Shown here: positions 1 through 64,000 of the stretch, one piece after another
Position numbering within the stretch: the first letter of the stretch is position 1
Layout: each line of letters opens with the position of its first letter
DNA from: Mucilaginibacter kameinonensis
GTDB lineage: Bacteria > Bacteroidota > Bacteroidia > Sphingobacteriales > Sphingobacteriaceae
Length of the DNA stretch: 64,000 nucleotides
Direction of reading: 5' to 3'
Assembly: GCF_003675385.1 (NCBI RefSeq)
Contig: NZ_RCWZ01000001.1
Span: 1,488,001 to 1,552,000 of the forward strand
Notes under the pieces: model-generated
Told to the model about the DNA's origin: nothing
The model's input: the letters and a program-made list of their open reading frames with translations, nothing else
Database searches by the model: none
Program-made: the position numbers and the translations under genes

Positions 1-277
1 CTTTTTTATTCACGTGGTCAATAACCCATTGATAGTTAAACTCCGGCCGGTGTAAACCCTTCATCGGGCGCATGTCCCATATGTCGGCCCTGTCGAGCGA
101 AAAACGTAAATGATCCGATTTTTGCCATATCAGCGCGCCAAGCATACCATTACCCAATGGAATAGCCTCATCCCAGCGGCTGGCAAGTGTATCAAAGTGC
201 ATATCATGCTTTGTTGATTGGCCAAATGTGCCTGTGGCAAGCAAAATATAATAAACAAGGAATGCGTACTTCTTCAT
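1..277 (-). CDS. GH95-like glycoside hydrolase, 5' end only
   Basis: This is the N-terminal ~92 codons of a gene that runs off the left edge. The minus-strand reading starts at ATG 277 with a signal peptide (MKKYAFLVYYILLATGTFGQ), followed by a segment containing WDEAIPLGNGMLGALIWQ and LRFSLDRADIWD. The WxEAxPxGNGxxGA..., LxLN/S..D..W pattern is the N-terminal beta-sandwich signature of GH95 (alpha-L-fucosidase / alpha-L-galactosidase) and related GH65-N domains, so a periplasmic glycosidase is likely. The catalytic domain lies outside the window, so substrate cannot be judged. A LacI/PurR-like palindrome lies about 75 bp upstream and may control it. Confidence 0.75.
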   Translation of the reverse strand, partial: MKKYAFLVYYILLATGTFGQSTKHDMHFDTLASRWDEAIPLGNGMLGALIWQKSDHLRFSLDRADIWDMRPMKGLHRPEFNYQWVIDHVNKK

Positions 278-349
278 ATCGAGTTCAATACATCAGAAAA
301 GGTCTCCTCTAAAATAATGTATTAGTAAGCCAAACGTGCACAGGCAGCA

Positions 350-365
350 ACGCAAACGTTTGTTA
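350..365. promoter_or_regulatory. LacI/PurR-like operator palindrome
   Basis: The sequence ACGCAAACGTTTGTTA contains the perfect 10-bp palindrome CAAACGTTTG. It differs only in its last three bases from the classical PurR-type operator of LacI-family repressors (ACGCAAACGTTTGCGT). It lies between the GH95-like gene (start 277, minus) and the sulfur operon promoter (from 416, plus), so it could act on either. No LacI-family gene is in this window. The regulator and target are inferred. Confidence 0.4.
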
Positions 366-415
366 TTGGTTGATAAATGTAACAATTGTAACAAATTAAA
401 TATATAGTCTATAGA

Positions 416-447
416 TTTGGTAGTTTATTTTTTAATTTCTATGTTTG
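416..447 (+). promoter_or_regulatory. Bacteroidota-type promoter of the sulfur operon
   Basis: TTTG at 416-419 and TATGTTTG at 440-447 match the -33 TTTG and -7 TAnnTTTG elements of the primary sigma factor of Bacteroidota, with 20 bases between them, as is typical. Transcription would start near 453-456, about 20 nt ahead of the Cys-rich leader ORF at 476 and about 370 nt ahead of the susC-like gene at 827. The match is exact in both elements. The start site itself is inferred. Confidence 0.7.
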
Positions 448-475
448 TCGCCGTACTAATAAAAAAACAAGAGTG

Positions 476-571
476 ATGAACACTTTTTTTACCACCACCA
501 AAGTACTTCCTGAACACGCACAATTAATGCACGCTTCTCCAAAAGCATGTATGTGCAGTTGTTGTAAATAA
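476..571 (+). CDS. Cys-rich leader peptide, 31 aa
   Basis: A 31-codon ORF (ATG 476, TAA 569-571) begins MNTFFTTTKVLPEHAQLMHA and ends CMCSCCK, so four of the last seven residues are Cys and another is Met. The Cys codons are TGT, TGC, TGT, TGT. It is preceded by an A-rich stretch (aaaaaaacaagagtg) typical of Bacteroidota start regions. It lies directly behind a strong promoter match and ahead of an operon with sulfur-oxidation genes and a tRNA-Cys-like gene. Poly-Cys leader ORFs that sense charged tRNA-Cys are known in mycobacteria. By analogy this peptide probably works through its translation rather than as a stable product. No conserved domain is recognised. A secreted or metal-binding peptide is a less likely alternative. 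Confidence 0.65.
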   Translation: MNTFFTTTKVLPEHAQLMHASPKACMCSCCK

Positions 572-826
572 CGCTATCTGTTCGTGAAATTAATTATAGC
601 AGGTTAACAAACCGGCCCTGCATCGCTATGAAAAAAATGATTTGAATTTGTAAGGTACCTTAACACAGCATATGAACTAAAACTATACCCCCCTATTAAA
701 AAATAACCGGCAAGGAAGCCTTGCCGGTGTAGCAATGACAAACCGGCTACGTAACGCCAATCACTCCGCCTGTTTGCATCTGAGCTAAACTAAACGCATT
801 GAACATTTATTTTAACCTCGTTAAAT
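572..826 (+). promoter_or_regulatory. Long 5' leader of the sulfur operon
   Basis: These 255 bases separate the leader peptide stop from the susC-like ATG at 827 and contain no convincing ORF. CGCTAT occurs at 572-577, immediately after the leader stop, and again at 624-629. Between them ATAGC (596-600) can pair with either copy; pairing with the second is extended by AGG/CCT (601-603 with 617-619). A 12-bp palindrome TAAGGTACCTTA is at 651-662 and a strong hairpin at 706-728. This is the sort of layout expected for translation-coupled attenuation, but short pairings in AT-rich DNA can arise by chance. Confidence 0.4.
706..728. terminator. Perfect 10-bp hairpin in the operon leader
   Basis: ACCGGCAAGG (706-715) and CCTTGCCGGT (719-728) form a perfect stem with a 3-nt loop. 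On the plus strand no U-run follows. On the minus strand it is followed by ATTTTTTAATAG, so it has terminator form only for antisense transcription. No minus-strand gene ends here, so it may instead be a structural part of the leader mRNA of the sulfur operon. Confidence 0.45.
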
Positions 827-3800
827 ATGGAAATATTTATCCGTAAAAACACAACTGTACTTTCCAAATATATTTTCCTGCTTCTGTTCTTTTTCCCATT
901 TGCGGCAGTGGCCCAGCAGGAGCCGCCTGCAACCGTTAATTCCATTTTAAAAGGACGTGTATTTGATGCTGCCACCCGGGATGTACTTCCGGGGGCGGTA
1001 GTATCAATTAAAGGCACTACACACGCCGTTTCAACTAATGCCGAAGGCCGTTTTGATTTTGTAACCGGCCAGAAATTCCCTTATACATTAATTGTTCGTT
1101 TTATCGGTTATGATCAGCAGGAAATAGTTGTTAACGGCAGCCCTGTTGAAATTTACCTGAAGCCAATTCCGCAGCAGCTAAATGACGTAGTGGTAGTTGG
1201 GTATGGTACCAAAACCCGTAAAGACCTCATCAGCTCGGTATCAACCATAAAGGCCGATGAAGTAAAGAAAACTCCCGTTGCCAGCTTTGACGCGCAGTTA
1301 CAAGGTAAGGCATCCGGCGTACAGATCAATTCAAATACCGGTGTACCTGGCGATGGAATATTTATCCGCGTGCGTGGTACTACGTCAATCAACGCCAGTA
1401 ATGATCCGCTGTATATAGTTGATGGGGTGTTTTTAAATAACACCAGCTTGCAAACGGTAAACACAGGCGGCAGGGCTACATCGCCAATTGCCGACATTAA
1501 CCCGGATGACATCGAGAATATAGAGGTTTTAAAAGATGCCAGTGCTACAGCTATTTATGGCTCGCGTGGCGCTAATGGTGTTGTTATTGTTACTACCAAA
1601 CGCGGTAATTATAACAGCAGGCCTAAAATTAACTTCAATGTTTCGCAGGGTTTAGCCTGGCAGCCAAAAGGCAGGCTTTGGAAGTTGACAACCGGCCCTC
1701 AGCACGCCGAGATTGTAAATGAGTTTTACCGTAACTCTGAGGCTGATGCCATTGCGGCGGGTAACGCGGCGGGTATTAAAACTTATCAATATCAACCCTT
1801 CCGTGCAACTGACGATAACCCTACCGCTTCACCGGCACCAAGGGGCTTACCATCTCAGCAAAATACCTACGACCGTTTGAGCGAATTATTCCGCACAGGT
1901 AACCTGGCTAATTATGACCTGTCTTTAGAAGGTGGTTCAAAGGATACCAAATATTATATAGGGGCGGGTTATACTAAACAGCAGGCTGATATTAAGCCAA
2001 TTGATTTTAGTCGCCTTGGTTTTAAAGTAAACCTTGACCAGCGCATCAGCGATAGGGTACAGGTAGGTACAAGTAACAGCGTTTCACGTTCGTACCGTAA
2101 CCAGGCCCGCTCAGGCGATGGTCCGGCGGGTGGTTTGTTCCAGTCTGCTTTGCATACACCAACCTATCTGCCCGAAACCAATCCGGATGGTACACCTGCA
2201 CGCTACGCTGGCTTTGATAACCTGCAGGTGTTGATTGATAATTACAACGTACATACCACAAGCTTACGCTATATCGGCAATGTTTATGCTGATATTGAGA
2301 TTTTGAAAGGTTTGAAATTCCGCTCAAGCTGGAGTGTTGATTATAACAACTACAACGAATCTGAATACTGGAACGATAAAACGCAGTTAGGTGCATCGCC
2401 AACCAATGGTCTGGCTACATCGGCCATAACCCAAAGCACTGCCTGGATCAACGAACAAACCTTAAACTATCACCACCTGTTTGGCGAAAAACATACTTTG
2501 GATGTAGTTGCGGGTAACACACTGCAAAGCAATATTATACAGCTAACATCGGCACAGGGTACAGGTTTCCCTAACAACGCTTACACTGATATTTCATCAG
2601 CTTCAACCCGTACGGCCAACCAAACCTGGACAAAGGCTAACTTATCTTCATACTTCTCACGCATTTCATACAACTATGCCAGCAAGTATTATCTGGAGGT
2701 AAGTGCCCGTGCCGATGGTTCATCAAAATTCGGTGTCAATAATAAATGGGGATATTTCCCATCGGTAGGTGCCTCATGGCGTGCTAAGGAAGAAAGCTTT
2801 TTGAAAGATGTAAACTCAATCAGTGATCTTAAATTGCGTGCAAGCTATGGTGTTACCGGTAACCAGGCGGGTATCAACAACTTTGCGGCGCAGGGTTTAT
2901 GGAGCGGCGGTGCAGGTTATCCTGACAATACAACCGGAGGCGATAAAGCAGGTACCGCGCCGCAGCAGTTGGCTAATCCCAACCTGAAATGGGAGCGCAC
3001 CGCGCAGGCCAACGTAGGCTTCGACCTCGGTTTGCTGAACAACCACCTAAACCTGTCTGTCGATCTATATTCTAAACAAACCAGCGATGTATTGCTGCAA
3101 TTACCCGTTCCGGAGATTACCGGTTATAGCACTTATTACAGCAACGTAGGTAAAATAAGCAACAAGGGTTACGAGATAAGCATCAGCTCAAACAATATCA
3201 AAACAAAAGATTTTAGCTGGAGCAGCAGTTTCAATATCTCGGGTAACGTTAATAAAATTAAATCGCTGCCGGTACCAATTAACCAGTACAGCCGCGACTG
3301 GATCAGGATGCAGCAGGGCTACTCTATGTTCTCGTTCTGGATGTATAAACAGTTAGGTGTCGATCCGCAAACGGGCAACGCCATATTCGAGGACGTTAAC
3401 AAAGATGGTGTGATTAACACTGCGGATCGCCAGATAGTTGGCAATGCCCTGCCTAAGTACTTTGGCGGCTTAAGCAACACCATTACTTACAAAGGTTTTG
3501 ATGCCAGCTTTCTGTTCAGCTTTGAAGAAGGTAACAAAGTGCTTAACCTGAACCGCTTTTTTGGCGAAGGTGGCGGTACCCGCGATGCTAACCGTGTAAT
3601 ATTCGCCAGCCAATTGAACAGGTGGCAAAAGCCGGGCGATATTACTGATGTACCGCGCTTAACTGCCTATGGCAACAACTATACGCTTGAACAAAACAGC
3701 CGCTTCCTGGAAGACGGTTCCTTTATTCGCCTTAAATCATTGAGCCTGGGTTATACACTGCCAAAAGCACTTACTCAAAAAATTGACATCCAGTCGCTGC

Positions 3801-3958
3801 GCATTTACGTGGTGGGCAGTAACCTGCTGCTGTTCACCAAATACACAGGGCCCGATCCGGAAGCTAACGTAGGCGGCGGACAGGATGTGCAGGGTATTGA
3901 CCTGGGTACACCACCGCAACCACGCTCAGTTCAGTTAGGTGTAAATATTACTTTATAA
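827..3958 (+). CDS. SusC-family TonB-dependent outer membrane transporter
   Basis: A 1043-residue SusC/RagA-type receptor that would import a ligand across the outer membrane using TonB energy. A signal peptide ends near AVAQQ (residue ~30). A CarboxypepD_reg-like domain (~40-110) is followed by a TonB-box-like LNDVVVVGYGT, the plug domain (~120-235, with SINASNDPLYIVDGV) and a 22-strand barrel ending in PRSVQLGVNITL. There is no STN domain, so it is not of the sigma/anti-sigma signalling type. It is followed after 14 nt by its SusD partner. Here the pair heads an operon of sulfur genes rather than glycosidases, so the cargo may be a sulfur compound; this is inferred from context only. Confidence 0.92.
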   Translation: MEIFIRKNTTVLSKYIFLLLFFFPFAAVAQQEPPATVNSILKGRVFDAATRDVLPGAVVSIKGTTHAVSTNAEGRFDFVTGQKFPYTLIVRFIGYDQQEIVVNGSPVEIYLKPIPQQLNDVVVVGYGTKTRKDLISSVSTIKADEVKKTPVASFDAQLQGKASGVQINSNTGVPGDGIFIRVRGTTSINASNDPLYIVDGVFLNNTSLQTVNTGGRATSPIADINPDDIENIEVLKDASATAIYGSRGANGVVIVTTKRGNYNSRPKINFNVSQGLAWQPKGRLWKLTTGPQHAEIVNEFYRNSEADAIAAGNAAGIKTYQYQPFRATDDNPTASPAPRGLPSQQNTYDRLSELFRTGNLANYDLSLEGGSKDTKYYIGAGYTKQQADIKPIDFSRLGFKVNLDQRISDRVQVGTSNSVSRSYRNQARSGDGPAGGLFQSALHTPTYLPETNPDGTPARYAGFDNLQVLIDNYNVHTTSLRYIGNVYADIEILKGLKFRSSWSVDYNNYNESEYWNDKTQLGASPTNGLATSAITQSTAWINEQTLNYHHLFGEKHTLDVVAGNTLQSNIIQLTSAQGTGFPNNAYTDISSASTRTANQTWTKANLSSYFSRISYNYASKYYLEVSARADGSSKFGVNNKWGYFPSVGASWRAKEESFLKDVNSISDLKLRASYGVTGNQAGINNFAAQGLWSGGAGYPDNTTGGDKAGTAPQQLANPNLKWERTAQANVGFDLGLLNNHLNLSVDLYSKQTSDVLLQLPVPEITGYSTYYSNVGKISNKGYEISISSNNIKTKDFSWSSSFNISGNVNKIKSLPVPINQYSRDWIRMQQGYSMFSFWMYKQLGVDPQTGNAIFEDVNKDGVINTADRQIVGNALPKYFGGLSNTITYKGFDASFLFSFEEGNKVLNLNRFFGEGGGTRDANRVIFASQLNRWQKPGDITDVPRLTAYGNNYTLEQNSRFLEDGSFIRLKSLSLGYTLPKALTQKIDIQSLRIYVVGSNLLLFTKYTGPDPEANVGGGQDVQGIDLGTPPQPRSVQLGVNITL

Positions 3959-3972
3959 GGAGGGCAACGATC

Positions 3973-5328
3973 ATGAAATTACTTAAAACTTTAAAATATA
4001 CAATCCCGGTTCTGTCGCTTGTGACGCTGGCTTCCTGCAAAAAATTCCTGGAGGTTCAGCCGAAAGATTCGGTATCTGATTCACAAACCATTGTTGATCG
4101 AGCATCTGCCGAAACCGCGGTGCGCGGTATTTACAGGGCATTATCTGCCGATAACTACTATGGCGTAAACTTTGTTTCGGTAGGCTATTTATCAGGCGAT
4201 AATATCCAGTGGACAGGTTCGCAATCTATCGTGCAACAGTTTATTGACCATAATGTAAAGGCCGATAACGCCACGGTATCGGGTATTTGGCTGGCTATTT
4301 ACACAACCATAAACCGCGCAAACTATGTAATAGCCAAATTACCCGGCGTTACCGATGCTACCCTGACAACAGCCGAAAGAAACCAGCTGCTTGGGGAAGC
4401 GTACTTCATCCGGGCCTTATGCTACTTTGACCTTGCCCGTACCTGGGGTGGTGTACAGATAGTGACCACGCCAACCATATCGGCTACAGATAAAAATGGC
4501 ATCAAACGCAGCACGCTTGAGCAAACTTACGCACAGGTACTTAGCGACCTGAATACTGCCGAACCATTGTTGCCGCTACCAACTTCGCAAAACCCGGTAA
4601 GGGCCAATAAAGAAACAGTTTATGCCTTGAAGGCAAGGTACTACCTGTACCAAAAAGACTGGACTAACGCCGAAAACTATGCTACGCTGGTATTGGGCGA
4701 TACGCAGAATTATTCGCTGTTAAAGCCTTACAGCGCGTGGTTTGCCAACAATGCGGTAGGTACTAAAGAATCGGTGTTTGAACTGGCTTACAGTGCTACT
4801 TATACCAATGGTCACCGTGGGCAATGGCAGCCGCCTGCTAATAGCGGTACCCGCCAATGGGCGCCTAACGCCGCGTTTTTAGCATTGGTAAACGACGCTA
4901 CCATAGGAGGTAACCGGAGTGCTTTGGTGGCTAAAACATCTGCAGGTTTATGGTATGGCAACCTTTATTACCGCAGCCCGGCAACAGATCCGGCTTATGT
5001 CATCAGGATTGCCGAAGAATACCTGATCCGCTCGGAAGCGCGTGCACAGCTTAATAAGCTTGCCGATGCCCGGATTGATTTGAACGCTGTACGTGACCGC
5101 GCAGGCTTAACAGCAACAACAGCGGTTTCACAAGCCGATATTTTGCTGGCCATTGAAAACGAGCGCCGTATAGAGTTTGCTTTGGAAGGCCATCGCTGGT
5201 TTGATTTGGTGCGCACGGGAAGGGCAGCAGCCGTATTGGGCGTAACAGACGCCACGAAAAATATTTTGCCTATCCCGGTAGATCAGCTGAATGTTGACCC
5301 GGCGCTAACGCAGAATCCGGGTTATTAG
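3973..5328 (+). CDS. SusD/RagB-family surface lipoprotein
   Basis: A 451-residue SusD-like ligand-binding lipoprotein that caps the SusC barrel. The signal peptide has a lipobox (LVTLASC, Cys at ~22), then the TPR-rich body (ERNQLLGEAYFIRALCYFDLARTWGGV is the usual SusD helix, cited here as its key region ~135-160). The C-terminal SusD signature is ENERRIEFALEGHRWFDLVRTG, and the protein ends LTQNPGY like most family members. It lies 14 nt after the SusC gene. A tRNA-Cys-like gene begins 11 nt after its stop codon, inside the operon. Confidence 0.92.
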   Translation: MKLLKTLKYTIPVLSLVTLASCKKFLEVQPKDSVSDSQTIVDRASAETAVRGIYRALSADNYYGVNFVSVGYLSGDNIQWTGSQSIVQQFIDHNVKADNATVSGIWLAIYTTINRANYVIAKLPGVTDATLTTAERNQLLGEAYFIRALCYFDLARTWGGVQIVTTPTISATDKNGIKRSTLEQTYAQVLSDLNTAEPLLPLPTSQNPVRANKETVYALKARYYLYQKDWTNAENYATLVLGDTQNYSLLKPYSAWFANNAVGTKESVFELAYSATYTNGHRGQWQPPANSGTRQWAPNAAFLALVNDATIGGNRSALVAKTSAGLWYGNLYYRSPATDPAYVIRIAEEYLIRSEARAQLNKLADARIDLNAVRDRAGLTATTAVSQADILLAIENERRIEFALEGHRWFDLVRTGRAAAVLGVTDATKNILPIPVDQLNVDPALTQNPGY

Positions 5329-5339
5329 TAAGGACATAA

Positions 5340-5410
5340 AGCCGGGTGACTGAGTGGCTAAGTAGAGGTCTGCAAAACCTTGTACGGCAGTTCGAACCTG
5401 CCCCCGGCGT
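5340..5410 (+). tRNA. tRNA-Cys(GCA)-like gene inside the operon
   Basis: A complete cloverleaf can be drawn. The acceptor stem pairs G5341-G5346 with C5403-C5408 (6 G/C pairs), with an A5340.G5409 mismatch at 1:72. U8 is 5347. The D stem is ACT/AGT (5349-5351, 5361-5363) with GG at 5356-5357. The anticodon stem is GAGGT/ACCTT (5365-5369, 5377-5381) with loop CTGCAAA and anticodon GCA at 5372-5374. The variable loop is 4 nt, the T stem GGCAG/CTGCC, the T loop TTCGAAC (5391-5397) and the discriminator T5410. U73 and GCA are identity elements of tRNA-Cys. Position 21 is U instead of the near-universal A. CCA is not encoded. It lies between susD (stop 5328) and a DoxX-like gene (start 5440) on the same strand, so it would be cut from the operon mRNA. 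It may be a dedicated or regulatory tRNA-Cys rather than the housekeeping one. Confidence 0.82.
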
Positions 5411-5439
5411 CTTCTAAATCAATTTAAAAACATAAAACA

Positions 5440-6801
5440 ATGAGCACATTAACCACCAACCAAACCAAATGGAAGGAATACGAAAAGGGGGCTTTTCGGT
5501 TCTTCTTCATTTACTTTGTGCTGCAGGCCCTTCCGCTTGACTGGAAGTACTTCGGCAACCTGTTCCGCATTCAGTGGGGCAGCCTCGGCTTTGGCGATAT
5601 TTTTTACATCAGTCGTTACACGCCGCAATTTATATCTGGCAGCAGTACACCCGGCACATGGGGCATAGGTACCCTTGCCGATTGGGCATTCATAGCCGGC
5701 ATTGCATTGATAGGCGCTATCGTTTGGAGTATCCGCGATAAAAAGAGCGAAAACTATAATAAGTTGTACTACTGGTTAAGGGTGATTTTGCGTTACCGCC
5801 TGGCTATCGGAATCATCGCTTATGGTTTTATCAAGTTCTTTCCTTTACAATCACCGCTGCCATCTATCAGTAACCTGAACACATCTTATGGTGATTTTGA
5901 CCGTTGGAAACTTTTCTCGTTAAGCCTGGGTATAGTGCCGGGTTATGAATCGTTTTTGGGTTTGGTGGAGATAATAGTTGGCGTATTGCTGCTGTTCCGT
6001 AAAACCGCGACACTCGGTGCTATCATTATCCTGGTATTTACGGGTAATGTGTTCATATCCAATATAGCTTATGATGGCGGCGAAGCAATTTACGCGCTTT
6101 ACCTCATCAACATTGCTTTATTCCTTACGGTTTACGATATCCAACGTATTTATAACCTGGTAGCCCTGCGTAAACCAACGGCACCAAATACAGTGAAAAT
6201 TTCATTAAACGGGCAATGGCGTACATCACGTTTGGTGTTAAAAAGCCTGTTTATTTTCTTTTTCGTGTTTCTGTACGGATATAAAACTTACGCGGCTTAT
6301 CATCATGATATCTATCAATACCCAAAAGCTAAAGGTTTAGCCGGTGCAGCAGGTTTATATAATGTGAGCGATTTCAGGATCAATAGCAAACAATTGCCTT
6401 ACTCACAAACAGATACCAGTCGTTGGAACGATGTTGTTTTTGAAAAATGGAATACCATCAGCATAGGTTCATTAAAAAGATATAAAGCCGATACCGCTAC
6501 CACCGAAGAAATCAGCAGGAACAACGATGATCGTAAATATGAACTTAACGGTACAACCGGCAGGGCCTATTACAGCTATGTGGCCGATACCGTAAAACAG
6601 CTTTTGCTGCTCAAAAATAGGAACAGTAATTACAAGGCTGATCAGTTTACGCTGCTTTATACCAAACCTGAAAACGGCACTATTATCCTGACAGGTGTTG
6701 ATCATAACAAGGACTCTGTTTATGTGCAGCTGGACAGGATTAACAAAAAATACCTGCTGCAGGAAGCAGCCCAGGGCAGGAGCAAGGCACTTAAACTATA
6801 A
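5440..6801 (+). CDS. DoxX/DoxD-like membrane protein with C-terminal domain (copy 1)
   Basis: A 453-residue membrane protein. The N-terminal part (~20-270) has 6-8 hydrophobic segments with the DoxX-type pattern YYWLRVILRYRLAIGI, then GLVEIIVGVLLLFRKTATLG and IAYDGGEAIYA. The C-terminal ~180 residues form a soluble domain (YNVSDFRINSKQLPY, FEKWNTISIG, ILTGVDHNKDSVYVQLDRI). DoxD is the small subunit of archaeal thiosulfate:quinone oxidoreductase and DoxX proteins are linked to sulfur or redox stress, so a quinone-linked sulfur role is plausible; the family name alone does not prove an enzyme. It begins 29 nt after the tRNA and is a tandem paralogue of the next gene (27 nt away). Confidence 0.7.
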   Translation: MSTLTTNQTKWKEYEKGAFRFFFIYFVLQALPLDWKYFGNLFRIQWGSLGFGDIFYISRYTPQFISGSSTPGTWGIGTLADWAFIAGIALIGAIVWSIRDKKSENYNKLYYWLRVILRYRLAIGIIAYGFIKFFPLQSPLPSISNLNTSYGDFDRWKLFSLSLGIVPGYESFLGLVEIIVGVLLLFRKTATLGAIIILVFTGNVFISNIAYDGGEAIYALYLINIALFLTVYDIQRIYNLVALRKPTAPNTVKISLNGQWRTSRLVLKSLFIFFFVFLYGYKTYAAYHHDIYQYPKAKGLAGAAGLYNVSDFRINSKQLPYSQTDTSRWNDVVFEKWNTISIGSLKRYKADTATTEEISRNNDDRKYELNGTTGRAYYSYVADTVKQLLLLKNRNSNYKADQFTLLYTKPENGTIILTGVDHNKDSVYVQLDRINKKYLLQEAAQGRSKALKL

Positions 6802-6828
6802 GCTATAAACCTTTAAAAGATATTTATC

Positions 6829-8445
6829 ATGGCAACAACAGTAATAAACCCCGACACCGAACAGGTGGGCAATGTTGTCCCGGAAAGCAAAGCCCGGCAA
6901 GCTGCCCCAGTAACTGATACCGGCGCACAGAAGGAATGGACTGCTACCCAGCGTGTAGCTTTTCGTATCGCTTTCATCTTTTTCATTATCATGTGTATCC
7001 CAACCACTGCCGAGTGGTGGAATAACCTGGTAACCATCAATTGGTTCCATCTGCATTACCGCGACTTGTATGACATAGCGCGGTTTTCGCCAAGCATTTA
7101 CAAATTTCAAACCCCGGCATATAACCTGTTAGGCTATATTGATTGGGTTGAAGCGCTTGCTATTGGTATCGTAGGCGGTCTGATCTGGACTGCGTTTGAT
7201 AACAAAAACAAGCAATATCATAACCTGTATTACTGGCTGCGCGTGGTGGTGCGGTACAGGGCAGGTATAGGCATAATCGGGTTCGGCTTTACAAAGCTGT
7301 TCCCGGTTCAAATGCCTTATCCTTCATTAGGTGTACTTAACACGCATTTCGGCGATCTGACAGCGCAAAAGATCTACTGGCTTTCGGTAGGCATTGTGCC
7401 CTGGTACCAGGTGTTTGCCGGTGTTGTGGAGCTGGCTGCGGGCACCATGCTTTTCTTTCGCAAAACCACCACTTTTGGCGCGGTGTTGCTATTGGGAGCT
7501 TTGGGCGATATCACTTATGTAAACTTTGCCTATGATGGCGGAGTTCATGTGTATGCCTCATATTTTGTATTGTTCTCGGCGTTTTTATTATGGTACGATA
7601 TTGTGCCGGTTTATAACCTGCTTATCAAAGAGCGCTTTACCGTTCCTCCGGTTTTGATCCCGGAAATTAACCAGAAATGGCTTATCGTTACACGCATCGT
7701 TTTAAAGACTGGTACTGTTGGCATATTCCTGGTTTGGCTGTACTATTTGCAGTATGTAAACTTTAAATATGATCCCTATAAGCAACCATCTACAAGCGGC
7801 GTAAAACAATTACGGGGTAATTATAATGTGAGTGAATTTAAACTCAACGGGCAGGATATCCCTTATTCTCCTTTAGATTCGGTGCGCTGGCAAGGGGTAA
7901 CGTTCGAGAAATGGTCTTCCTTAACCTTTAATATTAATAAGCCATTAAATCTCGACTTATCTAATGGTGGTGGTGCCGCTATGCGCGATATCAACCGTAA
8001 CTTCGAGCTTACAGGCGTAGCCGGAGGTAAAAGGGTATTTTATTACGATGCCGATACCGTGAACAAGGTGCTTTACCTACAGGATAAACTGCCCGAGTTT
8101 ACCAAACGCAAAGGCAGGCGTGGTAATCGCGGCGGAGAGAAAGCAGGCGATAATAAATTAGCAAAACCATTTATCCCTGCCGAAGCAAAGGCTAACATCC
8201 GCAATGAAGTAACGGCTATTGATCCGGCGGCACAATCAACCCGCCGGGAGCGTGGTGTGCCCGAAGAGCTAAAAGATAAACGTAAACGTGCGCACATGGT
8301 GTTAAGTTACAACGCAGATGCAACGGGATCGCACATTGTGTTGACCGGCAAGGACGACAAGAAAAATGATGTGTATATTGTGCTTGACCGCGTAAACCGT
8401 CCATACGCGCTTACCGATAGCAAATTGGTGGCGGGCAAATACTAA
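6829..8445 (+). CDS. DoxX/DoxD-like membrane protein with C-terminal domain (copy 2)
   Basis: A 538-residue paralogue of the preceding gene, with the same membrane layout (YYWLRVVVRYRAGIGIIGFGF, GVVELAAGTMLFFRKTTTFG, FAYDGGVHVYASYF) and the same C-terminal domain (YNVSEFKLNGQDIPY, FEKWSSLTFN, IVLTGKDDKKNDVYIVLDRV). It differs by an N-terminal extension of ~30 residues and a basic insertion of about 60 residues in the C-terminal domain (~residues 425-485, rich in Arg, Lys, Gly and Glu). The pair probably arose by tandem duplication and may form a heteromer. A role in moving electrons from a sulfur substrate to quinone is inferred from the DoxD relationship and from neighbouring YeiH, cytochrome and SoxC-like genes. 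Confidence 0.68.
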   Translation: MATTVINPDTEQVGNVVPESKARQAAPVTDTGAQKEWTATQRVAFRIAFIFFIIMCIPTTAEWWNNLVTINWFHLHYRDLYDIARFSPSIYKFQTPAYNLLGYIDWVEALAIGIVGGLIWTAFDNKNKQYHNLYYWLRVVVRYRAGIGIIGFGFTKLFPVQMPYPSLGVLNTHFGDLTAQKIYWLSVGIVPWYQVFAGVVELAAGTMLFFRKTTTFGAVLLLGALGDITYVNFAYDGGVHVYASYFVLFSAFLLWYDIVPVYNLLIKERFTVPPVLIPEINQKWLIVTRIVLKTGTVGIFLVWLYYLQYVNFKYDPYKQPSTSGVKQLRGNYNVSEFKLNGQDIPYSPLDSVRWQGVTFEKWSSLTFNINKPLNLDLSNGGGAAMRDINRNFELTGVAGGKRVFYYDADTVNKVLYLQDKLPEFTKRKGRRGNRGGEKAGDNKLAKPFIPAEAKANIRNEVTAIDPAAQSTRRERGVPEELKDKRKRAHMVLSYNADATGSHIVLTGKDDKKNDVYIVLDRVNRPYALTDSKLVAGKY

Positions 8446-8458
8446 AAACAGATACCAG

Positions 8459-9904
8459 ATGAAACCGGAAAAACGTGATTATGATGCAGTGATAGTAGGC
8501 TCGGGGCCAAACGGCCTTGCAGCAGCCATATTATTGCAGCAGCATGGGCTTTCGGTTTTATTGCTGGAAGGGAAGGACAAAATAGGCGGCGGCTTACGCA
8601 CCGAAGAACTTACGCTGCCCGGTTTTAAACATGACGTTTGCTCGGCAATTCATCCGCTGGCTGCCGGATCGCCATTTTTTGAAAAGCTGCCCCTGCATGA
8701 GCACGGCCTGGAATATATTTATCCGGAGGTTGCGGCGGCGCACCCCTTTGATAACGGGACAGCCGCGGTACTCAAAAAATCGATCATTGAAACTGCCGAT
8801 TTGCTTGGCGAGGATAGGGATGCCTATATTAAACTGATGGCGCACCTGGTAAAATCATGGCCGGGTTTGGCTGCTGACGTATTAGGACCGCTTACGTTTC
8901 CGAAACACCCGGTTGATCTGGCAATTTTTGGACTGGATGCACTGACATCATCAACTCACCTCGCCAAAAAGTTTAAAACCGAAGAGGCCAAAGGGCTTTT
9001 GGCAGGTATGGCCGCGCATAGTATTCAGCCATTAACCAACCTTACTACATCGGCTATTGCTTTGGTGTTGATGGCTAACGGGCATTTAAAAGGCTGGCCG
9101 GTACCTAAAGGAGGCTCTGTAAAAATAGCGGATGCGCTGGCATCGTATTTTATTTCGATTGGAGGAAAGATTGAAACCAATACCTATATCACCGCTTTTG
9201 ATCAGCTGCCATCGGCTAACGCGGTTTTGTTTGATGTTACGCCTAAACAACTGCTGCAAATTGCCGGGCATAAGTTTTCATCGCTGTATAAATGGCAATT
9301 GGAACGGTATCGTTACGGCATGGGCGTTTTTAAGGTAGACTGGGCGCTTGACGACGTTGTGCCATTTAAGGCAGAAGGGGCAAAACAAGCCGGAACGGTA
9401 CATATTGGCGGCACGTTAAACGAAATCGCAATTGGCGAACAACAGATCTGGGAGGGTTTGCATCCTGAAAAGCCATTTGTTTTATTGGCCCAGCAAAGCC
9501 TTTTTGACAATACCCGTGCACCCGAAGGTAAACATACGGCCTGGGCTTACTGCCATGTCCCTAACGGATCAAATAAGGATATGACAGATATCATCGAGAA
9601 ACAGGTGGAACGGTTCGCTCCCGGTTTTCAGGACCGCATTATTGGCAGGCATACCTTTAATACCCGGCAATTGGAGAATTATAATCCTAACTACATTGGC
9701 GGAGATATCAATGGTGGCGTCATCGACATTGGCCAGTTATTTACCAGGCCGGTTTTGCGGCGCTCGCCTTATCGTACATCGGCAAAGGGAATTTATATCT
9801 GTTCGTCATCTACACCTCCGGGCGGGGGGGTACACGGCATGTGTGGCTATCATTCGGCCAAACGCGCGCTAAAAGATGTTTTTAACATCAGCATAAAATC
9901 ATAA
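8459..9904 (+). CDS. FAD-dependent oxidoreductase, phytoene desaturase-like
   Basis: A 481-residue flavoprotein. The N-terminal Rossmann motif is GSGPNG (residues 14-19), followed by the acidic strand end (LLLEGKDKIGGGLRTEE) typical of the CrtI/amine-oxidase superfamily. The C-terminal FAD-binding segment is GIYICSSSTPPGGGVHGMCGYHSA. Proteins of this group are often labelled phytoene dehydrogenase, but no other carotenoid gene is nearby. It begins 13 nt after the second DoxX gene and precedes a YeiH exporter, so a redox function on a sulfur or organic co-substrate of the operon is more likely. The substrate is unknown. Confidence 0.8.
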   Translation: MKPEKRDYDAVIVGSGPNGLAAAILLQQHGLSVLLLEGKDKIGGGLRTEELTLPGFKHDVCSAIHPLAAGSPFFEKLPLHEHGLEYIYPEVAAAHPFDNGTAAVLKKSIIETADLLGEDRDAYIKLMAHLVKSWPGLAADVLGPLTFPKHPVDLAIFGLDALTSSTHLAKKFKTEEAKGLLAGMAAHSIQPLTNLTTSAIALVLMANGHLKGWPVPKGGSVKIADALASYFISIGGKIETNTYITAFDQLPSANAVLFDVTPKQLLQIAGHKFSSLYKWQLERYRYGMGVFKVDWALDDVVPFKAEGAKQAGTVHIGGTLNEIAIGEQQIWEGLHPEKPFVLLAQQSLFDNTRAPEGKHTAWAYCHVPNGSNKDMTDIIEKQVERFAPGFQDRIIGRHTFNTRQLENYNPNYIGGDINGGVIDIGQLFTRPVLRRSPYRTSAKGIYICSSSTPPGGGVHGMCGYHSAKRALKDVFNISIKS

Positions 9905-9932
9905 CATATTATCACACTATAAAAATTCAATT

Positions 9933-11189
9933 ATGTCAACCACCACTACTAAACTAACCCTGCATGAAGACTGGGCAGTAGTTATTTTAGGTTCTTTGAT
10001 CATTATCCTGTCGCTGGCAGGCCTGCTTTTACCTGTACCCTCTTTCGGCTGGAAAACCGGTGCCGATTTAACCGGAACTGTACTGGGTTCGGCAAACCTT
10101 GTTAAAATACTTTTACAATTTGTTTTTGTAGCCATTATTGGCGGTATAGGCGCATTTATAACCGGCAAATCTGTTAAAAATTATGCTTTAGGCTTTCCAC
10201 TGGTTTATGTGGTTACTATACTTGCGCTTGTGCTTGCTGGAAGCAGCCAGGCTAAATCGCTTAACCTTGAGGCTGTAATATTCAGTTTGGTTTTGGGTTT
10301 GCTCATCAGCAATTTTATTAAACTACCGGAATGGTTAAAGTCATCACTTTCAACTGAGTTGTTTGTAAAAGTAGGCCTGGTATTGTTAGGTACCAGCGTA
10401 ATTTTTGGCGATATTTTAAAAGCAGGTTCGTTAGGTTTGATACAAGCTTTACTGGTTGTAACCTCTGTTTGGTACTTTGCTTACTGGACTTGCAAAAAGC
10501 TTAAGGTTGATGACGAAATGGCCATGATGATATCAAGCGCGGTATCCATTTGTGGTGTATCAGCGGCCATAGCCACAGCGGGTGCTATCAAAGGCGATTC
10601 AAAAAAGCTATCGTATGTAATATCGATGGTGTTGATCACGGCTATCCCGATGATGATCTTCATGCCCATCATCGCCCATTACTTCAAATTTTCGGAACCG
10701 GTAACCGGCGCCTGGCTGGGTGGCAGTATCGACACTACCGGCGCGGTTGTAGCTTCAGGATCATTAGTAGGTGAGGTAGCCCTGAAGATTAGTACCATTG
10801 TTAAATTCTCACAAAATGTGTTGCTTGGTTTGGCAGCTTTTGCTATCTCTATTTACTGGACTTACACCAAACACCCATCGGCAAGTGATAAAGAAACCAA
10901 ACCAACACTTAAAGTGATCTGGGAGCGTTTTCCAAAATTTGTGTTGGGTTTTATAGGTGCATCGTTGCTGTTTTCTTTCTTTCTGCCACCATCGGCTGCT
11001 GCTACGGTTAAGGATAGTTTGAAGAACTTGCAGGGACTATGGTTTGCCCTCGCCTTTACCAGTATTGGCCTGGAAACCAACTTTGCCGATCTGTTTAACC
11101 GGAACAGCAAAAAGCCGTTATACGCGTTCCTGATAGCACAAACCTTTAATATTTTCATTACGCTGGTTATAGCGCTGATATTATTCTAA
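9933..11189 (+). CDS. YeiH family putative sulfate/sulfite exporter
   Basis: A 418-residue inner membrane protein of the YeiH/UPF0324 family with about 11 hydrophobic segments. Family hallmarks are VGLVLLGTSVIFGDILKAG, the glycine/alanine-rich SSAVSICGVSAAIATAGAIK and GAWLGGSIDTTGAVVASGSL, and the C-terminal FALAFTSIGLETNFADL. YeiH proteins are repeatedly found with sulfonate and sulfite metabolism and are annotated as putative sulfate exporters. Here it lies 28 nt after the flavoprotein and 13 nt before a cytochrome c / SoxC-like pair. A role in exporting sulfite or sulfate made by the operon fits. Transport has not been shown for this protein. Confidence 0.88.
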   Translation: MSTTTTKLTLHEDWAVVILGSLIIILSLAGLLLPVPSFGWKTGADLTGTVLGSANLVKILLQFVFVAIIGGIGAFITGKSVKNYALGFPLVYVVTILALVLAGSSQAKSLNLEAVIFSLVLGLLISNFIKLPEWLKSSLSTELFVKVGLVLLGTSVIFGDILKAGSLGLIQALLVVTSVWYFAYWTCKKLKVDDEMAMMISSAVSICGVSAAIATAGAIKGDSKKLSYVISMVLITAIPMMIFMPIIAHYFKFSEPVTGAWLGGSIDTTGAVVASGSLVGEVALKISTIVKFSQNVLLGLAAFAISIYWTYTKHPSASDKETKPTLKVIWERFPKFVLGFIGASLLFSFFLPPSAAATVKDSLKNLQGLWFALAFTSIGLETNFADLFNRNSKKPLYAFLIAQTFNIFITLVIALILF

Positions 11190-11202
11190 AATAGCTTTTA
11201 TC

Positions 11203-11787
11203 ATGCTTAAAAAGTTAAAGCTAAGGCGAAGCCATGCCCTGATTTTCGGGGGGATCACCATAATTGGGGTGGTGATCTGGCTTTGGCTTTCTTATCAAAA
11301 TAAGCAAAAATGGCCCGAAACATTTGGTTATGGCAAGACTGCCACCCAACAGGATATAACCAAATTGGATATTGATATACGTCCGGATGGTAAAGGCTTA
11401 CCATCGGGGAGTGGCAATGTGGCCGAAGGGGCGGTAATTTACACCAATAAATGCGCAGCGTGTCACGGGGCAGATGGTAAGGAGATTAAAGGCGTGAAGT
11501 TGCCCGGTCCGCCATTAGTGGTGGGCGGTGGTAAAACCAAAACTATAGGTAATTACTGGCCTTACGCCACTACTTTGTTTGATTATGTACGCCGGGCCAT
11601 GCCTTATAACGCGCCAGGTTCGCTTACTGATGATGAAGTATACAGCCTTTGCGCCTGGCTGCTGAATGAAAATAAGATCATTAAAGCCAATCAAATAATG
11701 AATGCCCGTACGCTATCTAAAGTAGAGATGCCGGCACAAAAACTTTTTATTGTTGATGACCGCAAGGGCGGCCCGGAAGTGAAATGA
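11203..11787 (+). CDS. Membrane-anchored c-type cytochrome
   Basis: A 194-residue monoheme cytochrome c. One N-terminal membrane segment (ALIFGGITIIGVVIWLWL, ~12-29) anchors a periplasmic domain with the heme motif CAACH (84-88) and a probable axial Met133 in RAMPYNAPG. Its stop overlaps the start of the SoxC-like gene by 4 nt (ATGA), indicating translational coupling. SoxC/SoxD and SorA/SorB pairs likewise combine a molybdenum sulfite/sulfane dehydrogenase with a c-type cytochrome, so this protein is probably the electron acceptor of the next gene product, passing electrons to the respiratory chain. Confidence 0.9.
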   Translation: MLKKLKLRRSHALIFGGITIIGVVIWLWLSYQNKQKWPETFGYGKTATQQDITKLDIDIRPDGKGLPSGSGNVAEGAVIYTNKCAACHGADGKEIKGVKLPGPPLVVGGGKTKTIGNYWPYATTLFDYVRRAMPYNAPGSLTDDEVYSLCAWLLNENKIIKANQIMNARTLSKVEMPAQKLFIVDDRKGGPEVK

Positions 11788-13028
11788 GTATGGAACAGCA
11801 GGACAAGCCGGTAAAAACAACCGAAAAGAAAATAAGTCGCCGTACTTTGCTGGGCGGTGCTCTGGCTACGGCTATTTTGCCGGTAACCTCGGTATTTGCA
11901 AAATATATCCAGGTGGGAGTACCTGCGATTCCCGATCCTACAAAGCAGCCCGGTCCGCTGCCGGGAAAGGTTGGCACACGTTCGCCGTTTGAAAGCCCGG
12001 TTAAGAAGCCATCGGATATTTCATCACGTACACCGCTGCAGGATCTGTACAGTACCATTACCCCATCCGATCTGCATTTTGAACGGCACCATGCTGGTGT
12101 GCCTTCCATCGACCCAAATCAATATGAGTTATTGATACACGGGATGGTGGAGCGGCCCATGAAGTTTAGCCTGCATGACTTGAAACGTTTTCCATCCGTA
12201 ACCCGCACCTGTTTTATTGAATGTGCTGGCAATTTCCGCACGGGTAAAGAGGATATGACCGTACAGGAGATCCTTGGCCTCACCAGTCAAAGCGAATGGA
12301 CGGGCGTGATGCTTTCAACCCTGTTTCGTGAACTGGGCGTGAATCCTAAAGCCACCTGGTTTTTAGCTGAAGGCGGTGATGCTGCCGTGCTTACCCGAAG
12401 CATCCCCATTCGTAAAGCCTGGGACGATGCCATGATCGTATACGCACAGAACGGCGAAGCCATTCGTCCGGAGCAAGGGTACCCTGCGCGCTTGCTTTTA
12501 CCCGGATGGGAGGGCAATACCAATGTAAAATGGTTACGACGGATAGAAATTTCTGACGCGCCATATTTTACTCGCGAGGAAACTTCAAAATATACCTACC
12601 CGGTAAAAGATAAGATCAGGATGTTCAGCTTTGAAATGGATGCCCGGTCTATCATCACCTACCCATCCTTCCCGCAAACGATTGAACGCGGCTGGATCGA
12701 AATTCGTGGTATAGCTTGGAGCGGCAGGGGAAAGGTGGTAAAGGTTGAAGTAAGTACCGATGCCGGTAAAAATTGGATTGAAGCCCGGCTACAGGGCCCG
12801 GTATTGGAAAAAGCGCATACCTATTTTCGCCATCTCTGGCATTGGGATGGCTCAGAAACAGAAATACTCAGTCGTGTTACCGACGAAACAGGCTATACCC
12901 AGCCTACTTTAAAACAACTCATCGACGCCCGTGGCAAAGATATAGGCGGTTACCACATGAATCCGGTAACAGCATGGCGCATTAAACGGGATGGAAATGT
13001 GGTTTTTAAACCGGAGAACCATAAGTAG
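11784..13028 (+). CDS. SoxC-like molybdopterin sulfite/sulfane dehydrogenase
   Basis: A 414-residue sulfite-oxidase-family protein. The N-terminus carries a Tat signal (SRRTLLGGALATAILP) for export as a folded cofactor enzyme. The molybdopterin domain contains RTCFIECAGNFRTG, in which Cys147 (ECAGN) corresponds to the Mo-ligating Cys of the family. The C-terminal Mo-oxidoreductase dimerisation domain contains IRGIAWSGRGKVVKVEVSTDAG and ends near MNPVTAWRI. The family transfers electrons from sulfite or protein-bound sulfane to cytochrome c, and the overlapping upstream gene is such a cytochrome. It is the last gene of the operon. Sulfite versus sulfane (SoxCD-type) specificity cannot be decided; no SoxXYZAB genes are present. 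Confidence 0.88.
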   Translation: MSMEQQDKPVKTTEKKISRRTLLGGALATAILPVTSVFAKYIQVGVPAIPDPTKQPGPLPGKVGTRSPFESPVKKPSDISSRTPLQDLYSTITPSDLHFERHHAGVPSIDPNQYELLIHGMVERPMKFSLHDLKRFPSVTRTCFIECAGNFRTGKEDMTVQEILGLTSQSEWTGVMLSTLFRELGVNPKATWFLAEGGDAAVLTRSIPIRKAWDDAMIVYAQNGEAIRPEQGYPARLLLPGWEGNTNVKWLRRIEISDAPYFTREETSKYTYPVKDKIRMFSFEMDARSIITYPSFPQTIERGWIEIRGIAWSGRGKVVKVEVSTDAGKNWIEARLQGPVLEKAHTYFRHLWHWDGSETEILSRVTDETGYTQPTLKQLIDARGKDIGGYHMNPVTAWRIKRDGNVVFKPENHK

Positions 13029-13185
13029 CTAAATTAAGATTCTGCCTTTCAGAACGTTCCAGGCATCTTGCTTTGATAAATATTTTTTATTCTCGTTGGA
13101 AAAGCTTATTATTGAGGAACTGTCGTTTAAACAGTTATAGCCTGATACGTTTTTCATTTTCCATCCTGCTTAAAAGTAAATTGCC

Positions 13186-13323
13186 GTGCCTCAAAGTGAT
13201 GACAAAAAGGTTTCTTATTACAATCCACGTTTAGTGGTTACCGGTTTATTGGTTGCATTTGGAGGGTTAATTGTTTGTGGGGCAATAATCTGGATCATAC
13301 TGGCTATTATTCGCAGCATATAG
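13186..13323 (+). CDS. Small single-span membrane protein, 45 aa
   Basis: A GTG-started ORF has an in-frame TAA 15 nt upstream, so GTG 13186 is the only likely start. It codes for a hydrophilic start (VPQSDDKKVSYYNPR) and one long hydrophobic helix (~17-42, TGLLVAFGGLIVCGAIIWII). It follows the SoxC-like gene by 157 nt on the same strand and precedes the PAS protein. No family is recognised. The hydrophilic N-terminus plus one clean membrane helix is better than expected for a random ORF, but the GTG start leaves doubt. Confidence 0.45.
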   Translation: MPQSDDKKVSYYNPRLVVTGLLVAFGGLIVCGAIIWIILAIIRSI

Positions 13324-13356
13324 CTGTACTTTTTTTAATGCCTCAACCCTTATCCT

Positions 13357-13419
13357 ATGAAAGTCTACAACCTATTTGGTTATAAAACGTTTAACTACTG
13401 TTGGATCAATGGTTTTTAG
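13357..13419 (+). CDS. 20-codon upstream ORF coupled to the PAS gene
   Basis: ATG 13357 opens a 20-codon frame (MKVYNLFGYKTFNYCWINGF) whose TAG at 13417-13419 is one nucleotide before ATG 13421 of the PAS protein. This spacing suits translational coupling or reinitiation. There is no sign of a functional peptide, and it may be a chance frame. Confidence 0.3.
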   Translation: MKVYNLFGYKTFNYCWINGF

Positions 13420-13420
13420 A

Positions 13421-15733
13421 ATGAGATTTGGAGCCCTGCGGATAAGTTTGGTTTATATTGTCATCAGTATCTTATGGATCACTTTTAGCGATCAGCTGCT
13501 TTTTCTTTTTGGGCACCGGTTAAGCAATGTTGAATTTCTGTGGCTAAGCTCCGCGAAAGGATATTTTTTCGTACTTATTACCGGCGTGTTGTTGTTGTTC
13601 CTGATCCGTTCCGACAACCGGAAACTTCACATGACCGGAGCTCAATACCGCGATATGTATGATTCCAATCCTAATCCCATGTGGATTTATGATCCGGGGA
13701 CGCTTCGTTTCGTTTCGGTAAATGATGCTGCCACTGATGCTTATGGTTATACCCGCGAGGAATTTCTGAGCAGATCAATTTTGGATATCAGGCCGGTTGA
13801 GGATAGATCGAACGTAATTGCCGCCGCCGCCCGGCTGGAAGGTAATATTAACCAAAGCGGTACCTGGCGGCATGTAAAAAAAGACGGCCGCGAAATCATC
13901 GTCAACATTACATCGCATCAGATCCTGTTTAACGGGCAAACCCATATCCTTGTTATGGCGCGCGATGTAACCGAGTATGTGATTTTTGAACAAAAACTGG
14001 AGCGTATGAACCAGGATCTGCTGGAAGAAAGACGGAAGCTTCGGGATACTCAATTATTTACCAAAGTAGCCGGGTGGGAATTTTATCCTGCTCAAAGGCT
14101 GTTAGTTTGGTCAGATGAGGTTTACCAGCTTACCGGTTTGGATAAAACAGATGGGCGCGATGCATTTGATATCTACCTTCAGCATATTTATCCGGAAGAC
14201 CGTTCGGCGATGACTTCGGCCCTTGAAGCACTGATTACAGAGGGCAAACAGTTGGATGTCACACACCGGATAATTGCCCTGGATGGAAGTACCCGTTACA
14301 TCAGGCAACTGGCCCGCCTTGACGACACACGGGATCCCGGCCGGAAAATTATAGGTTCGCTGCAGGATATCACAGAGTTTAAGCAACTTGAGCATGAGCG
14401 GAACAAGTACCTTTATAATTTTGAAAATACACTGAACAGTATCAGTGATGCCTTTTTTGCACTTGACACAGACATGAACATCATCCGTGTTAACGATGTG
14501 TTTTTACAGCTGATCGGAAAAAAAGAGGCAGAGGTAGTAGGCGGGAGTATTTTTAAACTTTTTCCGAAAGAGCAAAATAAATTGTATCCTGCTTATCAAC
14601 GGGCTTTGGAGGAACGGGTCATTGTCAGGCGTGAAGATTATTCTATTGTTTTGGGAAAATGGATCCGGTTGGCGGCATATCCAACAGATGAAGGTGTTGG
14701 CGTTTATTTTTCAGATGTTACCGAAGATAAATTAAAGGATCTGAAGTTAAAAGAAGCGGTAGAACGATATGAACTGGTATCGCAGGCTACTAAAGATGTT
14801 GTATATGATCTGGATATGATTGAGGATAAACTGATCTACAATACCAGCCTTACTCAATTGGTTTCAATACCGGTAAACCAGATTGGCCATGACCTAAGCT
14901 GGTGGCGGGCGCTTATCCACCCTGATGATATTGATGAGGTTGTGCAAAGCCAGGCAAAGATCAGCGGGCAGGGCCTTACCAACTGGGAGTGTGAATACAG
15001 GATCAATGTGGGCGATGGCGTTTATAAATACGTTATGGATCAGGGCTATTTTGTTTATGATGCTCAAAAAAAACCGATTAGGTTGATTGGCGCTATTAAA
15101 GATATTGACGCGCTTAAAAGAAGTACGCAGGAGAATAAGAAGCTGGCCGATATGATCCGTCGCGTAAATAATATGATAATTGTTACCGATCCGGAACGAA
15201 CGGTGCAGTGGGTGAATGAAGCCTTTGAAGAGCAAACAGGCTATAAATTACAGGAAATTTGCGGGCGGCAGGGTACCGACCTCCTTGTGGGTCCCGACAC
15301 CAATAATGCCGTATTGGATGAATTTGTCCGCCGGCAATCACTCCACGAAACTTTTGCTTCAGACATATTAATTTATACAAGGGATAAAACCCCTGTTTGG
15401 ATCTCAGCACAGTTATCCCCGGCTTACAGCGATGGTAATGTTTTTCAGGGCTACGTGATCATTTGTCAGAATATTACGCTCCGGAGGGAAAAAGACGAAG
15501 AGATCAGGCAGCAAAACGAATTGTTGCGCGAAGTAGCGTGGATGAGTTCGCATCAGATCCGCAAACCAGTGGCTACCATGCTCGGCCTGATCAATTTGTT
15601 AAAATTAGCGCAGACAAAAGAGGAACGTGATGAAGTTTTACCTTTATTGGAATGTTGCGCGCACGAAATGGATGATGTTATACATCGAATCCATGAAAAG
15701 ATCCCATCAGTTCAATCTTTCGGCTCACGCTGA
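13421..15733 (+). CDS. Membrane-anchored multi-PAS protein with orphan histidine-box
   Basis: Two N-terminal membrane segments (LRISLVYIVISILWITFSDQ and KGYFFVLITGVLLLFLI) are followed by about five PAS/PAC domains, including WIYDPGTLRFVSVNDAATDA, FYPAQRLLVWSDEVYQLTG, DAFFALDTDMNIIRVNDVF and IIVTDPERTVQWVNEAFEEQ. The C-terminus has a DHp-like helix pair (SSHQIRKPVATMLGLINLLK, then HEMDDVIHRIHEK) but stops without a HATPase domain. Such ATPase-less forms occur in Sphingobacteriaceae. It may be a sensor or dimerisation partner for a kinase elsewhere. The frame extends upstream to TTG 13376 and ATG 13409; ATG 13421 is chosen because it fits the membrane start and the upstream ORF end. Confidence 0.8.
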   Translation: MRFGALRISLVYIVISILWITFSDQLLFLFGHRLSNVEFLWLSSAKGYFFVLITGVLLLFLIRSDNRKLHMTGAQYRDMYDSNPNPMWIYDPGTLRFVSVNDAATDAYGYTREEFLSRSILDIRPVEDRSNVIAAAARLEGNINQSGTWRHVKKDGREIIVNITSHQILFNGQTHILVMARDVTEYVIFEQKLERMNQDLLEERRKLRDTQLFTKVAGWEFYPAQRLLVWSDEVYQLTGLDKTDGRDAFDIYLQHIYPEDRSAMTSALEALITEGKQLDVTHRIIALDGSTRYIRQLARLDDTRDPGRKIIGSLQDITEFKQLEHERNKYLYNFENTLNSISDAFFALDTDMNIIRVNDVFLQLIGKKEAEVVGGSIFKLFPKEQNKLYPAYQRALEERVIVRREDYSIVLGKWIRLAAYPTDEGVGVYFSDVTEDKLKDLKLKEAVERYELVSQATKDVVYDLDMIEDKLIYNTSLTQLVSIPVNQIGHDLSWWRALIHPDDIDEVVQSQAKISGQGLTNWECEYRINVGDGVYKYVMDQGYFVYDAQKKPIRLIGAIKDIDALKRSTQENKKLADMIRRVNNMIIVTDPERTVQWVNEAFEEQTGYKLQEICGRQGTDLLVGPDTNNAVLDEFVRRQSLHETFASDILIYTRDKTPVWISAQLSPAYSDGNVFQGYVIICQNITLRREKDEEIRQQNELLREVAWMSSHQIRKPVATMLGLINLLKLAQTKEERDEVLPLLECCAHEMDDVIHRIHEKIPSVQSFGSR

Positions 15734-15850
15734 CCATAAAGCGATACGTATTCAGGTAAGAACAAATAAGAATATTTTATATTTGAAAGCCAGCCTGTCA
15801 CTATGCATCATTTACATACTGTATACAGCACCTTAGATAACCCTCCCAGT

Positions 15851-16327
15851 ATGTTGTATTTAATCATGCGTTATGCTTTCGTGGCGTTATTTGTAGGTTT
15901 TTGTATTGCGATGTATTTTGGAAAAGGGAAAAATTTGAAAGTAACGCTTAACACGGGGCAGCAGGTTAATGCTTTTTTGGCGGTGATACCACCAGTTGTA
16001 ATCTTTTCTTTCTTATACTTAAGTATCGAAAAGTTAAAAATCGATGTTTACAAACATGATGAGGCCCTGTTAAACAGCAACAGCAAGGAACTTAAGATAG
16101 TGGAAGGAGTAGTGGAAAATTATTATCCTGAATCAAAGGAGGGGCATGGTAATGAAGGATTTACTGTGCAAGGTGTTTCATTCCATTATTCTCATTTTGA
16201 AGTAGGACGCTCAGGTTATCATCAAACATTCTTTTACGGTGGGGTTATTCGCCCCAATTTATATGTCAGATTAACTTATTATGACGACGGAGATAGAAAT
16301 GCTATACTTAAGCTTGAATCGGAATAA
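15851..16327 (+). CDS. Hypothetical membrane protein
   Basis: A 158-residue protein from ATG 15851 (MLYLIMRYAF). Two hydrophobic segments (residues ~5-22 and ~40-58, AFLAVIPPVVIFSFLYLSI) precede a ~95-residue soluble tail with an EGVVENYYPESKEGHGNEGFTV region. The frame is open to ATG 15803, but the extra 16 residues are hydrophilic and the later start suits a membrane protein. I recognise no family. It converges on the DUF5009 gene and stands alone. Confidence 0.65.
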   Translation: MLYLIMRYAFVALFVGFCIAMYFGKGKNLKVTLNTGQQVNAFLAVIPPVVIFSFLYLSIEKLKIDVYKHDEALLNSNSKELKIVEGVVENYYPESKEGHGNEGFTVQGVSFHYSHFEVGRSGYHQTFFYGGVIRPNLYVRLTYYDDGDRNAILKLESE

Positions 16328-16397
16328 TATGTTCATCAAGGCGATCCGAATGTAAAATGATCTGTGCCGTTATCGAATCAACGGCGCAAATCGTAAG

Positions 16398-17576
16398 TTA
16401 TATTTTCAGAAAAATCTTATTCCTGTATAAAATATAAAGCAGTGTTAGCTGCACTAAAACCACAGATATGGCTGCCCATACCGGCTGCCAGTTTTGGGCA
16501 AGATGGCTAATGATACCGCCAAAGAAATAATTTGCGGTATGTTGAAAATCTATCATTCCTTCGGAGGCAAGGTAGATCACTATCGAATTTACGCCGATAA
16601 GCACAAAAGGGAAAGCCCATTTGCGGAAACCGGCAACATCAATAATTAAATAAAATACCGAAAGGAAAATCAGGCTCCAACCACCAACAAACAGCACGAA
16701 AGAGCTGCTCCACAAGCGCTTGTTGATGGGGAAAAACAGATCCCAAAGTAAACCTACACTAATAAAGAGCAAACCAACCACGAATAAGCTTACCCCCTTT
16801 TTCCACATAGGCCATTTTACTGATTCAAGCTTTAAAAATTGGCCGGTGAATATCCCCAACATGGCTGTACCTATTGCCGGGATGGTAGATAGCACACCCT
16901 CCGGGTCATGTACCTTATCATGCAGCCTGCCGGGAAGCAGCAAGCGGTCGATGTAAGATTCCAGGCTGCCATTCATGGTTAAAACCCCGGCCCCATAACC
17001 CGGTACAGGGATCCATTCCATAGCTGCCCAATAGCCCAGCAACAAAATACCGAACCATAGAATTTGACCTTTGGTACCAACATTCAGATAAATGATACCT
17101 GCAAAAAACCAGGCAAGCCCGATGCGGCCCAGCACGCTGGCAAAGCGGGTGTTTTCATAGCCGTTGAATTTAAACAGCCCATTAACCACCATGCCTAAAA
17201 AAAGCAGAATCACAGCGCGCCTGATCATGGAGCGATAAATTTCGCCCTTTGCCGCTGAGGGTAATAGATGCGGATGATTTACTCCATATTTTGCCGCTTT
17301 ACTTCCCATGGAGTAAGGCATAGATACGCCTGCAATAAACAGGAACAGCGGAAAGATCATATCATAAAAAGTAATACCGTTCCACACAGTATGATGCAGC
17401 TGCCCCGACATCCATACCGGTAATGGCCAGCCGGTAGCTTTAGCAAGCGCGTGTACAACACCTTCCCCGCTCATGATCCAGAACATATCAAAACCACGGA
17501 GCGCATCTAATGATAACAGTCGTACAGGTTTTTTTACAGGGTTATCCGATGATTTGCTTGTATTATTCGTTTCCAT
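16398..17576 (-). CDS. HGSNAT/DUF5009-like membrane acyltransferase
   Basis: A 392-residue protein with about 10 membrane segments. The N-terminal RLLSLDALRGFDMFWIMSGE and the following HHTVWNGITFYDMIFPLFLF match heparan-alpha-glucosaminide N-acetyltransferase and DUF5009 proteins. His62 aligns with the active-site His of human HGSNAT (H-x-x-W-N-G). That family acetylates a terminal glucosamine across a membrane using acetyl-CoA. The start codon overlaps the stop of the GH89 gene by one nucleotide, so the two are translationally coupled. The product could pre-acetylate a glucosamine end for the GH89 enzyme, or use another sugar. Confidence 0.8.
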   Translation of the reverse strand: METNNTSKSSDNPVKKPVRLLSLDALRGFDMFWIMSGEGVVHALAKATGWPLPVWMSGQLHHTVWNGITFYDMIFPLFLFIAGVSMPYSMGSKAAKYGVNHPHLLPSAAKGEIYRSMIRRAVILLFLGMVVNGLFKFNGYENTRFASVLGRIGLAWFFAGIIYLNVGTKGQILWFGILLLGYWAAMEWIPVPGYGAGVLTMNGSLESYIDRLLLPGRLHDKVHDPEGVLSTIPAIGTAMLGIFTGQFLKLESVKWPMWKKGVSLFVVGLLFISVGLLWDLFFPINKRLWSSSFVLFVGGWSLIFLSVFYLIIDVAGFRKWAFPFVLIGVNSIVIYLASEGMIDFQHTANYFFGGIISHLAQNWQPVWAAISVVLVQLTLLYILYRNKIFLKI

Positions 17577-19789
17577 TATTCAAGATCCTTAGCCATTGCT
17601 GTTCTGTATTTTTCATAGAGCTGCTGTGCAACCGATGTGCTGTTACCAACAGGCGTAACAGGATATGCTTTGGATGAATTAACCCATTGCCATTCCCAAC
17701 TACTTATCGATTTGTCAAAGAGCTTAAAGTCGGGTTCTTTACCTGTTTCGATCGATTCCTTCTGCAGCGTAAAAAACTTTTGCCACCGTGTTTTATAAAA
17801 ATCATTGAGTAAACCGCTCCACTGCCTGCACGAGTATTCATGCAGCGGACTATCAGCATCGCCCCAAAGTGTTATCAGGTTGCGGGCATTTTTTTCATAA
17901 AGCGCTTTTTCACTCGGGTTAGTGCCCCAATTGCGGGCATCGGCTATCCAGGGGCCAAGCATAAAATCCTTTTGAGTGGCCAACAGCCTGTCCATGTCAG
18001 CTATCAGGTTGATATAATCGTTACTATACTGCTCAAAAGATTTAAGGTCTTTATCACGATAAGCCTTCACCCATTTCAACTGAAGTGGGCGGCCGTAGTT
18101 TGCCAGCACTTGCCGGGTTACATCAACCAGGTCGTAATTAAAACCGCTGCTTTGCTTGCATGCCGGTATAGCTGCAACCATTTTATCCCAGGCGGGCAAT
18201 AAGTCCTTACGGTTATAGTTTAGATGTGTACGGGTCCATACAGCGGCAGAATCAAGGGTTGGCCTGCCTGTAATGATCGATTCGGCGCCATCGCGGATAT
18301 CTTTGCCGTTGAAAACGGTAGTCCTGAGGGTTTGCCAGGCATCCACGGCATCTTTGCTTTTCACACCATAGCGATTGAAGAGATAGGCCGGCAGCCACTC
18401 ATCTAGGTTGACAGGTTTATTTTGCCAGGTGTTTTGCGTCATTAACTCATAAAGCACCGGCGTTTGCTCTATGGCTTCCATGGTTAAGCCAATGCCTACC
18501 ATCCGCCCCGATTTGGGATCATTTAGCGCCTGTGCAGGTTGTGCGGCTACAGCTTCTATCCTCCCGAACAAACTGTTATTGCCGCCGTAATTGTGCAGCA
18601 TGTTCCAGATCCAGGGTTTGCCGTAAAAAGCTTCGGTACGTTTCCAAACCGGTTCATAATCGGTATTAAGATCCAGCACGATCATGTGTTCGTTAGATAC
18701 GGCATTCAATAAAGCTTTGATTTGCTCGTTTTGCCAGAATTTACGATCGCTGAAAAACAGCCAGCCCTGCATTACCCAAACAGCTTTGGGATCCGCATTT
18801 TTCATCCCATCATAAATCCTCGCGCTTAGTTCCGACAGGAATTTTGGATCGTTAGATGGTGGTTCATTCTCGTTAAATGTATCTGCCGAATACAGGTGAT
18901 CGGTACCGTAAACTTTGGTTTGTTCCTGGATGAATTTTTTACCGATATCGGCAAATAAAGGATCTTCCGAATCCAGTATATAAGTATCGGCAAAACCATT
19001 TTTCCAATTGGTTTGCTTCAATTTGGCATTAGGGAAATGCGTTTTGAACGATGCAGGCACATGCCCGGTAAATGCAGGAAGCACAGGCTTGATGCCAAGT
19101 TCACGCTCACGCTGTAATATTTTTACCTGCAGGTCTTTGTGACTGTTTATCCAGCTTGCAGGTAGCGGGCCATCCCATTGATCGATATTGCCCATGTAAA
19201 ACCAGCCAAAATATGCCGGACCGGTAAAAAAATCCTGCATGTCCTTATTGCTGAAACCCATGGATCTGTACACCTTGTCCCATACATATTCCTGGCCGGT
19301 TATAGCCAATGGCATATTAATACCATGCAGGGCCATCCAGTCAATTTCTTTCTCCCAGCGTTTCCAGTCCCACCAGCTCATGCTATAGCTATAGGTGCAA
19401 TAATTAAGGTAATAGCGATACTGATATGGCGTAGCTTTCCGGATCTTTTTAGCCGGCATGGGTAAACTTACGGGCAGGTTTAAGTTTGTACCGTTCCAGG
19501 TAACCTGGCAGTGGGCATATTCGGTAAGGTAATAATACAAGGCGGACGCCACAGCCACACCGTTATTGCCCCTTAATATGATTTTGCCTTTTGCACCTTC
19601 TACCTCAAAAACATCCTTGGCGTCTGCCGCCGGAAGTGGTTGAACAATAAACTTTTGCGCGTTACCGGGTATAACCCTTTTTATTAAAGCATAAGATGAT
19701 TGAACGTTTAGCTGTGCCCGGGCATTTATTGTTGTTAAACACATACCGCCGAGCAATACACAAATAAAAAGCTTTGTTTTACAGCTCAT
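17576..19789 (-). CDS. Alpha-N-acetylglucosaminidase, GH89
   Basis: A 737-residue NAGLU-type enzyme removing terminal alpha-GlcNAc. Signal peptide to ~residue 26 (INARAQ). The small N-terminal domain is followed by the family core: YYLNYCTYSYSMSWWDWKRW, MALHGINMPLAITGQEYVW, FFTGPAYFGWFYMGNIDQWD and the catalytic-region NTFNENEPPSND. The length matches bacterial and human family members (~720-740). It is the sixth gene of a minus-strand locus, 0 nt after GH28 and overlapping the acyltransferase by 1 nt. The substrate is likely a glycan with alpha-GlcNAc, for example heparan-like or mucin-like chains. Confidence 0.92.
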   Translation of the reverse strand: MSCKTKLFICVLLGGMCLTTINARAQLNVQSSYALIKRVIPGNAQKFIVQPLPAADAKDVFEVEGAKGKIILRGNNGVAVASALYYYLTEYAHCQVTWNGTNLNLPVSLPMPAKKIRKATPYQYRYYLNYCTYSYSMSWWDWKRWEKEIDWMALHGINMPLAITGQEYVWDKVYRSMGFSNKDMQDFFTGPAYFGWFYMGNIDQWDGPLPASWINSHKDLQVKILQRERELGIKPVLPAFTGHVPASFKTHFPNAKLKQTNWKNGFADTYILDSEDPLFADIGKKFIQEQTKVYGTDHLYSADTFNENEPPSNDPKFLSELSARIYDGMKNADPKAVWVMQGWLFFSDRKFWQNEQIKALLNAVSNEHMIVLDLNTDYEPVWKRTEAFYGKPWIWNMLHNYGGNNSLFGRIEAVAAQPAQALNDPKSGRMVGIGLTMEAIEQTPVLYELMTQNTWQNKPVNLDEWLPAYLFNRYGVKSKDAVDAWQTLRTTVFNGKDIRDGAESIITGRPTLDSAAVWTRTHLNYNRKDLLPAWDKMVAAIPACKQSSGFNYDLVDVTRQVLANYGRPLQLKWVKAYRDKDLKSFEQYSNDYINLIADMDRLLATQKDFMLGPWIADARNWGTNPSEKALYEKNARNLITLWGDADSPLHEYSCRQWSGLLNDFYKTRWQKFFTLQKESIETGKEPDFKLFDKSISSWEWQWVNSSKAYPVTPVGNSTSVAQQLYEKYRTAMAKDLE

Positions 19790-21343
19790 TTAATTTGAAG
19801 TTTTAGGGTTGTTGGTTTTTATGATCTGCTCGCGTTTATCGGTGGGTTGAATATCCTGTAATAATTTAACCTTAACATTATTTAAATACAATAGGGGCAA
19901 TGTTTTAAAGCCAGATACATTGATTTTATCGGCAGCCAGTTCGCTCACATCATCAAAAACAAACGGTGTACGGAAATCCTGACCGGTGTAATTGATATGG
20001 ATGTTTTTCAGGTTGAGTCCCTCCGTATGCCGCGCATAAAAGGCTGATGCAGGTAATTCGCCAAACATGGAAAATTCAGGGTATGAGGAGATTTTTTCAG
20101 GCACTCTGGTTAAAGAATCGATGTTGAAAAACGCCGTTTGCTTTTTGGCTGAGCCTTTATAGGTGATGTCGATGTTCTCCAACGTAACGTCCCTAACCGG
20201 CGAACCCGGGATCCCGGAAACCGAAGATGGGAAAATATTGTGTGCAAATTGCTCCAGCGGACCTTCTTCGTGATAGCCTGCATCCGGTTTTCCGGCCGGT
20301 ACTTCAACTTTGACATCGCCTATGTAAACGCGGCTGATCTCGCCTACTGGCCTTGTTTTGGCACGTTTGCCCAACCTGATAAATATGGCGTTACCTGTGT
20401 TTTTAGCTATAACACCCTTAATATCGATATCCTGGATAATAGCACCATCTACCGATTCAATGGCCACGGCAGAGCGGAAGGTATCGTACACATAAATATC
20501 GCGAACGGTTATTTTTTTGAAACCACCCCATGATGCGGTTCCCATTTTAAAGGCACTGGCGCTTGAACGAATCTTGCAATTGGCAATGTATATATTTTCG
20601 CAAGCGCCTTGTGGGTCGGATGATTTCAGACAGATCCCATCGTCGGCTACGTTAAAAAAACTATTGGTGAGTTTTACGTTTTTGCAATCAACGAGGTCAA
20701 TCCCGTCATTATTTAAAAATGTATTGCTGATCACGTTAATGCTGTCAATAACCATATTGGTACAGCTTCTGTAATCCTGGATCCAGCACAATCCATTTTT
20801 AATGGTAAAGTTTTTAAGGTTGATCTTGTCGCACTTTTCAAATACAATAAGCTTAGGCCTGTTATCTTCTTCAGGGCGCAGCTGGTGCCAGTCGTTATAG
20901 GTTTTCCATTCCTTATCTTTTAGCGTGCCATTGTTCAGCATCCGGTAAATATCTTTGATCAATGCATCGCCCTGCCCGTCAATAGTACCTTTTCCGGTGA
21001 TGGAAATGTTTTGTTGCTTTTCTGCAACAATCAGCGCAGAAGCCTTTTCGGGACCGTAAGTAATGCGTTTTGCAGAACCTAACAATTCAGCGCCTGCGGT
21101 AAGGTGTAACTCAATATTCGATCGCAGGTGAATAACACTGGTTACGAATTTACCAACCGGGATCCAAATAGTTCCTCCACCCGCTTCGGCGGCTTTGTCA
21201 ATCGCATCCTGAATGACACGGACATTGTCGGTTTTGCCATCGGCCACCGCGCCCAGCTTTTTAATATTATAAACCTTTTGCTGCGCGGATGCAACATTGA
21301 TCAGGGTTGCGGAAAACAGGAATAACAGGATTGCTCTCATCAT
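19790..21343 (-). CDS. GH28 family polygalacturonase-like enzyme
   Basis: A 517-residue secreted protein from the Met-Met start at 21343 (MMRAILLFLFSATLINVASA signal peptide). The frame is open to 21418, but that extension would bury the signal peptide. Pectate-lyase-superfamily fold: VYNIKKLGAVADGKTDNVRVIQDAIDKA at the start, then GH28 hallmarks NNDGIDLVDCKNV and SSDPQGACENIYI and a C-terminal parallel beta-helix. The usual NTD, DD and GHG motifs are partly altered (NDGID and ADDGICLK are visible, no clear GHG), so the exact glycosidic bond is uncertain. It follows SusD and abuts GH89. Confidence 0.82.
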   Translation of the reverse strand: MMRAILLFLFSATLINVASAQQKVYNIKKLGAVADGKTDNVRVIQDAIDKAAEAGGGTIWIPVGKFVTSVIHLRSNIELHLTAGAELLGSAKRITYGPEKASALIVAEKQQNISITGKGTIDGQGDALIKDIYRMLNNGTLKDKEWKTYNDWHQLRPEEDNRPKLIVFEKCDKINLKNFTIKNGLCWIQDYRSCTNMVIDSINVISNTFLNNDGIDLVDCKNVKLTNSFFNVADDGICLKSSDPQGACENIYIANCKIRSSASAFKMGTASWGGFKKITVRDIYVYDTFRSAVAIESVDGAIIQDIDIKGVIAKNTGNAIFIRLGKRAKTRPVGEISRVYIGDVKVEVPAGKPDAGYHEEGPLEQFAHNIFPSSVSGIPGSPVRDVTLENIDITYKGSAKKQTAFFNIDSLTRVPEKISSYPEFSMFGELPASAFYARHTEGLNLKNIHINYTGQDFRTPFVFDDVSELAADKINVSGFKTLPLLYLNNVKVKLLQDIQPTDKREQIIKTNNPKTSN

Positions 21344-21435
21344 ATTTATAAAGGCTTTTACATAGCCACTCTCTTTATAATTAAAGTTTGCGGCAGTTAA
21401 AGTAATCACTTTCATCAAAAAATTACCCGTAATAA

Positions 21436-21463
21436 AATCCCCGGCCGTTTCCAGCCGGGGATT
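21436..21463 (-). terminator. Intercistronic hairpin between susD and GH28
   Basis: AATCCCCGGC (21436-21445) and GCCGGGGATT (21454-21463) form a perfect 10-bp stem with an 8-nt loop. Read on the minus strand it lies 16 nt after the SusD stop and is followed by a short T-rich tract (TTTTATT). It may act as a partial terminator or an mRNA-stabilising end that keeps SusC/SusD transcripts above those of the enzymes. Confidence 0.55.
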
Positions 21464-21478
21464 ACTAATTATGGATTA

Positions 21479-23071
21479 TCAATAGCCCGGGTTTTGTTTC
21501 AATTTAGGGTTTAACTGAATTTCCGGATTTGGTATCGGGAAGATCCGGTGGTTTGGATCCGCATCTGTTTTTATACCCCATGCTTTTTCAAACTGTCCAA
21601 AACGGATCAGGTCATTACGACGCCACCACTCAACCGCAAATTCGCGTCCGCGCTCATCAAGGATATCTGAAAGTGCTACAGAACCTAATGAAGCCGCCTT
21701 TGCACGGCTGCGCACCTGGTTAACCAACGTTAAAGGCGAGTCGCCATTGGTGGCGGTAGCACCTCTTAAAATAGCCTCGGCCTTCATCAGCAATATATCA
21801 GCATACCTGAACATCGGCACATCGTTACCCTGGTTACGTGAGGTAGAAGTGCTGTCCGGATAAAATTTGTTGTTACGGTAGCCTTCTTCATTGGCAAGTT
21901 CATCATTGCCTATATCAAATGTGGCTTTGTTTCTCCAGATGATATCAGGCGTAAACTCTAACTGGTGTTTCACTACACCACCCGGATCAGATCCGCTATA
22001 ATTATCATCCAAACCTTTGTTGGTGGTGGTAATCATGATAGGCGTACCGTCGTTGTAATATTGCTTCCCGGTTAAGTATTGTTTTTTACGCACGTCATTA
22101 GCGTCGTTAAAAAGCGCATAATAGGTTGGGAAGGTATACATTGGCCCATCGGGTGCATAAGGCAGGCTGTACTTGGTTTTTAGGGCCGGGTGCAGTGTCC
22201 ACCGGGCATAGTATTGCCCCTGCGCCAGGTTTCCATCGTAAGGGATAGCAAAAATGAAATCCTTTATCTGCGGACCGTTATTTGGCCTGAACATCCCCAG
22301 GTAATCGGCATCCAAAGCGTATTTGTTGTCTTTAATCACGTTATCACACATGGTAACCGCGTCCTGGTATCTTGGTGTACCAATGTAATAAGCGGCATTC
22401 AGATACATTTTTGCCAGTATGGTGTATGCAAGATACTTTGTAGGCCTGCCATAAGTTGATACGTCAACAGTACTGCTCAGGTTGGGGATCTGGGCCAATA
22501 ACTCGCTTTCAACAAAGGCAAACACCTGTGCACGGGTTTGGGTTCCCAAATTGGTAGTATCGCCAAAACTTTTGGAGATAGGCACATTACCAAACAGGTC
22601 CATCATGTAAAAGTATGCCATGGCGCGCATGGTTTTTATCTCGGCTACGGTTTGGTCTTTAGCTGCACTTTCTGCCACCGACGAAAATAATGATAACACC
22701 TGGTTACAGGTACTGATGGTTGAGAAACCCCATGTCCAGTCGTCTTCAAATATGGTATTATCAGGGGTATAAGTATGCAGGTTAAGGGTTGAATAAGTAC
22801 CGCCGTCAAGCCAGTTACCACCACGGGCAACCAGTACGTTTTCGTCGGTACTTAGGTTTAAAGTAAGCCATAGGTTACGTCCCGGAGTGCCGCGAAAGGT
22901 AGTATAAATTGGCCCTGTTGCCGCCACAAACTGCGCGGGGGTTTTAGGGAAGTTTGCCGGGGTAAGCGTTGATACAGGTACCACATCAAGCTTGGTGCAG
23001 CTTTGTAAAGCCACCAAAGCCATACATGCCGCTAAAAAACTAAAAACTATATGTTGTTTAATACGATTCAT
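21479..23071 (-). CDS. SusD/RagB-family surface lipoprotein
   Basis: A 530-residue SusD-like protein. The lipoprotein signal ends at LVALQSC (Cys ~25). The family helices include AEIKTMRAMAYFYMMDLFGNVP, and the C-terminal signature LDERGREFAVEWWRRNDLIRFG precedes the usual end LKQNPGY. It lies 23 nt after the SusC gene and forms the glycan-binding cap of that transporter. The locus around it (GH28, GH89, acyltransferase) suggests an amino-sugar- or uronate-containing polysaccharide. Confidence 0.92.
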   Translation of the reverse strand: MNRIKQHIVFSFLAACMALVALQSCTKLDVVPVSTLTPANFPKTPAQFVAATGPIYTTFRGTPGRNLWLTLNLSTDENVLVARGGNWLDGGTYSTLNLHTYTPDNTIFEDDWTWGFSTISTCNQVLSLFSSVAESAAKDQTVAEIKTMRAMAYFYMMDLFGNVPISKSFGDTTNLGTQTRAQVFAFVESELLAQIPNLSSTVDVSTYGRPTKYLAYTILAKMYLNAAYYIGTPRYQDAVTMCDNVIKDNKYALDADYLGMFRPNNGPQIKDFIFAIPYDGNLAQGQYYARWTLHPALKTKYSLPYAPDGPMYTFPTYYALFNDANDVRKKQYLTGKQYYNDGTPIMITTTNKGLDDNYSGSDPGGVVKHQLEFTPDIIWRNKATFDIGNDELANEEGYRNNKFYPDSTSTSRNQGNDVPMFRYADILLMKAEAILRGATATNGDSPLTLVNQVRSRAKAASLGSVALSDILDERGREFAVEWWRRNDLIRFGQFEKAWGIKTDADPNHRIFPIPNPEIQLNPKLKQNPGY

Positions 23072-23094
23072 CTTGTTTGATCTTTAATGGTTAA

Positions 23095-26000
23095 TTATAA
23101 ATCTACTTGAACACCAACCAGGTAACTGCGTGTTTTAGGATAGAAGTTATTGTAATCTACCCCAATGAATTGCCCGCTTGCCTGGTTATTTAAGCTCAGG
23201 TTCAACTCCGGATCAACACCTTTGTATTTGGTGATGATGAACAGGTTGGTACCGGTTAGATAAACCCTTACACCATGGATATAATTACCCGGAACCTTAA
23301 ATTTATAAGCCAGTGTAGCGTTGCTTAAGCGTACAAAGGTGCCGCTTTCCAGATACCTTGTAGAGAATAAGTTGGCATTTACATCATTACCCGGCTCGCT
23401 TAAGGTTAACACAGGTACGTTGTGTGCCGAGGCCTGCGTTGGCTGGTTAAAGCTTGCAAGCGATGCATCCATAATTTTATTACCACCCTGACCACGGAAG
23501 AAGAAATTAAGGCTGAAGTTTTTATAGTTCAGGTTGTTTCCCCATCCAAAAGTATAGGTAGGTTGCGCGTTGCCGGCATAAGTCTGGTCGGCACTTGTTG
23601 GCGTAGTGGTCGGCTGACCATTAGCACCCTGGAAAGTTGAAACGCCATTGGTTCTGCCTAAATACTTAAGGGTATAAAATTCGCCCAGCGGATAACCGGC
23701 CTCGATGATGGATACGTGGATCCCGCTCTGGCCAGGCGCCTCAGGGTAACCTGCATAAATTTTTGACAGGTTTACACCCAATGAAGTGATCTTGTTTTTG
23801 TTGAAGGCAATGTTTCCGTAAGTATCCCAGCTAAACGCGCCCGATTTTACAGGAGTTCCATTAAGTGCTATCTCTACACCTTTGTTGCTCATGCTACCTA
23901 CGTTGGCAGTTAAGGTTGATACCAGGTTAGTAACTGTTGATACCGGGATCACCGAGATCATATCTGTAGTTTTCTTGTTGTAGATATCCACAGATCCGCC
24001 AAGTCGTCCCTGGAATAAAGAGAAATCGATACCCGCGTTTATGGTGGCAGTAGCTTCCCATTTCAGGTTTGGATTAGGGTTTTGCGTAGGGCCGATAGCG
24101 CCGATATAGTTGCCATTATAATAGAAGCTGCCTGTTGTTCCGTATTGGGTTAGCGGAGTGTAAGCCGGGAAACCTTGTGAGTTACCTGTTTTACCATAAC
24201 CAACACGCACTTTCAGATCGTCAAACAAGTGTTGCGATTTCATGAACGATTCATCGATCACCCTCCATGCGGCAGATCCGGCAGGGAAGTAACCCCAACG
24301 ATGATTGGCACCAAACGCGTTAGAACCATCACGCCTTAAAGAAGCCTGGAAAATATATTTGCCTTTGTAGCTGTAGTTAACGCGTGAGTAAAACGAGATC
24401 AGGCGAAGCGTTTCAACCTGCACGGTTCCGTAGTTAACCAGATAACCGGCAGGAGGGGTACCCAAACCAAGGTTATTATAACCGGTATCATCCGATACGA
24501 AATTTTGATTGGATGACTGGAAGCCGTTACCTGTTGTGGTTTCATCGTACGAATAACCGGCAAGGATCTTGAAATCATTGCTACCCCAGTTATGCACGTA
24601 GCTTAAGTAGTTTTCAAACAGCTTTTTGGTATCCTCATAAGTTGAGCGAATGGCTTGGCCACCCAGGTTTTGAGCCAGTTCCGATGCCGAATTATGGTAG
24701 GTATTGTTATTGGTTGTGCGGCTTTGGTAAGCAAGATTAAAGTTATACAGGAAGCCTGCAGGCAAGGTTAATGTACCTTTTACGTTACCCAATAACAGGT
24801 TTATTTTTTGTTTATAAGTATCATTTTTGATGAGGCCAACCGGGTTATAACCTATCAACAAAGTAGGGTCGGTGTATAAAGTGCCATCTGCATTGTAAAT
24901 TGTGCGGGTAGGCAGGTATTGAACAACTGATTTAAACAAGTTGGGGTTTTGACCATTGGTAGTTGTTTGCGGGATATCATTGATGATCAAATCCGAATTG
25001 GTTACCGAATTGCTCAGTGAGAAATCAAGCTTTAGTTTGTCGTTTAGTGTTTTTTGCGATAGGTTCAGCCTGCCAACAAAACGGTTCAGTCCGCTTCCTT
25101 TTACGATACCCTGGTTTTCGAGGTAGTTGATACTTCCACCGAAAGTTGTTTTATCGCTGCCGCCGCCAAATGATAAGTTATGATTTTGCGAAAAGCCTGT
25201 ATTGCGTTCTATTTCCTTACCCCAGTCAGTATTGCCGCCGTTATCATTTGCTGGTGTAAAACTTTGACCGTTTGCTTTCACATAAGCCCTTAACTGATCG
25301 GCAGTAGCTACTTCAAACCTGTTGGAAATCTTTTGCATAGAAGCATAAGCATCGTAGGTCATGCGTAACTGGCCCGATTTGGCTTTCTTGGTAGTAACTA
25401 TAATTACACCGTTGGTAGCCCTGGTACCATAAATGGCCGATGCAGAAGCATCTTTCAAAACATCGATAGAGGCGATATCTGAAGGAGCTACCAAACTAAA
25501 GTCAGCACCCGGAACGCCGTCTATCACATAAAACGGGGTAGAAGCTGCTCCTGCACGTAATGATGAAGGTCCGCGAAGCGTAACCGTTGCTGTTCCGTTA
25601 GGGTTACCATCGTTAGTGATATTTAAACCGGCAACTTTACCTTCCAAGAGGTCGGCAGGGGTTGCAACAACACCGGCGTTGAATGATTCAGATTTTACGG
25701 TTGAGATGGCGCTGGTCAGTTCCTTTTTGGTACTGGTACCGTAACCTACAACCACAACCTCGTTCAAGCCTTTCTGATCCTCGTTAAGTACAACTGTAAG
25801 CGATGTCTGGCTCTCTACCACTACCTCTTTCATTTCAAACCCGATAAAACGGAACTGAAGTGTGCTGCCTTTTTCAGCATTGATGGTAAATGATCCATCG
25901 GCAGCGGTTGAGGTAATGGTTGACGCGCCTTTAACCTGTACGGTTACCCCCGGAATGGGCAGGCCTTTTTTGTCAACCACCTTACCAGTAACGCGTACCG

Positions 26001-26430
26001 GAACCGGCTTTTCTGCTTGGCCATTGCTCGCCGTTTGGGCTGGTTCCTTGATAATGATGGTGTTATCATCCAGCTCGTAAGTTAATGGCTGATCTTTGAA
26101 TATTTCAGCCAGCACTTTGCTAAGCTCTGTGTCAGTAACATGGATAGATACTGGCAGCGCTTTTTTTATAACCTGGTTATTGTACATGAACAAATACCCG
26201 GTTTGTTTTCGCAATTCCTTTAAAACCGATTTAAGGTTACCGTTTTCTTTGGAAAGGCTGACTTTTTGCGCCATAGTAGATGCACTAAGGTGCATGGTAA
26301 GCACAAACAAAAGGACGCCCGTGAGTTTCATTATCCGTAATACCTGTTTAAAATAACTATCGCGTAGGTTTATCTCATTTGCCCCCTGACCTATGGGCAT
26401 AGGGGCTTTAGAATGTAGAAGATGTTTCAT
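23095..26430 (-). CDS. SusC-family transporter with STN signalling domain
   Basis: A ~1111-residue TonB-dependent receptor. From ATG 26430 there is a long N-region and a signal peptide (KLTGVLLFVLTMHLSASTMAQ). Next come an STN domain (~50-110, LKSVLKELRKQTGYLFMYNNQ), a CarboxypepD_reg-like domain, LNEVVVVGYGT, the plug and the barrel. The STN domain talks to an anti-sigma factor, and a FecR gene and an ECF sigma gene lie directly upstream, so substrate binding should induce this locus. The frame is open to 26463; the start at 26430 (MKHLLHSKAP) is preferred. Confidence 0.93.
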   Translation of the reverse strand: MKHLLHSKAPMPIGQGANEINLRDSYFKQVLRIMKLTGVLLFVLTMHLSASTMAQKVSLSKENGNLKSVLKELRKQTGYLFMYNNQVIKKALPVSIHVTDTELSKVLAEIFKDQPLTYELDDNTIIIKEPAQTASNGQAEKPVPVRVTGKVVDKKGLPIPGVTVQVKGASTITSTAADGSFTINAEKGSTLQFRFIGFEMKEVVVESQTSLTVVLNEDQKGLNEVVVVGYGTSTKKELTSAISTVKSESFNAGVVATPADLLEGKVAGLNITNDGNPNGTATVTLRGPSSLRAGAASTPFYVIDGVPGADFSLVAPSDIASIDVLKDASASAIYGTRATNGVIIVTTKKAKSGQLRMTYDAYASMQKISNRFEVATADQLRAYVKANGQSFTPANDNGGNTDWGKEIERNTGFSQNHNLSFGGGSDKTTFGGSINYLENQGIVKGSGLNRFVGRLNLSQKTLNDKLKLDFSLSNSVTNSDLIINDIPQTTTNGQNPNLFKSVVQYLPTRTIYNADGTLYTDPTLLIGYNPVGLIKNDTYKQKINLLLGNVKGTLTLPAGFLYNFNLAYQSRTTNNNTYHNSASELAQNLGGQAIRSTYEDTKKLFENYLSYVHNWGSNDFKILAGYSYDETTTGNGFQSSNQNFVSDDTGYNNLGLGTPPAGYLVNYGTVQVETLRLISFYSRVNYSYKGKYIFQASLRRDGSNAFGANHRWGYFPAGSAAWRVIDESFMKSQHLFDDLKVRVGYGKTGNSQGFPAYTPLTQYGTTGSFYYNGNYIGAIGPTQNPNPNLKWEATATINAGIDFSLFQGRLGGSVDIYNKKTTDMISVIPVSTVTNLVSTLTANVGSMSNKGVEIALNGTPVKSGAFSWDTYGNIAFNKNKITSLGVNLSKIYAGYPEAPGQSGIHVSIIEAGYPLGEFYTLKYLGRTNGVSTFQGANGQPTTTPTSADQTYAGNAQPTYTFGWGNNLNYKNFSLNFFFRGQGGNKIMDASLASFNQPTQASAHNVPVLTLSEPGNDVNANLFSTRYLESGTFVRLSNATLAYKFKVPGNYIHGVRVYLTGTNLFIITKYKGVDPELNLSLNNQASGQFIGVDYNNFYPKTRSYLVGVQVDL

Positions 26431-26620
26431 ACATTTGAATGTTTGGGTTAAGTTTAAAATCAATGGTTACAATTGTAATTTGGGTTGATCCAATCACTTA
26501 GCCTCTCTGGCCGGAATCCGGAGGGGCTTGCTTTTTCAGATACCCTTTACCGAAGTTACTTAGGGTGTATGCTCATGTTTTTAAGTTTATTGGGTTAATT
26601 GGTTATTGGTTAAATTATGG

Positions 26621-27805
26621 TTATTTCTTTTCTACGGTAACTGTTTTCCCTTCTATCGTAAACTTTACGCCACCTGTTGATTCCAGGATCTTGAAAGCTT
26701 TAGAAAGGTTGTTACTCTTTTTTACCTCGCCGGTAAAATTCAGGGTAGGTTTAGGCCCTTTATAAACAACATCAATATCATACCACCGGGACAGTTCCAG
26801 CATCACTTGGTCAAGGTCAGTATTGTCAAACAGGAACAAGCCATTTTTCCAGGCTACTATATCTTCTGTATCAACTGTTTTTATATCAAACTTTTTGGAG
26901 TTGGCATTAAAAACCGCCTGCTGCCCTGGCACCAGGATCTGTTTCTCGTTGCCGTTAGATATTTTGACGGAGCCTTCTAAAAGTGTGGTTTTGCCCGGCT
27001 GCTCCTGGTAGGCGCGGATATCAAAATGGGTTCCAAGCACCTCAACCTTTTGACTGCCGTAACTCACTATAAAAGGCATCTTTTTATTTTTTGCCACCTC
27101 AAAATAGGCTTCGCCTGTAACGGTAACGTTCCTTGTTTTGCCGGTAAACGCCGTTGGATATGAAATAGAGGATTCCGAATTAAGCATAACTGCTGTTCCA
27201 TCGGGTAGCTGTAACTGGTACTGGCCGCCTCTTGGGGTAGACATCGTATTGATCATCGGCGCCCCGGTTGTTGAGCCACCGGGTACATAAGCAAGACTGC
27301 CGTTGGCCAACTTAACCACGGCTGTATTACCTTGTTGCCCAAGCTTGCCATTTTGCGCGTCGTTAAGTTCAATTTTAGCACCGTTGGCAAGTGTTAATAT
27401 TGCTTTATTACCACCAGGTTTAACGTCCTGGTGTGCTTTATTAGCGGCAAGGGCTTCGTCGTTTTTTCTGAGGCGATATTGATACAAACCGAACGATATG
27501 GCTAATACCGCGATAGCCGCGGCGGCATAGATCAGCGCGTTTGAGCGTTTTTTAATCGGGACAATATTGTTATCTGAATCAGCCTGAGCATAACCGGCCA
27601 ATGCCATATCCAGCATTCTTTCGCGGGCTCCGGCGGGGAAGGGGTCCTCTTCAAACTGGTGCGATTTAAATACTTCTTCCATCAATCCGTACACCTCGGT
27701 TTCTGAACCCGGTTCGTTGATGAGCTGCATCAATTCATCGCGCTCTTGGGGTGTAGCGGTTTTGTTAAAATATTGATGAAATAAGTAAGGTAATCTTTCA
27801 GACAT
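26621..27805 (-). CDS. FecR-family anti-sigma factor
   Basis: A 394-residue inner membrane regulator. A cytoplasmic sigma-binding region (~1-85) is followed by one membrane helix (LIYAAAAIAVLAISFGLYQY, ~88-108), the periplasmic FecR domain (STPRGGQYQLQLPDGTAVMLN, SSISYPTAF, VTGEAYFEVAKNKKMPF) and a C-terminal DUF4974/STN-like domain (LSRWYDIDVVYKGPKPTLNFTG). It relays the state of the STN-containing SusC to the ECF sigma factor encoded 73 nt upstream. Confidence 0.93.
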   Translation of the reverse strand: MSERLPYLFHQYFNKTATPQERDELMQLINEPGSETEVYGLMEEVFKSHQFEEDPFPAGARERMLDMALAGYAQADSDNNIVPIKKRSNALIYAAAAIAVLAISFGLYQYRLRKNDEALAANKAHQDVKPGGNKAILTLANGAKIELNDAQNGKLGQQGNTAVVKLANGSLAYVPGGSTTGAPMINTMSTPRGGQYQLQLPDGTAVMLNSESSISYPTAFTGKTRNVTVTGEAYFEVAKNKKMPFIVSYGSQKVEVLGTHFDIRAYQEQPGKTTLLEGSVKISNGNEKQILVPGQQAVFNANSKKFDIKTVDTEDIVAWKNGLFLFDNTDLDQVMLELSRWYDIDVVYKGPKPTLNFTGEVKKSNNLSKAFKILESTGGVKFTIEGKTVTVEKK

Positions 27806-27878
27806 TTTTTATGTTCTTCTACAGCTAAAGAGTCATAAAAAATCAAAAAGGGGTAGTCAGATTTTAAAAAAATATAAA

Positions 27879-28481
27879 TTATTTCAAAAAGTGGGCATAT
27901 CCCATAACAAACAACAGAAAAACAAGGTCGTTCTTCTCCGAAAGGTTCTCTTTTATGAATTTATTGGCAGCCATAATGTGTTTCTTGACCGTTTCTGTTG
28001 AAATGGAAAGCATATCCGCAATTTCGCTATGCTTTAAAAGCCCAACGCGGCTTAACTCATAAACTTTTTTTTGCTGGGGAGGGAGCTTTTCAATCAGCCT
28101 GTCAATCACGAGGCACAGGTTCTCTTCCGGTGAGATATTGTCGGGCAAATGAAACTCTTCCTGGTATTGCCTTTCCCATTCCTGCTGTTTGAGGTGTGCA
28201 CTGGCCCGTTCTTTTAAAAAGCGATAGGTGCGGTTACGGGTTATGATAAAAAGGTAATTGGTAAAACTGTCAATCGCTGTCAGATCCTGTCGCTTGGCCC
28301 AAATCTTCACAAAAACATCCTGTACAATTTCTTCGGCAGCTTCAGCAGATTCTGTAACGCGGTAAACGTACTGACCAAGATGCTTATAATAGGAATCAAA
28401 AAGGCAAGAAAAGGCCCTGGTATCCCCGTTTGCTATTTTACCGAGGATCTCATTTTCATTATGAAGCGGGCGAATTGGCAA
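27879..28481 (-). CDS. ECF RNA polymerase sigma factor
   Basis: A 200-residue sigma-70 family factor of the FecI-like Bacteroidota group. Region 2 is seen in FSCLFDSYYKHLGQYVYRVT and AEEIVQDVFVKIWAKRQDL; region 4 in KLPPQQKKVYELSRVGLLKH and SEIADMLSISTETVKKHI. It is the first gene of the minus-strand locus and pairs with the FecR gene. It would direct RNA polymerase to the SusC promoter (and perhaps its own) when ligand is bound. Confidence 0.93.
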   Translation of the reverse strand: MPIRPLHNENEILGKIANGDTRAFSCLFDSYYKHLGQYVYRVTESAEAAEEIVQDVFVKIWAKRQDLTAIDSFTNYLFIITRNRTYRFLKERASAHLKQQEWERQYQEEFHLPDNISPEENLCLVIDRLIEKLPPQQKKVYELSRVGLLKHSEIADMLSISTETVKKHIMAANKFIKENLSEKNDLVFLLFVMGYAHFLK

Positions 28482-28678
28482 TGTTAAGTTTAATTGAATT
28501 TAAAATTATGTAATTTTTATCACACTAATAATTTATTGGTGTAATAATTACAATAAAAAATGAAGTGGCGTCAGGATTGATGCGGGCAATTAACCTGTCT
28601 TGTGTGCAATTTATGACCATTATCTAAAAGCGAACAGCAGGGCGCTCGTTTTGGAAGGGGGGACTGCATTTTGCCTAA

Positions 28679-28933
28679 TTGCTGATGGAAGAACAGGTGC
28701 TTCTTTTCGGGAAGGGGTGGGAAGGCATAAAATTAGCCATTGCTATTGCCGCGCCGTTGGCCTGGTATTTCATGCACAAATGGCTGCAGAATTTTGCTTA
28801 CAAGATTGATATTACCTGGTGGGTATTTGTATTGGCCGGCGGCATGGCTATCCTTATTGCATTTATTACCATAAGTTTCCAGGCGGTAAAAGCTGCGTTG
28901 ACAAACCCGGTAAAGAGTTTAAGGAGCGAGTGA
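28679..28933 (+). pseudogene. C-terminal remnant of an FtsX/MacB-type ABC permease
   Basis: Only the last ~75 residues of a permease are left: an FtsX membrane pair (KLAIAIAAPLAWYFMHKWL, ITWWVFVLAGGMAILIAFI) and the standard end AALTNPVKSLRSE. It matches the end of the intact permease domain at 58385-62089 (APLAWYFMHKW against TPLAWWAMNKW; both end NPVKSLRSE). Nothing upstream resembles the missing ~750 residues. The remnant ends in the region between the sigma factor gene and the EamA gene. It is probably non-functional. Confidence 0.75.
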
Positions 28934-28974
28934 GCTATACCGAAAATACTTACCGGGTTGGTCTGACGGAATGA

Positions 28975-29874
28975 TCAGCTCAGTACTTTCTTCTTCTGAA
29001 GTGAGAGCAGAAAAACGGTAGCAATGATGAGCAAGGTCCCCATCCAGTCAATCAATTGAAATGAAAGGCCAAGAACAAACACCGCGATGAATGTAGCTGA
29101 AAGCGGCTCTGCTGATGTGAGGATGCTGGCCTTTTGTCCGCCGATAAGGTGGACTGCATTGAGGTAAAGATAAAATGGGATCAGTGTGCCAAAAATGATC
29201 ACGAAGGCGGTATTCATGTAGGTATAGCTATCCCATACACCATCATAATTCCACGGGGCTTTAAAAAATGAAATAGCCAAACCGCCAATAAACAATCCCC
29301 AGCCTATAACGCTTATAGGGCTGTACTTTTTTAATAAGGGTACCGGCATAAGCGTATAAATTGCCAGGCTTACTGCCGAAGCCATACCAAGTCCGAATGC
29401 CAGTGGAGAGATATTGAACGCGTGAAAGTTACCATGTGTTACCAGCAGGAATGTACCCGAAACAGCAAGGGTTACGGAAATATATTCAATAAGGGATAAT
29501 TTGTGACCATGCCGCAAGGCCATGTAAATGGCAATAAGTACCGGCGCCGAAAATTGCAGAATGGTAGCGGTAGCCGCGTTTGAATATTTAATGGCCGCAA
29601 AATAGGTGTACTGTACGGTAAGCATGCCCAGGATCCCGAATAACAATAACTTAATCCTGTCTTTAGGATCAGTCCATATTTTTAGGATATCACGATCTTT
29701 TTTAACTACTGCCGCTCCAAGCAACAAAGCACCTGCACACAGCATCCTTGCCGACATTAACCACTCTACACTGATACCGCGTTTCTGAAAAAGGAATTGC
29801 CCGCACGTGCCGGATACTCCCCACAGCATGGCGGCAGCCAGCGCCATAAATATTCCTTTATTGATGTTTTTCAT
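28975..29874 (-). CDS. EamA/DMT-family transporter
   Basis: A 299-residue inner membrane protein with 10 predicted helices in two EamA repeats (AAAMLWGVSGTCGQFLFQKRG in the first; GWGLFIGGLAISFFKAPWN and ILTSAEPLSATFIAVFVLG in the second). The family exports or imports amino acids and other metabolites. ATG 29874 (MKNINKGIFM) is preferred to the in-frame 29895. It is divergent from an Lrp/AsnC regulator gene, a pairing typical of amino acid exporters controlled by Lrp-type proteins. Confidence 0.9.
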   Translation of the reverse strand: MKNINKGIFMALAAAMLWGVSGTCGQFLFQKRGISVEWLMSARMLCAGALLLGAAVVKKDRDILKIWTDPKDRIKLLLFGILGMLTVQYTYFAAIKYSNAATATILQFSAPVLIAIYMALRHGHKLSLIEYISVTLAVSGTFLLVTHGNFHAFNISPLAFGLGMASAVSLAIYTLMPVPLLKKYSPISVIGWGLFIGGLAISFFKAPWNYDGVWDSYTYMNTAFVIIFGTLIPFYLYLNAVHLIGGQKASILTSAEPLSATFIAVFVLGLSFQLIDWMGTLLIIATVFLLSLQKKKVLS

Positions 29875-29968
29875 TATTGCCTTATTGAGTTGCAATATTA
29901 GTGCGTAAATCCTGCATTTTTTGATTAAAAATGAGGTGTATTTTGCAATTTTATTTCATTTTTGAGAA

Positions 29969-30436
29969 ATGCAACCATTAGATAAGCTCGACCATAAGAT
30001 CCTGGAGATGATGCAGGTGAACAATACGGTATCTCAGCGCGATATAGGCGAGGCCATTGGGCTTTCGGCACCGGCAGTGCAACGGCGTATTACCCGCCTA
30101 AGGGAAACAGGTGTGATCCGGCAGGATATTTCGATAATTGATCCGGAGTATCTGGGTTCGCCAATCACCATAGTTGTCCAGGTAGAAATGGAAACCGATA
30201 AGGTAACCATCATTAACGAAACTAAAGAGCGTTTCAGGAAAACGCCCCAGGTTCAGCAATGCTATTATGTTACAGGCGAGGTTGATTTTATGCTGATCAT
30301 CATGGTGTTTACCATGAAGGAATATGAGGCGCTTACGCATGAGTTGTTTTTTAACAATCCGGGTATTAAGCGCTTCAAATCATCGATAAGTATGGATATC
30401 GTTAAATATGGACTTGCTTTTCCGATGCCGAAATAG
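29969..30436 (+). CDS. Lrp/AsnC-family transcriptional regulator
   Basis: A 155-residue regulator with an N-terminal winged helix-turn-helix (LDHKILEMMQVNNTVSQRDI, IGLSAPAVQRRITRLRETGV) and a C-terminal RAM/AsnC ligand-binding domain (CYYVTGEVDFMLIIMVFTMK). Lrp proteins bind amino acids and control transport or metabolism. The divergent EamA gene 94 bp away is the most likely target. Confidence 0.92.
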   Translation: MQPLDKLDHKILEMMQVNNTVSQRDIGEAIGLSAPAVQRRITRLRETGVIRQDISIIDPEYLGSPITIVVQVEMETDKVTIINETKERFRKTPQVQQCYYVTGEVDFMLIIMVFTMKEYEALTHELFFNNPGIKRFKSSISMDIVKYGLAFPMPK

Positions 30437-30608
30437 GAGCTGCTAATGTTTTAATGAGATGTTGGTTGAGCAAAGAGTCACGAATCTCGACCAGAGTTAA
30501 CTTTTTTGAATTTTTATTTGAGCAACAACGAAGTATATGCAGTAAAATTTAAATAAGTTTATAAGTTTTGTATTTCCTGCCAACGCGTAACCTATTAAAA
30601 CTTAAATT

Positions 30609-32081
30609 ATGAAAACAAAATTTGGCCTGTTAATGCTGACCTTCATTATCGCCTTAAATTGTATTTGTAAGGCCCAGGATTCAGCCTCAAAAACTTATTC
30701 GGAACAATACCGTCCGCAGATCCATTTTTCGCCAAAACAACATTGGACAAATGACCCTAACGGCATGGTTTATTTTAACCATACCTATCACCTGTTTTTT
30801 CAATATTATCCTAAAGGATCAACCTGGGGGCCAATGCACTGGGGGCATGCAACCAGTCCAGATCTTATACACTGGAAGGAGAAGCCGATAGCGCTGTATC
30901 CTGATAGTCTGGGCTATATATTTTCTGGCAGCGCCGTGGTTGATTCAAACAATACAAGCGGCTTTGGTAAAAAGGGTAAGATGCCGTTGGTGGCCATTTT
31001 CACGCATCATGATCCTAAAGGCGAAAAGGAAGGAACTGATAAATTTCAAAATCAAAGCCTTGCTTATAGTTTGGATAATGGTAATACCTGGACTAAGTAC
31101 AAAGGCAACCCGGTGCTGAGAAATCCCGGTATAAAAGATTTTCGCGACCCCAAAGTGATGTGGTATGCAAAAGAAAAGAAATGGGTGATGACGCTGGCTA
31201 CTAAAGATCATATCACGTTTTACTCCGCCCCTGATTTAAAAAACTGGAAAAAGGAAAGCGAGTTTGGATTGGAGATAGGTGCCCATGGTGGTGTTTGGGA
31301 ATGCCCTGATCTGTTCCCTTTAAAGGTTGATGGTAAAACTCATTGGGTACTCATTGTTAATATCAATCCCGGCGGACCAAATGGCGGTTCGGCAACACAG
31401 TATTTTGTGGGACAGTTTGATGGTAATAAATTTACTCCTGTTGATACCAAAACCCGCTGGCTTGATTATGGTCCGGATGAGTACGCCGGCATAACATGGG
31501 GCAATACCGGCGCACGCAAAATATTTTTAGGCTGGATGAGTAACTGGGAATATGCCAACCAGGTGCCTACCGAAAAATGGCGTAACGCTATGACCATTCC
31601 GCGAGATTTGGCATTGAGAAAAGTGAATGGCGAATTATTGCTGGCTTCAGTTCCGGTAGGTGAGTTGAAAAATATTGTTGCAGGTGCACAAGGCATAGTA
31701 AGCGGAAAATTACCTGCTCAATGCCTGCTAAAGGCGAATATCGTATCAATTAACGATTATACCGTAACACTATCCAACAGCCTTGGCGAAGAGCTGGTGA
31801 TAGGTTACGATAAAAAAGCCAACCAATACTATATCGACAGAACAAAGGCCGGTAAAGTTGATTTTCAGAAAGATTTTAAAGGCCGTTTTGTTGCGCCAAG
31901 GTTTGCCACAACAAAAACATCCGACCTGACATTGGTAATTGACGGTACCTCGGTAGAACTTTTTGCTGATAAAGGGCTTACCACCATGACTACCATCTTT
32001 TTCCCCAATAAGCCTTTTGATCGTATCGCTGTTAAAGGCATCGCCCTGAAGCAAACCGCATTCAAATCTATTTGGAAGTAA
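30609..32081 (+). CDS. GH32 fructan hydrolase (levanase/inulinase-like)
   Basis: A 490-residue secreted glycosidase. After the signal peptide (to ~residue 22) comes the GH32 nucleophile motif WTNDPNG with Asp49, then FRDPKV (transition-state stabiliser) and WECPDLF with the acid/base Glu. The C-terminal beta-sandwich ends TTIFFPNKPF..IAVKG. It hydrolyses beta-fructosides such as sucrose, inulin or levan. It stands alone, with a strong terminator right after it; no SusCD or fructokinase is directly linked. Confidence 0.94.
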   Translation: MKTKFGLLMLTFIIALNCICKAQDSASKTYSEQYRPQIHFSPKQHWTNDPNGMVYFNHTYHLFFQYYPKGSTWGPMHWGHATSPDLIHWKEKPIALYPDSLGYIFSGSAVVDSNNTSGFGKKGKMPLVAIFTHHDPKGEKEGTDKFQNQSLAYSLDNGNTWTKYKGNPVLRNPGIKDFRDPKVMWYAKEKKWVMTLATKDHITFYSAPDLKNWKKESEFGLEIGAHGGVWECPDLFPLKVDGKTHWVLIVNINPGGPNGGSATQYFVGQFDGNKFTPVDTKTRWLDYGPDEYAGITWGNTGARKIFLGWMSNWEYANQVPTEKWRNAMTIPRDLALRKVNGELLLASVPVGELKNIVAGAQGIVSGKLPAQCLLKANIVSINDYTVTLSNSLGEELVIGYDKKANQYYIDRTKAGKVDFQKDFKGRFVAPRFATTKTSDLTLVIDGTSVELFADKGLTTMTTIFFPNKPFDRIAVKGIALKQTAFKSIWK

Positions 32082-32108
32082 CCGAGGGTATAAGCTCTGA
32101 GTATATTT

Positions 32109-32139
32109 AAAAGAACACGGATGTCCTCCGTGTTCTTTT
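32109..32139 (+). terminator. Rho-independent terminator of the GH32 gene
   Basis: AAAAGAACACGGA (32109-32121) pairs with TCCGTGTTCTTTT (32127-32139) around a 5-nt loop, followed by ATTTTTATG. It begins 27 nt after the GH32 stop codon. Confidence 0.85.
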
Positions 32140-32555
32140 ATTTTTATGATAGGTGCTCTTCATCTCTGGCGCGCTTACGTTTCCTCAGGGACCCTGAGGG
32201 GACAAAAATGTTTTTCAGCTCCAAGACTCCCTGTCTTTGAACATCTGGCCATACTGAATTTAAATACGCAAAACTGCCGGGCTATTACTCCAATTCACGT
32301 CAAATCCTGCACCATTTAGGATTTTCCCCCAATTTCCTTAGAATATTACCCCTGTCAAACAGGCCATTTCAGTCAGTTTTGTTTAAACCAAAAATAAACA
32401 AACCATGAAAGAGATGAAGATTCATTGACCTGCTTAACGATCGGGCTGGATTGACCGCATGCTTAAATACCATAGTGATAGCGGTTCAATTATCACCTGA
32501 TCTCCATTTTAAACGATCACAATTAAATAAAACTCCCAAATCAAAATGAACCAAA
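32140..32555. other. Intergenic region upstream of the second SusC/SusD locus
   Basis: No gene is seen. It contains a 17-bp palindrome CCTCAGGGACCCTGAGG (32183-32199) and a short inverted repeat CCTGT/ACAGG (32351-32363), either of which could bind the hybrid two-component regulator encoded at the end of this locus. No exact TTTG/TAnnTTTG promoter pair was found. Confidence 0.4.
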
Positions 32556-35500
32556 ATGGATAAAATTTACTTATGCAGTTATTTTAAACTGAGTATAGCT
32601 AAACAACGCCTTAAAAGCATGCTGGCGATAATGGCAGTACTCGTTATTTTTATTCCTAATGCTTATTCCCAAACAAAAAAGATTACCGGTACAGTAAAAG
32701 ATACCAAAGGCATTAGCTTGCCCGGTGTAAGTGTTAAAATTAAAGGAACAGCCACAGGGGCGGTTACCGATAGTAAAGGAACTTACAGCTTATACGTATC
32801 CGATAATAAAGCTGTATTGGTATTTTCCTACATAGGCTTTGTAACGCAAGAGCAAGTTGCCGGGGATGCTTCAGTAGTTGATGTTGTTTTGGCCGAGCAA
32901 AGCACCAATCTTAACGATGTGGTGGTTGTAGGTTACGGAACACAGAAGAAGGTAAATGTTGTGGGCTCGGTAGCTACGGTTAGCGCAAAGGATTTAGAAA
33001 ATCGTCCCGTAACTAACGTTTCATCGGCATTAACAGGTTTAAGCTCGGGGGTATCGGTGATGCAAAGTTCGGGAAAACCGGGTGCCGATGGGGCTACTAT
33101 CCGCATCAGGGGCCTGGGTACGCTAAACAACAATAACGCGCTGGTAGTGATTGACGGAATCCAGGGTACTTTGGATGCTGTTAACCCCGATGATATTGAA
33201 AGTATTTCGATACTGAAAGACGCGGCTGCTGCATCTATATACGGATCCCTGGCAGCTAATGGCGTAATTTTAGTAACCACTAAAAAGGGCAGTAAAAACA
33301 AAACTACAATTACCTATAGCGGAATAGCATCTAAAACTAATCCAACCAGCATGCCTTCGTTTGTAACCGACTACGTTAGGCACATGCAATTGGTAAATGA
33401 AGGTTACAGAAACCTGGGCCAAACACCGGTTTATACTGATGCTACCATTGCTCAGTGGCAAAAAGCCGATGCCGATCCCAATGGTTTAAATGCTATTGGC
33501 GTTCCTAATTACATCGCTTACCCAAATACAAACTGGGCCAAAACCATCTTTCAAAACAATGTACTGCAAGACCATAACATAGCCCTGAACGGCGGTAACG
33601 AAACCACGCAATATCTGTTATCGGCCGGATATAACGGTAACCCGGGTACTATGCAAAATACCGGATCTGACAAATATCAGTTCAGGGTTAACCTGCAAAC
33701 AAAGGCTACCAAGTTTTTAACTGTTGGTACCCAAACCTTCGCATCGTTACAAACTTACGGGCTGGCCAGTACAAGCAATGCTTTTAACTATTTAAGGCAA
33801 ACCACCCCGGGCGTATATCCATATTATAATGGTAAATATGGTTTCCCATCTGCACCCGAGGAATCATCAACAGCTAATAACATCCTTACTTATTTAAACA
33901 GCACCGGCGGGCGCGACCAGGAATCGAGGTTTAACAGTACAATTTTTGCAAATGTTAATTTGTACAAAGGCTTAGTGCTTGAAACTAAATTTAACTATCA
34001 AACCCGTTTCGAGGAAAATAACTCCTTTACCATTCCCTTAGAGCGTTGGGATTTTTCAACCAATACTTTAAAATCGGCAGCAGCAGCTCCGGCACAGTTG
34101 AGCACTTACTATGATTTTAATAAAAATTACCTGCTTACCTGGGATGCTGTTTTGCGATACAATACCACCATCGCCAAAGATCATAACATTGGTGTATTAG
34201 GCGGTTTTGACCAGTATTATTACAACTACTATTATTTTGATGCCACCAAGTTAGGCCTTATCGACCCTACAATAACTACCCTTAGCTCGTCAACAACACC
34301 AACAGCCGCCACCGGTGATGCTTATGATTATTCGCTCAGGTCGTTTTTTGGCAGGTTGAATTATGATTACAAGCAACGCTATTTATTGGAAGCGGTGTTC
34401 AGGTATGATGGTTCCTCAAAATTTGCACCGGCAAACCGTTGGGGCTTTTTCCCGGCCTTTGCTGCAGGATGGCGAATTTCGGAAGAGCCCTTTATGCAGA
34501 ATATCAACAATTATGTAAGTAATTTAAAACTGAGGGCATCATGGGGCCAAACCGGTAATAACGTGCTAAACTCATCTGCCTCGTTAGGTAATTATGATTA
34601 TATGGCTACTTATGGTACCACGGCATATTCATTTAACGGCGCCGCGGTAACAGGTTTAATCCAGTCAAAAACAGCCAATCAAAACCTTAAATGGGAAACT
34701 ACCACAACTACCAACATCGGTTTAGACGGATCGCTGTTTAAAGGCAAAATGAACTTTGAGATAGATGCCTATCGGAAGTATACCAGCGGCATTTTATTTA
34801 CGCCAACAGTACCATTAACAGTAGGTACCGCGACTGCCGCTACACAAAACATTGCCGAAATTTCAAACCGTGGTATTGAGGTTACCCTGGGATATCATGG
34901 CAAGGCCGGCGATTTAACCTTCAACGTGTCGGGTAATTTTGCCTACAACTTTAACCGGGTTGAAAAATATAAGGGCACCTTGCAGGAAGGTTATGCTACT
35001 GATGCAAGCGGCGCTTCTGTATACTCGTCAAATATTGGACAGGTATCCAGCGGTGGCACAACAAGGGTGATACAAGGACATCTTATTAACGAGTACTACC
35101 TGTACCCGGTTTATAAAGGAAATGGCAGCTACTATAATGCCGACGGAACGGTAAACAAAAACGGTGGTCCGAAAGATGGCATGATCCGCACTACGCAGGA
35201 TATGGCATGGCTGCAAAGCATGATAGATGCCGGTTATAAATTTCAGCCGGGTAATGGTATCGGAAAAACCAAGATCTACTACGGCGATTTAATTTACGGC
35301 GATACCAATAATGATGGTATTTACGGCAACAGCTATGATGCACAGCTCACCAAAAAATCATCAGTACCTAAATACAATGCAGGTTTGCAATTCAATGTTG
35401 CTTACAAAGGTTTTGATTGCTCTATGATATGGGCAGGTAGCTTTGGTATGTACTATTACTGGAATGATATAGGCTACAACAACTCTATTGTATCATTAGG

Positions 35501-35870
35501 TAACGCGGTCAGCACACTTGTTGCTGACAATCATTACTACTATAATGATGCTAATCCTACCGATGCTGCAAATAATACAGGCGCGCATTATCCAAGGTTA
35601 AAAAATACATCCGATGTGCAGAATGCCGCTGTAGCCAGCGATTTCTACCTGTATAACGCATCGTATGTGAAACTTAAAAACGTTCAGTTAGGCTACACTA
35701 TCCCTAAACGGATTTCGGAGAAATGGGCCATGAACAGGATAAGGATCTACGTAGCGGCCGAAAATTTACTCACCATTACCAAGTACCCTGGTCTTGACCC
35801 TGAAATAGGGGCAAGTGTGGGATATCCAACCATGCGTCAATATTCAGTTGGTTTAAACGCTACTTTTTAA
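32556..35870 (+). CDS. SusC-family TonB-dependent outer membrane transporter
   Basis: A 1104-residue SusC-type receptor without an STN domain. The signal peptide ends at NAYSQ (~40), followed by a CarboxypepD_reg-like domain (ITGTVKDTKGISLPGVSVKI), LNDVVVVGYGTQ, the plug (IRIRGLGTLNNNNALVVIDG) and the barrel ending MRQYSVGLNATF. It opens a locus with SusD, GH29, GH2, a beta-helix protein and a hybrid two-component regulator, so the ligand is probably an oligosaccharide with fucose and beta-linked hexose. An alternative Met start is present inside the signal region (MLAIMAVLV). Confidence 0.93.
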   Translation: MDKIYLCSYFKLSIAKQRLKSMLAIMAVLVIFIPNAYSQTKKITGTVKDTKGISLPGVSVKIKGTATGAVTDSKGTYSLYVSDNKAVLVFSYIGFVTQEQVAGDASVVDVVLAEQSTNLNDVVVVGYGTQKKVNVVGSVATVSAKDLENRPVTNVSSALTGLSSGVSVMQSSGKPGADGATIRIRGLGTLNNNNALVVIDGIQGTLDAVNPDDIESISILKDAAAASIYGSLAANGVILVTTKKGSKNKTTITYSGIASKTNPTSMPSFVTDYVRHMQLVNEGYRNLGQTPVYTDATIAQWQKADADPNGLNAIGVPNYIAYPNTNWAKTIFQNNVLQDHNIALNGGNETTQYLLSAGYNGNPGTMQNTGSDKYQFRVNLQTKATKFLTVGTQTFASLQTYGLASTSNAFNYLRQTTPGVYPYYNGKYGFPSAPEESSTANNILTYLNSTGGRDQESRFNSTIFANVNLYKGLVLETKFNYQTRFEENNSFTIPLERWDFSTNTLKSAAAAPAQLSTYYDFNKNYLLTWDAVLRYNTTIAKDHNIGVLGGFDQYYYNYYYFDATKLGLIDPTITTLSSSTTPTAATGDAYDYSLRSFFGRLNYDYKQRYLLEAVFRYDGSSKFAPANRWGFFPAFAAGWRISEEPFMQNINNYVSNLKLRASWGQTGNNVLNSSASLGNYDYMATYGTTAYSFNGAAVTGLIQSKTANQNLKWETTTTTNIGLDGSLFKGKMNFEIDAYRKYTSGILFTPTVPLTVGTATAATQNIAEISNRGIEVTLGYHGKAGDLTFNVSGNFAYNFNRVEKYKGTLQEGYATDASGASVYSSNIGQVSSGGTTRVIQGHLINEYYLYPVYKGNGSYYNADGTVNKNGGPKDGMIRTTQDMAWLQSMIDAGYKFQPGNGIGKTKIYYGDLIYGDTNNDGIYGNSYDAQLTKKSSVPKYNAGLQFNVAYKGFDCSMIWAGSFGMYYYWNDIGYNNSIVSLGNAVSTLVADNHYYYNDANPTDAANNTGAHYPRLKNTSDVQNAAVASDFYLYNASYVKLKNVQLGYTIPKRISEKWAMNRIRIYVAAENLLTITKYPGLDPEIGASVGYPTMRQYSVGLNATF

Positions 35871-35878
35871 GGAGAAAA

Positions 35879-37648
35879 ATGATGAAAAAGATATTTATAG
35901 CATTACTTACCGTAATTATTGTAACAGGTTGTAAAAAGAACCTGCTTGATACAGCACCATATTCGTCCGTGGCTTCATCTACCATGTGGACAACCGATAA
36001 CTTTACCGATTTGGGTGTTACCGGGGTTTACCAGGCCCTAAGGCTTGGCGAAAACACAGGCGGCGACAGCGAGCTGGAATTGTATATGTTTGACAGGTTT
36101 GCCTATACCGGCCAATACAGAAGCCAGGAATCTATGCTGTCGGGAACCATCACTACAGGTAACTCGCTTTTTAGCAGTACCTGGCAAAACCTTTACGAAG
36201 GGGTTCAGCGCGCAAATGATGCCATCAAAAACATACCGTTGAAATCGCCGTCGGATGCTGCCAAAAAAAGCAGGTACGTTGCCGAGTGCAAGTTCTTACG
36301 TGCGTATTTTTACCTGAGATTAAACCAATTGTGGAAAGGCGTGCCAATTTACCTTGAGCCGTTTACGGCAGATGAAGCAACAAAACCACGCTCAACAGAA
36401 ACTGAAGTTTGGAACCAGGTTGTTACCGATTTAACCGATGCCATTAATGAGCCCAATTTACCACAGATCTACGCGGCAGGCGCAGCCAATTACGGTCATG
36501 TTACCAAGGGGGCGGCATACGCGTTACGCGGCAAGGCTTATTTGTACTTAAAAAAATGGGATTTGGCCGCGGCTGATTTTAATATGGTAAAATCGGCTGG
36601 GTATGCGCTTTTCTCCAATTATGTAACTTTGTTTAAAGCAGCCAATGAACAATGCAGCGAAATGATATTTTCTATCCAGAACGTTGCCGTTGCGGGTGGC
36701 GGCACAACCGGTTATGGTTCAACCACACAATGGTTTTGCGGTACCCGTTCATCTTTTGGGTCATGCTGGAACCAATACCTTGTATCGCCAAACCTTGTCG
36801 ATCTGTACCAAAATCTTGATGGCTCAAACTTTAACTGGGATACGGTATTGCCTGGATACTCAAGTCTTACACCGGCGCAACGTGAGGTTTTCTTTTTGAG
36901 GAATAACCTTACCGCTGCCGAGATTACCGCAGCTACAACCAGGGGCGCGGCAATGAATCTATACCTGCCAACCGGTAACGAAGAAAGGATCCTTAAAGCG
37001 TATGCCAACCGCGATCCACGTTTGGCGGCTAATGTGATTACACCATACTCTACCTATAATGGTGCCTATAACTCATTAAATGCAACTGTTACCTCACGTT
37101 GGCCTTATCGTGCAGAGGCTGCTATTGGTGGCGACCTGCGTACAGATACGCAAAGCTATTTTTATTACCTGTACAGGAAATTTGTTTACGAAGGTATTTC
37201 TGAAACCATTAACCGCTCTTACGGGCCAACAGATTTCCCGATCATCAGGTATGCTGATGTGTTGTTAATGTGGGCCGAAGCACTTAATGAGCAGGGTTTA
37301 ACCTCAGAAGCAGTTGCCAAAGTAAATGAAGTAAGGACAAGGGCAGGGGTTGGCTTATTAAATTCAAGTGCAGCCACAGCGGTAGCCGGGCAGGATGACC
37401 TGCGCGAGCGCATCAGGAACGAGCGCAGGGTTGAGTTCCCTAACGAGGGGATCAACTATTTTGATGAATTGCGTTGGAAATCATGGAAAGACAAAGTTTT
37501 TTATGCCGGCAATGGCGTAAAACAGGTTTGGGGTGCCAATGTATACACCTACTCGTTCCAGGGCGATTACATTTACAACTGGCCTATCCCTTTGGTTGAA
37601 ACCCAAAGAAACCCTAACCTTAAACAAAACGACGGGTGGATTAATTAA
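35879..37648 (+). CDS. SusD/RagB-family surface lipoprotein
   Basis: A 589-residue SusD-like protein starting 8 nt after SusC. The lipobox is VIIVTGC (Cys 18), body helices include AECKFLRAYFYLRLNQLWKG, and the C-terminal signature RIRNERRVEFPNEGINYFDE is followed by the end NPNLKQNDGW. It binds the glycan at the cell surface together with the preceding SusC. Confidence 0.92.
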   Translation: MMKKIFIALLTVIIVTGCKKNLLDTAPYSSVASSTMWTTDNFTDLGVTGVYQALRLGENTGGDSELELYMFDRFAYTGQYRSQESMLSGTITTGNSLFSSTWQNLYEGVQRANDAIKNIPLKSPSDAAKKSRYVAECKFLRAYFYLRLNQLWKGVPIYLEPFTADEATKPRSTETEVWNQVVTDLTDAINEPNLPQIYAAGAANYGHVTKGAAYALRGKAYLYLKKWDLAAADFNMVKSAGYALFSNYVTLFKAANEQCSEMIFSIQNVAVAGGGTTGYGSTTQWFCGTRSSFGSCWNQYLVSPNLVDLYQNLDGSNFNWDTVLPGYSSLTPAQREVFFLRNNLTAAEITAATTRGAAMNLYLPTGNEERILKAYANRDPRLAANVITPYSTYNGAYNSLNATVTSRWPYRAEAAIGGDLRTDTQSYFYYLYRKFVYEGISETINRSYGPTDFPIIRYADVLLMWAEALNEQGLTSEAVAKVNEVRTRAGVGLLNSSAATAVAGQDDLRERIRNERRVEFPNEGINYFDELRWKSWKDKVFYAGNGVKQVWGANVYTYSFQGDYIYNWPIPLVETQRNPNLKQNDGWIN

Positions 37649-37660
37649 ATAAATTAGAGT

Positions 37661-37693
37661 TTTACCGTGCGCCGATACAGGCTGCACGGTAAA
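37661..37693 (+). terminator. Intercistronic hairpin after susD
   Basis: TTTACCGTGC (37661-37670) pairs with GCACGGTAAA (37684-37693) around a 13-nt loop, 12 nt after the SusD stop and 27 nt before the GH29 start. Only a weak T tract (GCTTTAAAG) follows, so partial termination or 3'-end stabilisation of the susCD message is more likely than full termination. Confidence 0.5.
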
Positions 37694-37720
37694 GCTTTAA
37701 AGTAATTTGATCATTATAAT

Positions 37721-39235
37721 ATGCCATTTTTTAACAAGCTAATTTTCCCATTATTACTGCTGGCCGGTGCTGCCCATGCGCAAAACGGCAGCTTTACAAG
37801 TATATCGCCCGGCGATAAAGAGGCGGATATAATTTATAAAGCTGCTCATGTAACGCCATCTCCAAGGCAATTGAGGTGGCAGCAATTGGAGCTTACCGCG
37901 TTCTTTCATTTCGGCATTAACACGTTTACAAATAAGGAGTGGGGCGATGGAAAAGAAGATATCTCGAAATTTAACCCAACTGAACTCAATGCCGAGCAAT
38001 GGGTTAAAACCGTTAAGGATGCAGGTATAAAACAGGTGATCATCACAGCCAAACATCATGATGGTTTTTGCCTGTGGCCAAGCCGCTTTACTGAGCATAG
38101 CATTAAAAATACACCGTATAAAAACGGCAAAGGTGATATTGTTAAGGAAGTAGCCAACGCCTGTAAAAAGTATGGTGTTGGGTTCGGGGTTTATTTATCG
38201 CCGTGGGATAGAAACTCGGCGTACTATGGTGATTCGGTTAAATACAATACCTATTTTGAAAACCAACTGACAGAGCTGCTCAGCAATTATGGCAAGGTAG
38301 ATGAGGTATGGTTTGACGGTGCGAACGGCGAAGGCCCGAATGGTAAAAAGCAGGTTTATGATTTCAATAGTTGGTATAAGCTGATCCGCAGGTTGCAACC
38401 TCAAGCAGTAATTGCCATACAAGGGCCTGATGTGCGCTGGGTTGGTACCGAAACTGGTAAAGGCAGGTTAACCGAATGGAGTGTATTACCGGTTGATGAG
38501 CAACAACAAAAGAAAATAGCCGACGCGTCGCAAAAGGATGTAATGGTAAAGCCAGTGGTTTATAAAGCGGGTGAGGACCTCGGCAGTCGCGACAGGCTGA
38601 AAGGTGCGAAAGGATTGGTTTGGTATCCTGCCGAAACCGATGTATCCATCAGGCCGGGATGGTTTTATCACCCGGCAGAAGACGTAAAGGTTAAAACCGG
38701 TAAGGAACTTCTGAATATCTATTTTTCCTCGGTTGGCCGCAATAGTTTATTGTTGCTAAACATTCCTCCCGATACAAGGGGCCTTATTAGAGATAGCGAT
38801 GTACAAGCCCTGAAAGATTGGACTGAACTACGCGAATCACTTTTTAAAAATAACCTGTTGAAAGGCTTTACGGTTCATTGCCCAAACGGGATCAATAATA
38901 ATGCGCTCGTGCACGGGCAGGGTTCGTCATTTTGGACAACCAAGGGGAAGGATTCTACCGCTGTAATTGAATTTGATTCGGCTGTTCCGGTATCTTTTAA
39001 TGTGCTGCAATTGCAGGAAGATATCACCAAGGGCCAGCGGATAGAGAAGTTCTCGCTACAGTACCTTCAGGATGATAAATGGACAGAGATTACATCCGGC
39101 ACCACTGTGGGTTACAAACGCTTGTTGAACTTCAAGCCGGTTACTGCCGGTAAAGTAAGGCTGGTAATTGAATCATCCCGCTTTAACCCAACGCTTGTAT
39201 CCGTAGGTTTATTTAAAAGCGATTTTATGCCCTGA
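37721..39235 (+). CDS. Alpha-L-fucosidase, GH29
   Basis: A 504-residue secreted enzyme; the signal peptide ends AGAAHAQ. The GH29 barrel is clear: ELTAFFHFGINTFTNKEWGD, VITAKHHDGFCLWPSRFT, YGVGFGVYLSPWDRN and the nucleophile region VDEVWFDGANGEG (Asp). A C-terminal F5/8-type (discoidin-like) domain occupies the last ~120 residues. The family removes alpha-L-fucose from glycan ends; the layout resembles the regiospecific GH29B subfamily. It follows susD in the locus and precedes a GH2 gene. Confidence 0.93.
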   Translation: MPFFNKLIFPLLLLAGAAHAQNGSFTSISPGDKEADIIYKAAHVTPSPRQLRWQQLELTAFFHFGINTFTNKEWGDGKEDISKFNPTELNAEQWVKTVKDAGIKQVIITAKHHDGFCLWPSRFTEHSIKNTPYKNGKGDIVKEVANACKKYGVGFGVYLSPWDRNSAYYGDSVKYNTYFENQLTELLSNYGKVDEVWFDGANGEGPNGKKQVYDFNSWYKLIRRLQPQAVIAIQGPDVRWVGTETGKGRLTEWSVLPVDEQQQKKIADASQKDVMVKPVVYKAGEDLGSRDRLKGAKGLVWYPAETDVSIRPGWFYHPAEDVKVKTGKELLNIYFSSVGRNSLLLLNIPPDTRGLIRDSDVQALKDWTELRESLFKNNLLKGFTVHCPNGINNNALVHGQGSSFWTTKGKDSTAVIEFDSAVPVSFNVLQLQEDITKGQRIEKFSLQYLQDDKWTEITSGTTVGYKRLLNFKPVTAGKVRLVIESSRFNPTLVSVGLFKSDFMP

Positions 39236-39325
39236 CATCGGGGATTCGAATAATATTAAATGAGAAAGCTTTCATTGTCTTAACTCCATAATCAATTAAA
39301 ATTATCAGGCCTGAACCGCAAAATT

Positions 39326-39348
39326 AACTGGCCCTCGCCGGGCCGGTT
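39326..39348 (+). terminator. Intercistronic hairpin before the GH2 gene
   Basis: AACTGGCCC (39326-39334) pairs with GGGCCGGTT (39340-39348), one G.U pair, around a 5-nt loop, and is followed by TACCTTCTT. It lies between GH29 and GH2 and is probably a processing or attenuation hairpin. Confidence 0.4.
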
Positions 39349-39364
39349 TACCTTCTTGTGCTTT

Positions 39365-41419
39365 ATGAATAAACTATTATCAAAATATTTATATCTTTTT
39401 TTACTGTTGCTGATCTGTACAAATTATTCATTTGCTCAGATCGGCGCCATCGATGGCCGGCAGGTCTTCAATTTCAACAGCGACTGGAAGTTTCACTTTG
39501 CTTATGATATCCGGAAACAGCCTGAAAAGATCAACGTAACCCTGCCCCATACCTGGAATGCCGGTGATGTACTAAAAGGCAAGGCCAATTATGCAAGGGA
39601 AGCCGGTATCTATGAAAAAAACTTTTTAGTAAAGGAAAGCTGGAAAAACAAAAGGCTGTTTCTGTATTTTGAAGGGGCGAACAGCGTTGCTGCGGTTTTG
39701 ATAAACCGACATTTTATTACGGAGCACAAGGGTGGCTATACGGCTTTTTGTATCGAGATAACTGATTGGGTTAAGCCGGGTGAGACTAATAATATTGAAG
39801 TACAGGTAAGCAATGCTTACAGAACGGATGTGTTGCCGCTCTGCGGCGATTTTAACGTGTACGGAGGTATTCACCGGCCGGTGTCTTTACTGGTAACATC
39901 TAAAGATTGTATTTCTCCATTGGATTATGCTTCACCCGGGGTGTATCTGACGCCGAAAATCTTATCTGATAAAACAGCGGAAGTAAATATCACGACCAAA
40001 TTATCGGTACATAACACAGGGGATTTAAAGCTTAGGACTGATATCTTGGATGCCGGCAAAAATATCATTGCATCTACCACAAACAGCATTAGCAACAAGC
40101 AGCAATGCAACCAAACTATAAATTTAAAGCAGCCTCATTTATGGAACGGTAAGGCCGATCCTTATTTGTATACCGTGAATGTAAGCCTCATGAACAATGA
40201 GGTGGTTATTGACCAGGTTACCCAGCCTTTAGGGTTCAGAACTTACCGGGTTGACGCGGACAAAGGATTTATCTTAAACGGCAAATACCTCGATTTGCAT
40301 GGCGTTGGTTTTCATGAAGATGTGGAAGGTAAAGCTTCAGCCGTTGACAGTGTAGATCTGAATAAAGATATGGAGCTGATTAAAGAGATAGGAGCTACGG
40401 CTATCCGCTTAACTCACTATCCACATGGTAAATATTTCTATGACCTCTGCGACAGGAATGGCATGGTGGTATGGTCTGAAATTCCCTTTGTTGGTCCGGG
40501 AGGGTACACTGGTGCAGGCTATTTAAAAAATCCGGCTTTGGAAAGCCAGGCGAGGCAGGTATTAACAGAAATGATCCGTCAAAATTATAATCACCCTGCT
40601 ATTTGTTTCTGGGGTTTATTCAACGAGTTAAAGCTTGATCATGATGACCCTGTACCATTTTTAAAGCAGTTGAATGAATTGGCTAAGCAGGAAGACTCTA
40701 CCCGTTTAACTACTGCCGCTACCTTTTTAGATGGCAGCCAGTTTAACCAGGTATCAGATATTATTGCCTGGAACAAATACTACGGATGGTACGATGGCGA
40801 GTTTAAGCAAATTGGCGTATGGGCAGATAAAACACATCATGACTATCCGCAGAAACCATTTGCCGTAAGCGAATACGGAGCAGGTGGCAGTCCGTTTAAA
40901 CATGCCGAAAATAAAGACAAGCCAGACGCCGATGGAAAATTTCACCCCGAAGAATGGCAAACCCGTTATCATGAGGTTAACTGGCAGGAGCTTTATAAGC
41001 GACCCTTTGTATGGGGCAAGTTTGTATGGGCGCTGGCCGATTTTGGTTCGTCTGTCCGTACCGAAGGCGATGCCGATGGTATCAATGATAAAGGCCTGGT
41101 AACATATAACAGGGCGGTTAAAAAGGATGCCTTCTACTTTTATAAAGCTAACTGGAATACCGAGCCTATGTTATATATTACCGACCGGAGGAACACTGTT
41201 AGGCATCAGCAGGCAACCGCCGTTAAAGTATACAGCACCAAACCAAATGTGAAACTGATGCTGAACGGTGTTGCCGTAAAAGGCGGTAAGGCCAATGATT
41301 TTCACACCACAATATGGGATAACATTACCCTGCAAAAGGGGAAAAATAAAATTGAAGTAAGCAGCAATGTTGACGGGCGTTTGCTGGAAGATTCCTGCGA
41401 ATGGACACTGGAGAATTAA
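39365..41419 (+). CDS. GH2 family glycoside hydrolase (beta-galactosidase-like)
   Basis: A 684-residue secreted enzyme from ATG 39365 (MNKLLSKYLYLFLLLLICTN signal; the frame also allows TTG 39356). Sugar-binding jelly roll (~25-190), immunoglobulin-like domain (~200-300) and TIM barrel (~300-600). The acid/base motif is CFWGLFNELKLDHDDP and the nucleophile motif FAVSEYGAGG. A C-terminal domain of ~90 residues follows. GH2 members cut beta-galactosides, mannosides or glucuronides; the exact sugar cannot be read here. It is the fourth gene of the locus. Confidence 0.9.
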   Translation: MNKLLSKYLYLFLLLLICTNYSFAQIGAIDGRQVFNFNSDWKFHFAYDIRKQPEKINVTLPHTWNAGDVLKGKANYAREAGIYEKNFLVKESWKNKRLFLYFEGANSVAAVLINRHFITEHKGGYTAFCIEITDWVKPGETNNIEVQVSNAYRTDVLPLCGDFNVYGGIHRPVSLLVTSKDCISPLDYASPGVYLTPKILSDKTAEVNITTKLSVHNTGDLKLRTDILDAGKNIIASTTNSISNKQQCNQTINLKQPHLWNGKADPYLYTVNVSLMNNEVVIDQVTQPLGFRTYRVDADKGFILNGKYLDLHGVGFHEDVEGKASAVDSVDLNKDMELIKEIGATAIRLTHYPHGKYFYDLCDRNGMVVWSEIPFVGPGGYTGAGYLKNPALESQARQVLTEMIRQNYNHPAICFWGLFNELKLDHDDPVPFLKQLNELAKQEDSTRLTTAATFLDGSQFNQVSDIIAWNKYYGWYDGEFKQIGVWADKTHHDYPQKPFAVSEYGAGGSPFKHAENKDKPDADGKFHPEEWQTRYHEVNWQELYKRPFVWGKFVWALADFGSSVRTEGDADGINDKGLVTYNRAVKKDAFYFYKANWNTEPMLYITDRRNTVRHQQATAVKVYSTKPNVKLMLNGVAVKGGKANDFHTTIWDNITLQKGKNKIEVSSNVDGRLLEDSCEWTLEN

Positions 41420-41442
41420 GCCATTGTATATAAATAAATTGT

Positions 41443-42918
41443 ATGAAGAAATTACTAATGCTGTTTTTATGTAGCAGCGCTGTATTAAAAGTTTTTGGTG
41501 GTACCTATTATATCGATGATAAAAAAGGTGATGATAACTTTGATGGTCGTAGTGCCGGTAAGGCCTGGCGTTCATTAAACAGGGTAAACAAACAGGTTTT
41601 TGAAGCCGGGGACAGTATCTTATTCAAAAAGGGTGGCATATGGGAAGGGCAATTAACACCGATGGGATCGGGCACAGCAAAAGCCCCGGTTGTTTTCGGC
41701 GCTTTCGGAACGGGCGCCCTGCCCGAGATTAAGGCAAACGGTCATTTTAAAGACGCGGTTTTGTTAAAGAACCTGCAAAACATTGTGGTGGAATATCTGG
41801 CATTATCAAATTTTGACAGCACTGTTCCTTTTCAAAAAACAGGGCCTACAGGGGTACGGATATTAGCCGAAGATATAGGCACCTTACATAATATCAGGCT
41901 TGCCAATTTGTACATTCATGATATTAATGGTGATAATAAAAAAGGATCGGCCGAAGGATATGGCATCTTTTGGGATTGCCAGGGGCCAAAGCCAAGCAAT
42001 ATTGAACATTTACTGATAGAGAATTGTAAAGTGGAGCGGGTTGACCGCAACGGTATTCGTGGTAACGGTACGTTCTCCGTCAGGACAAAATGGTTCCCGA
42101 ACAAGTACCTGGTGATCCGTAATTGCCTGCTTGACGATATTGGCGGCGATGGTATCGTAGTTAAGGCTTTTGATACCGCCATGATTGAACATAACAAGCT
42201 GTTTCGCACCCGCACCAGGGCAAAGGATAACGCGGTGGCCATTTGGCCGCACAGCAGCGATAATACGGTTATACAATACAATGAAGTAGCCTACACGCAA
42301 AATGATAACTGGGCCAACGACGGGCAATCTTTTGATATCGACGGCAACAGCAGGAATACCATTATCCAGTACAATTATAGCCATGACAACGAGGGTGGGT
42401 TTATGCTGGTGATATCTGATCTTATCAATAAAGATAATGTGATGACTACCGGCAATATCATTCAATATAACTTAAGTGTAAATGATGGATTGAACCGTAA
42501 ACGGCTTTTTAATTTTGCCGGGGTAACTGATAGCACGATAGTAAAAGGAAATATCTTTTATAACGATGGCCCGAAATACACAACCGAGGTCACGGATATT
42601 GAAAACGGCATCCCCGATCATGTGAGCTTTGATGATAATTATTTTTTATTTGCCGGTAAAAACTACGGTGTTTTTACAAAATCGCCAAAGCAGTACAGCA
42701 AGGTTTATTTTAATAATAATGTATTTGCCGGTAATATTATTGGCTTAGATAATCTGACCAACTTAAAAAGCTCGGCCAACGTGAAATCCAATCGCCCAAA
42801 AACATCTCCAAAAAGCAAATCTTTTCCGTGGATGTACCTGCCAGAAAAGCTCAGGGCATTGGTGCCGGGTTTCCCTGAAAGTTTATACCAGTCATATATT
42901 TCAAATGGGCCCCGATGA
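41443..42918 (+). CDS. Secreted right-handed beta-helix protein
   Basis: A 491-residue protein with signal peptide (to GG, ~20), followed by TYYIDDKKGDDNFDGRSAGK, the usual start of DUF1565/PbH1 beta-helix proteins. Repeated short beta-strands run through the body (NIRLANLYIHDINGD, VIQYNEVAYTQNDNWAN, IIQYNYSHDNEGGFML). This fold is used by polysaccharide lyases and glycosidases such as PL6 and GH120/GH141-like enzymes. No catalytic set is identified with certainty. Position between GH2 and the regulator places it in the same glycan pathway. Confidence 0.8.
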   Translation: MKKLLMLFLCSSAVLKVFGGTYYIDDKKGDDNFDGRSAGKAWRSLNRVNKQVFEAGDSILFKKGGIWEGQLTPMGSGTAKAPVVFGAFGTGALPEIKANGHFKDAVLLKNLQNIVVEYLALSNFDSTVPFQKTGPTGVRILAEDIGTLHNIRLANLYIHDINGDNKKGSAEGYGIFWDCQGPKPSNIEHLLIENCKVERVDRNGIRGNGTFSVRTKWFPNKYLVIRNCLLDDIGGDGIVVKAFDTAMIEHNKLFRTRTRAKDNAVAIWPHSSDNTVIQYNEVAYTQNDNWANDGQSFDIDGNSRNTIIQYNYSHDNEGGFMLVISDLINKDNVMTTGNIIQYNLSVNDGLNRKRLFNFAGVTDSTIVKGNIFYNDGPKYTTEVTDIENGIPDHVSFDDNYFLFAGKNYGVFTKSPKQYSKVYFNNNVFAGNIIGLDNLTNLKSSANVKSNRPKTSPKSKSFPWMYLPEKLRALVPGFPESLYQSYISNGPR

Positions 42919-42980
42919 TAAATGCATAGGTGTTGGGTAAGTAAGATAAATTTAATTAGTTTTATTTTCCGGGCGGCGAG

Positions 42981-45900
42981 ATGAAACTAATTATAACCAC
43001 ATTCCTGTTTTGCATATTTATTTCACTATCTGCCTATGGTCAGCGCATAGCATTTGAAAACCTGACGGTAGATAATGGCTTATCTCAAAATTCTGTTTTA
43101 GCTATAGTTCAGGATAGCCGGGGCTTTATGTGGTATGGTACGCAGCATGGGCTTAATAAATACAATACCAGGGGCTTTAAGATCTATAAAAATGAGCCTG
43201 CCGACCGCTCAAGTATTTCGTCCGATTATATTACATCGCTCGTCGTCGATTCGCACCAGGCGCTTTGGGTGGGCACACGCAACGGTTTAAACAAATATAA
43301 TCCCGAAACTGATAGTTTTGAACGGGTTAAGCTAAACCGGCACGTTGCCGGCCCTGAAATTATAAGTGCGGTTTACGAGGATAAACACAAAAACATGTGG
43401 GTCTGGTCGTCTGATGGGCTGTATCGTTTTTCAAAGCCGACCGGCGAGTTTAGCTCTATCTCTGTGCCCGATTCGGTTGCCGGTTTATATGGTACCAATG
43501 TTCATACCATATACCAGGACCATAGCGGTAATTATTGGATGGGTTCATCTGCCGGGCTTAGTAAAATGGAAGAGTTTAAGGGCCGGTACACCTATAAAAT
43601 GTATAAGCATAATGACAATGCAGCCAATAGCCTGAGCGATAATTATGTAACCACCATTACCGAAGATGCCGCGAATAACTTATGGATAGGCACATTGCAC
43701 GGCGGCGTGAACCTTTATAACAGCAATTCAGAAACTTTTACTCATTTTTTTGCTAACAATGGTACTAAGGGGCCTGCCAATAATAATATCAGGATCCTTC
43801 AGCCCGAAAAATCGGGGAAGATCTGGATAGGTACGCAAAGCGGGCTCAATATTTTAGATCCTCTGACCAGGCAATTCGTAACCTACAGGCATGATCCGGA
43901 GGATAAGAACAGTTTAAGTCAAAATTCTATTTACAGTGTTTTTATCGATAATTCAAACACGGTTTGGATTGGTACCTATTGGGGAGGTATCAACATGGTA
44001 TCCAACCCTAACACAACGTTTTTAACTTATCAAACTGTACATTATCATTCGGCCATTAACAACAATGTGGTAAGCGCAGTTGCCGAGGATGACAGGCACA
44101 ACCTGTGGATTGGCACAGAAGGGGGCGGCCTGAACTATTTTGACCGCAAGGCAGATGTTGTTACTACCTATCAAAACAAGATAAATGACCCCACATCGCT
44201 TGGATCAGACCTGGTGAAAGTGGTTTATATTGATAAAGACAGGAATGTATGGGTAGGTACCCATGGCGGTGGCTTAAATCTGTTTAACCCGGCAAGCCGT
44301 AGCTTTAAACGTTTTCTGTATAAGGAAAATGACCCAGTGACGCTTGGCTCAGAAGTGCTTAGCCTCCTGCACGATTCAAAAGGTAATCTTTGGGTGGGCA
44401 CACAAAACGGACTGCTTATTTTTCGTCAAAGTAATGCGTTGTTGCAACGTGTTGATTTACCTGTGATCAGCAAAATCGGCAAAAAATCGGTATTGGCCTT
44501 TTTAGAGGATATGGATTTAAATATCTGGATTGCCACTGCAAGCGGTTTATATAAAACAGATTCTGGCCACAATAAAATAACGGTTTACAAAAAGGAGCAG
44601 GGCCTTAAGTCGACCGATATTAACTGTATTTACCAGGATACCAAAAGAAGGATCTGGGTGGGATCTTATTATGGCGGGCTCGCCCTGTATGATACCGCTC
44701 TCGAAAAATTTACAGCATATACTGAAAGGGAAGGGTTAACCAATAACAATGTACTCAGCATTTTGGAGGATGAAAAAAACAACCTGTGGATGGGTACAGG
44801 TAACGGTTTGTCCAAATTTTCCATCGCCTCGCAAACCTTTAAAAACTACAGTAAAAACGATGGCCTGGGTGGCAATACATTTAATATTAACTCAGGTTGC
44901 AAAACAAGTGACGGCGAAATGCTTTTTGGCGGGCTTAACGGCTTAAGCAGCTTCTTTCCTTCAAAAATTGAAGATAACACGATCCCTCCCCCGGTAATTA
45001 TTACCTCATTAAAGCTATTTAACAAAACGGTAGGGATCAACCAGGCGGATAACCTGCTTTCAAAGGATATCAGCCTTACGCAAAATGTGGTTTTTTCACA
45101 TGCCCAAAATGTGTTCACCATTGATTTTGCAGCGCTCAATTATATCAAATCTGATAAAAACAGGTATGCCTACAAGCTGGAGCCTTTTGATAAAGATTGG
45201 GTGCATACCGATATTCCATCGGCGCCATATACCAACCTCTCGCCTGGGAGCTATACATTTTTTGCAAAGGGCTCAAACAACGATGGTGTTTGGGGCAAGG
45301 CGGTTGTGTTACATATTAAAGTATTGCCTCCTTTTTGGGAAACCATCTGGGCTTATGGTTTGTACCTGTTGTTTATCGGCAGCATCGTATTTTTATTGGT
45401 ACGTTTCATCATATTAAGGGCACTGTTACGGCGGGATAAAGAGCTCACCCATCTAAAGCTTAATTTTTTCACCAATATTTCGCACGAAATCCGCACGCAT
45501 CTGTCCCTGATATTCGGCCCGGTTGAAAAGATGATCCTCGAAGAAAAGGGCGGCGCGCAAACCCGGCAGCTGCATATCATCAAGAAAAACTCAGACAGTC
45601 TGCTGCAATTGGTTAATGAACTGATGGATTTCAGAAAGGCAGAAACCGGGAACCTGAAGTTGCATATCGTGGAGCATAATATTGTAGCTACCATATCAGA
45701 AATTTATAACTCTTTTTATGATCACGCGGTATCGGCCAATATCACAATTGACCTGATTGCTTCCGTCGATGTTATTCCGCTTTATTTTGATAAAATACAG
45801 TTGGAAAAAGTGTTTTTTAACCTGCTGCATAATGCCTTCAAGTTTACCGGCAGCGGCGGTTATATTAATATTCTGGTAGAGGAGGGGAAAGACAATGTAA

Positions 45901-47057
45901 CCATTACTGTGGCCGATAACGGTAAAGGAATTGCCCCCGAAAACCTGAAGAATTTATTTGAAAACTATTTCCAGGAAAATGACCAGGGTAAACAAAATAC
46001 AGGTTACGGTATCGGGCTTGCATTGTCAAAAAGTATTATTGAACTGCATAAAGGGTCTATTTCTGTAGAAAGTAAAGTAGCCGCTTCAGGTAACAGGACC
46101 TCGTTTGTCGTTAGCCTGCGTAAGGGTGCTGGTCATTTTAAACCGGCCGATTTGCAGAGAACGTCCGTCAATGATTTTCTGAAGGTACAACGGCCTGCGT
46201 TGGGTGATGGTTCTGTTACACCCGCGGCTGAATTGGTTGATTTGCCTAAATCTTCAAAAGACAAGAAGCAGACTATCTTACTTGTTGAGGATAACCCCGA
46301 GGTGCGTTCATTTATTGTTGAATTTTTGCGGCAGCACTATGAGGTGATCAGCTGCGAAAATGGTGTGAAAGGCTGGGAGGCCGCGAAGGAGCAGATCCCG
46401 GATCTTGTTATAAGCGATGTAATGATGCCGGAGATGGATGGCTTTACCTTATGTCATCACATTAAGGAAGATCAAAGGACTAATCATATCCCGGTTATCC
46501 TGTTAACCGCCAAGGCATCGGGCGTAAATCATATAGAAGGCCTTAAAATGGGCGCCGACGTTTATCTGACCAAACCTTTCAGTATTGAAGTGCTGCTGCT
46601 TCAGGTTAACAACCTGCTAAACGCAAGCGAGAGGATCCGGAAAGCATTCAAAGGGCAGATCACCGCTACTCCTGACCCTATTTGGGATGCCGGTTCTGAA
46701 AAAAATATCCGGGCAACAAAAGCTTTGGTTGATACAATAGATAATGAGTTTATCAATAAGCTGGTTCGGATCGTTGAGCACGAACTTGATAATTTAGCTT
46801 TCGGCGTTCCTGAACTGGCCAGCGAGATAGGTATGAGTCAGCCTGTATTATACAAAAAGCTGGATGCGCTCACCGGTCTGTCTGTCAATGATTTCATTAA
46901 ATCTGTTAAAATGAACCATGCGGGGATCTTGCTCAATACCAAACGCTATACCGTTAATGAAGTGGCCTATATGGTTGGTTTTAGCGACAGGAAATATTTT
47001 AGTAAAGAGTTTAAAAAACAGTACGGGAAAAACCCTACCGAGTTTATGAATAGTTAG
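42981..47057 (+). CDS. Hybrid two-component regulator (HTCS)
   Basis: A 1358-residue one-protein two-component system. Signal peptide; periplasmic sensor of ~14 two-component propeller repeats (NGLSQNSVLAIVQDSRGFMW type, ~25-735) and a Y_Y_Y domain (~740-800); one membrane helix (~805-825). Next, HisKA with phospho-acceptor His835 in NISHEIRTHLSLI, HATPase (DNGKGIAPENL, GYGIGLALSK), a receiver domain with Asp1146 (SDVMMPEMDG), and a C-terminal AraC-type HTH (~1255-1355, VNEVAYMVGFSDRKYFSKEF). The usual Pro after IRT in the H-box is His840. It ends the locus that it presumably activates on sensing an oligosaccharide. Confidence 0.94.
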   Translation: MKLIITTFLFCIFISLSAYGQRIAFENLTVDNGLSQNSVLAIVQDSRGFMWYGTQHGLNKYNTRGFKIYKNEPADRSSISSDYITSLVVDSHQALWVGTRNGLNKYNPETDSFERVKLNRHVAGPEIISAVYEDKHKNMWVWSSDGLYRFSKPTGEFSSISVPDSVAGLYGTNVHTIYQDHSGNYWMGSSAGLSKMEEFKGRYTYKMYKHNDNAANSLSDNYVTTITEDAANNLWIGTLHGGVNLYNSNSETFTHFFANNGTKGPANNNIRILQPEKSGKIWIGTQSGLNILDPLTRQFVTYRHDPEDKNSLSQNSIYSVFIDNSNTVWIGTYWGGINMVSNPNTTFLTYQTVHYHSAINNNVVSAVAEDDRHNLWIGTEGGGLNYFDRKADVVTTYQNKINDPTSLGSDLVKVVYIDKDRNVWVGTHGGGLNLFNPASRSFKRFLYKENDPVTLGSEVLSLLHDSKGNLWVGTQNGLLIFRQSNALLQRVDLPVISKIGKKSVLAFLEDMDLNIWIATASGLYKTDSGHNKITVYKKEQGLKSTDINCIYQDTKRRIWVGSYYGGLALYDTALEKFTAYTEREGLTNNNVLSILEDEKNNLWMGTGNGLSKFSIASQTFKNYSKNDGLGGNTFNINSGCKTSDGEMLFGGLNGLSSFFPSKIEDNTIPPPVIITSLKLFNKTVGINQADNLLSKDISLTQNVVFSHAQNVFTIDFAALNYIKSDKNRYAYKLEPFDKDWVHTDIPSAPYTNLSPGSYTFFAKGSNNDGVWGKAVVLHIKVLPPFWETIWAYGLYLLFIGSIVFLLVRFIILRALLRRDKELTHLKLNFFTNISHEIRTHLSLIFGPVEKMILEEKGGAQTRQLHIIKKNSDSLLQLVNELMDFRKAETGNLKLHIVEHNIVATISEIYNSFYDHAVSANITIDLIASVDVIPLYFDKIQLEKVFFNLLHNAFKFTGSGGYINILVEEGKDNVTITVADNGKGIAPENLKNLFENYFQENDQGKQNTGYGIGLALSKSIIELHKGSISVESKVAASGNRTSFVVSLRKGAGHFKPADLQRTSVNDFLKVQRPALGDGSVTPAAELVDLPKSSKDKKQTILLVEDNPEVRSFIVEFLRQHYEVISCENGVKGWEAAKEQIPDLVISDVMMPEMDGFTLCHHIKEDQRTNHIPVILLTAKASGVNHIEGLKMGADVYLTKPFSIEVLLLQVNNLLNASERIRKAFKGQITATPDPIWDAGSEKNIRATKALVDTIDNEFINKLVRIVEHELDNLAFGVPELASEIGMSQPVLYKKLDALTGLSVNDFIKSVKMNHAGILLNTKRYTVNEVAYMVGFSDRKYFSKEFKKQYGKNPTEFMNS

Positions 47058-47076
47058 TTAAATGTGTAAGGCAAAT

Positions 47077-47114
47077 GGAAAAGCGGACTTATACCCATTT
47101 TTTGCCGCTTTTCC
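47077..47114. terminator. Hairpin between convergent genes
   Basis: GGAAAAGCGG (47077-47086) and CCGCTTTTCC (47105-47114) are perfectly complementary around an 18-nt loop, midway between the HTCS stop (47057, plus) and the TatA stop (47126, minus). The long loop makes it a weak bidirectional terminator candidate. Confidence 0.4.
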
Positions 47115-47125
47115 GGGTGATGGGT

Positions 47126-47320
47126 TTAAACACTTTCATGTCCATCTCTTGCTTTTTCTGTTACAATTTTGGATTCCGTCGAGATCCCGTTTTGTGCGTC
47201 TTTAAATTCTTTAATCCCTGTGCCAAGGCCTTTCATTAACTCCGGCACTTTCTTCCCGCCAAATAATAACAACATGGCGAATACGATAAGCAGGATATGT
47301 TCTGGCTGTAATAAATTCAT
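47126..47320 (-). CDS. TatA/TatE-type twin-arginine translocase subunit
   Basis: A 64-residue TatA-family protein: short N-terminal membrane helix ([20 protein letters not shown]), the conserved FGGKKVPEL hinge and amphipathic helix ([15 protein letters not shown]), and a short charged tail. It forms the pore for folded Tat substrates. It lies 21 nt after the bicupin gene, whose product has a Tat signal, so it may serve that substrate. Other tat genes are not in the window. Confidence 0.9.
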
Positions 47321-47341
47321 GATTCTTATAATTAAATAGGC

Positions 47342-48517
47342 TTAATAAATACCATTCTGGTGGTTGATGAGCGATGCCGCTTGTTCCAGTGTCATGCCAA
47401 AATGATCGGCAATTAATTGGGGCGGGTTTGAGTTTAACCAATCGTTCATCGAAATTTCCTGGTAAACGGGGCTGTTGAATAATATGATCAGTTTCAGGGT
47501 TTCGGTTCCGGTATTTTCAATGAAGTGGCCGTATCCTTGTTTAATAAAGCCAACCATTCCTTTATGATAAGGCATGGTTTTTACCCGGCCATGCGAGCCA
47601 AAAATGCTTAACTCTCCTTTTCCTTCCATTACATATTGCCATTCGTCGGCGTTTGGGTGCCAGTGCAGTTCACGTATGGCTCCGGGTTCAATATTCATGC
47701 GCATAGATGTAATGGTATTTTGAATCGGGAACTCCAGCGATGAAACAAGCTTTACCGAACCACCTTTAAATTCTTGAAAAATGCCTTCTTTTTCCATACT
47801 GAATTTATGCATGGAGTTGCTGAACGGAATAGCAGGGTTAATATTTTTTGGCCGGGGTTTCACCGCGATTTTTCCTAAGCCAATATAAAGCTCCTTTTTA
47901 GGCAGGCCTGCAAAAAAGCTGGTTGGTAGCCCGGTGTTTTTAGCCATAATAGCCGGCGAAACATGGCTTATCCAATCGGTTACGCTAAACGTACCGAATT
48001 CCGAAAAATGACCATTATCGAAACCCAACAGGAAATGGCAAGGCTTATCGCCCAAACATTGCAGCATATGCCCATGGCCTTTAGGGAAAAACCAAATATC
48101 CCCTTTTTCAAAATCATCGGTTGAGGTGGTGCCGTCGGGGGTAATTACGGTTGTCCTTACCGCGCCGTCCAATATATAAGCCCACTCGGCAGCAATGGAA
48201 TGCCAGTGCATTTCGCGGAAAGCTCCCGGCTTAAGGTACATGGAAACACCGGCGATGCTTTGCGAAACCGGGAACTCTTCTACAGTTGCTTCTTTGGCCG
48301 AACCACCTGCTCCCTGGTAACCGGTGCTGCCATTTTCTATATCGTAAACAAAATCCTCCAGTTCGGTTTCAGCTTTGGCCTGTCCTTTTGTCCCCGGTTT
48401 GCTTAGCGCGGCTTTAGCCTTTTCAGGCATAAGTGTACCAAGTCCTGTTGCAAGTACGGCAGCGCCCATAGCTGTTAATGATGCTGTTGAAAGAAATTCA
48501 CGTCTTGTAGTTTCCAT
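47342..48517 (-). CDS. Tat-exported bicupin, oxalate decarboxylase-like
   Basis: A 391-residue protein with a Tat signal (TTRREFLSTASLTAMGAAVL, residues 3-22) and two cupin domains. The first has HWHSIAAEW (His104, His106, Glu111) and a further His in GHGHML (148-150). The second has HWHPNADEW and GYGHFIENTG. This is the metal-binding set (3 His, 1 Glu) of Mn-dependent oxalate decarboxylases and related bicupins. Tat export fits insertion of metal in the cytoplasm. Whether oxalate is the substrate is not proven. It is co-transcribed with tatA and divergent from the hydrolase gene. Confidence 0.85.
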   Translation of the reverse strand: METTRREFLSTASLTAMGAAVLATGLGTLMPEKAKAALSKPGTKGQAKAETELEDFVYDIENGSTGYQGAGGSAKEATVEEFPVSQSIAGVSMYLKPGAFREMHWHSIAAEWAYILDGAVRTTVITPDGTTSTDDFEKGDIWFFPKGHGHMLQCLGDKPCHFLLGFDNGHFSEFGTFSVTDWISHVSPAIMAKNTGLPTSFFAGLPKKELYIGLGKIAVKPRPKNINPAIPFSNSMHKFSMEKEGIFQEFKGGSVKLVSSLEFPIQNTITSMRMNIEPGAIRELHWHPNADEWQYVMEGKGELSIFGSHGRVKTMPYHKGMVGFIKQGYGHFIENTGTETLKLIILFNSPVYQEISMNDWLNSNPPQLIADHFGMTLEQAASLINHQNGIY

Positions 48518-48586
48518 AAATTGAATGTCTTTTGTTTTTCGAAGACGTTGTAAAATTCCGGAGTCGGAGATTGCATTCTTGACAAC

Positions 48587-48617
48587 ATTCGATGAACGGG
48601 CAGTACGTGTCGTTAAA
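48587..48617 (+). repeat. 31-bp regulatory repeat, copy A
   Basis: Begins ATTCGATGAACGGGCA and ends GTGTCGTTAAA. It matches copy B 63 bp downstream at 26 of 31 positions and copy C at 57964. The copies are only found in divergent intergenic regions, which points to an operator. Confidence 0.6.
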
Positions 48618-48649
48618 TTCCGGGGTGCCGTAAAAAATTGGCTGACTGT

Positions 48650-48680
48650 GTTCGGTGAACAGGCAAAACGTGTCGTTAAA
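48650..48680 (+). repeat. 31-bp regulatory repeat, copy B
   Basis: Begins GTTCGGTGAACAGGCA and ends GTGTCGTTAAA. Shares TTCG, AACAGGCAAAA and GTCGTT blocks, in the same spacing, with copy C in front of the AraC-FtsX gene. Confidence 0.6.
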
Positions 48681-48935
48681 GGTGTTTTTATGTGATGAAA
48701 ATAATGGAGGCTATTTTCTGAGGCTGATTTTAAATTGCGTCTTTTCCTCAGATAGCTTTTGAATAATGAGTTCCGATCGGCTATCGATATCTATCGGCTC
48801 CCGGTCATTATTAAAGCAGTTGTTTAACGATTGTATTTGCCGATTCAACGAATCCTCTTTCCTATGCTTTGGAGGCCCCTATACTTTAGCTTAAGTGAAA
48901 AATATTACATAAAATTTAATTTAAAAACTACTATC

Positions 48936-49988
48936 ATGAACAAATTACCATTGAGAAAACGCAACAGCCTGTGGGCTAAAATGAAACTGCTTTTTGTAGC
49001 ATTGCCGCTAATGAGCTTTGACTCCGCGTATGCAGGTCAGGGCAAGGCAGGGATTGCAAATGTTAACAGTACACAAGTAATAAATCAATCCGCACCAATC
49101 AAACAGGTAAAGGCCGGGTTGTTAAATGTGGGTTATATTGAAGCAGGTCCTGCCAGCGGGGAAGCCGTAATACTCCTGCATGGCTGGCCTTATGATATAT
49201 CCAGTTATAACGAGGTAACAAATATCCTTGCTGCAAAAGGGTACCATGTGCTGGTGCCATATCTGCGTGGTTATGGTACCACCACCTTCCTTTCGGCCTC
49301 AACTAAACGTAACGGACAACAGGCGGCCGTAGCAGAAGATATTTTAGCATTTATGGATGCCCTGAAAATTAAAAAGGCAATCCTGGGCGGCTATGACTGG
49401 GGAGCACGTACTGCCGATATCATTGCCGCGATATGGCCGGAACGGGTAAAAGGTTTGGTATCGGTAAGTGGTTACCTGATCGGAAGCCAGGCCAGTAATA
49501 AAGCGCCACTTCCTCCTAAGGCCGAGTTTGCATGGTGGTACCAATTCTATTTCGCAACAGAGCGGGGCGCTGCCGGATACGCGGCTAACACTGCTGCATT
49601 CAATAAGCTGATCTGGCAGTTGGCCTCTCCTAAATGGAACTTCAGTGATTCAACCTACGAGCAGGCTGCCCAGGCATTTAATAATCCGGATCACGTTAAA
49701 GTGGTTATTGATAACTACCGCTGGAGGCTGGGCCTTACCCAGGGCGAACCGAAATACGATGCGCTTGAAAAGAAACTTGCCGCGGCTCCGGCTATTGGAG
49801 TGCCAACAGTAACGCTTGAAGGCGATGCTAACGGAGCGCCACATCCTGACCCGTCACAATACGCCAATAAGTTTAAAGGCAAGTACGTACACCATACCAT
49901 TAACGGAGGCATAGGTCATGATCTGCCACAGGAAGCACCTCAAGCTTTTGCAGATGCCATTGTAGAAGTCGACAATTTAGCAAAGTAA
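48936..49988 (+). CDS. Alpha/beta hydrolase, epoxide hydrolase/dehalogenase type
   Basis: A 350-residue exported hydrolase from ATG 48936 (the frame is open to 48831 without a better start). Signal peptide with FVALPLMSFDSAYAGQ. Oxyanion motif HGWP (82-85). The nucleophile elbow is GGYDWGA with Asp154, the type found in epoxide hydrolases and haloalkane dehalogenases rather than Ser esterases. The C-terminal catalytic His lies in NGGIGHDLPQE. It leads a short plus-strand group with a cytochrome P460-type protein and a lipoprotein, and has two copies of a 31-bp repeat upstream. Confidence 0.85.
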   Translation: MNKLPLRKRNSLWAKMKLLFVALPLMSFDSAYAGQGKAGIANVNSTQVINQSAPIKQVKAGLLNVGYIEAGPASGEAVILLHGWPYDISSYNEVTNILAAKGYHVLVPYLRGYGTTTFLSASTKRNGQQAAVAEDILAFMDALKIKKAILGGYDWGARTADIIAAIWPERVKGLVSVSGYLIGSQASNKAPLPPKAEFAWWYQFYFATERGAAGYAANTAAFNKLIWQLASPKWNFSDSTYEQAAQAFNNPDHVKVVIDNYRWRLGLTQGEPKYDALEKKLAAAPAIGVPTVTLEGDANGAPHPDPSQYANKFKGKYVHHTINGGIGHDLPQEAPQAFADAIVEVDNLAK

Positions 49989-50000
49989 CCCGTACAGCAT

Positions 50001-50034
50001 TTTATACCACCGGCTCTTTCGCCGGTGGTATAAA
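50001..50034 (+). terminator. Perfect 14-bp intercistronic hairpin
   Basis: TTTATACCACCGGC (50001-50014) and GCCGGTGGTATAAA (50021-50034) pair perfectly around TCTTTC, 12 nt after the hydrolase stop. No T-run follows, so it may stabilise the upstream mRNA end or give partial termination before the heme protein gene at 50052. Confidence 0.5.
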
Positions 50035-50051
50035 GTGAAAAACAAATTGTT

Positions 50052-51002
50052 ATGAAAAAAACACACCCAATAGCAAACCGCAGAGTTGTTTTTATTATCA
50101 GTGCATTGGCAGGCGGTTTTATTTTACTGCAGTCTGCATCGCCGGCTATTGTTAATCCTCCGGCGACAAAGGAAATATCTGCCCCGGAAGAGGTTACCCG
50201 GATTTTAAAACAGGCCTGCTATGATTGCCATTCTAACGCTGCTGATCCGGCATGGTACGGCCGGATCGCACCGGCCTCTTTTTTTGTTGCACATGACATC
50301 AGGGAAGGCCGGTCACGATTTAATTTTTCTGAGTGGGACAAGAACCCGCCTGTAATACAGGAACTATTGTTATGGGAAATGGTTAATGCCATAGAGGAAG
50401 GGAAAATGCCACTTAGCCGTTATAGCCTGCTGCATAGCGGTTCGCGGGTATCAGCGTCAGATCTTGCAATACTTAAAAAGTATGTTAATACGCTACCCGG
50501 AAGGCATAAAGTTGATACAGCCAGAATTGTGAAGCCGGACACTATTACCTCAAAACTGGCTGATGCAAAGCCGTCGCAAATTCCCGTTTCCCTAAATGGC
50601 GTTCCTTACTACGCTGATTATAAAAATTGGAGGATCATCAGTGTAACAGATAAATATGATGGCGGAAGTATGCGTGTAGTATACGCCAATGCTATTATGT
50701 ACAATGCTATAAAATCAAAAAAAATGCCTTTCCCGGATGGAGCTATAATGGTTAAAGCCGTTTGGGGCAAGCAGCAGGAAAGCAGCGATGGCATAGTAAG
50801 GCCCGGCAATTTTCAAAATGTGCAGGTTATGGTAAAGGATAGTAGGAAATATGCGGCGACCGAAGGTTGGGGATTTGCCAAATTCGATGGGTTCGGACTG
50901 AAGCCATACGGAAAAACCGCGATTTTTGACAGGACCTGTATCAATTGCCATAGGTTACTGGCTCCTGAAAGCGATTTCGTCTTTAATGTTCCCACCAAAT
51001 AA
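50052..51002 (+). CDS. Heme-binding / cytochrome P460 family protein
   Basis: A 316-residue exported protein. After one N-terminal hydrophobic segment, a haem-binding domain carries the c-type motif CYDCH (56-60) with a following HSNAADPAWYGRIAP-like region. The C-terminal cytochrome P460-type domain (~190-316) has GVPYYADYKNWRIISVTDKY, TEGWGFAKFDGFG and a second heme motif CINCH (296-300). P460 cytochromes handle small nitrogen or peroxide species in some bacteria; here the role is unknown. It follows the hydrolase gene by 63 nt. Confidence 0.85.
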   Translation: MKKTHPIANRRVVFIISALAGGFILLQSASPAIVNPPATKEISAPEEVTRILKQACYDCHSNAADPAWYGRIAPASFFVAHDIREGRSRFNFSEWDKNPPVIQELLLWEMVNAIEEGKMPLSRYSLLHSGSRVSASDLAILKKYVNTLPGRHKVDTARIVKPDTITSKLADAKPSQIPVSLNGVPYYADYKNWRIISVTDKYDGGSMRVVYANAIMYNAIKSKKMPFPDGAIMVKAVWGKQQESSDGIVRPGNFQNVQVMVKDSRKYAATEGWGFAKFDGFGLKPYGKTAIFDRTCINCHRLLAPESDFVFNVPTK

Positions 51003-51033
51003 ATCACTAATCTGTAAACTAAAATATAAGATC

Positions 51034-51492
51034 ATGTTGAAAGTAATTTCATGCACATTATCTGTAGCGCTGCTATGTGGGGCCTGTCAGCAAAAAAAGA
51101 ATGCTGTGCTGGCCCCCGAATATCTATATGAGGTTAAAAACCAGAAACCTATTTGTTCATTGATCGACAATAAAAAAGGTAATATCCTAATGCTTTATGG
51201 AAATGATATTGCGCTGTGTGCAGCCAATTACCCGGTTGCGAAGCAGTTGCCCGGCGCATATTATACCCTGGTAACATGGAAACAAAAGCAAATGCCAAGC
51301 TGGTACGGCACCAATATGAATGGTGAAATTTATACTGTTGAAACCCTTAAAATTTCGCAGACTGACATAGAGCCGCTCAAATCCGATTATCAGTTTGTGC
51401 CTGGCAGTTCATATATTTCAACTGTTGCACGGCCTGACCGCAACGAGCGGATTCGTTTTATAATAGATCAGCGGGCTGCCGTATTACCCTAA
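51034..51492 (+). CDS. Uncharacterised lipoprotein
   Basis: A 152-residue protein starting at ATG 51034, 31 nt after the heme protein. The N-terminus MLKVISCTLSVALLCGAC is a lipoprotein signal (lipobox LCGAC, Cys 18). The body has KPICSLIDNKKGNILMLYGN and WYGTNMNGEIYTVETLKI; no known family is recognised. The frame is open to 50926, but that overlaps the heme protein end. It closes the plus-strand group with a strong terminator behind it. Confidence 0.75.
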   Translation: MLKVISCTLSVALLCGACQQKKNAVLAPEYLYEVKNQKPICSLIDNKKGNILMLYGNDIALCAANYPVAKQLPGAYYTLVTWKQKQMPSWYGTNMNGEIYTVETLKISQTDIEPLKSDYQFVPGSSYISTVARPDRNERIRFIIDQRAAVLP

Positions 51493-51537
51493 AGCGGAGG
51501 GTATTTTACTGCAGGGATCGAAAAGCTTTCTCTAAAT

Positions 51538-51570
51538 AAAAAGGCTAATGCACATCGCATTAGCCTTTTT
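51538..51570. terminator. Bidirectional terminator between convergent units
   Basis: AAAAAGGCTAATGC (51538-51551) and GCATTAGCCTTTTT (51557-51570) form a 14-bp stem with a 5-nt loop. It has a T-run at each 3' side, ends the lipoprotein group (plus) and also suits the RND operon (minus, last stop 51617). Confidence 0.9.
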
Positions 51571-51616
51571 ATTTAAACCATCATGAAGCAACGGCTCATG
51601 ATGGGTAATTTGGTGT

Positions 51617-52702
51617 TTATCTTTTTACATTGATCGGTGCACCCTCCTTTAGTTCATCGGTAGCATTGGTAACCAATATATCGCCTGTATGCAGCTTGCC
51701 ATAAACTTCGAGGCTGTCGGCCGTTTCTCTTCCCTTTTGCACGTCAACCCATTGCGCTTTGTTGTTAACAACCTTTATCACAAATACCCGCTGTGAGTTT
51801 TGTGTCACTGCGCTTTGAGGCACAATAAAGGTTTTTTGTGTGTTGTTGAGTTGAAGGCTTACCTGGGCAAACATACCCGGCAATAACTGCCTGTCATTGT
51901 TAACAATATCCATCTGCATCTGCTCTGTCCTGAGTGTTTGATCCATACTTCCCGATTTCCGGTTCACTACAGCTGCAAATTGCTTCCCTGGTAATGTCTT
52001 TACCGAAAAATGAACGGTATCCTTATCGGTGAAATAAGCTGTTGCTGCTTCCGGTACATCTACAACCAGCCGTAATTTGGTTTGTTGCTGAAGGGTGAGC
52101 ATCGGTTTATTGGAGCTTTTGTCTGATGGGGTAACGTAAGCTCCCGCATACACATTACGTGAGCTGATCACGCCGTCAAACGGGGCCCTTACTTCAAGAT
52201 AATCTTTTAAATCGCCTGACAGTTGGTAGGCAGATCTGGCAGCGAGCAGGGAAGCGCTATCGGCACTCATTTTGGCATGCGCCAGTTCAAGGTCATTGGG
52301 TGATATGGTGCCCGGGGTCCGGCTCGTTCTGTAAAGCCGGTCATAGGTAGCTTTACTACCGCGATAAATTGCTTCTTTGGTATGAAGATCTTCTTGCGAC
52401 TGCTTAAGCGCGGCAATCATTTCCGGAGCTTCAAGCGTAATGAGCAACTGGCCCTTATGCACCTGGCTACCGATATCTACCGTCATCGTTTTGATGAACC
52501 CATTTACTTTGGCGTAAAGGTCGACAGCTTGATAGGGTTGAAGCACACCTGGAATGCTCATACTGGTATGTAGATCACCTTCCCGAAGCCTGATAACCGG
52601 GGTTGTTTGTATGGTTTGCACAGGTTGCTTATTTTGATTACTTCCGCATGAGGCAAACAGGCTACCGGCCAGCATGCACAGGATATATTGATATGATTTC
52701 AT
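51617..52702 (-). CDS. RND efflux periplasmic adaptor lipoprotein
   Basis: A 361-residue membrane fusion protein. Lipobox LFASC (Cys 19). The lipoyl/biotinyl halves are GFIKTMTVDIGSQVHKGQLL and LEVRAPFDGVISSRNVYAGA, with an alpha-hairpin between (~95-150) and beta-barrel and proximal domains after. It links the RND pump and the TolC-like channel encoded just upstream in the operon (13 nt from the pump gene). Confidence 0.93.
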   Translation of the reverse strand: MKSYQYILCMLAGSLFASCGSNQNKQPVQTIQTTPVIRLREGDLHTSMSIPGVLQPYQAVDLYAKVNGFIKTMTVDIGSQVHKGQLLITLEAPEMIAALKQSQEDLHTKEAIYRGSKATYDRLYRTSRTPGTISPNDLELAHAKMSADSASLLAARSAYQLSGDLKDYLEVRAPFDGVISSRNVYAGAYVTPSDKSSNKPMLTLQQQTKLRLVVDVPEAATAYFTDKDTVHFSVKTLPGKQFAAVVNRKSGSMDQTLRTEQMQMDIVNNDRQLLPGMFAQVSLQLNNTQKTFIVPQSAVTQNSQRVFVIKVVNNKAQWVDVQKGRETADSLEVYGKLHTGDILVTNATDELKEGAPINVKR

Positions 52703-52714
52703 GATTTCTTTTTT

Positions 52715-55700
52715 TTATGAGTTTTTAGGATCGAAGTATACACTTAGCTGGTCGTCAGGATCGAGCGAAACACTGTTGGTGGTTGACTTTTGTTGCACCA
52801 GGTAAAAGATTACCGGCAAAATGAACAGGGAAACAAAAGTTGATGCAATTAGCCCGCCTATAACAGCCCTGCCCAAAGGAGCTGTTTGTCCGCCGGCTTC
52901 ACCCAGTCCGGTTGCCATTGGGATCATGCCCGCAATCATGGCAATGGTGGTCATCAGGATTGGCCTGAGCCTTAATTCCATCGCTTCAATAGCTGATTCC
53001 ATGGCATTTTTACCGCTTTTCCTGATTTCTTCTGCATTAGAAATTAACAGGATAGCATTGGAAACAGAAACCCCGACAGACATGATTATACCCATGTATG
53101 ATTGGAGGTTGAGGCTTGACCCCGTTGCAAGCAAAATGAGCAGGGAGCCAACCAATACGCCTGGTATCGCTGTAATAACAGTAAAGCCTAAGCGGAACGA
53201 CTGATAATTTGCAGACAGCATCAGCAATAAAACGATAATAGTAATCAACAAACCGGATTGCAGGCTGGCGAGCGTCTGGTCAAGCAGGATAGTTAATCCC
53301 CTTACCTCTACCGAAATTCCGCGAGGTGGTGTGTTGCTGTTTTTCAGGATCTTATTTACAGCTGCCGAGGCGGAGCCGAGGTCTTTATTATAAATATTAG
53401 CTATTATTGATAAGTAGCGTGTAGCCCCCTTACGGTCATATTCGCCTACTATCGGCTGCATGTTAAAGGTGCAAACATCGCCGAGTACAGGCCTTGCGCT
53501 GTTCTTGAATATCGGAACCTCGGCAAGGTCGTCAAGGCTGCCCATATCGGGTTGCGGTATCTCCACCTGCACGTTATAGGAATTGGCATTGGTTTGATCA
53601 AGCCATAAAATCTTATCAGTAAAGCGGCTGGATGATGTGGCCTGGGTAATACAATTGCTAACCTGTGTCATGGTAAGGCCCATCTGTGTTACTTTGTCAC
53701 GGTCAATATTGATATGGATCGCCGGGCTTTTCAACTGCTCTTTCAGTTGCACATCCCTTAAAAACGGAACCTGTTTCAACTGCGATATCAGGGTATCTGC
53801 ATACTGCTGCCCCTGGGCTATATCTTTACCAATTACAGCTATCTCGACAGGTGTAGATGAACCCTGGCTCATGATCTTGCTGGTTAAATCAATCGGCTCG
53901 AATGATAGTGTCACATCCGGCATGGCTTTATGAAGCGCTTTCCGCAGGTTTTCCTTAACATCCTGGATGTTTTCCTTGTAATTGTCGCTCAGGTTAACCT
54001 GCATAACAATCTCGTTAGAAGAACTCATAAACAAAATGACCGGCAAAGTTGGAAACGAAGAAGGGTGCTGCCCTGCAAAAGCAGATATAATATCAACATT
54101 GTTTTTACCTACAGTTTGATATAATACCTGTTGGGCTTCAAGCATCGTTTTTTCGGTTTGCTCAAGCCTGGTTCCCTGTGGTGCCCTGATCCGGACCTGG
54201 AATTGCCCGCTGTTTAGTTTAGGCAGGATATCCTTACCTATTATGGATACGCTGAAGCCAACTATGATGAAAGAAATGGCCACGTAAAGCACGACACTTG
54301 CGCGGCTGCGGCTCATCATCCATTTTACTATTTGCACGCAGGCTGCCTTAAACCGGTCGAACCGGTTTGGCTTATCCGCTGTTTGGGGTTTTTCTTCATG
54401 ATGTTTCGGAACTTTAAGTACCCAGTTGGCCAATACAGGCACAAGCGTTTGTGATAAAAGGAATGCTGCTATCATGGAAAATCCTACTGCTAATGACAAG
54501 GGTAGGAACATGCCCTGGGGTACGCCGGTCATGAAAAAGGCAGGCACAAAAACTGCCAGGATGCTAAGGAGGATCAGGAGTTTTGGCAGTGCAATCTCTT
54601 CACAGGCGTCGGCTACGGCGCGGGCCTTTTTCTTGCCCATTTCCATATGCCTGTGAATATTTTCAATCGTCACGGTCGACTCATCTACCAGGATACCGAT
54701 AGCCAGCGCAAGACCGCTCAGCGTCATGATGTTCAGCGTTTGCCCAAACAGCTTCAACACCAGTGTGCCTATAATTACAGAAAGTGGGATATTCACCACT
54801 ACGATAAAGGCGCTTCTCTTATCGCGTAAAAACAGCAATACCATTAATCCTGCCAGGATGGCTCCTGTAACACCTTCGCTGATAAGACTTTTTACCGCGT
54901 TGATCACGTAAACGGACTCATCAAACTCAAACTTTAAAGAAACATCCGGCGGCAAAAGGCTTTGCATATTTGGAATTGCCTTTTTCAAATCCTGCACTAC
55001 CGACCATGTGGAGGCGCTGGAAGCCTTGATTACGGGGATGTAAATCGCTCTTTTACCATTAATGTAAGCAAAGCCGGTAGTAATATCAGCCCCATCTACC
55101 ACCCTTGCCACATCTTTAAGATAGATGGTTGCTCCATTTTGATAAAGCAGCGGAATTTTTTCAAAGTCCTTAACCTTGTTCAATACGGTATTGGAAGGTG
55201 TTAGGTAGGAGGTACGCCCGATGCTGACGGTTCCTGCCGGCGAGATATGGTTGTTATCCTTTATAGCCGCGGTGATCTGGTCGGCAGTTACACCATGGCT
55301 GCGCATCAGGTCTGGGTCAACATTAATAACAACAGTTCTGGCATTACCGCCAATAGGTGGTGGCGAGGTTAGACCGGCAATTTTAGAAAAGTTGGGCCTG
55401 ACATATAAACTGGCCAAATCCTGCAGCTCGTTGTTACTACGTTTCGAGCTACTGATAGTCAACTGTCCTACAGGTAACGTAGAGGCATCAAAGCGAATAA
55501 TGATGGGCGGCGGGGTTCCCGGAGGCATTTCGGCGAAAGCCCTGTTGGTAAGCGAGGTAACTTCTGCCGCCGCCTGCGCCATGTTTGTACCATCATAAAA
55601 ACTCAGCTTGAGTAAGCTCAAGCCTTCTATGTTATTGGTTTCTATTGATTTGATACCACTTACATATAGGTATAAGTTTTGATAATTGGTAGAAACAAAG

Positions 55701-55882
55701 CCCTCCATTTGCTGGGGCGACATGCCCCCGTAAGGTTGCGAAACGTATATGGTAGGCAGGTTAATGTTCGGAAAAATATCAATATTGATTTTTGTGGCGG
55801 CAATTATCCCCGCCAGCACTACGCCAATTACAACGACAATCACCGTTATTGGCTTCCTTAATGAAGATTGAATAAGATTCAT
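52715..55882 (-). CDS. RND efflux pump inner membrane permease
   Basis: A 1055-residue AcrB/MexF-like transporter with 12 membrane helices and two large periplasmic loops. TM1 follows SLRKPITVIVVVIGVVLAGI. The proton-relay region in TM4 reads LAIGILVDESTVTIENIHRH (Asp-Glu where AcrB has Asp-Asp). GTRLEQTEKTMLEAQQVLYQ is in the second porter half. It exports drugs, solvents or metals by proton antiport; the sequence groups with the multidrug/solvent rather than the CusA metal type (no clear Met triad), though I cannot be certain. It is 13 nt from the adaptor and 11 nt from the channel gene. Confidence 0.93.
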   Translation of the reverse strand: MNLIQSSLRKPITVIVVVIGVVLAGIIAATKINIDIFPNINLPTIYVSQPYGGMSPQQMEGFVSTNYQNLYLYVSGIKSIETNNIEGLSLLKLSFYDGTNMAQAAAEVTSLTNRAFAEMPPGTPPPIIIRFDASTLPVGQLTISSSKRSNNELQDLASLYVRPNFSKIAGLTSPPPIGGNARTVVINVDPDLMRSHGVTADQITAAIKDNNHISPAGTVSIGRTSYLTPSNTVLNKVKDFEKIPLLYQNGATIYLKDVARVVDGADITTGFAYINGKRAIYIPVIKASSASTWSVVQDLKKAIPNMQSLLPPDVSLKFEFDESVYVINAVKSLISEGVTGAILAGLMVLLFLRDKRSAFIVVVNIPLSVIIGTLVLKLFGQTLNIMTLSGLALAIGILVDESTVTIENIHRHMEMGKKKARAVADACEEIALPKLLILLSILAVFVPAFFMTGVPQGMFLPLSLAVGFSMIAAFLLSQTLVPVLANWVLKVPKHHEEKPQTADKPNRFDRFKAACVQIVKWMMSRSRASVVLYVAISFIIVGFSVSIIGKDILPKLNSGQFQVRIRAPQGTRLEQTEKTMLEAQQVLYQTVGKNNVDIISAFAGQHPSSFPTLPVILFMSSSNEIVMQVNLSDNYKENIQDVKENLRKALHKAMPDVTLSFEPIDLTSKIMSQGSSTPVEIAVIGKDIAQGQQYADTLISQLKQVPFLRDVQLKEQLKSPAIHINIDRDKVTQMGLTMTQVSNCITQATSSSRFTDKILWLDQTNANSYNVQVEIPQPDMGSLDDLAEVPIFKNSARPVLGDVCTFNMQPIVGEYDRKGATRYLSIIANIYNKDLGSASAAVNKILKNSNTPPRGISVEVRGLTILLDQTLASLQSGLLITIIVLLLMLSANYQSFRLGFTVITAIPGVLVGSLLILLATGSSLNLQSYMGIIMSVGVSVSNAILLISNAEEIRKSGKNAMESAIEAMELRLRPILMTTIAMIAGMIPMATGLGEAGGQTAPLGRAVIGGLIASTFVSLFILPVIFYLVQQKSTTNSVSLDPDDQLSVYFDPKNS

Positions 55883-55893
55883 GATCGTTGTAT

Positions 55894-57318
55894 TTAATAT
55901 TGGTTAATAAATAGGTCTAAATTTCCCGAAGAACCGGCCATATACAGTAGCGCCTGCCATACCGCGTTACCGGCGATATCCTTGTTTGTCTCCGCCCGGT
56001 TCAAGTCGTACAGCGTTTGCGTCACATCAACTATAGTAGCAAGGCCGTTGCTGTATAGGGTCTTTTTTTGCTCATAAGCGTCACTTGCCGCTTTTAACAA
56101 AATGGGGGCTTCCCGGTATTTTTGCAGGGCGTTAACCAATTGCTTATTCCCTTCTTCCAACTGATTGGTAAGGTTGGTTTCCTGGTAGTGATATTCGTTG
56201 GTCAGTCCATCGGCATAATAGCGCTGGCTCTTGAGCCTGGAACTAACCCTGCCCATGTTTGACAGGTTCCAGGAAACACCTACTCCAATGAGATAATTTC
56301 CCCGTAAGGGCGCAATACCATTAAAGTAGCCTTGATTATAACTGCCGGGATCAGCCGGATTATAGCTTGTCCCGAAACCTGAGCCCCTGTCTTGCAACGT
56401 GCCAAAAAATGAAACTTTAGGCAGGCTGGTTTTGGAAAGGTAGGCAGCATCAAGCTCACTGCTTTTTACCCGCTCTGCCAGGAACCTCAATTGAGGGTGA
56501 TTGGAGATATCATAAACAGGGCGCTGCGGGAGCTGCGCGGGTAGTTGATTGATATATAAGCTATCTAACAGGAAATCCTGTTTGGTCATGCCTAATTGCA
56601 TGGCCAGGTTGGCAGCCTGTTTTTGTTCAAAAGCAATCGCGTCTGTCAATGCATTCTTAGCTTGTGACAACTGGGCATTAGCGATTGAACTGTCCACCCC
56701 TGCATTTAAGCCATTAACTGTACGGGTGAGGATCACCTCCCTCAGCGCAGAAACCCTGGAAAGATTTACTTTCTCAGAATAATGCAGGCGTTGTGCATCA
56801 AGTAAATTCAGATAGGCGGATGCCGCCCTTACCTGTTGTTGAAACTTTTCCTGTTCAAGGTCGGCTTCATCCCGGTCATAAATTCCTTTGGCATCGGCTA
56901 CGTGTGCTTTTTGCAAGCCAAATGAAAAAATATTCCAGTTGATTTCTGATGAATAGAGCGCGGCAAAGGCGGCGTTCCAATTTTGAGAAGCGGAAACCGG
57001 ACCCGATGTAGTCGAGATTAATCCGTTAATGCCCGAAGGGGGCCCGTTGAGGCCATTAATTGTACCATAGCCCTGTTGCGCGGAAAGGATGAAATCCGGT
57101 GATCCATCGCGCCTGGCTGCGGTGATATTTTCTTTGGAAGCATTGGCGTAATTAGCCTTTGCTTTTAATAATTCCTGCCGTGAGAGTGTAAGTTGCAGGG
57201 CCTCTTTCATACTCAGCACATGACCATTGTTTTCCTGGGCAATGGCAGGCAGCGTTCTCAATCCCAGATATAATGTTAACGTGAGACTGAAAACTAAAAA
57301 CTTTATGTTCGTTTTCAT
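55894..57318 (-). CDS. TolC-family outer membrane efflux channel
   Basis: A 474-residue outer membrane factor. Signal peptide to IAQE (~28), then two OEP repeats (MKEALQLTLSRQELLKAKAN; DLEQEKFQQQVRAASAYLNL; LLKAASDAYEQKKTLYSNGL) forming the alpha-barrel. It is the first of the three efflux components in the minus-strand operon. Confidence 0.92.
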   Translation of the reverse strand: MKTNIKFLVFSLTLTLYLGLRTLPAIAQENNGHVLSMKEALQLTLSRQELLKAKANYANASKENITAARRDGSPDFILSAQQGYGTINGLNGPPSGINGLISTTSGPVSASQNWNAAFAALYSSEINWNIFSFGLQKAHVADAKGIYDRDEADLEQEKFQQQVRAASAYLNLLDAQRLHYSEKVNLSRVSALREVILTRTVNGLNAGVDSSIANAQLSQAKNALTDAIAFEQKQAANLAMQLGMTKQDFLLDSLYINQLPAQLPQRPVYDISNHPQLRFLAERVKSSELDAAYLSKTSLPKVSFFGTLQDRGSGFGTSYNPADPGSYNQGYFNGIAPLRGNYLIGVGVSWNLSNMGRVSSRLKSQRYYADGLTNEYHYQETNLTNQLEEGNKQLVNALQKYREAPILLKAASDAYEQKKTLYSNGLATIVDVTQTLYDLNRAETNKDIAGNAVWQALLYMAGSSGNLDLFINQY

Positions 57319-57437
57319 TTGGAAAAAATTAAAATATGCATGTTATAAGCCCGAAAAGGCCCATTATTAGCTGTTAGATAAGTCGGCGAAACCGGCCTAT
57401 CAGCGACAATCAGCATGAAGCTGACTGTCCGGATATT

Positions 57438-57785
57438 TTAATTGAAAGATGGCGGCCCTCTGAGGTATAAAAGAGGAATGGGGGCAATGGGAGTAAAAAC
57501 CTCCCGGAAGGCGGGAAGCGCTATAAAGATGATTACAACGAGAATCCCAAACGTAACAAGGCTTATTTCGGCGGGAAGCGCGGAATGCCTGAATTGTTGG
57601 GTATAAGACTGTAGTTTACAATGAATAATGCCCGCCCGGACATGGACATCTTTTGAATGGCTGGCTTCGGTTGAAACGTTCTTGTTGAAAAAAATGGCAT
57701 AACGTACAAGTACCCGTCCCTGTAGTCCTATGAAGATCAGGAGGACGAGCAATAGTCTCAGAATGTTATGCAGTAGCTTTTTCAT
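57438..57785 (-). CDS. Small hypothetical membrane protein upstream of the efflux genes
   Basis: A 115-residue protein with two hydrophobic segments (ILRLLLVLLIFIGLQ, ~8-22; LVTFGILVVIIFIALPAF, ~76-94) and the end PIPLLYLRGPPSFN. It lies 119 nt before the TolC gene on the same strand, facing the AraC-FtsX gene. No known function. It may be the first gene of the efflux transcript. Confidence 0.6.
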   Translation of the reverse strand: MKKLLHNILRLLLVLLIFIGLQGRVLVRYAIFFNKNVSTEASHSKDVHVRAGIIHCKLQSYTQQFRHSALPAEISLVTFGILVVIIFIALPAFREVFTPIAPIPLLYLRGPPSFN

Positions 57786-57963
57786 TGCAGGTTGTAAAGC
57801 TTAATTATAACCGGGTTATTTAATCATCTCCTTTCCGCACCGATAATGCCGGGGTGTTTCCTTGTCCCGCTTACTTCTTAATATCGTTGTGAAAATCAAT
57901 AAGCCCATGTTCATATTTTTATTGGTATAAAAATAGAATGCCTGGTGAGAGATTTGAGTTGGT

Positions 57964-57994
57964 ATTCGTTAAACAGGCAAAAACAGTCGTTGAA
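57964..57994 (+). repeat. 31-bp regulatory repeat, copy C
   Basis: Begins ATTCGTTAAACAGGCA and contains AGTCGTTGAA at its end. It keeps the TTCG, AACAGGCAAAA and GTCGTT blocks of copies A and B (48587, 48650) at the same spacing. It lies ~180 bp before the efflux-side gene and ~390 bp before the AraC-FtsX gene. Confidence 0.55.
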
Positions 57995-58269
57995 AAAGGT
58001 TTGGCAACTAATGAGAGGGGCGTATTTCTTGATTATCGGCAAAGTTCAGTAAAACTCATGCTGAATGCTTAACCCAGATCTGCTATGATTACTCTCCATT
58101 GATCATTGGTTGGATTCTCCTGATATTGATATTTGCAGCCTGATGCCTTATCTTAACCAAGCCTTTGTTTGATTAAGAAAAAATCGACCTGTACCTATTT
58201 AAGCTTTATTTTTACCTTAACAATTTGTGTTAATAAGATCAGCTTTTGCTCAAACTGAAATGGCATTTC

Positions 58270-58297
58270 AAAACCGGACGCATTAATGTTCGGTTTT
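58270..58297 (+). terminator. Terminator-like hairpin before the AraC-FtsX gene
   Basis: AAAACCGGAC (58270-58279) pairs with GTTCGGTTTT (58288-58297), one G.U, around an 8-nt loop, with GTTACAAG after it. It could end an unseen short transcript or attenuate the gene at 58385. Confidence 0.4.
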
Positions 58298-58384
58298 GTT
58301 ACAAGTGTATAGTTTGACTAAAATGTAATATTTTATTTATCAGACTGTTAGTGGATTGGAATATCGATTGATATATTTAATTAC

Positions 58385-61300
58385 TTGAATTCTTACACCT
58401 TTCATATCAACCTGTATGACCTGGCCGCCCTCGGAACAATATTCGTAGGGCTTACCTTCGCTTTGCTTCTATGGTTCACAAAAAGCGTCAATCGCTCTGC
58501 AAACCGATTTCTTGCCCTGGCTTTGGCCACAATGGTTTTGTGGATGATACGGGTTTTAGGTATGGATATGCGGTTGGAAAACTATTTGCCCGGCTGGGAT
58601 AGGTTACCCATGCAATTTTTACTGGCTATGGGGCCGATGATCTGTTTCTATGTGCTGAAAATAACGCGCCCCGAGTTCAAATTTACCCGGAGGCACCTGC
58701 TGCATTTCAGTCCGCTGTTGTTGGAGCAAACCGTGCTGGTATTGGAGATTAAAGAAAGCATCCGGACGGGGGCTGCTACCTATGTAACCAATACTTTTCA
58801 GGTGCTGAACCCGGTACTTCAGCTGCTCATCTTTATTTCAATCATGACTTATCTGTATAAGTCACATCAGCTTATCCAGCATTTTTACCGGCGGCTGCAA
58901 CCTGTTTTGATGGACCGGTCGCTTCTTGAATTTCGATGGCTGCGTCGCTTATTGGCGGCTACGGCCTTATTGTGGACCTTGTGGATCGCCTATGCCGCCG
59001 TAGACTATTTCGGCTACCGGAATCAATTGGGTACACACGTTTATTATACTTTCTACATCTTCCTGGCGGTAATCATTATATGGACTTCGATGGCTGCTTT
59101 CCTGAGGCCACAGGCTGCACTAATTGTTCAGCAATCTACGCCTCTCAGATCGTCGCCAACGGGAGAATCAAAGAGTAAAGGGATTTGGTTGAAGAGGGCA
59201 ATGGAAGCCAACTTATATTATCAGGATCCCGAATTAACGCTAAGTTCATTAGCCGGAAAACTCGATCTGCATACACATGAACTATCGCGTATCCTTAATA
59301 CGGTACTTAAAAAAAGCTTTAATGATTTTGTTAACGAATACCGTGTGAGGGATGTGGCCGCGAAAATGCAGGACCCCGCTTATGATCATATCACTTTTCT
59401 GGGCATAGCCTATGAAGCTGGATTTAATTCGCAAAGTACCTTTACCCGTGTTTTTAAACAAATGACCGGGCAAAGCCCGATGGAGTATAAAAATAACCTG
59501 AAAAAGGATTGCTCAACTTATAAATTGGGCATTCACCCTCAATTTGCGCCCGTAATTTCGAATCGTGATGCCATTCCTAAGTGGTCTCCTTCGAAATCAA
59601 ATCGCGGCACTATGTTTAAAAATTACTTAAAAATCGCCTTCCGGAATTTCTGGAAACACAAAGTATTTACCCTGATCAATATTGTAGGGCTTTCAATTGG
59701 TATCAGCGCCTCGCTGGTAATTTATTTGATAGTACATTACGATTTTTCATTTGATAAGTTTCATAAGGATAGTGACCGGATATATCGCGTGGTATCCAAT
59801 TTTAAGTTTCAGGGCAACGAGAGCCACAGCTATGGGGTTACCACCCCGATGGCTGCAGGGATAAAGGCTAACGTTACCGGGGTCGAAATAGTTGCGCCCT
59901 TGTATACATTGAACCCTGATGTAATGGTTACCGATAAAAATAACGCGCCCGTAAAGCTTAAAGGACAAGATCATATTACCCTGGCCGATCAGAATTATTT
60001 TAAGATAATCAATTACACGTGGCTTGCCGGCTCGCCTACAACGGCGTTAAACGAACCTTACCATGTTGTACTTACTTCCGAGCGGGCCAAGGTTTACTTT
60101 CCCTCGCTTAGCTACGAGCAGATGATTGGTAAAACGGTAACTTATGATACATTAAAAACAACAGTATCGGGCATAGTTGAAACCATAAAAGAGAATACTG
60201 ATTTTTCTGCCCACGACTTTATTTCGTTCAGTTCGGGCAACCTAAAAAACAGGCTGGGTATGGATATGCAACTGGACAGTTGGGGAAGTACCAATTCGGC
60301 ATCGGAAGTGTTTATTAAGCTGAATCCGAAAGCTTCGGCAGCAAACGTACAAAAGCAGGTTAACGCCCTGTATAAAAAAAGCAACCCGCAAAGTGCCGAA
60401 GACCTCAAAAACGCGAGTGAGCAAACCTATACTGTTCAGCCTTTGAGCGATATCCATTTTAACCAGCTATATGGTACTTTTGATTTTAGCGGGCCTGCAA
60501 GCAAAAGTAAATCGTATATGTTGCTGGCCATTGCCGGTTTCCTGCTGCTGTTAGGCTGTATCAACTTTATCAATTTAACCACGGCGCAGGCTACCCAGCG
60601 GGCAAAAGAAATCGGTATCCGTAAAACCATGGGAAGCAGCCGTCCACAGTTGATCATGCAGTTTTTGAGCGAAACATTTTTGATTACGCTTTTCGCGGTG
60701 ATCATTTCAATCGGCTTAACGCCCTTGATCTTAAAACTGTTCTCGGGTTTTGTAGCCCCCGGTGTAAAAGCCAATTTTCTGCAGCAGCCCGATATATTTA
60801 TATTTCTGTTTGTGTTAACAGTTATCGTTAGCATATTATCAGGCTTTTATCCTGCGCTAATGCTGTCGGGTTATAAACCTGTTTCGGTGCTCAAAAACCA
60901 GGTGCAAAGCGGCACCCACAAAACCCGGAATGCATGGCTACGTAAATCCCTCACCGTATCGCAGTTTATTATTGCCCAGTTTTTTATTATGGCCACCATG
61001 TTGGTAAGCAAACAGATTTATTATGCCCTGCATAAGGACCTCGGTTTTAAAAAAGACGCGATTGTTTATGCCCAAACCCCGTACAAGGTTGGTAAAGCGT
61101 CTACAAACAAGGTGATGTTAAACAAACTCGGCGCCCTGCCCGGTGTTGAAATGGTAAGCCTTGGGTATTTCCCTCCTTCATCAGGGGCAACAAATGCTAC
61201 AAATGCACTTTATAAAGATGGGAAAAAGGAAATTATCACTTCGGTTGAAATAAAATATGCCGATGAAAATTATATTAAACTTTATCATATCAAATTATTA

Positions 61301-62089
61301 GCCGGCCGGAATATTACCGCTGCCGATAGTACAACAGGTGTGGTAATTAATGAAAAGTACGCCCGCACCATTGGATTTGCAAACCCGGGCGACGCGATTG
61401 GTAAAACGCTGGAAAAACTGAACAATTCAAAATCCCGGCGTATTGTTGGTGTTGCCGGTAATTTCTATACCCATTCATTACAGTCGCCGATAGGTCCCCT
61501 GGTTATTCTTGCGCCCGGCGGTAACAACTTCTTTCATAATAGCGTTATCCATATTGCCCTGAAACCTGAAACTCCTGGCAGCCTTTCCTGGTCAAAAACA
61601 ATGACCGCAATGAACAAGATCTGGAAAGAATTTTACCCAGACGACGATACCAATTATAAGTTTTACGATAAATCGATAGAACAATTCTACGATCAGGAGA
61701 AACAAACGTCTACCTTATTGAGCTGGGCTACTGGTCTTTCCATATTCATCAGTTGCCTCGGCCTGCTGGGCCTGGCTATTTATACAACCGGTCAGCGTAC
61801 CAAGGAGATTGGCATACGAAAGGTGCTTGGCGCGTCGGTTACGGAAATTGTACGCTTACTCTCTACCGAATTGATATCGCTTATCCTGTTGGCTTTTGTA
61901 ATTGTGACACCGCTGGCCTGGTGGGCTATGAACAAATGGATGGAAAGCTATGCGGATAAAACGCAGATCAGTTGGTGGATATTTGCGGCAAGTGGTGCTG
62001 GAATGCTATTAACTGCCTTTATTACATCAAGCTTCCAGACAATCAGAGCTGCTATTGTAAACCCGGTAAAAAGCTTGCGAAGCGAATGA
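58385..62089 (+). CDS. AraC-type membrane regulator fused to FtsX/MacB ABC permease
   Basis: One uninterrupted 1234-codon frame from TTG 58385. Residues ~1-255 have about seven membrane segments, as in 7TM-AraC regulators. Residues ~275-375 are an AraC-type HTH (LTLSSLAGKLDLHTHELSRI; ITFLGIAYEAGFNSQSTFTR; GQSPMEYKN). A ~35-residue linker leads to Met410 (ATG 59612), where MFKNYLKIAFRNFWKHKVFT begins, the standard start of a MacB-type permease. Two MacB_PCD/FtsX halves follow, with the end IVNPVKSLRSE. The fusion point is exactly the usual permease start, so two genes have become one, or the frame simply reads through. No ATPase gene is adjacent. It faces the RND efflux operon. Confidence 0.85.
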   Translation: MNSYTFHINLYDLAALGTIFVGLTFALLLWFTKSVNRSANRFLALALATMVLWMIRVLGMDMRLENYLPGWDRLPMQFLLAMGPMICFYVLKITRPEFKFTRRHLLHFSPLLLEQTVLVLEIKESIRTGAATYVTNTFQVLNPVLQLLIFISIMTYLYKSHQLIQHFYRRLQPVLMDRSLLEFRWLRRLLAATALLWTLWIAYAAVDYFGYRNQLGTHVYYTFYIFLAVIIIWTSMAAFLRPQAALIVQQSTPLRSSPTGESKSKGIWLKRAMEANLYYQDPELTLSSLAGKLDLHTHELSRILNTVLKKSFNDFVNEYRVRDVAAKMQDPAYDHITFLGIAYEAGFNSQSTFTRVFKQMTGQSPMEYKNNLKKDCSTYKLGIHPQFAPVISNRDAIPKWSPSKSNRGTMFKNYLKIAFRNFWKHKVFTLINIVGLSIGISASLVIYLIVHYDFSFDKFHKDSDRIYRVVSNFKFQGNESHSYGVTTPMAAGIKANVTGVEIVAPLYTLNPDVMVTDKNNAPVKLKGQDHITLADQNYFKIINYTWLAGSPTTALNEPYHVVLTSERAKVYFPSLSYEQMIGKTVTYDTLKTTVSGIVETIKENTDFSAHDFISFSSGNLKNRLGMDMQLDSWGSTNSASEVFIKLNPKASAANVQKQVNALYKKSNPQSAEDLKNASEQTYTVQPLSDIHFNQLYGTFDFSGPASKSKSYMLLAIAGFLLLLGCINFINLTTAQATQRAKEIGIRKTMGSSRPQLIMQFLSETFLITLFAVIISIGLTPLILKLFSGFVAPGVKANFLQQPDIFIFLFVLTVIVSILSGFYPALMLSGYKPVSVLKNQVQSGTHKTRNAWLRKSLTVSQFIIAQFFIMATMLVSKQIYYALHKDLGFKKDAIVYAQTPYKVGKASTNKVMLNKLGALPGVEMVSLGYFPPSSGATNATNALYKDGKKEIITSVEIKYADENYIKLYHIKLLAGRNITAADSTTGVVINEKYARTIGFANPGDAIGKTLEKLNNSKSRRIVGVAGNFYTHSLQSPIGPLVILAPGGNNFFHNSVIHIALKPETPGSLSWSKTMTAMNKIWKEFYPDDDTNYKFYDKSIEQFYDQEKQTSTLLSWATGLSIFISCLGLLGLAIYTTGQRTKEIGIRKVLGASVTEIVRLLSTELISLILLAFVIVTPLAWWAMNKWMESYADKTQISWWIFAASGAGMLLTAFITSSFQTIRAAIVNPVKSLRSE

Positions 62090-62141
62090 TTTGCATGGGA
62101 AGCTAAAATATTCAGCAGAAGTTTCTTGTTGAGATTATTAT

Positions 62142-62179
62142 AAAAAAGAAAGGCCATCGAAAGATGGCCTTTCTTTTTT
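62142..62179. terminator. Strong bidirectional terminator
   Basis: AAAAAAGAAAGGCCATC (62142-62158) pairs with GATGGCCTTTCTTTTTT (62163-62179) around GAAA. It lies 53 nt after the AraC-FtsX stop and 31 nt beyond the DUF302 gene's stop on the other strand. Confidence 0.9.
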
Positions 62180-62209
62180 ATGGCTTTGTAGCTCCTTAAA
62201 TTAAAATAT

Positions 62210-62596
62210 TTAATGCTGTAGAATTGCTGTGACAATAGGACCGATATCCAGGATTGCAGTCAATTGGTCTGTTAACGAATACCGTTGCTTTATAAAGTCC
62301 GGATCGTTGTAAGCTACCCATGTTTTATCCTCTCCGTTTTTCCAGGCGATAACTTTAAGGGGCAGGTCGAGCGCTGTCGCGGGATTAAACTCCATTATCA
62401 ACCCTCCTTTAGCCGGGTTGCCAAATAAAAGAAACTCAAATGGCGGAAGGTTGATCCCGCCTTTAAGCGCTTCTGCCTGCTGATCTATCCGCGCGTAAAT
62501 TGTAATGCCTTTTTGTTTTAAGGCATTCTCCAGGCGGTCGATTACTTCTTTCACCGTATAAACGGTCTGTCTGATAATAACTCCTGTTGGGTTCAT
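62210..62596 (-). CDS. DUF302 domain protein
   Basis: A 128-residue protein from ATG 62596 (MNPTGVIIRQTVYTVKEVID; the frame is open to 62653 with a poorer start). DUF302 hallmarks are GITIYARIDQQAEAL, the FLLFGNPAKGGLIM strand and DLPLKVIAWKNGEDKTWVAY. The family is a small alpha/beta fold of unknown function, often linked to stress or redox genes. It is a single gene converging on the terminator at 62142. Confidence 0.85.
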   Translation of the reverse strand: MNPTGVIIRQTVYTVKEVIDRLENALKQKGITIYARIDQQAEALKGGINLPPFEFLLFGNPAKGGLIMEFNPATALDLPLKVIAWKNGEDKTWVAYNDPDFIKQRYSLTDQLTAILDIGPIVTAILQH

Positions 62597-62837
62597 GGTT
62601 TTAGGTTTTAGTATTTTAAGCCAATTTATCGCAGCAGGTAGGTTAATTGGCACATAGGTTAATGCAGGTACATAGTTAGCAAATATTCTTATACAGGCAA
62701 TTGGAATTGTTTAATCGGTAGCTCCAAACCGATATTCGAAGATAACCACTAAATGACTTTAACCGTAGTTAATAAGTTTTACCTCAAACTCAGAAGTTTG
62801 ATAAATCCCAGAAGCCTGAAAGGCTTATAAACGCAAA

Positions 62838-62867
62838 AAATCCGCTTAGCGTTAACTAAGAGGATTT
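62838..62867 (-). terminator. Hairpin with one mismatch downstream of the lipoprotein gene
   Basis: AAATCCGCTTAG (62838-62849) pairs with CTAAGAGGATTT (62856-62867), with one G.A mismatch and a 6-nt loop. Read on the minus strand it lies 64 nt after the lipoprotein stop and is followed by TTTGCG, so it is a fair terminator for that gene. Confidence 0.5.
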
Positions 62868-62931
62868 CTGTTTCTGTGGTACCAATTGGCATCAAACCAG
62901 TGACACAAGGTTAAATAAGGACTTTTTATTT

Positions 62932-63717
62932 TTATTTGACACGCTTGTATATTTCTACAGATTGGCCATTTGTTGCACTATTAATCACTTGGGTATATTC
63001 ATCATGGCCATTCATGGTGACTTTAACGGTAAATTTATTACCCTGAAGAAGCCGGTAATTTGATATTTGCTCTTCTTCCCTAAGCGTATCATTACTAAAA
63101 GTAAACACTCCGGTCCCAAACCCATTTTTAAAGATGTTTTTTTCCTTATTCTGAACAAACCGGTGTATGAAAATAAAATGTCCTCCCCAGAATATTTTAT
63201 ACTGCGTTACATCGGTTGGGATCGTGTCTTTGCCTTTTATGGTATAGGTTTTTTCCATTTTCCACAAGCCATCAAGCAATGACGTATCTGCTGGCGGGAA
63301 TTTTTTATACTCTTCTTTCAATGCATATTTTACACCTTTTACCGTGGCAAAGTCGGGAATGACTTGGGTAAAACCATCAGGTTTTCTTGTAATCTCAAGA
63401 TTATAGGTTAGGGATGAGTCAAGCGCTCTGCTGGTATAAATACTATGTTCCTGAAGTCGGTTAGCCGAGTCAAGTGTGTACGTGCCAACACCAAACCCAA
63501 CAGATGAATCGGGAACTATACTGGCGTATACATAGTTACGATCCGTATAGATTTTAACTTGCGTTCGTTTAATAATAGAGTCTTTGCCTCCCCGATCGAG
63601 AACTTGTTTTTCAAGTTCATATGCACCCGACAGGCCTGTATCAGGAGACTTCTCTTTTTTCTTACATCCCAGAATCAGGAAGCTAAATAAAGCTGCGAAA
63701 ATTAAAATCTTATTCAT
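62932..63717 (-). CDS. Lipoprotein with two lipocalin-like halves
   Basis: A 261-residue lipoprotein; the signal ends at FLILGC (Cys 18) before a KKKEK stretch. The body appears internally duplicated. LSGAYELEKQVLDRGGKDSI with FGVGTYTLDSANRLQEHSIY (~30-95) resembles LDGLWKMEKTYTIKGKDTIP with FGTGVFTFSNDTLREEEQIS (~145-225). Each half looks like the lipocalin-like/DUF4488-type beta-barrel seen in Bacteroidota. Function is unknown. No partner gene lies beside it. Confidence 0.75.
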   Translation of the reverse strand: MNKILIFAALFSFLILGCKKKEKSPDTGLSGAYELEKQVLDRGGKDSIIKRTQVKIYTDRNYVYASIVPDSSVGFGVGTYTLDSANRLQEHSIYTSRALDSSLTYNLEITRKPDGFTQVIPDFATVKGVKYALKEEYKKFPPADTSLLDGLWKMEKTYTIKGKDTIPTDVTQYKIFWGGHFIFIHRFVQNKEKNIFKNGFGTGVFTFSNDTLREEEQISNYRLLQGNKFTVKVTMNGHDEYTQVINSATNGQSVEIYKRVK

Positions 63718-64000
63718 AGTGCTTAAGTTTAAATATGATATAGGAAATTATTTCGTTTTGCGAAGGCTTTTATTTGGCGGGTGATAACTTAATTATTCAA
63801 TAAAAAAGTAAAGTAAGGCCAAAATAAATGCCTAAAATTTTACCGCCATAAATAATACAATTGGTTACATAAACTTACAAATAATATATATGATAAGCAA
63901 TTTGTTAGTAAATTATTAAAATGCTGTTAATGAGGTATTTAAATAGGAAAAAAAATCATCTGATCAGATACGGGGCGATGTGAATGTGAATCGATATTTG
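63718..64000. other. AT-rich intergenic end of window
   Basis: I see no gene, terminator or RNA here. The promoter of the lipoprotein gene should lie in the left part, but no exact consensus was found. Confidence 0.5.

Follow-up and report, generated by a model that had tools for sequence, protein, structure and literature searches.

What is a lone tRNA gene doing between two protein genes of one operon? The stretch of the Mucilaginibacter kameinonensis genome considered here (the window, 64,000 nucleotides) carries a tRNA-Cys(GCA) gene at 5340–5410 on the forward strand, directly after a susD-like gene and directly before a gene for a DoxX-like membrane protein. An earlier reading made from the DNA alone (the sequence-only reading) proposed that this gene may be something other than the housekeeping tRNA: a dedicated sensor or reporter of cysteine charging, or a supplier of Cys-tRNA for a special use. 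Here we compare the gene, its operon and its relatives in other genomes.

Results

The tRNA-Cys gene

ARAGORN assigns 5340–5411 to tRNA-Cys(gca), and the Rfam tRNA model matches 5341–5408 with 44 bits (gathering cut-off 29); it is the sole tRNA found in the 64 kb. The gene starts 11 nt after the susD stop (5328) and ends 29 nt before the doxX1 ATG (5440), bearing out the cloverleaf, anticodon and gaps of the sequence-only reading. It shows a GCA anticodon, U73, a TTCGAAC T loop and a 3-bp D stem, with the CCA end incompletely encoded. U73 and GCA are identity elements for the cysteinyl-tRNA synthetase (CysRS). In place of the paired 1–72 of elongator tRNAs, it has A1·G72. Folded by itself, the tRNA is of ordinary stability (z −0.75).

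Across 64 distinct relatives, the acceptor (2–71 to 7–66) and T stems are preserved through paired changes, which argues that the tRNA is more than a product of chance. Pair 3–70 is CG in 22, UA in 39 and UG in three, and pair 6–67 is GC in 30, CG in 25, UA in six and UG in three, with a single broken cell in these stems (at 4–69); this table leaves out three rows of a set of 67 distinct relatives, two of them (L215 and L229) with a paired A1–U72. Pairing is looser at the outer two positions of the anticodon stem, which are standard in 51/64 and 49/64 relatives, and 31–39 is U–A in 62/64. Within the set of 67, position 1 is A in 66 and U in one, while position 72 is G in 59, A in six and U in two; these counts are biased because the set was gathered partly by an A1/G72 pattern, a bias of which the tRNA set derived from DoxX1 proteins (see below) is free. 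GCA and U73 are unvarying in all 67. U33 is retained in 86 of 90 rows, the other four having C33.

The surrounding operon

The genes run, all on the forward strand, in the order leader ORF, susC, susD, tRNA-Cys, doxX1, doxX2, oxidoreductase, yeiH, cytochrome c and soxC. Pfam identifies the SusC-like TonB-dependent receptor (827–3958), the SusD-like lipoprotein (3973–5328), the FAD/NAD(P)-binding oxidoreductase (8459–9904) and the cytochrome c (11203–11787). DoxX1 (5440–6801), named a DoxX/SURF4-like membrane protein in the source annotation, has neither a Pfam nor an NCBIfam match; it is 98% identical to its counterpart in Mucilaginibacter endophyticus and 97% to that in M. gossypiicola. Its paralogue DoxX2 (6829–8445, 38% identical) likewise has no family match in Pfam or NCBIfam. 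The YeiH-like membrane protein (9933–11189) matches PF03601, with TIGR00698 under its cut-off, and the operon ends in a SoxC-type molybdopterin sulfite dehydrogenase (11784–13028; TIGR04555, 462 bits against a cut-off of 420). Searched with Pfam and NCBIfam, the operon proteins include no recognised enzyme that would use Cys-tRNA, and SepCysS and SepRS are absent from the matches. A literature search by the gene names of the SusCD-DoxX-SoxC operon found no paper.

Three of the encoded proteins are almost devoid of Cys and Met. Over the window and the best 80 of 261 loci matching doxX1 (82 SusC, 81 SusD and 81 DoxX1 copies), the median Cys+Met content is 0.23% for DoxX1, 0.29% for SusC and 0.44% for SusD, against 2.44% in 415 other ORFs of these loci. 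The DoxX1 of the window has no Cys and Met at its start only; its SusC has no Cys and scarcely any Met. The DoxX2 median is 0.89%, eight other SusC proteins in the same loci have 0.79%, and two control SusC proteins in the window have 1.25 and 1.63%. The later operon proteins are not sulfur-poor (medians of 2.94% for the oxidoreductase, 2.97% for SoxC and 3.37% for the cytochrome c). A sulfur-poor make-up is what would be expected of genes used under sulfur scarcity, and this operon of soil Bacteroidota is likely a sulfur-starvation operon. At four loci (L054, L056, L069 and L084), an extra peptidase S51 gene (cyanophycinase/peptidase E-like) lies between susD and the tRNA, a hint that the SusCD pair of the operon imports peptides.

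A cysteine-rich leader precedes susC

A promoter-like pair, TTTG (416–419) and TATGTTTG (440–447), lies on the forward strand 28 nt upstream of the leader ATG; it was located by a TAnnTTTG scan and an alignment of close relatives, and its type is one we take to be the Bacteroidota promoter consensus. The leader ORF that follows (476–571, forward strand) encodes 31 residues ending in KACMCSCCK-stop, with four Cys among the last seven. Counting ORFs whose final eight residues include three or more Cys, up to 400 nt upstream of susC, such poly-Cys ORFs occur in 37 of 76 loci (the window included), compared with 0.4 expected from shuffles and none on the reverse strand. Besides the Cys run, the leader peptides have little in common. 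At L080, the leader ORF reads ATG TGC TGC TGC AAT TAA and is under the length required for the count.

Two further elements lie between the leader ORF and susC on the forward strand. One is a conserved hairpin, ACCGGCAAGGAAGCCTTGCCGGT (706–728), with changes on both sides at six of eight consensus pairs. The other is the 14-mer GTAACGCCAATCAC (751–764), about 75 nt upstream of susC, which by eye forms the loop of a second hairpin that the consensus fold does not contain. It has one match in the window against 0.01 expected and is found exactly in 23 of 264 loci; at L232 it precedes a different SusC, which has a tRNA-Cys and a TauE gene as neighbours. The hairpin and 14-mer together (706–764) are kept across genera, in part of L049–L119 and in L224 and L232. 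Rfam yielded no family at cut-off over this element. On the forward strand of the leader RNA, no clear terminator was seen and the conserved hairpin is not listed as terminator-like; the leader RNA folds no better than its shuffles (z 0.16). No SAM riboswitch was found ahead of the operon, with zero RF00162 matches in the window.

Poly-Cys leader ORFs are known from actinobacterial cys operons, as described in two papers (BMC Microbiol 2005, PMC1262725; PMC9094748). Like those of PMC1262725, the window leader is a brief reading frame that carries its Cys run close to the stop, precedes sulfur genes and has no evident intrinsic terminator. It differs from them in belonging to another phylum, in preceding a SusCD-DoxX-SoxC operon that contains a tRNA-Cys, and in being followed by the conserved hairpin and GTAACGCCAATCAC element before susC. 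Canestrari 2020 reportedly deals with such leaders in actinobacterial cys operons as well.

Other tRNA-Cys genes and CysRS of the genome

The 7.33 Mb genome contains three further tRNA-Cys genes, so the window copy is not the housekeeping tRNA, as had been proposed, and the possibility that it is the sole such copy is ruled out. The first, C8:836220, is a G1–C72 tRNA of 62.4 bits with TTTG/TATCTTTG upstream. The second, C6:1114582 (52.9 bits, 74–75 nt), lies within a Pro-Ile-Cys array, and the third, C8:920101, has A1·A72 and stands behind a SAM-I riboswitch. There is one CysRS gene, above its cut-off. Three features had been singled out as odd in the window tRNA; only A1·G72 proves distinctive, as the housekeeping C8:836220 has, by eye, U21 and a 3-bp D stem as well, which rules both out as oddities. 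Among 43 other tRNAs of the genome, drawn from at least 55 Rfam matches (150 candidates scored) and not including C8:920101, a non-standard 1–72 occurs only in two initiator-like tRNA-Met (U1·U72).

The tRNA-Cys of the Pro(TGG)-Ile(TAT)-Cys(GCA) array (L003 1414–1654, G000:C6) is divergent. The riboswitch-led copy (C8:920101–920339, L218) has C33 and U38 in its anticodon loop and may be decaying. A weak tRNA-like stretch of 36 bits (L047 ~7988–8055; G000:C9:329987–330054) lies near genes that by eye resemble mobilisation genes and is perhaps an attachment-site remnant.

The tRNA is linked to the operon in relatives

A doxX1 profile search matched 261 loci, the best 80 of which were analysed. 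In 14 of these 80, a tRNA-Cys stands directly before doxX1 (L049–L058, L069, L073, L084 and L115, all under Mucilaginibacter titles); 13 of these tRNAs have A·G at 1·72, and the remaining one has U·G. The same tRNA thus recurs in homologous operons, as the sequence-only reading had anticipated, and its absence from all of them is ruled out. It is absent before doxX1 in Mucilaginibacter-titled L059 and L083, and among the loci of other organisms within the best 80, only one of 64 (L080) has a tRNA-Cys match. Six tRNA genes of other kinds occur in the best 80 of 261 loci; all tRNAs found before doxX1 in these loci are tRNA-Cys. The tRNA appears decayed in L084 and L058.

A pattern search throughout Mucilaginibacter found the tRNA in 29 of 149 genomes, before doxX1 in 19 (the window genome included, and overlapping with the 14 loci above) and after a redoxin gene in 10. 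ARAGORN re-found 18 of the 19; 17 of them have A·G at 1·72, and the other has U·G. L224, also from Mucilaginibacter, has a tRNA-Cys before doxX1 as well.

In other genera of the family, the tRNA-Cys takes up other positions in or by this operon. It follows yeiH at 9–12 nt in L220, L221, L222, L307 and L308 and, as a G1·G72 copy, at 50 nt in L080. In L219 it stands ahead of susC, after the poly-Cys ORF, and in L223 a paired G1–C72 copy lies downstream of the whole operon. Since the positions vary across genera, the tRNA is linked to the operon rather than to one intergenic site. The poly-Cys leader accompanies the tRNA in 14/14 tRNA-bearing loci (window included) versus 23/62 others; as the species are related, the p value serves as no more than a guide. 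Conversely, the tRNA is missing before doxX1 in 23 of the 37 loci that have a poly-Cys leader, hence the leader does not depend on the tRNA.

A tRNA-Cys subfamily often found behind SAM riboswitches

A 72-base pattern (at most one mismatch) finds A1-type copies in at least 62 of 399 family genomes and in six of 25 genera, a lower bound, since the window copy itself escapes the pattern. With two mismatches allowed, a sample of 395 genomes from across the class gave 17 hits outside the family, every one of them G1–C72, under a strict pattern that could pass over weaker relatives.

Members of the subfamily occur in several contexts: 8–21 nt after a peroxiredoxin gene, 9–12 nt after a NifS/IscS-like cysteine desulfurase gene, 55–112 nt after a redoxin gene (120–166 nt in three), or without a close upstream gene. 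The A1·G72 tRNA-Cys follows redoxin in L162, L171, L172, L178, L186, L187 and L301; several redoxin-type loci have a hairpin before the tRNA, and some have DUF4395 upstream. In L229, the tRNA-Cys lies 14 nt after a PhyH gene that itself follows a poly-Cys leader. This mini-operon, in which a poly-Cys leader, a PhyH dioxygenase gene and a tRNA-Cys follow one another, is seen at L229 8242–9314 and, with the G1–C72 copy, at L223 3629–4833.

A SAM-I (S-box) aptamer (RF00162), at the family cut-off, precedes many of these relatives. Where the tRNA has no close upstream gene, the aptamer lies 43–58 nt ahead of it in 23 of 29 copies, among them C8:920101 of the window genome and L234, from one other genus. 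It also precedes the peroxiredoxin gene in 14 of 15 peroxiredoxin-tRNA loci, the contig of the 15th stopping at the gene, and the cysteine desulfurase gene in all four desulfurase-tRNA loci. Aptamer core and tRNA-Cys were found in succession in 41 of 149 genomes of the genus, compared with none for the backwards pattern. For the stand-alone riboswitch-led tRNAs, folding yielded no clear terminator as expression platform. The tie to cysteine and sulfur drawn by the sequence-only reading is thus strengthened, by the poly-Cys leader at the window and by SAM riboswitches at its relatives elsewhere.

Rfam found no SAM-I aptamer at six loci without a close upstream gene (L215, L230, L233, L265, L277 and L303), four of which have a TAnnTTTG promoter. 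It likewise found none in the flanks examined of 11 redoxin-type loci, nor in 10 SusCD-, TauE- or PhyH-type loci, the scan having covered L080 alone among L049–L115. A poly-Cys ORF scan of eight redoxin loci gave one match, which lies inside the redoxin gene. TAnnTTTG occurs within 46 nt upstream of 16/17 G1–C72 rows versus 6/90 other tRNA-Cys rows, these 107 rows being chosen loci, mostly pattern-search hits and with some genomes repeated. This promoter was not found just before the window tRNA.

Discussion

A probable starvation copy of tRNA-Cys

We consider it probable, at roughly 60%, that the window tRNA is a sulfur-starvation copy of tRNA-Cys, many of whose subfamily relatives stand behind RNA leaders predicted to sense sulfur. 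The Cys-rich leader, the sulfur operon and the relatives behind SAM riboswitches together suggest that it is likely made mainly under sulfur shortage. S-box riboswitches turn genes off at high SAM, and production under sulfur shortage is the simplest account of one tRNA type behind two kinds of leader. Comparative sequence evidence supports calling it a tRNA-Cys paralogue under predicted sulfur-sensing RNA control, so that the word "dedicated" in the sensor proposal can be retained for a sulfur-tied paralogue; a sensing or reporting of charging by the tRNA itself stays conjectural, as does the special use proposed alongside it, with no enzyme that would use Cys-tRNA recognised in the operon.

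The proposed course of events is as follows. When Cys-tRNA is scarce, ribosomes would stall at the leader's Cys codons and the operon would be expressed. RNase P and 3' nucleases would then release the tRNA from the polycistronic RNA, CCA would be added, and the sole CysRS would charge the tRNA through GCA and U73. The added tRNA-Cys may aid decoding of UGU and UGC at low cysteine, and the improved decoding would close the leader again, giving negative feedback.

No tight rule joins tRNA and leader: there are redoxin copies whose examined flanks contain neither leader, poly-Cys operons without the tRNA, two A1–U72 relatives and decayed copies. The ordinary sulfur content of the later operon proteins, the leader RNA with no clear terminator, the six riboswitch-free copies that have no close upstream gene, the single tRNA-Cys match in 64 loci outside Mucilaginibacter and the similarly placed G1–C72 copy of L223 also count against this reading.

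Relation to known systems

The SAM-I-led relatives depart from the usual SAM-I arrangement in that the product is a tRNA gene, which either comes straight after the aptamer or closes a peroxiredoxin or cysteine desulfurase mRNA. Unlike these, the gene in the window has a poly-Cys leader. We found no earlier report of riboswitch-controlled tRNA genes in the open-licence literature.

tRNA-Cys genes also occur in the SepRS/SepCysS operons of archaea and some bacteria, according to mBio 2017 (PMC5424206). The likeness is a tRNA-Cys inside an operon, sometimes with sulfur genes, and the difference is phosphoserine-based charging as opposed to the standard CysRS, above cut-off, of the window genome. 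An indirect cysteine system is disfavoured, the CysRS being single and above its cut-off and the operon proteins giving no SepCysS or SepRS match in Pfam or NCBIfam.

A third comparison is with the bacterial initiator tRNA, which lacks a standard 1–72 pair and has G2–C71 and C3–G70. The window tRNA likewise has no standard 1–72 pair and keeps G2–C71 and C3–G70. Unlike the initiator, with its CAU anticodon and three G–C anticodon-stem pairs, it has GCA and U31–A39. An open 1·72 end affects EF-Tu, transformylase and peptidyl-tRNA hydrolase. By analogy with the initiator, A1·G72 would be expected to loosen EF-Tu binding and protect against peptidyl-tRNA hydrolase.

Alternative explanations

This analogy leads to a bolder alternative to decoding with feedback, namely that the tRNA is charged and poorly passed to EF-Tu, so that it is withheld from elongation and acts as a reserve, sink or off-ribosome donor of cysteine in sulfur shortage. 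In its favour, the 1·72 end is open or at most wobble-paired throughout the 14 copies linked to doxX1 (from the best 80 of 261 loci), with the acceptor stem otherwise kept, a state seen among the 43 other tRNAs of the genome only in the two initiator-like tRNA-Met; GCA and U73 never vary in the 67 relatives, and C33 appears in 4/90 rows. Yet U33 is present in 86/90 rows, as in a decoding tRNA, the anticodon stem has no counterpart of the initiators' three G–C pairs (31–39 being U–A in 62/64), two relatives pair A1 with U72, and the operon has no identified enzyme that would use the Cys-tRNA. We therefore regard withholding from elongation as rather doubtful. Its fullest form, a Sphingobacteriaceae tRNA-Cys with an open end, switched on by SAM riboswitches or poly-Cys leaders, withheld from elongation and with its scarce cysteine reserved for a use or signal of its own, is a tentative possibility; if true, it would be the first tRNA to have its gene under direct riboswitch control.

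It is quite improbable that a tRNA-Cys paralogue was inserted here by chance and retained as a harmless read-through extra. The single tRNA-Cys match among 64 homologous loci outside Mucilaginibacter (within the best 80 of 261) and the decayed look of two loci would fit such an origin, but its repeated occurrence with sulfur genes and sulfur-sensing leaders, at several positions and in more than one genus, and the preservation of the stems by paired changes speak against it.

Least probable of all is that the tRNA serves as an mRNA processing site, at which RNase P and 3' nucleases separate the susCD mRNA from the doxX part and the amino acid is incidental: its close spacing (11 nt from susD, 29 nt from doxX1) and the hairpins that precede it in several loci, seen by eye at L069, L073 and L115, would suit this role, but in other genera the tRNA lies at the operon end or in the leader with nothing similar to separate, the tRNAs found before doxX1 in the best 80 of 261 loci are solely tRNA-Cys, and relatives stand alone behind riboswitches.

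Implications

tRNA genes are usually viewed as controlled by growth rate and not by single metabolites. Here, several arrangements tie a single tRNA-Cys subfamily to SAM-riboswitch or Cys-codon leaders. This tie opens a direct test of whether bacteria tune one isoacceptor to how much of its amino acid is available, and another of the role that an unpaired 1·72 end may have in a non-initiator tRNA.
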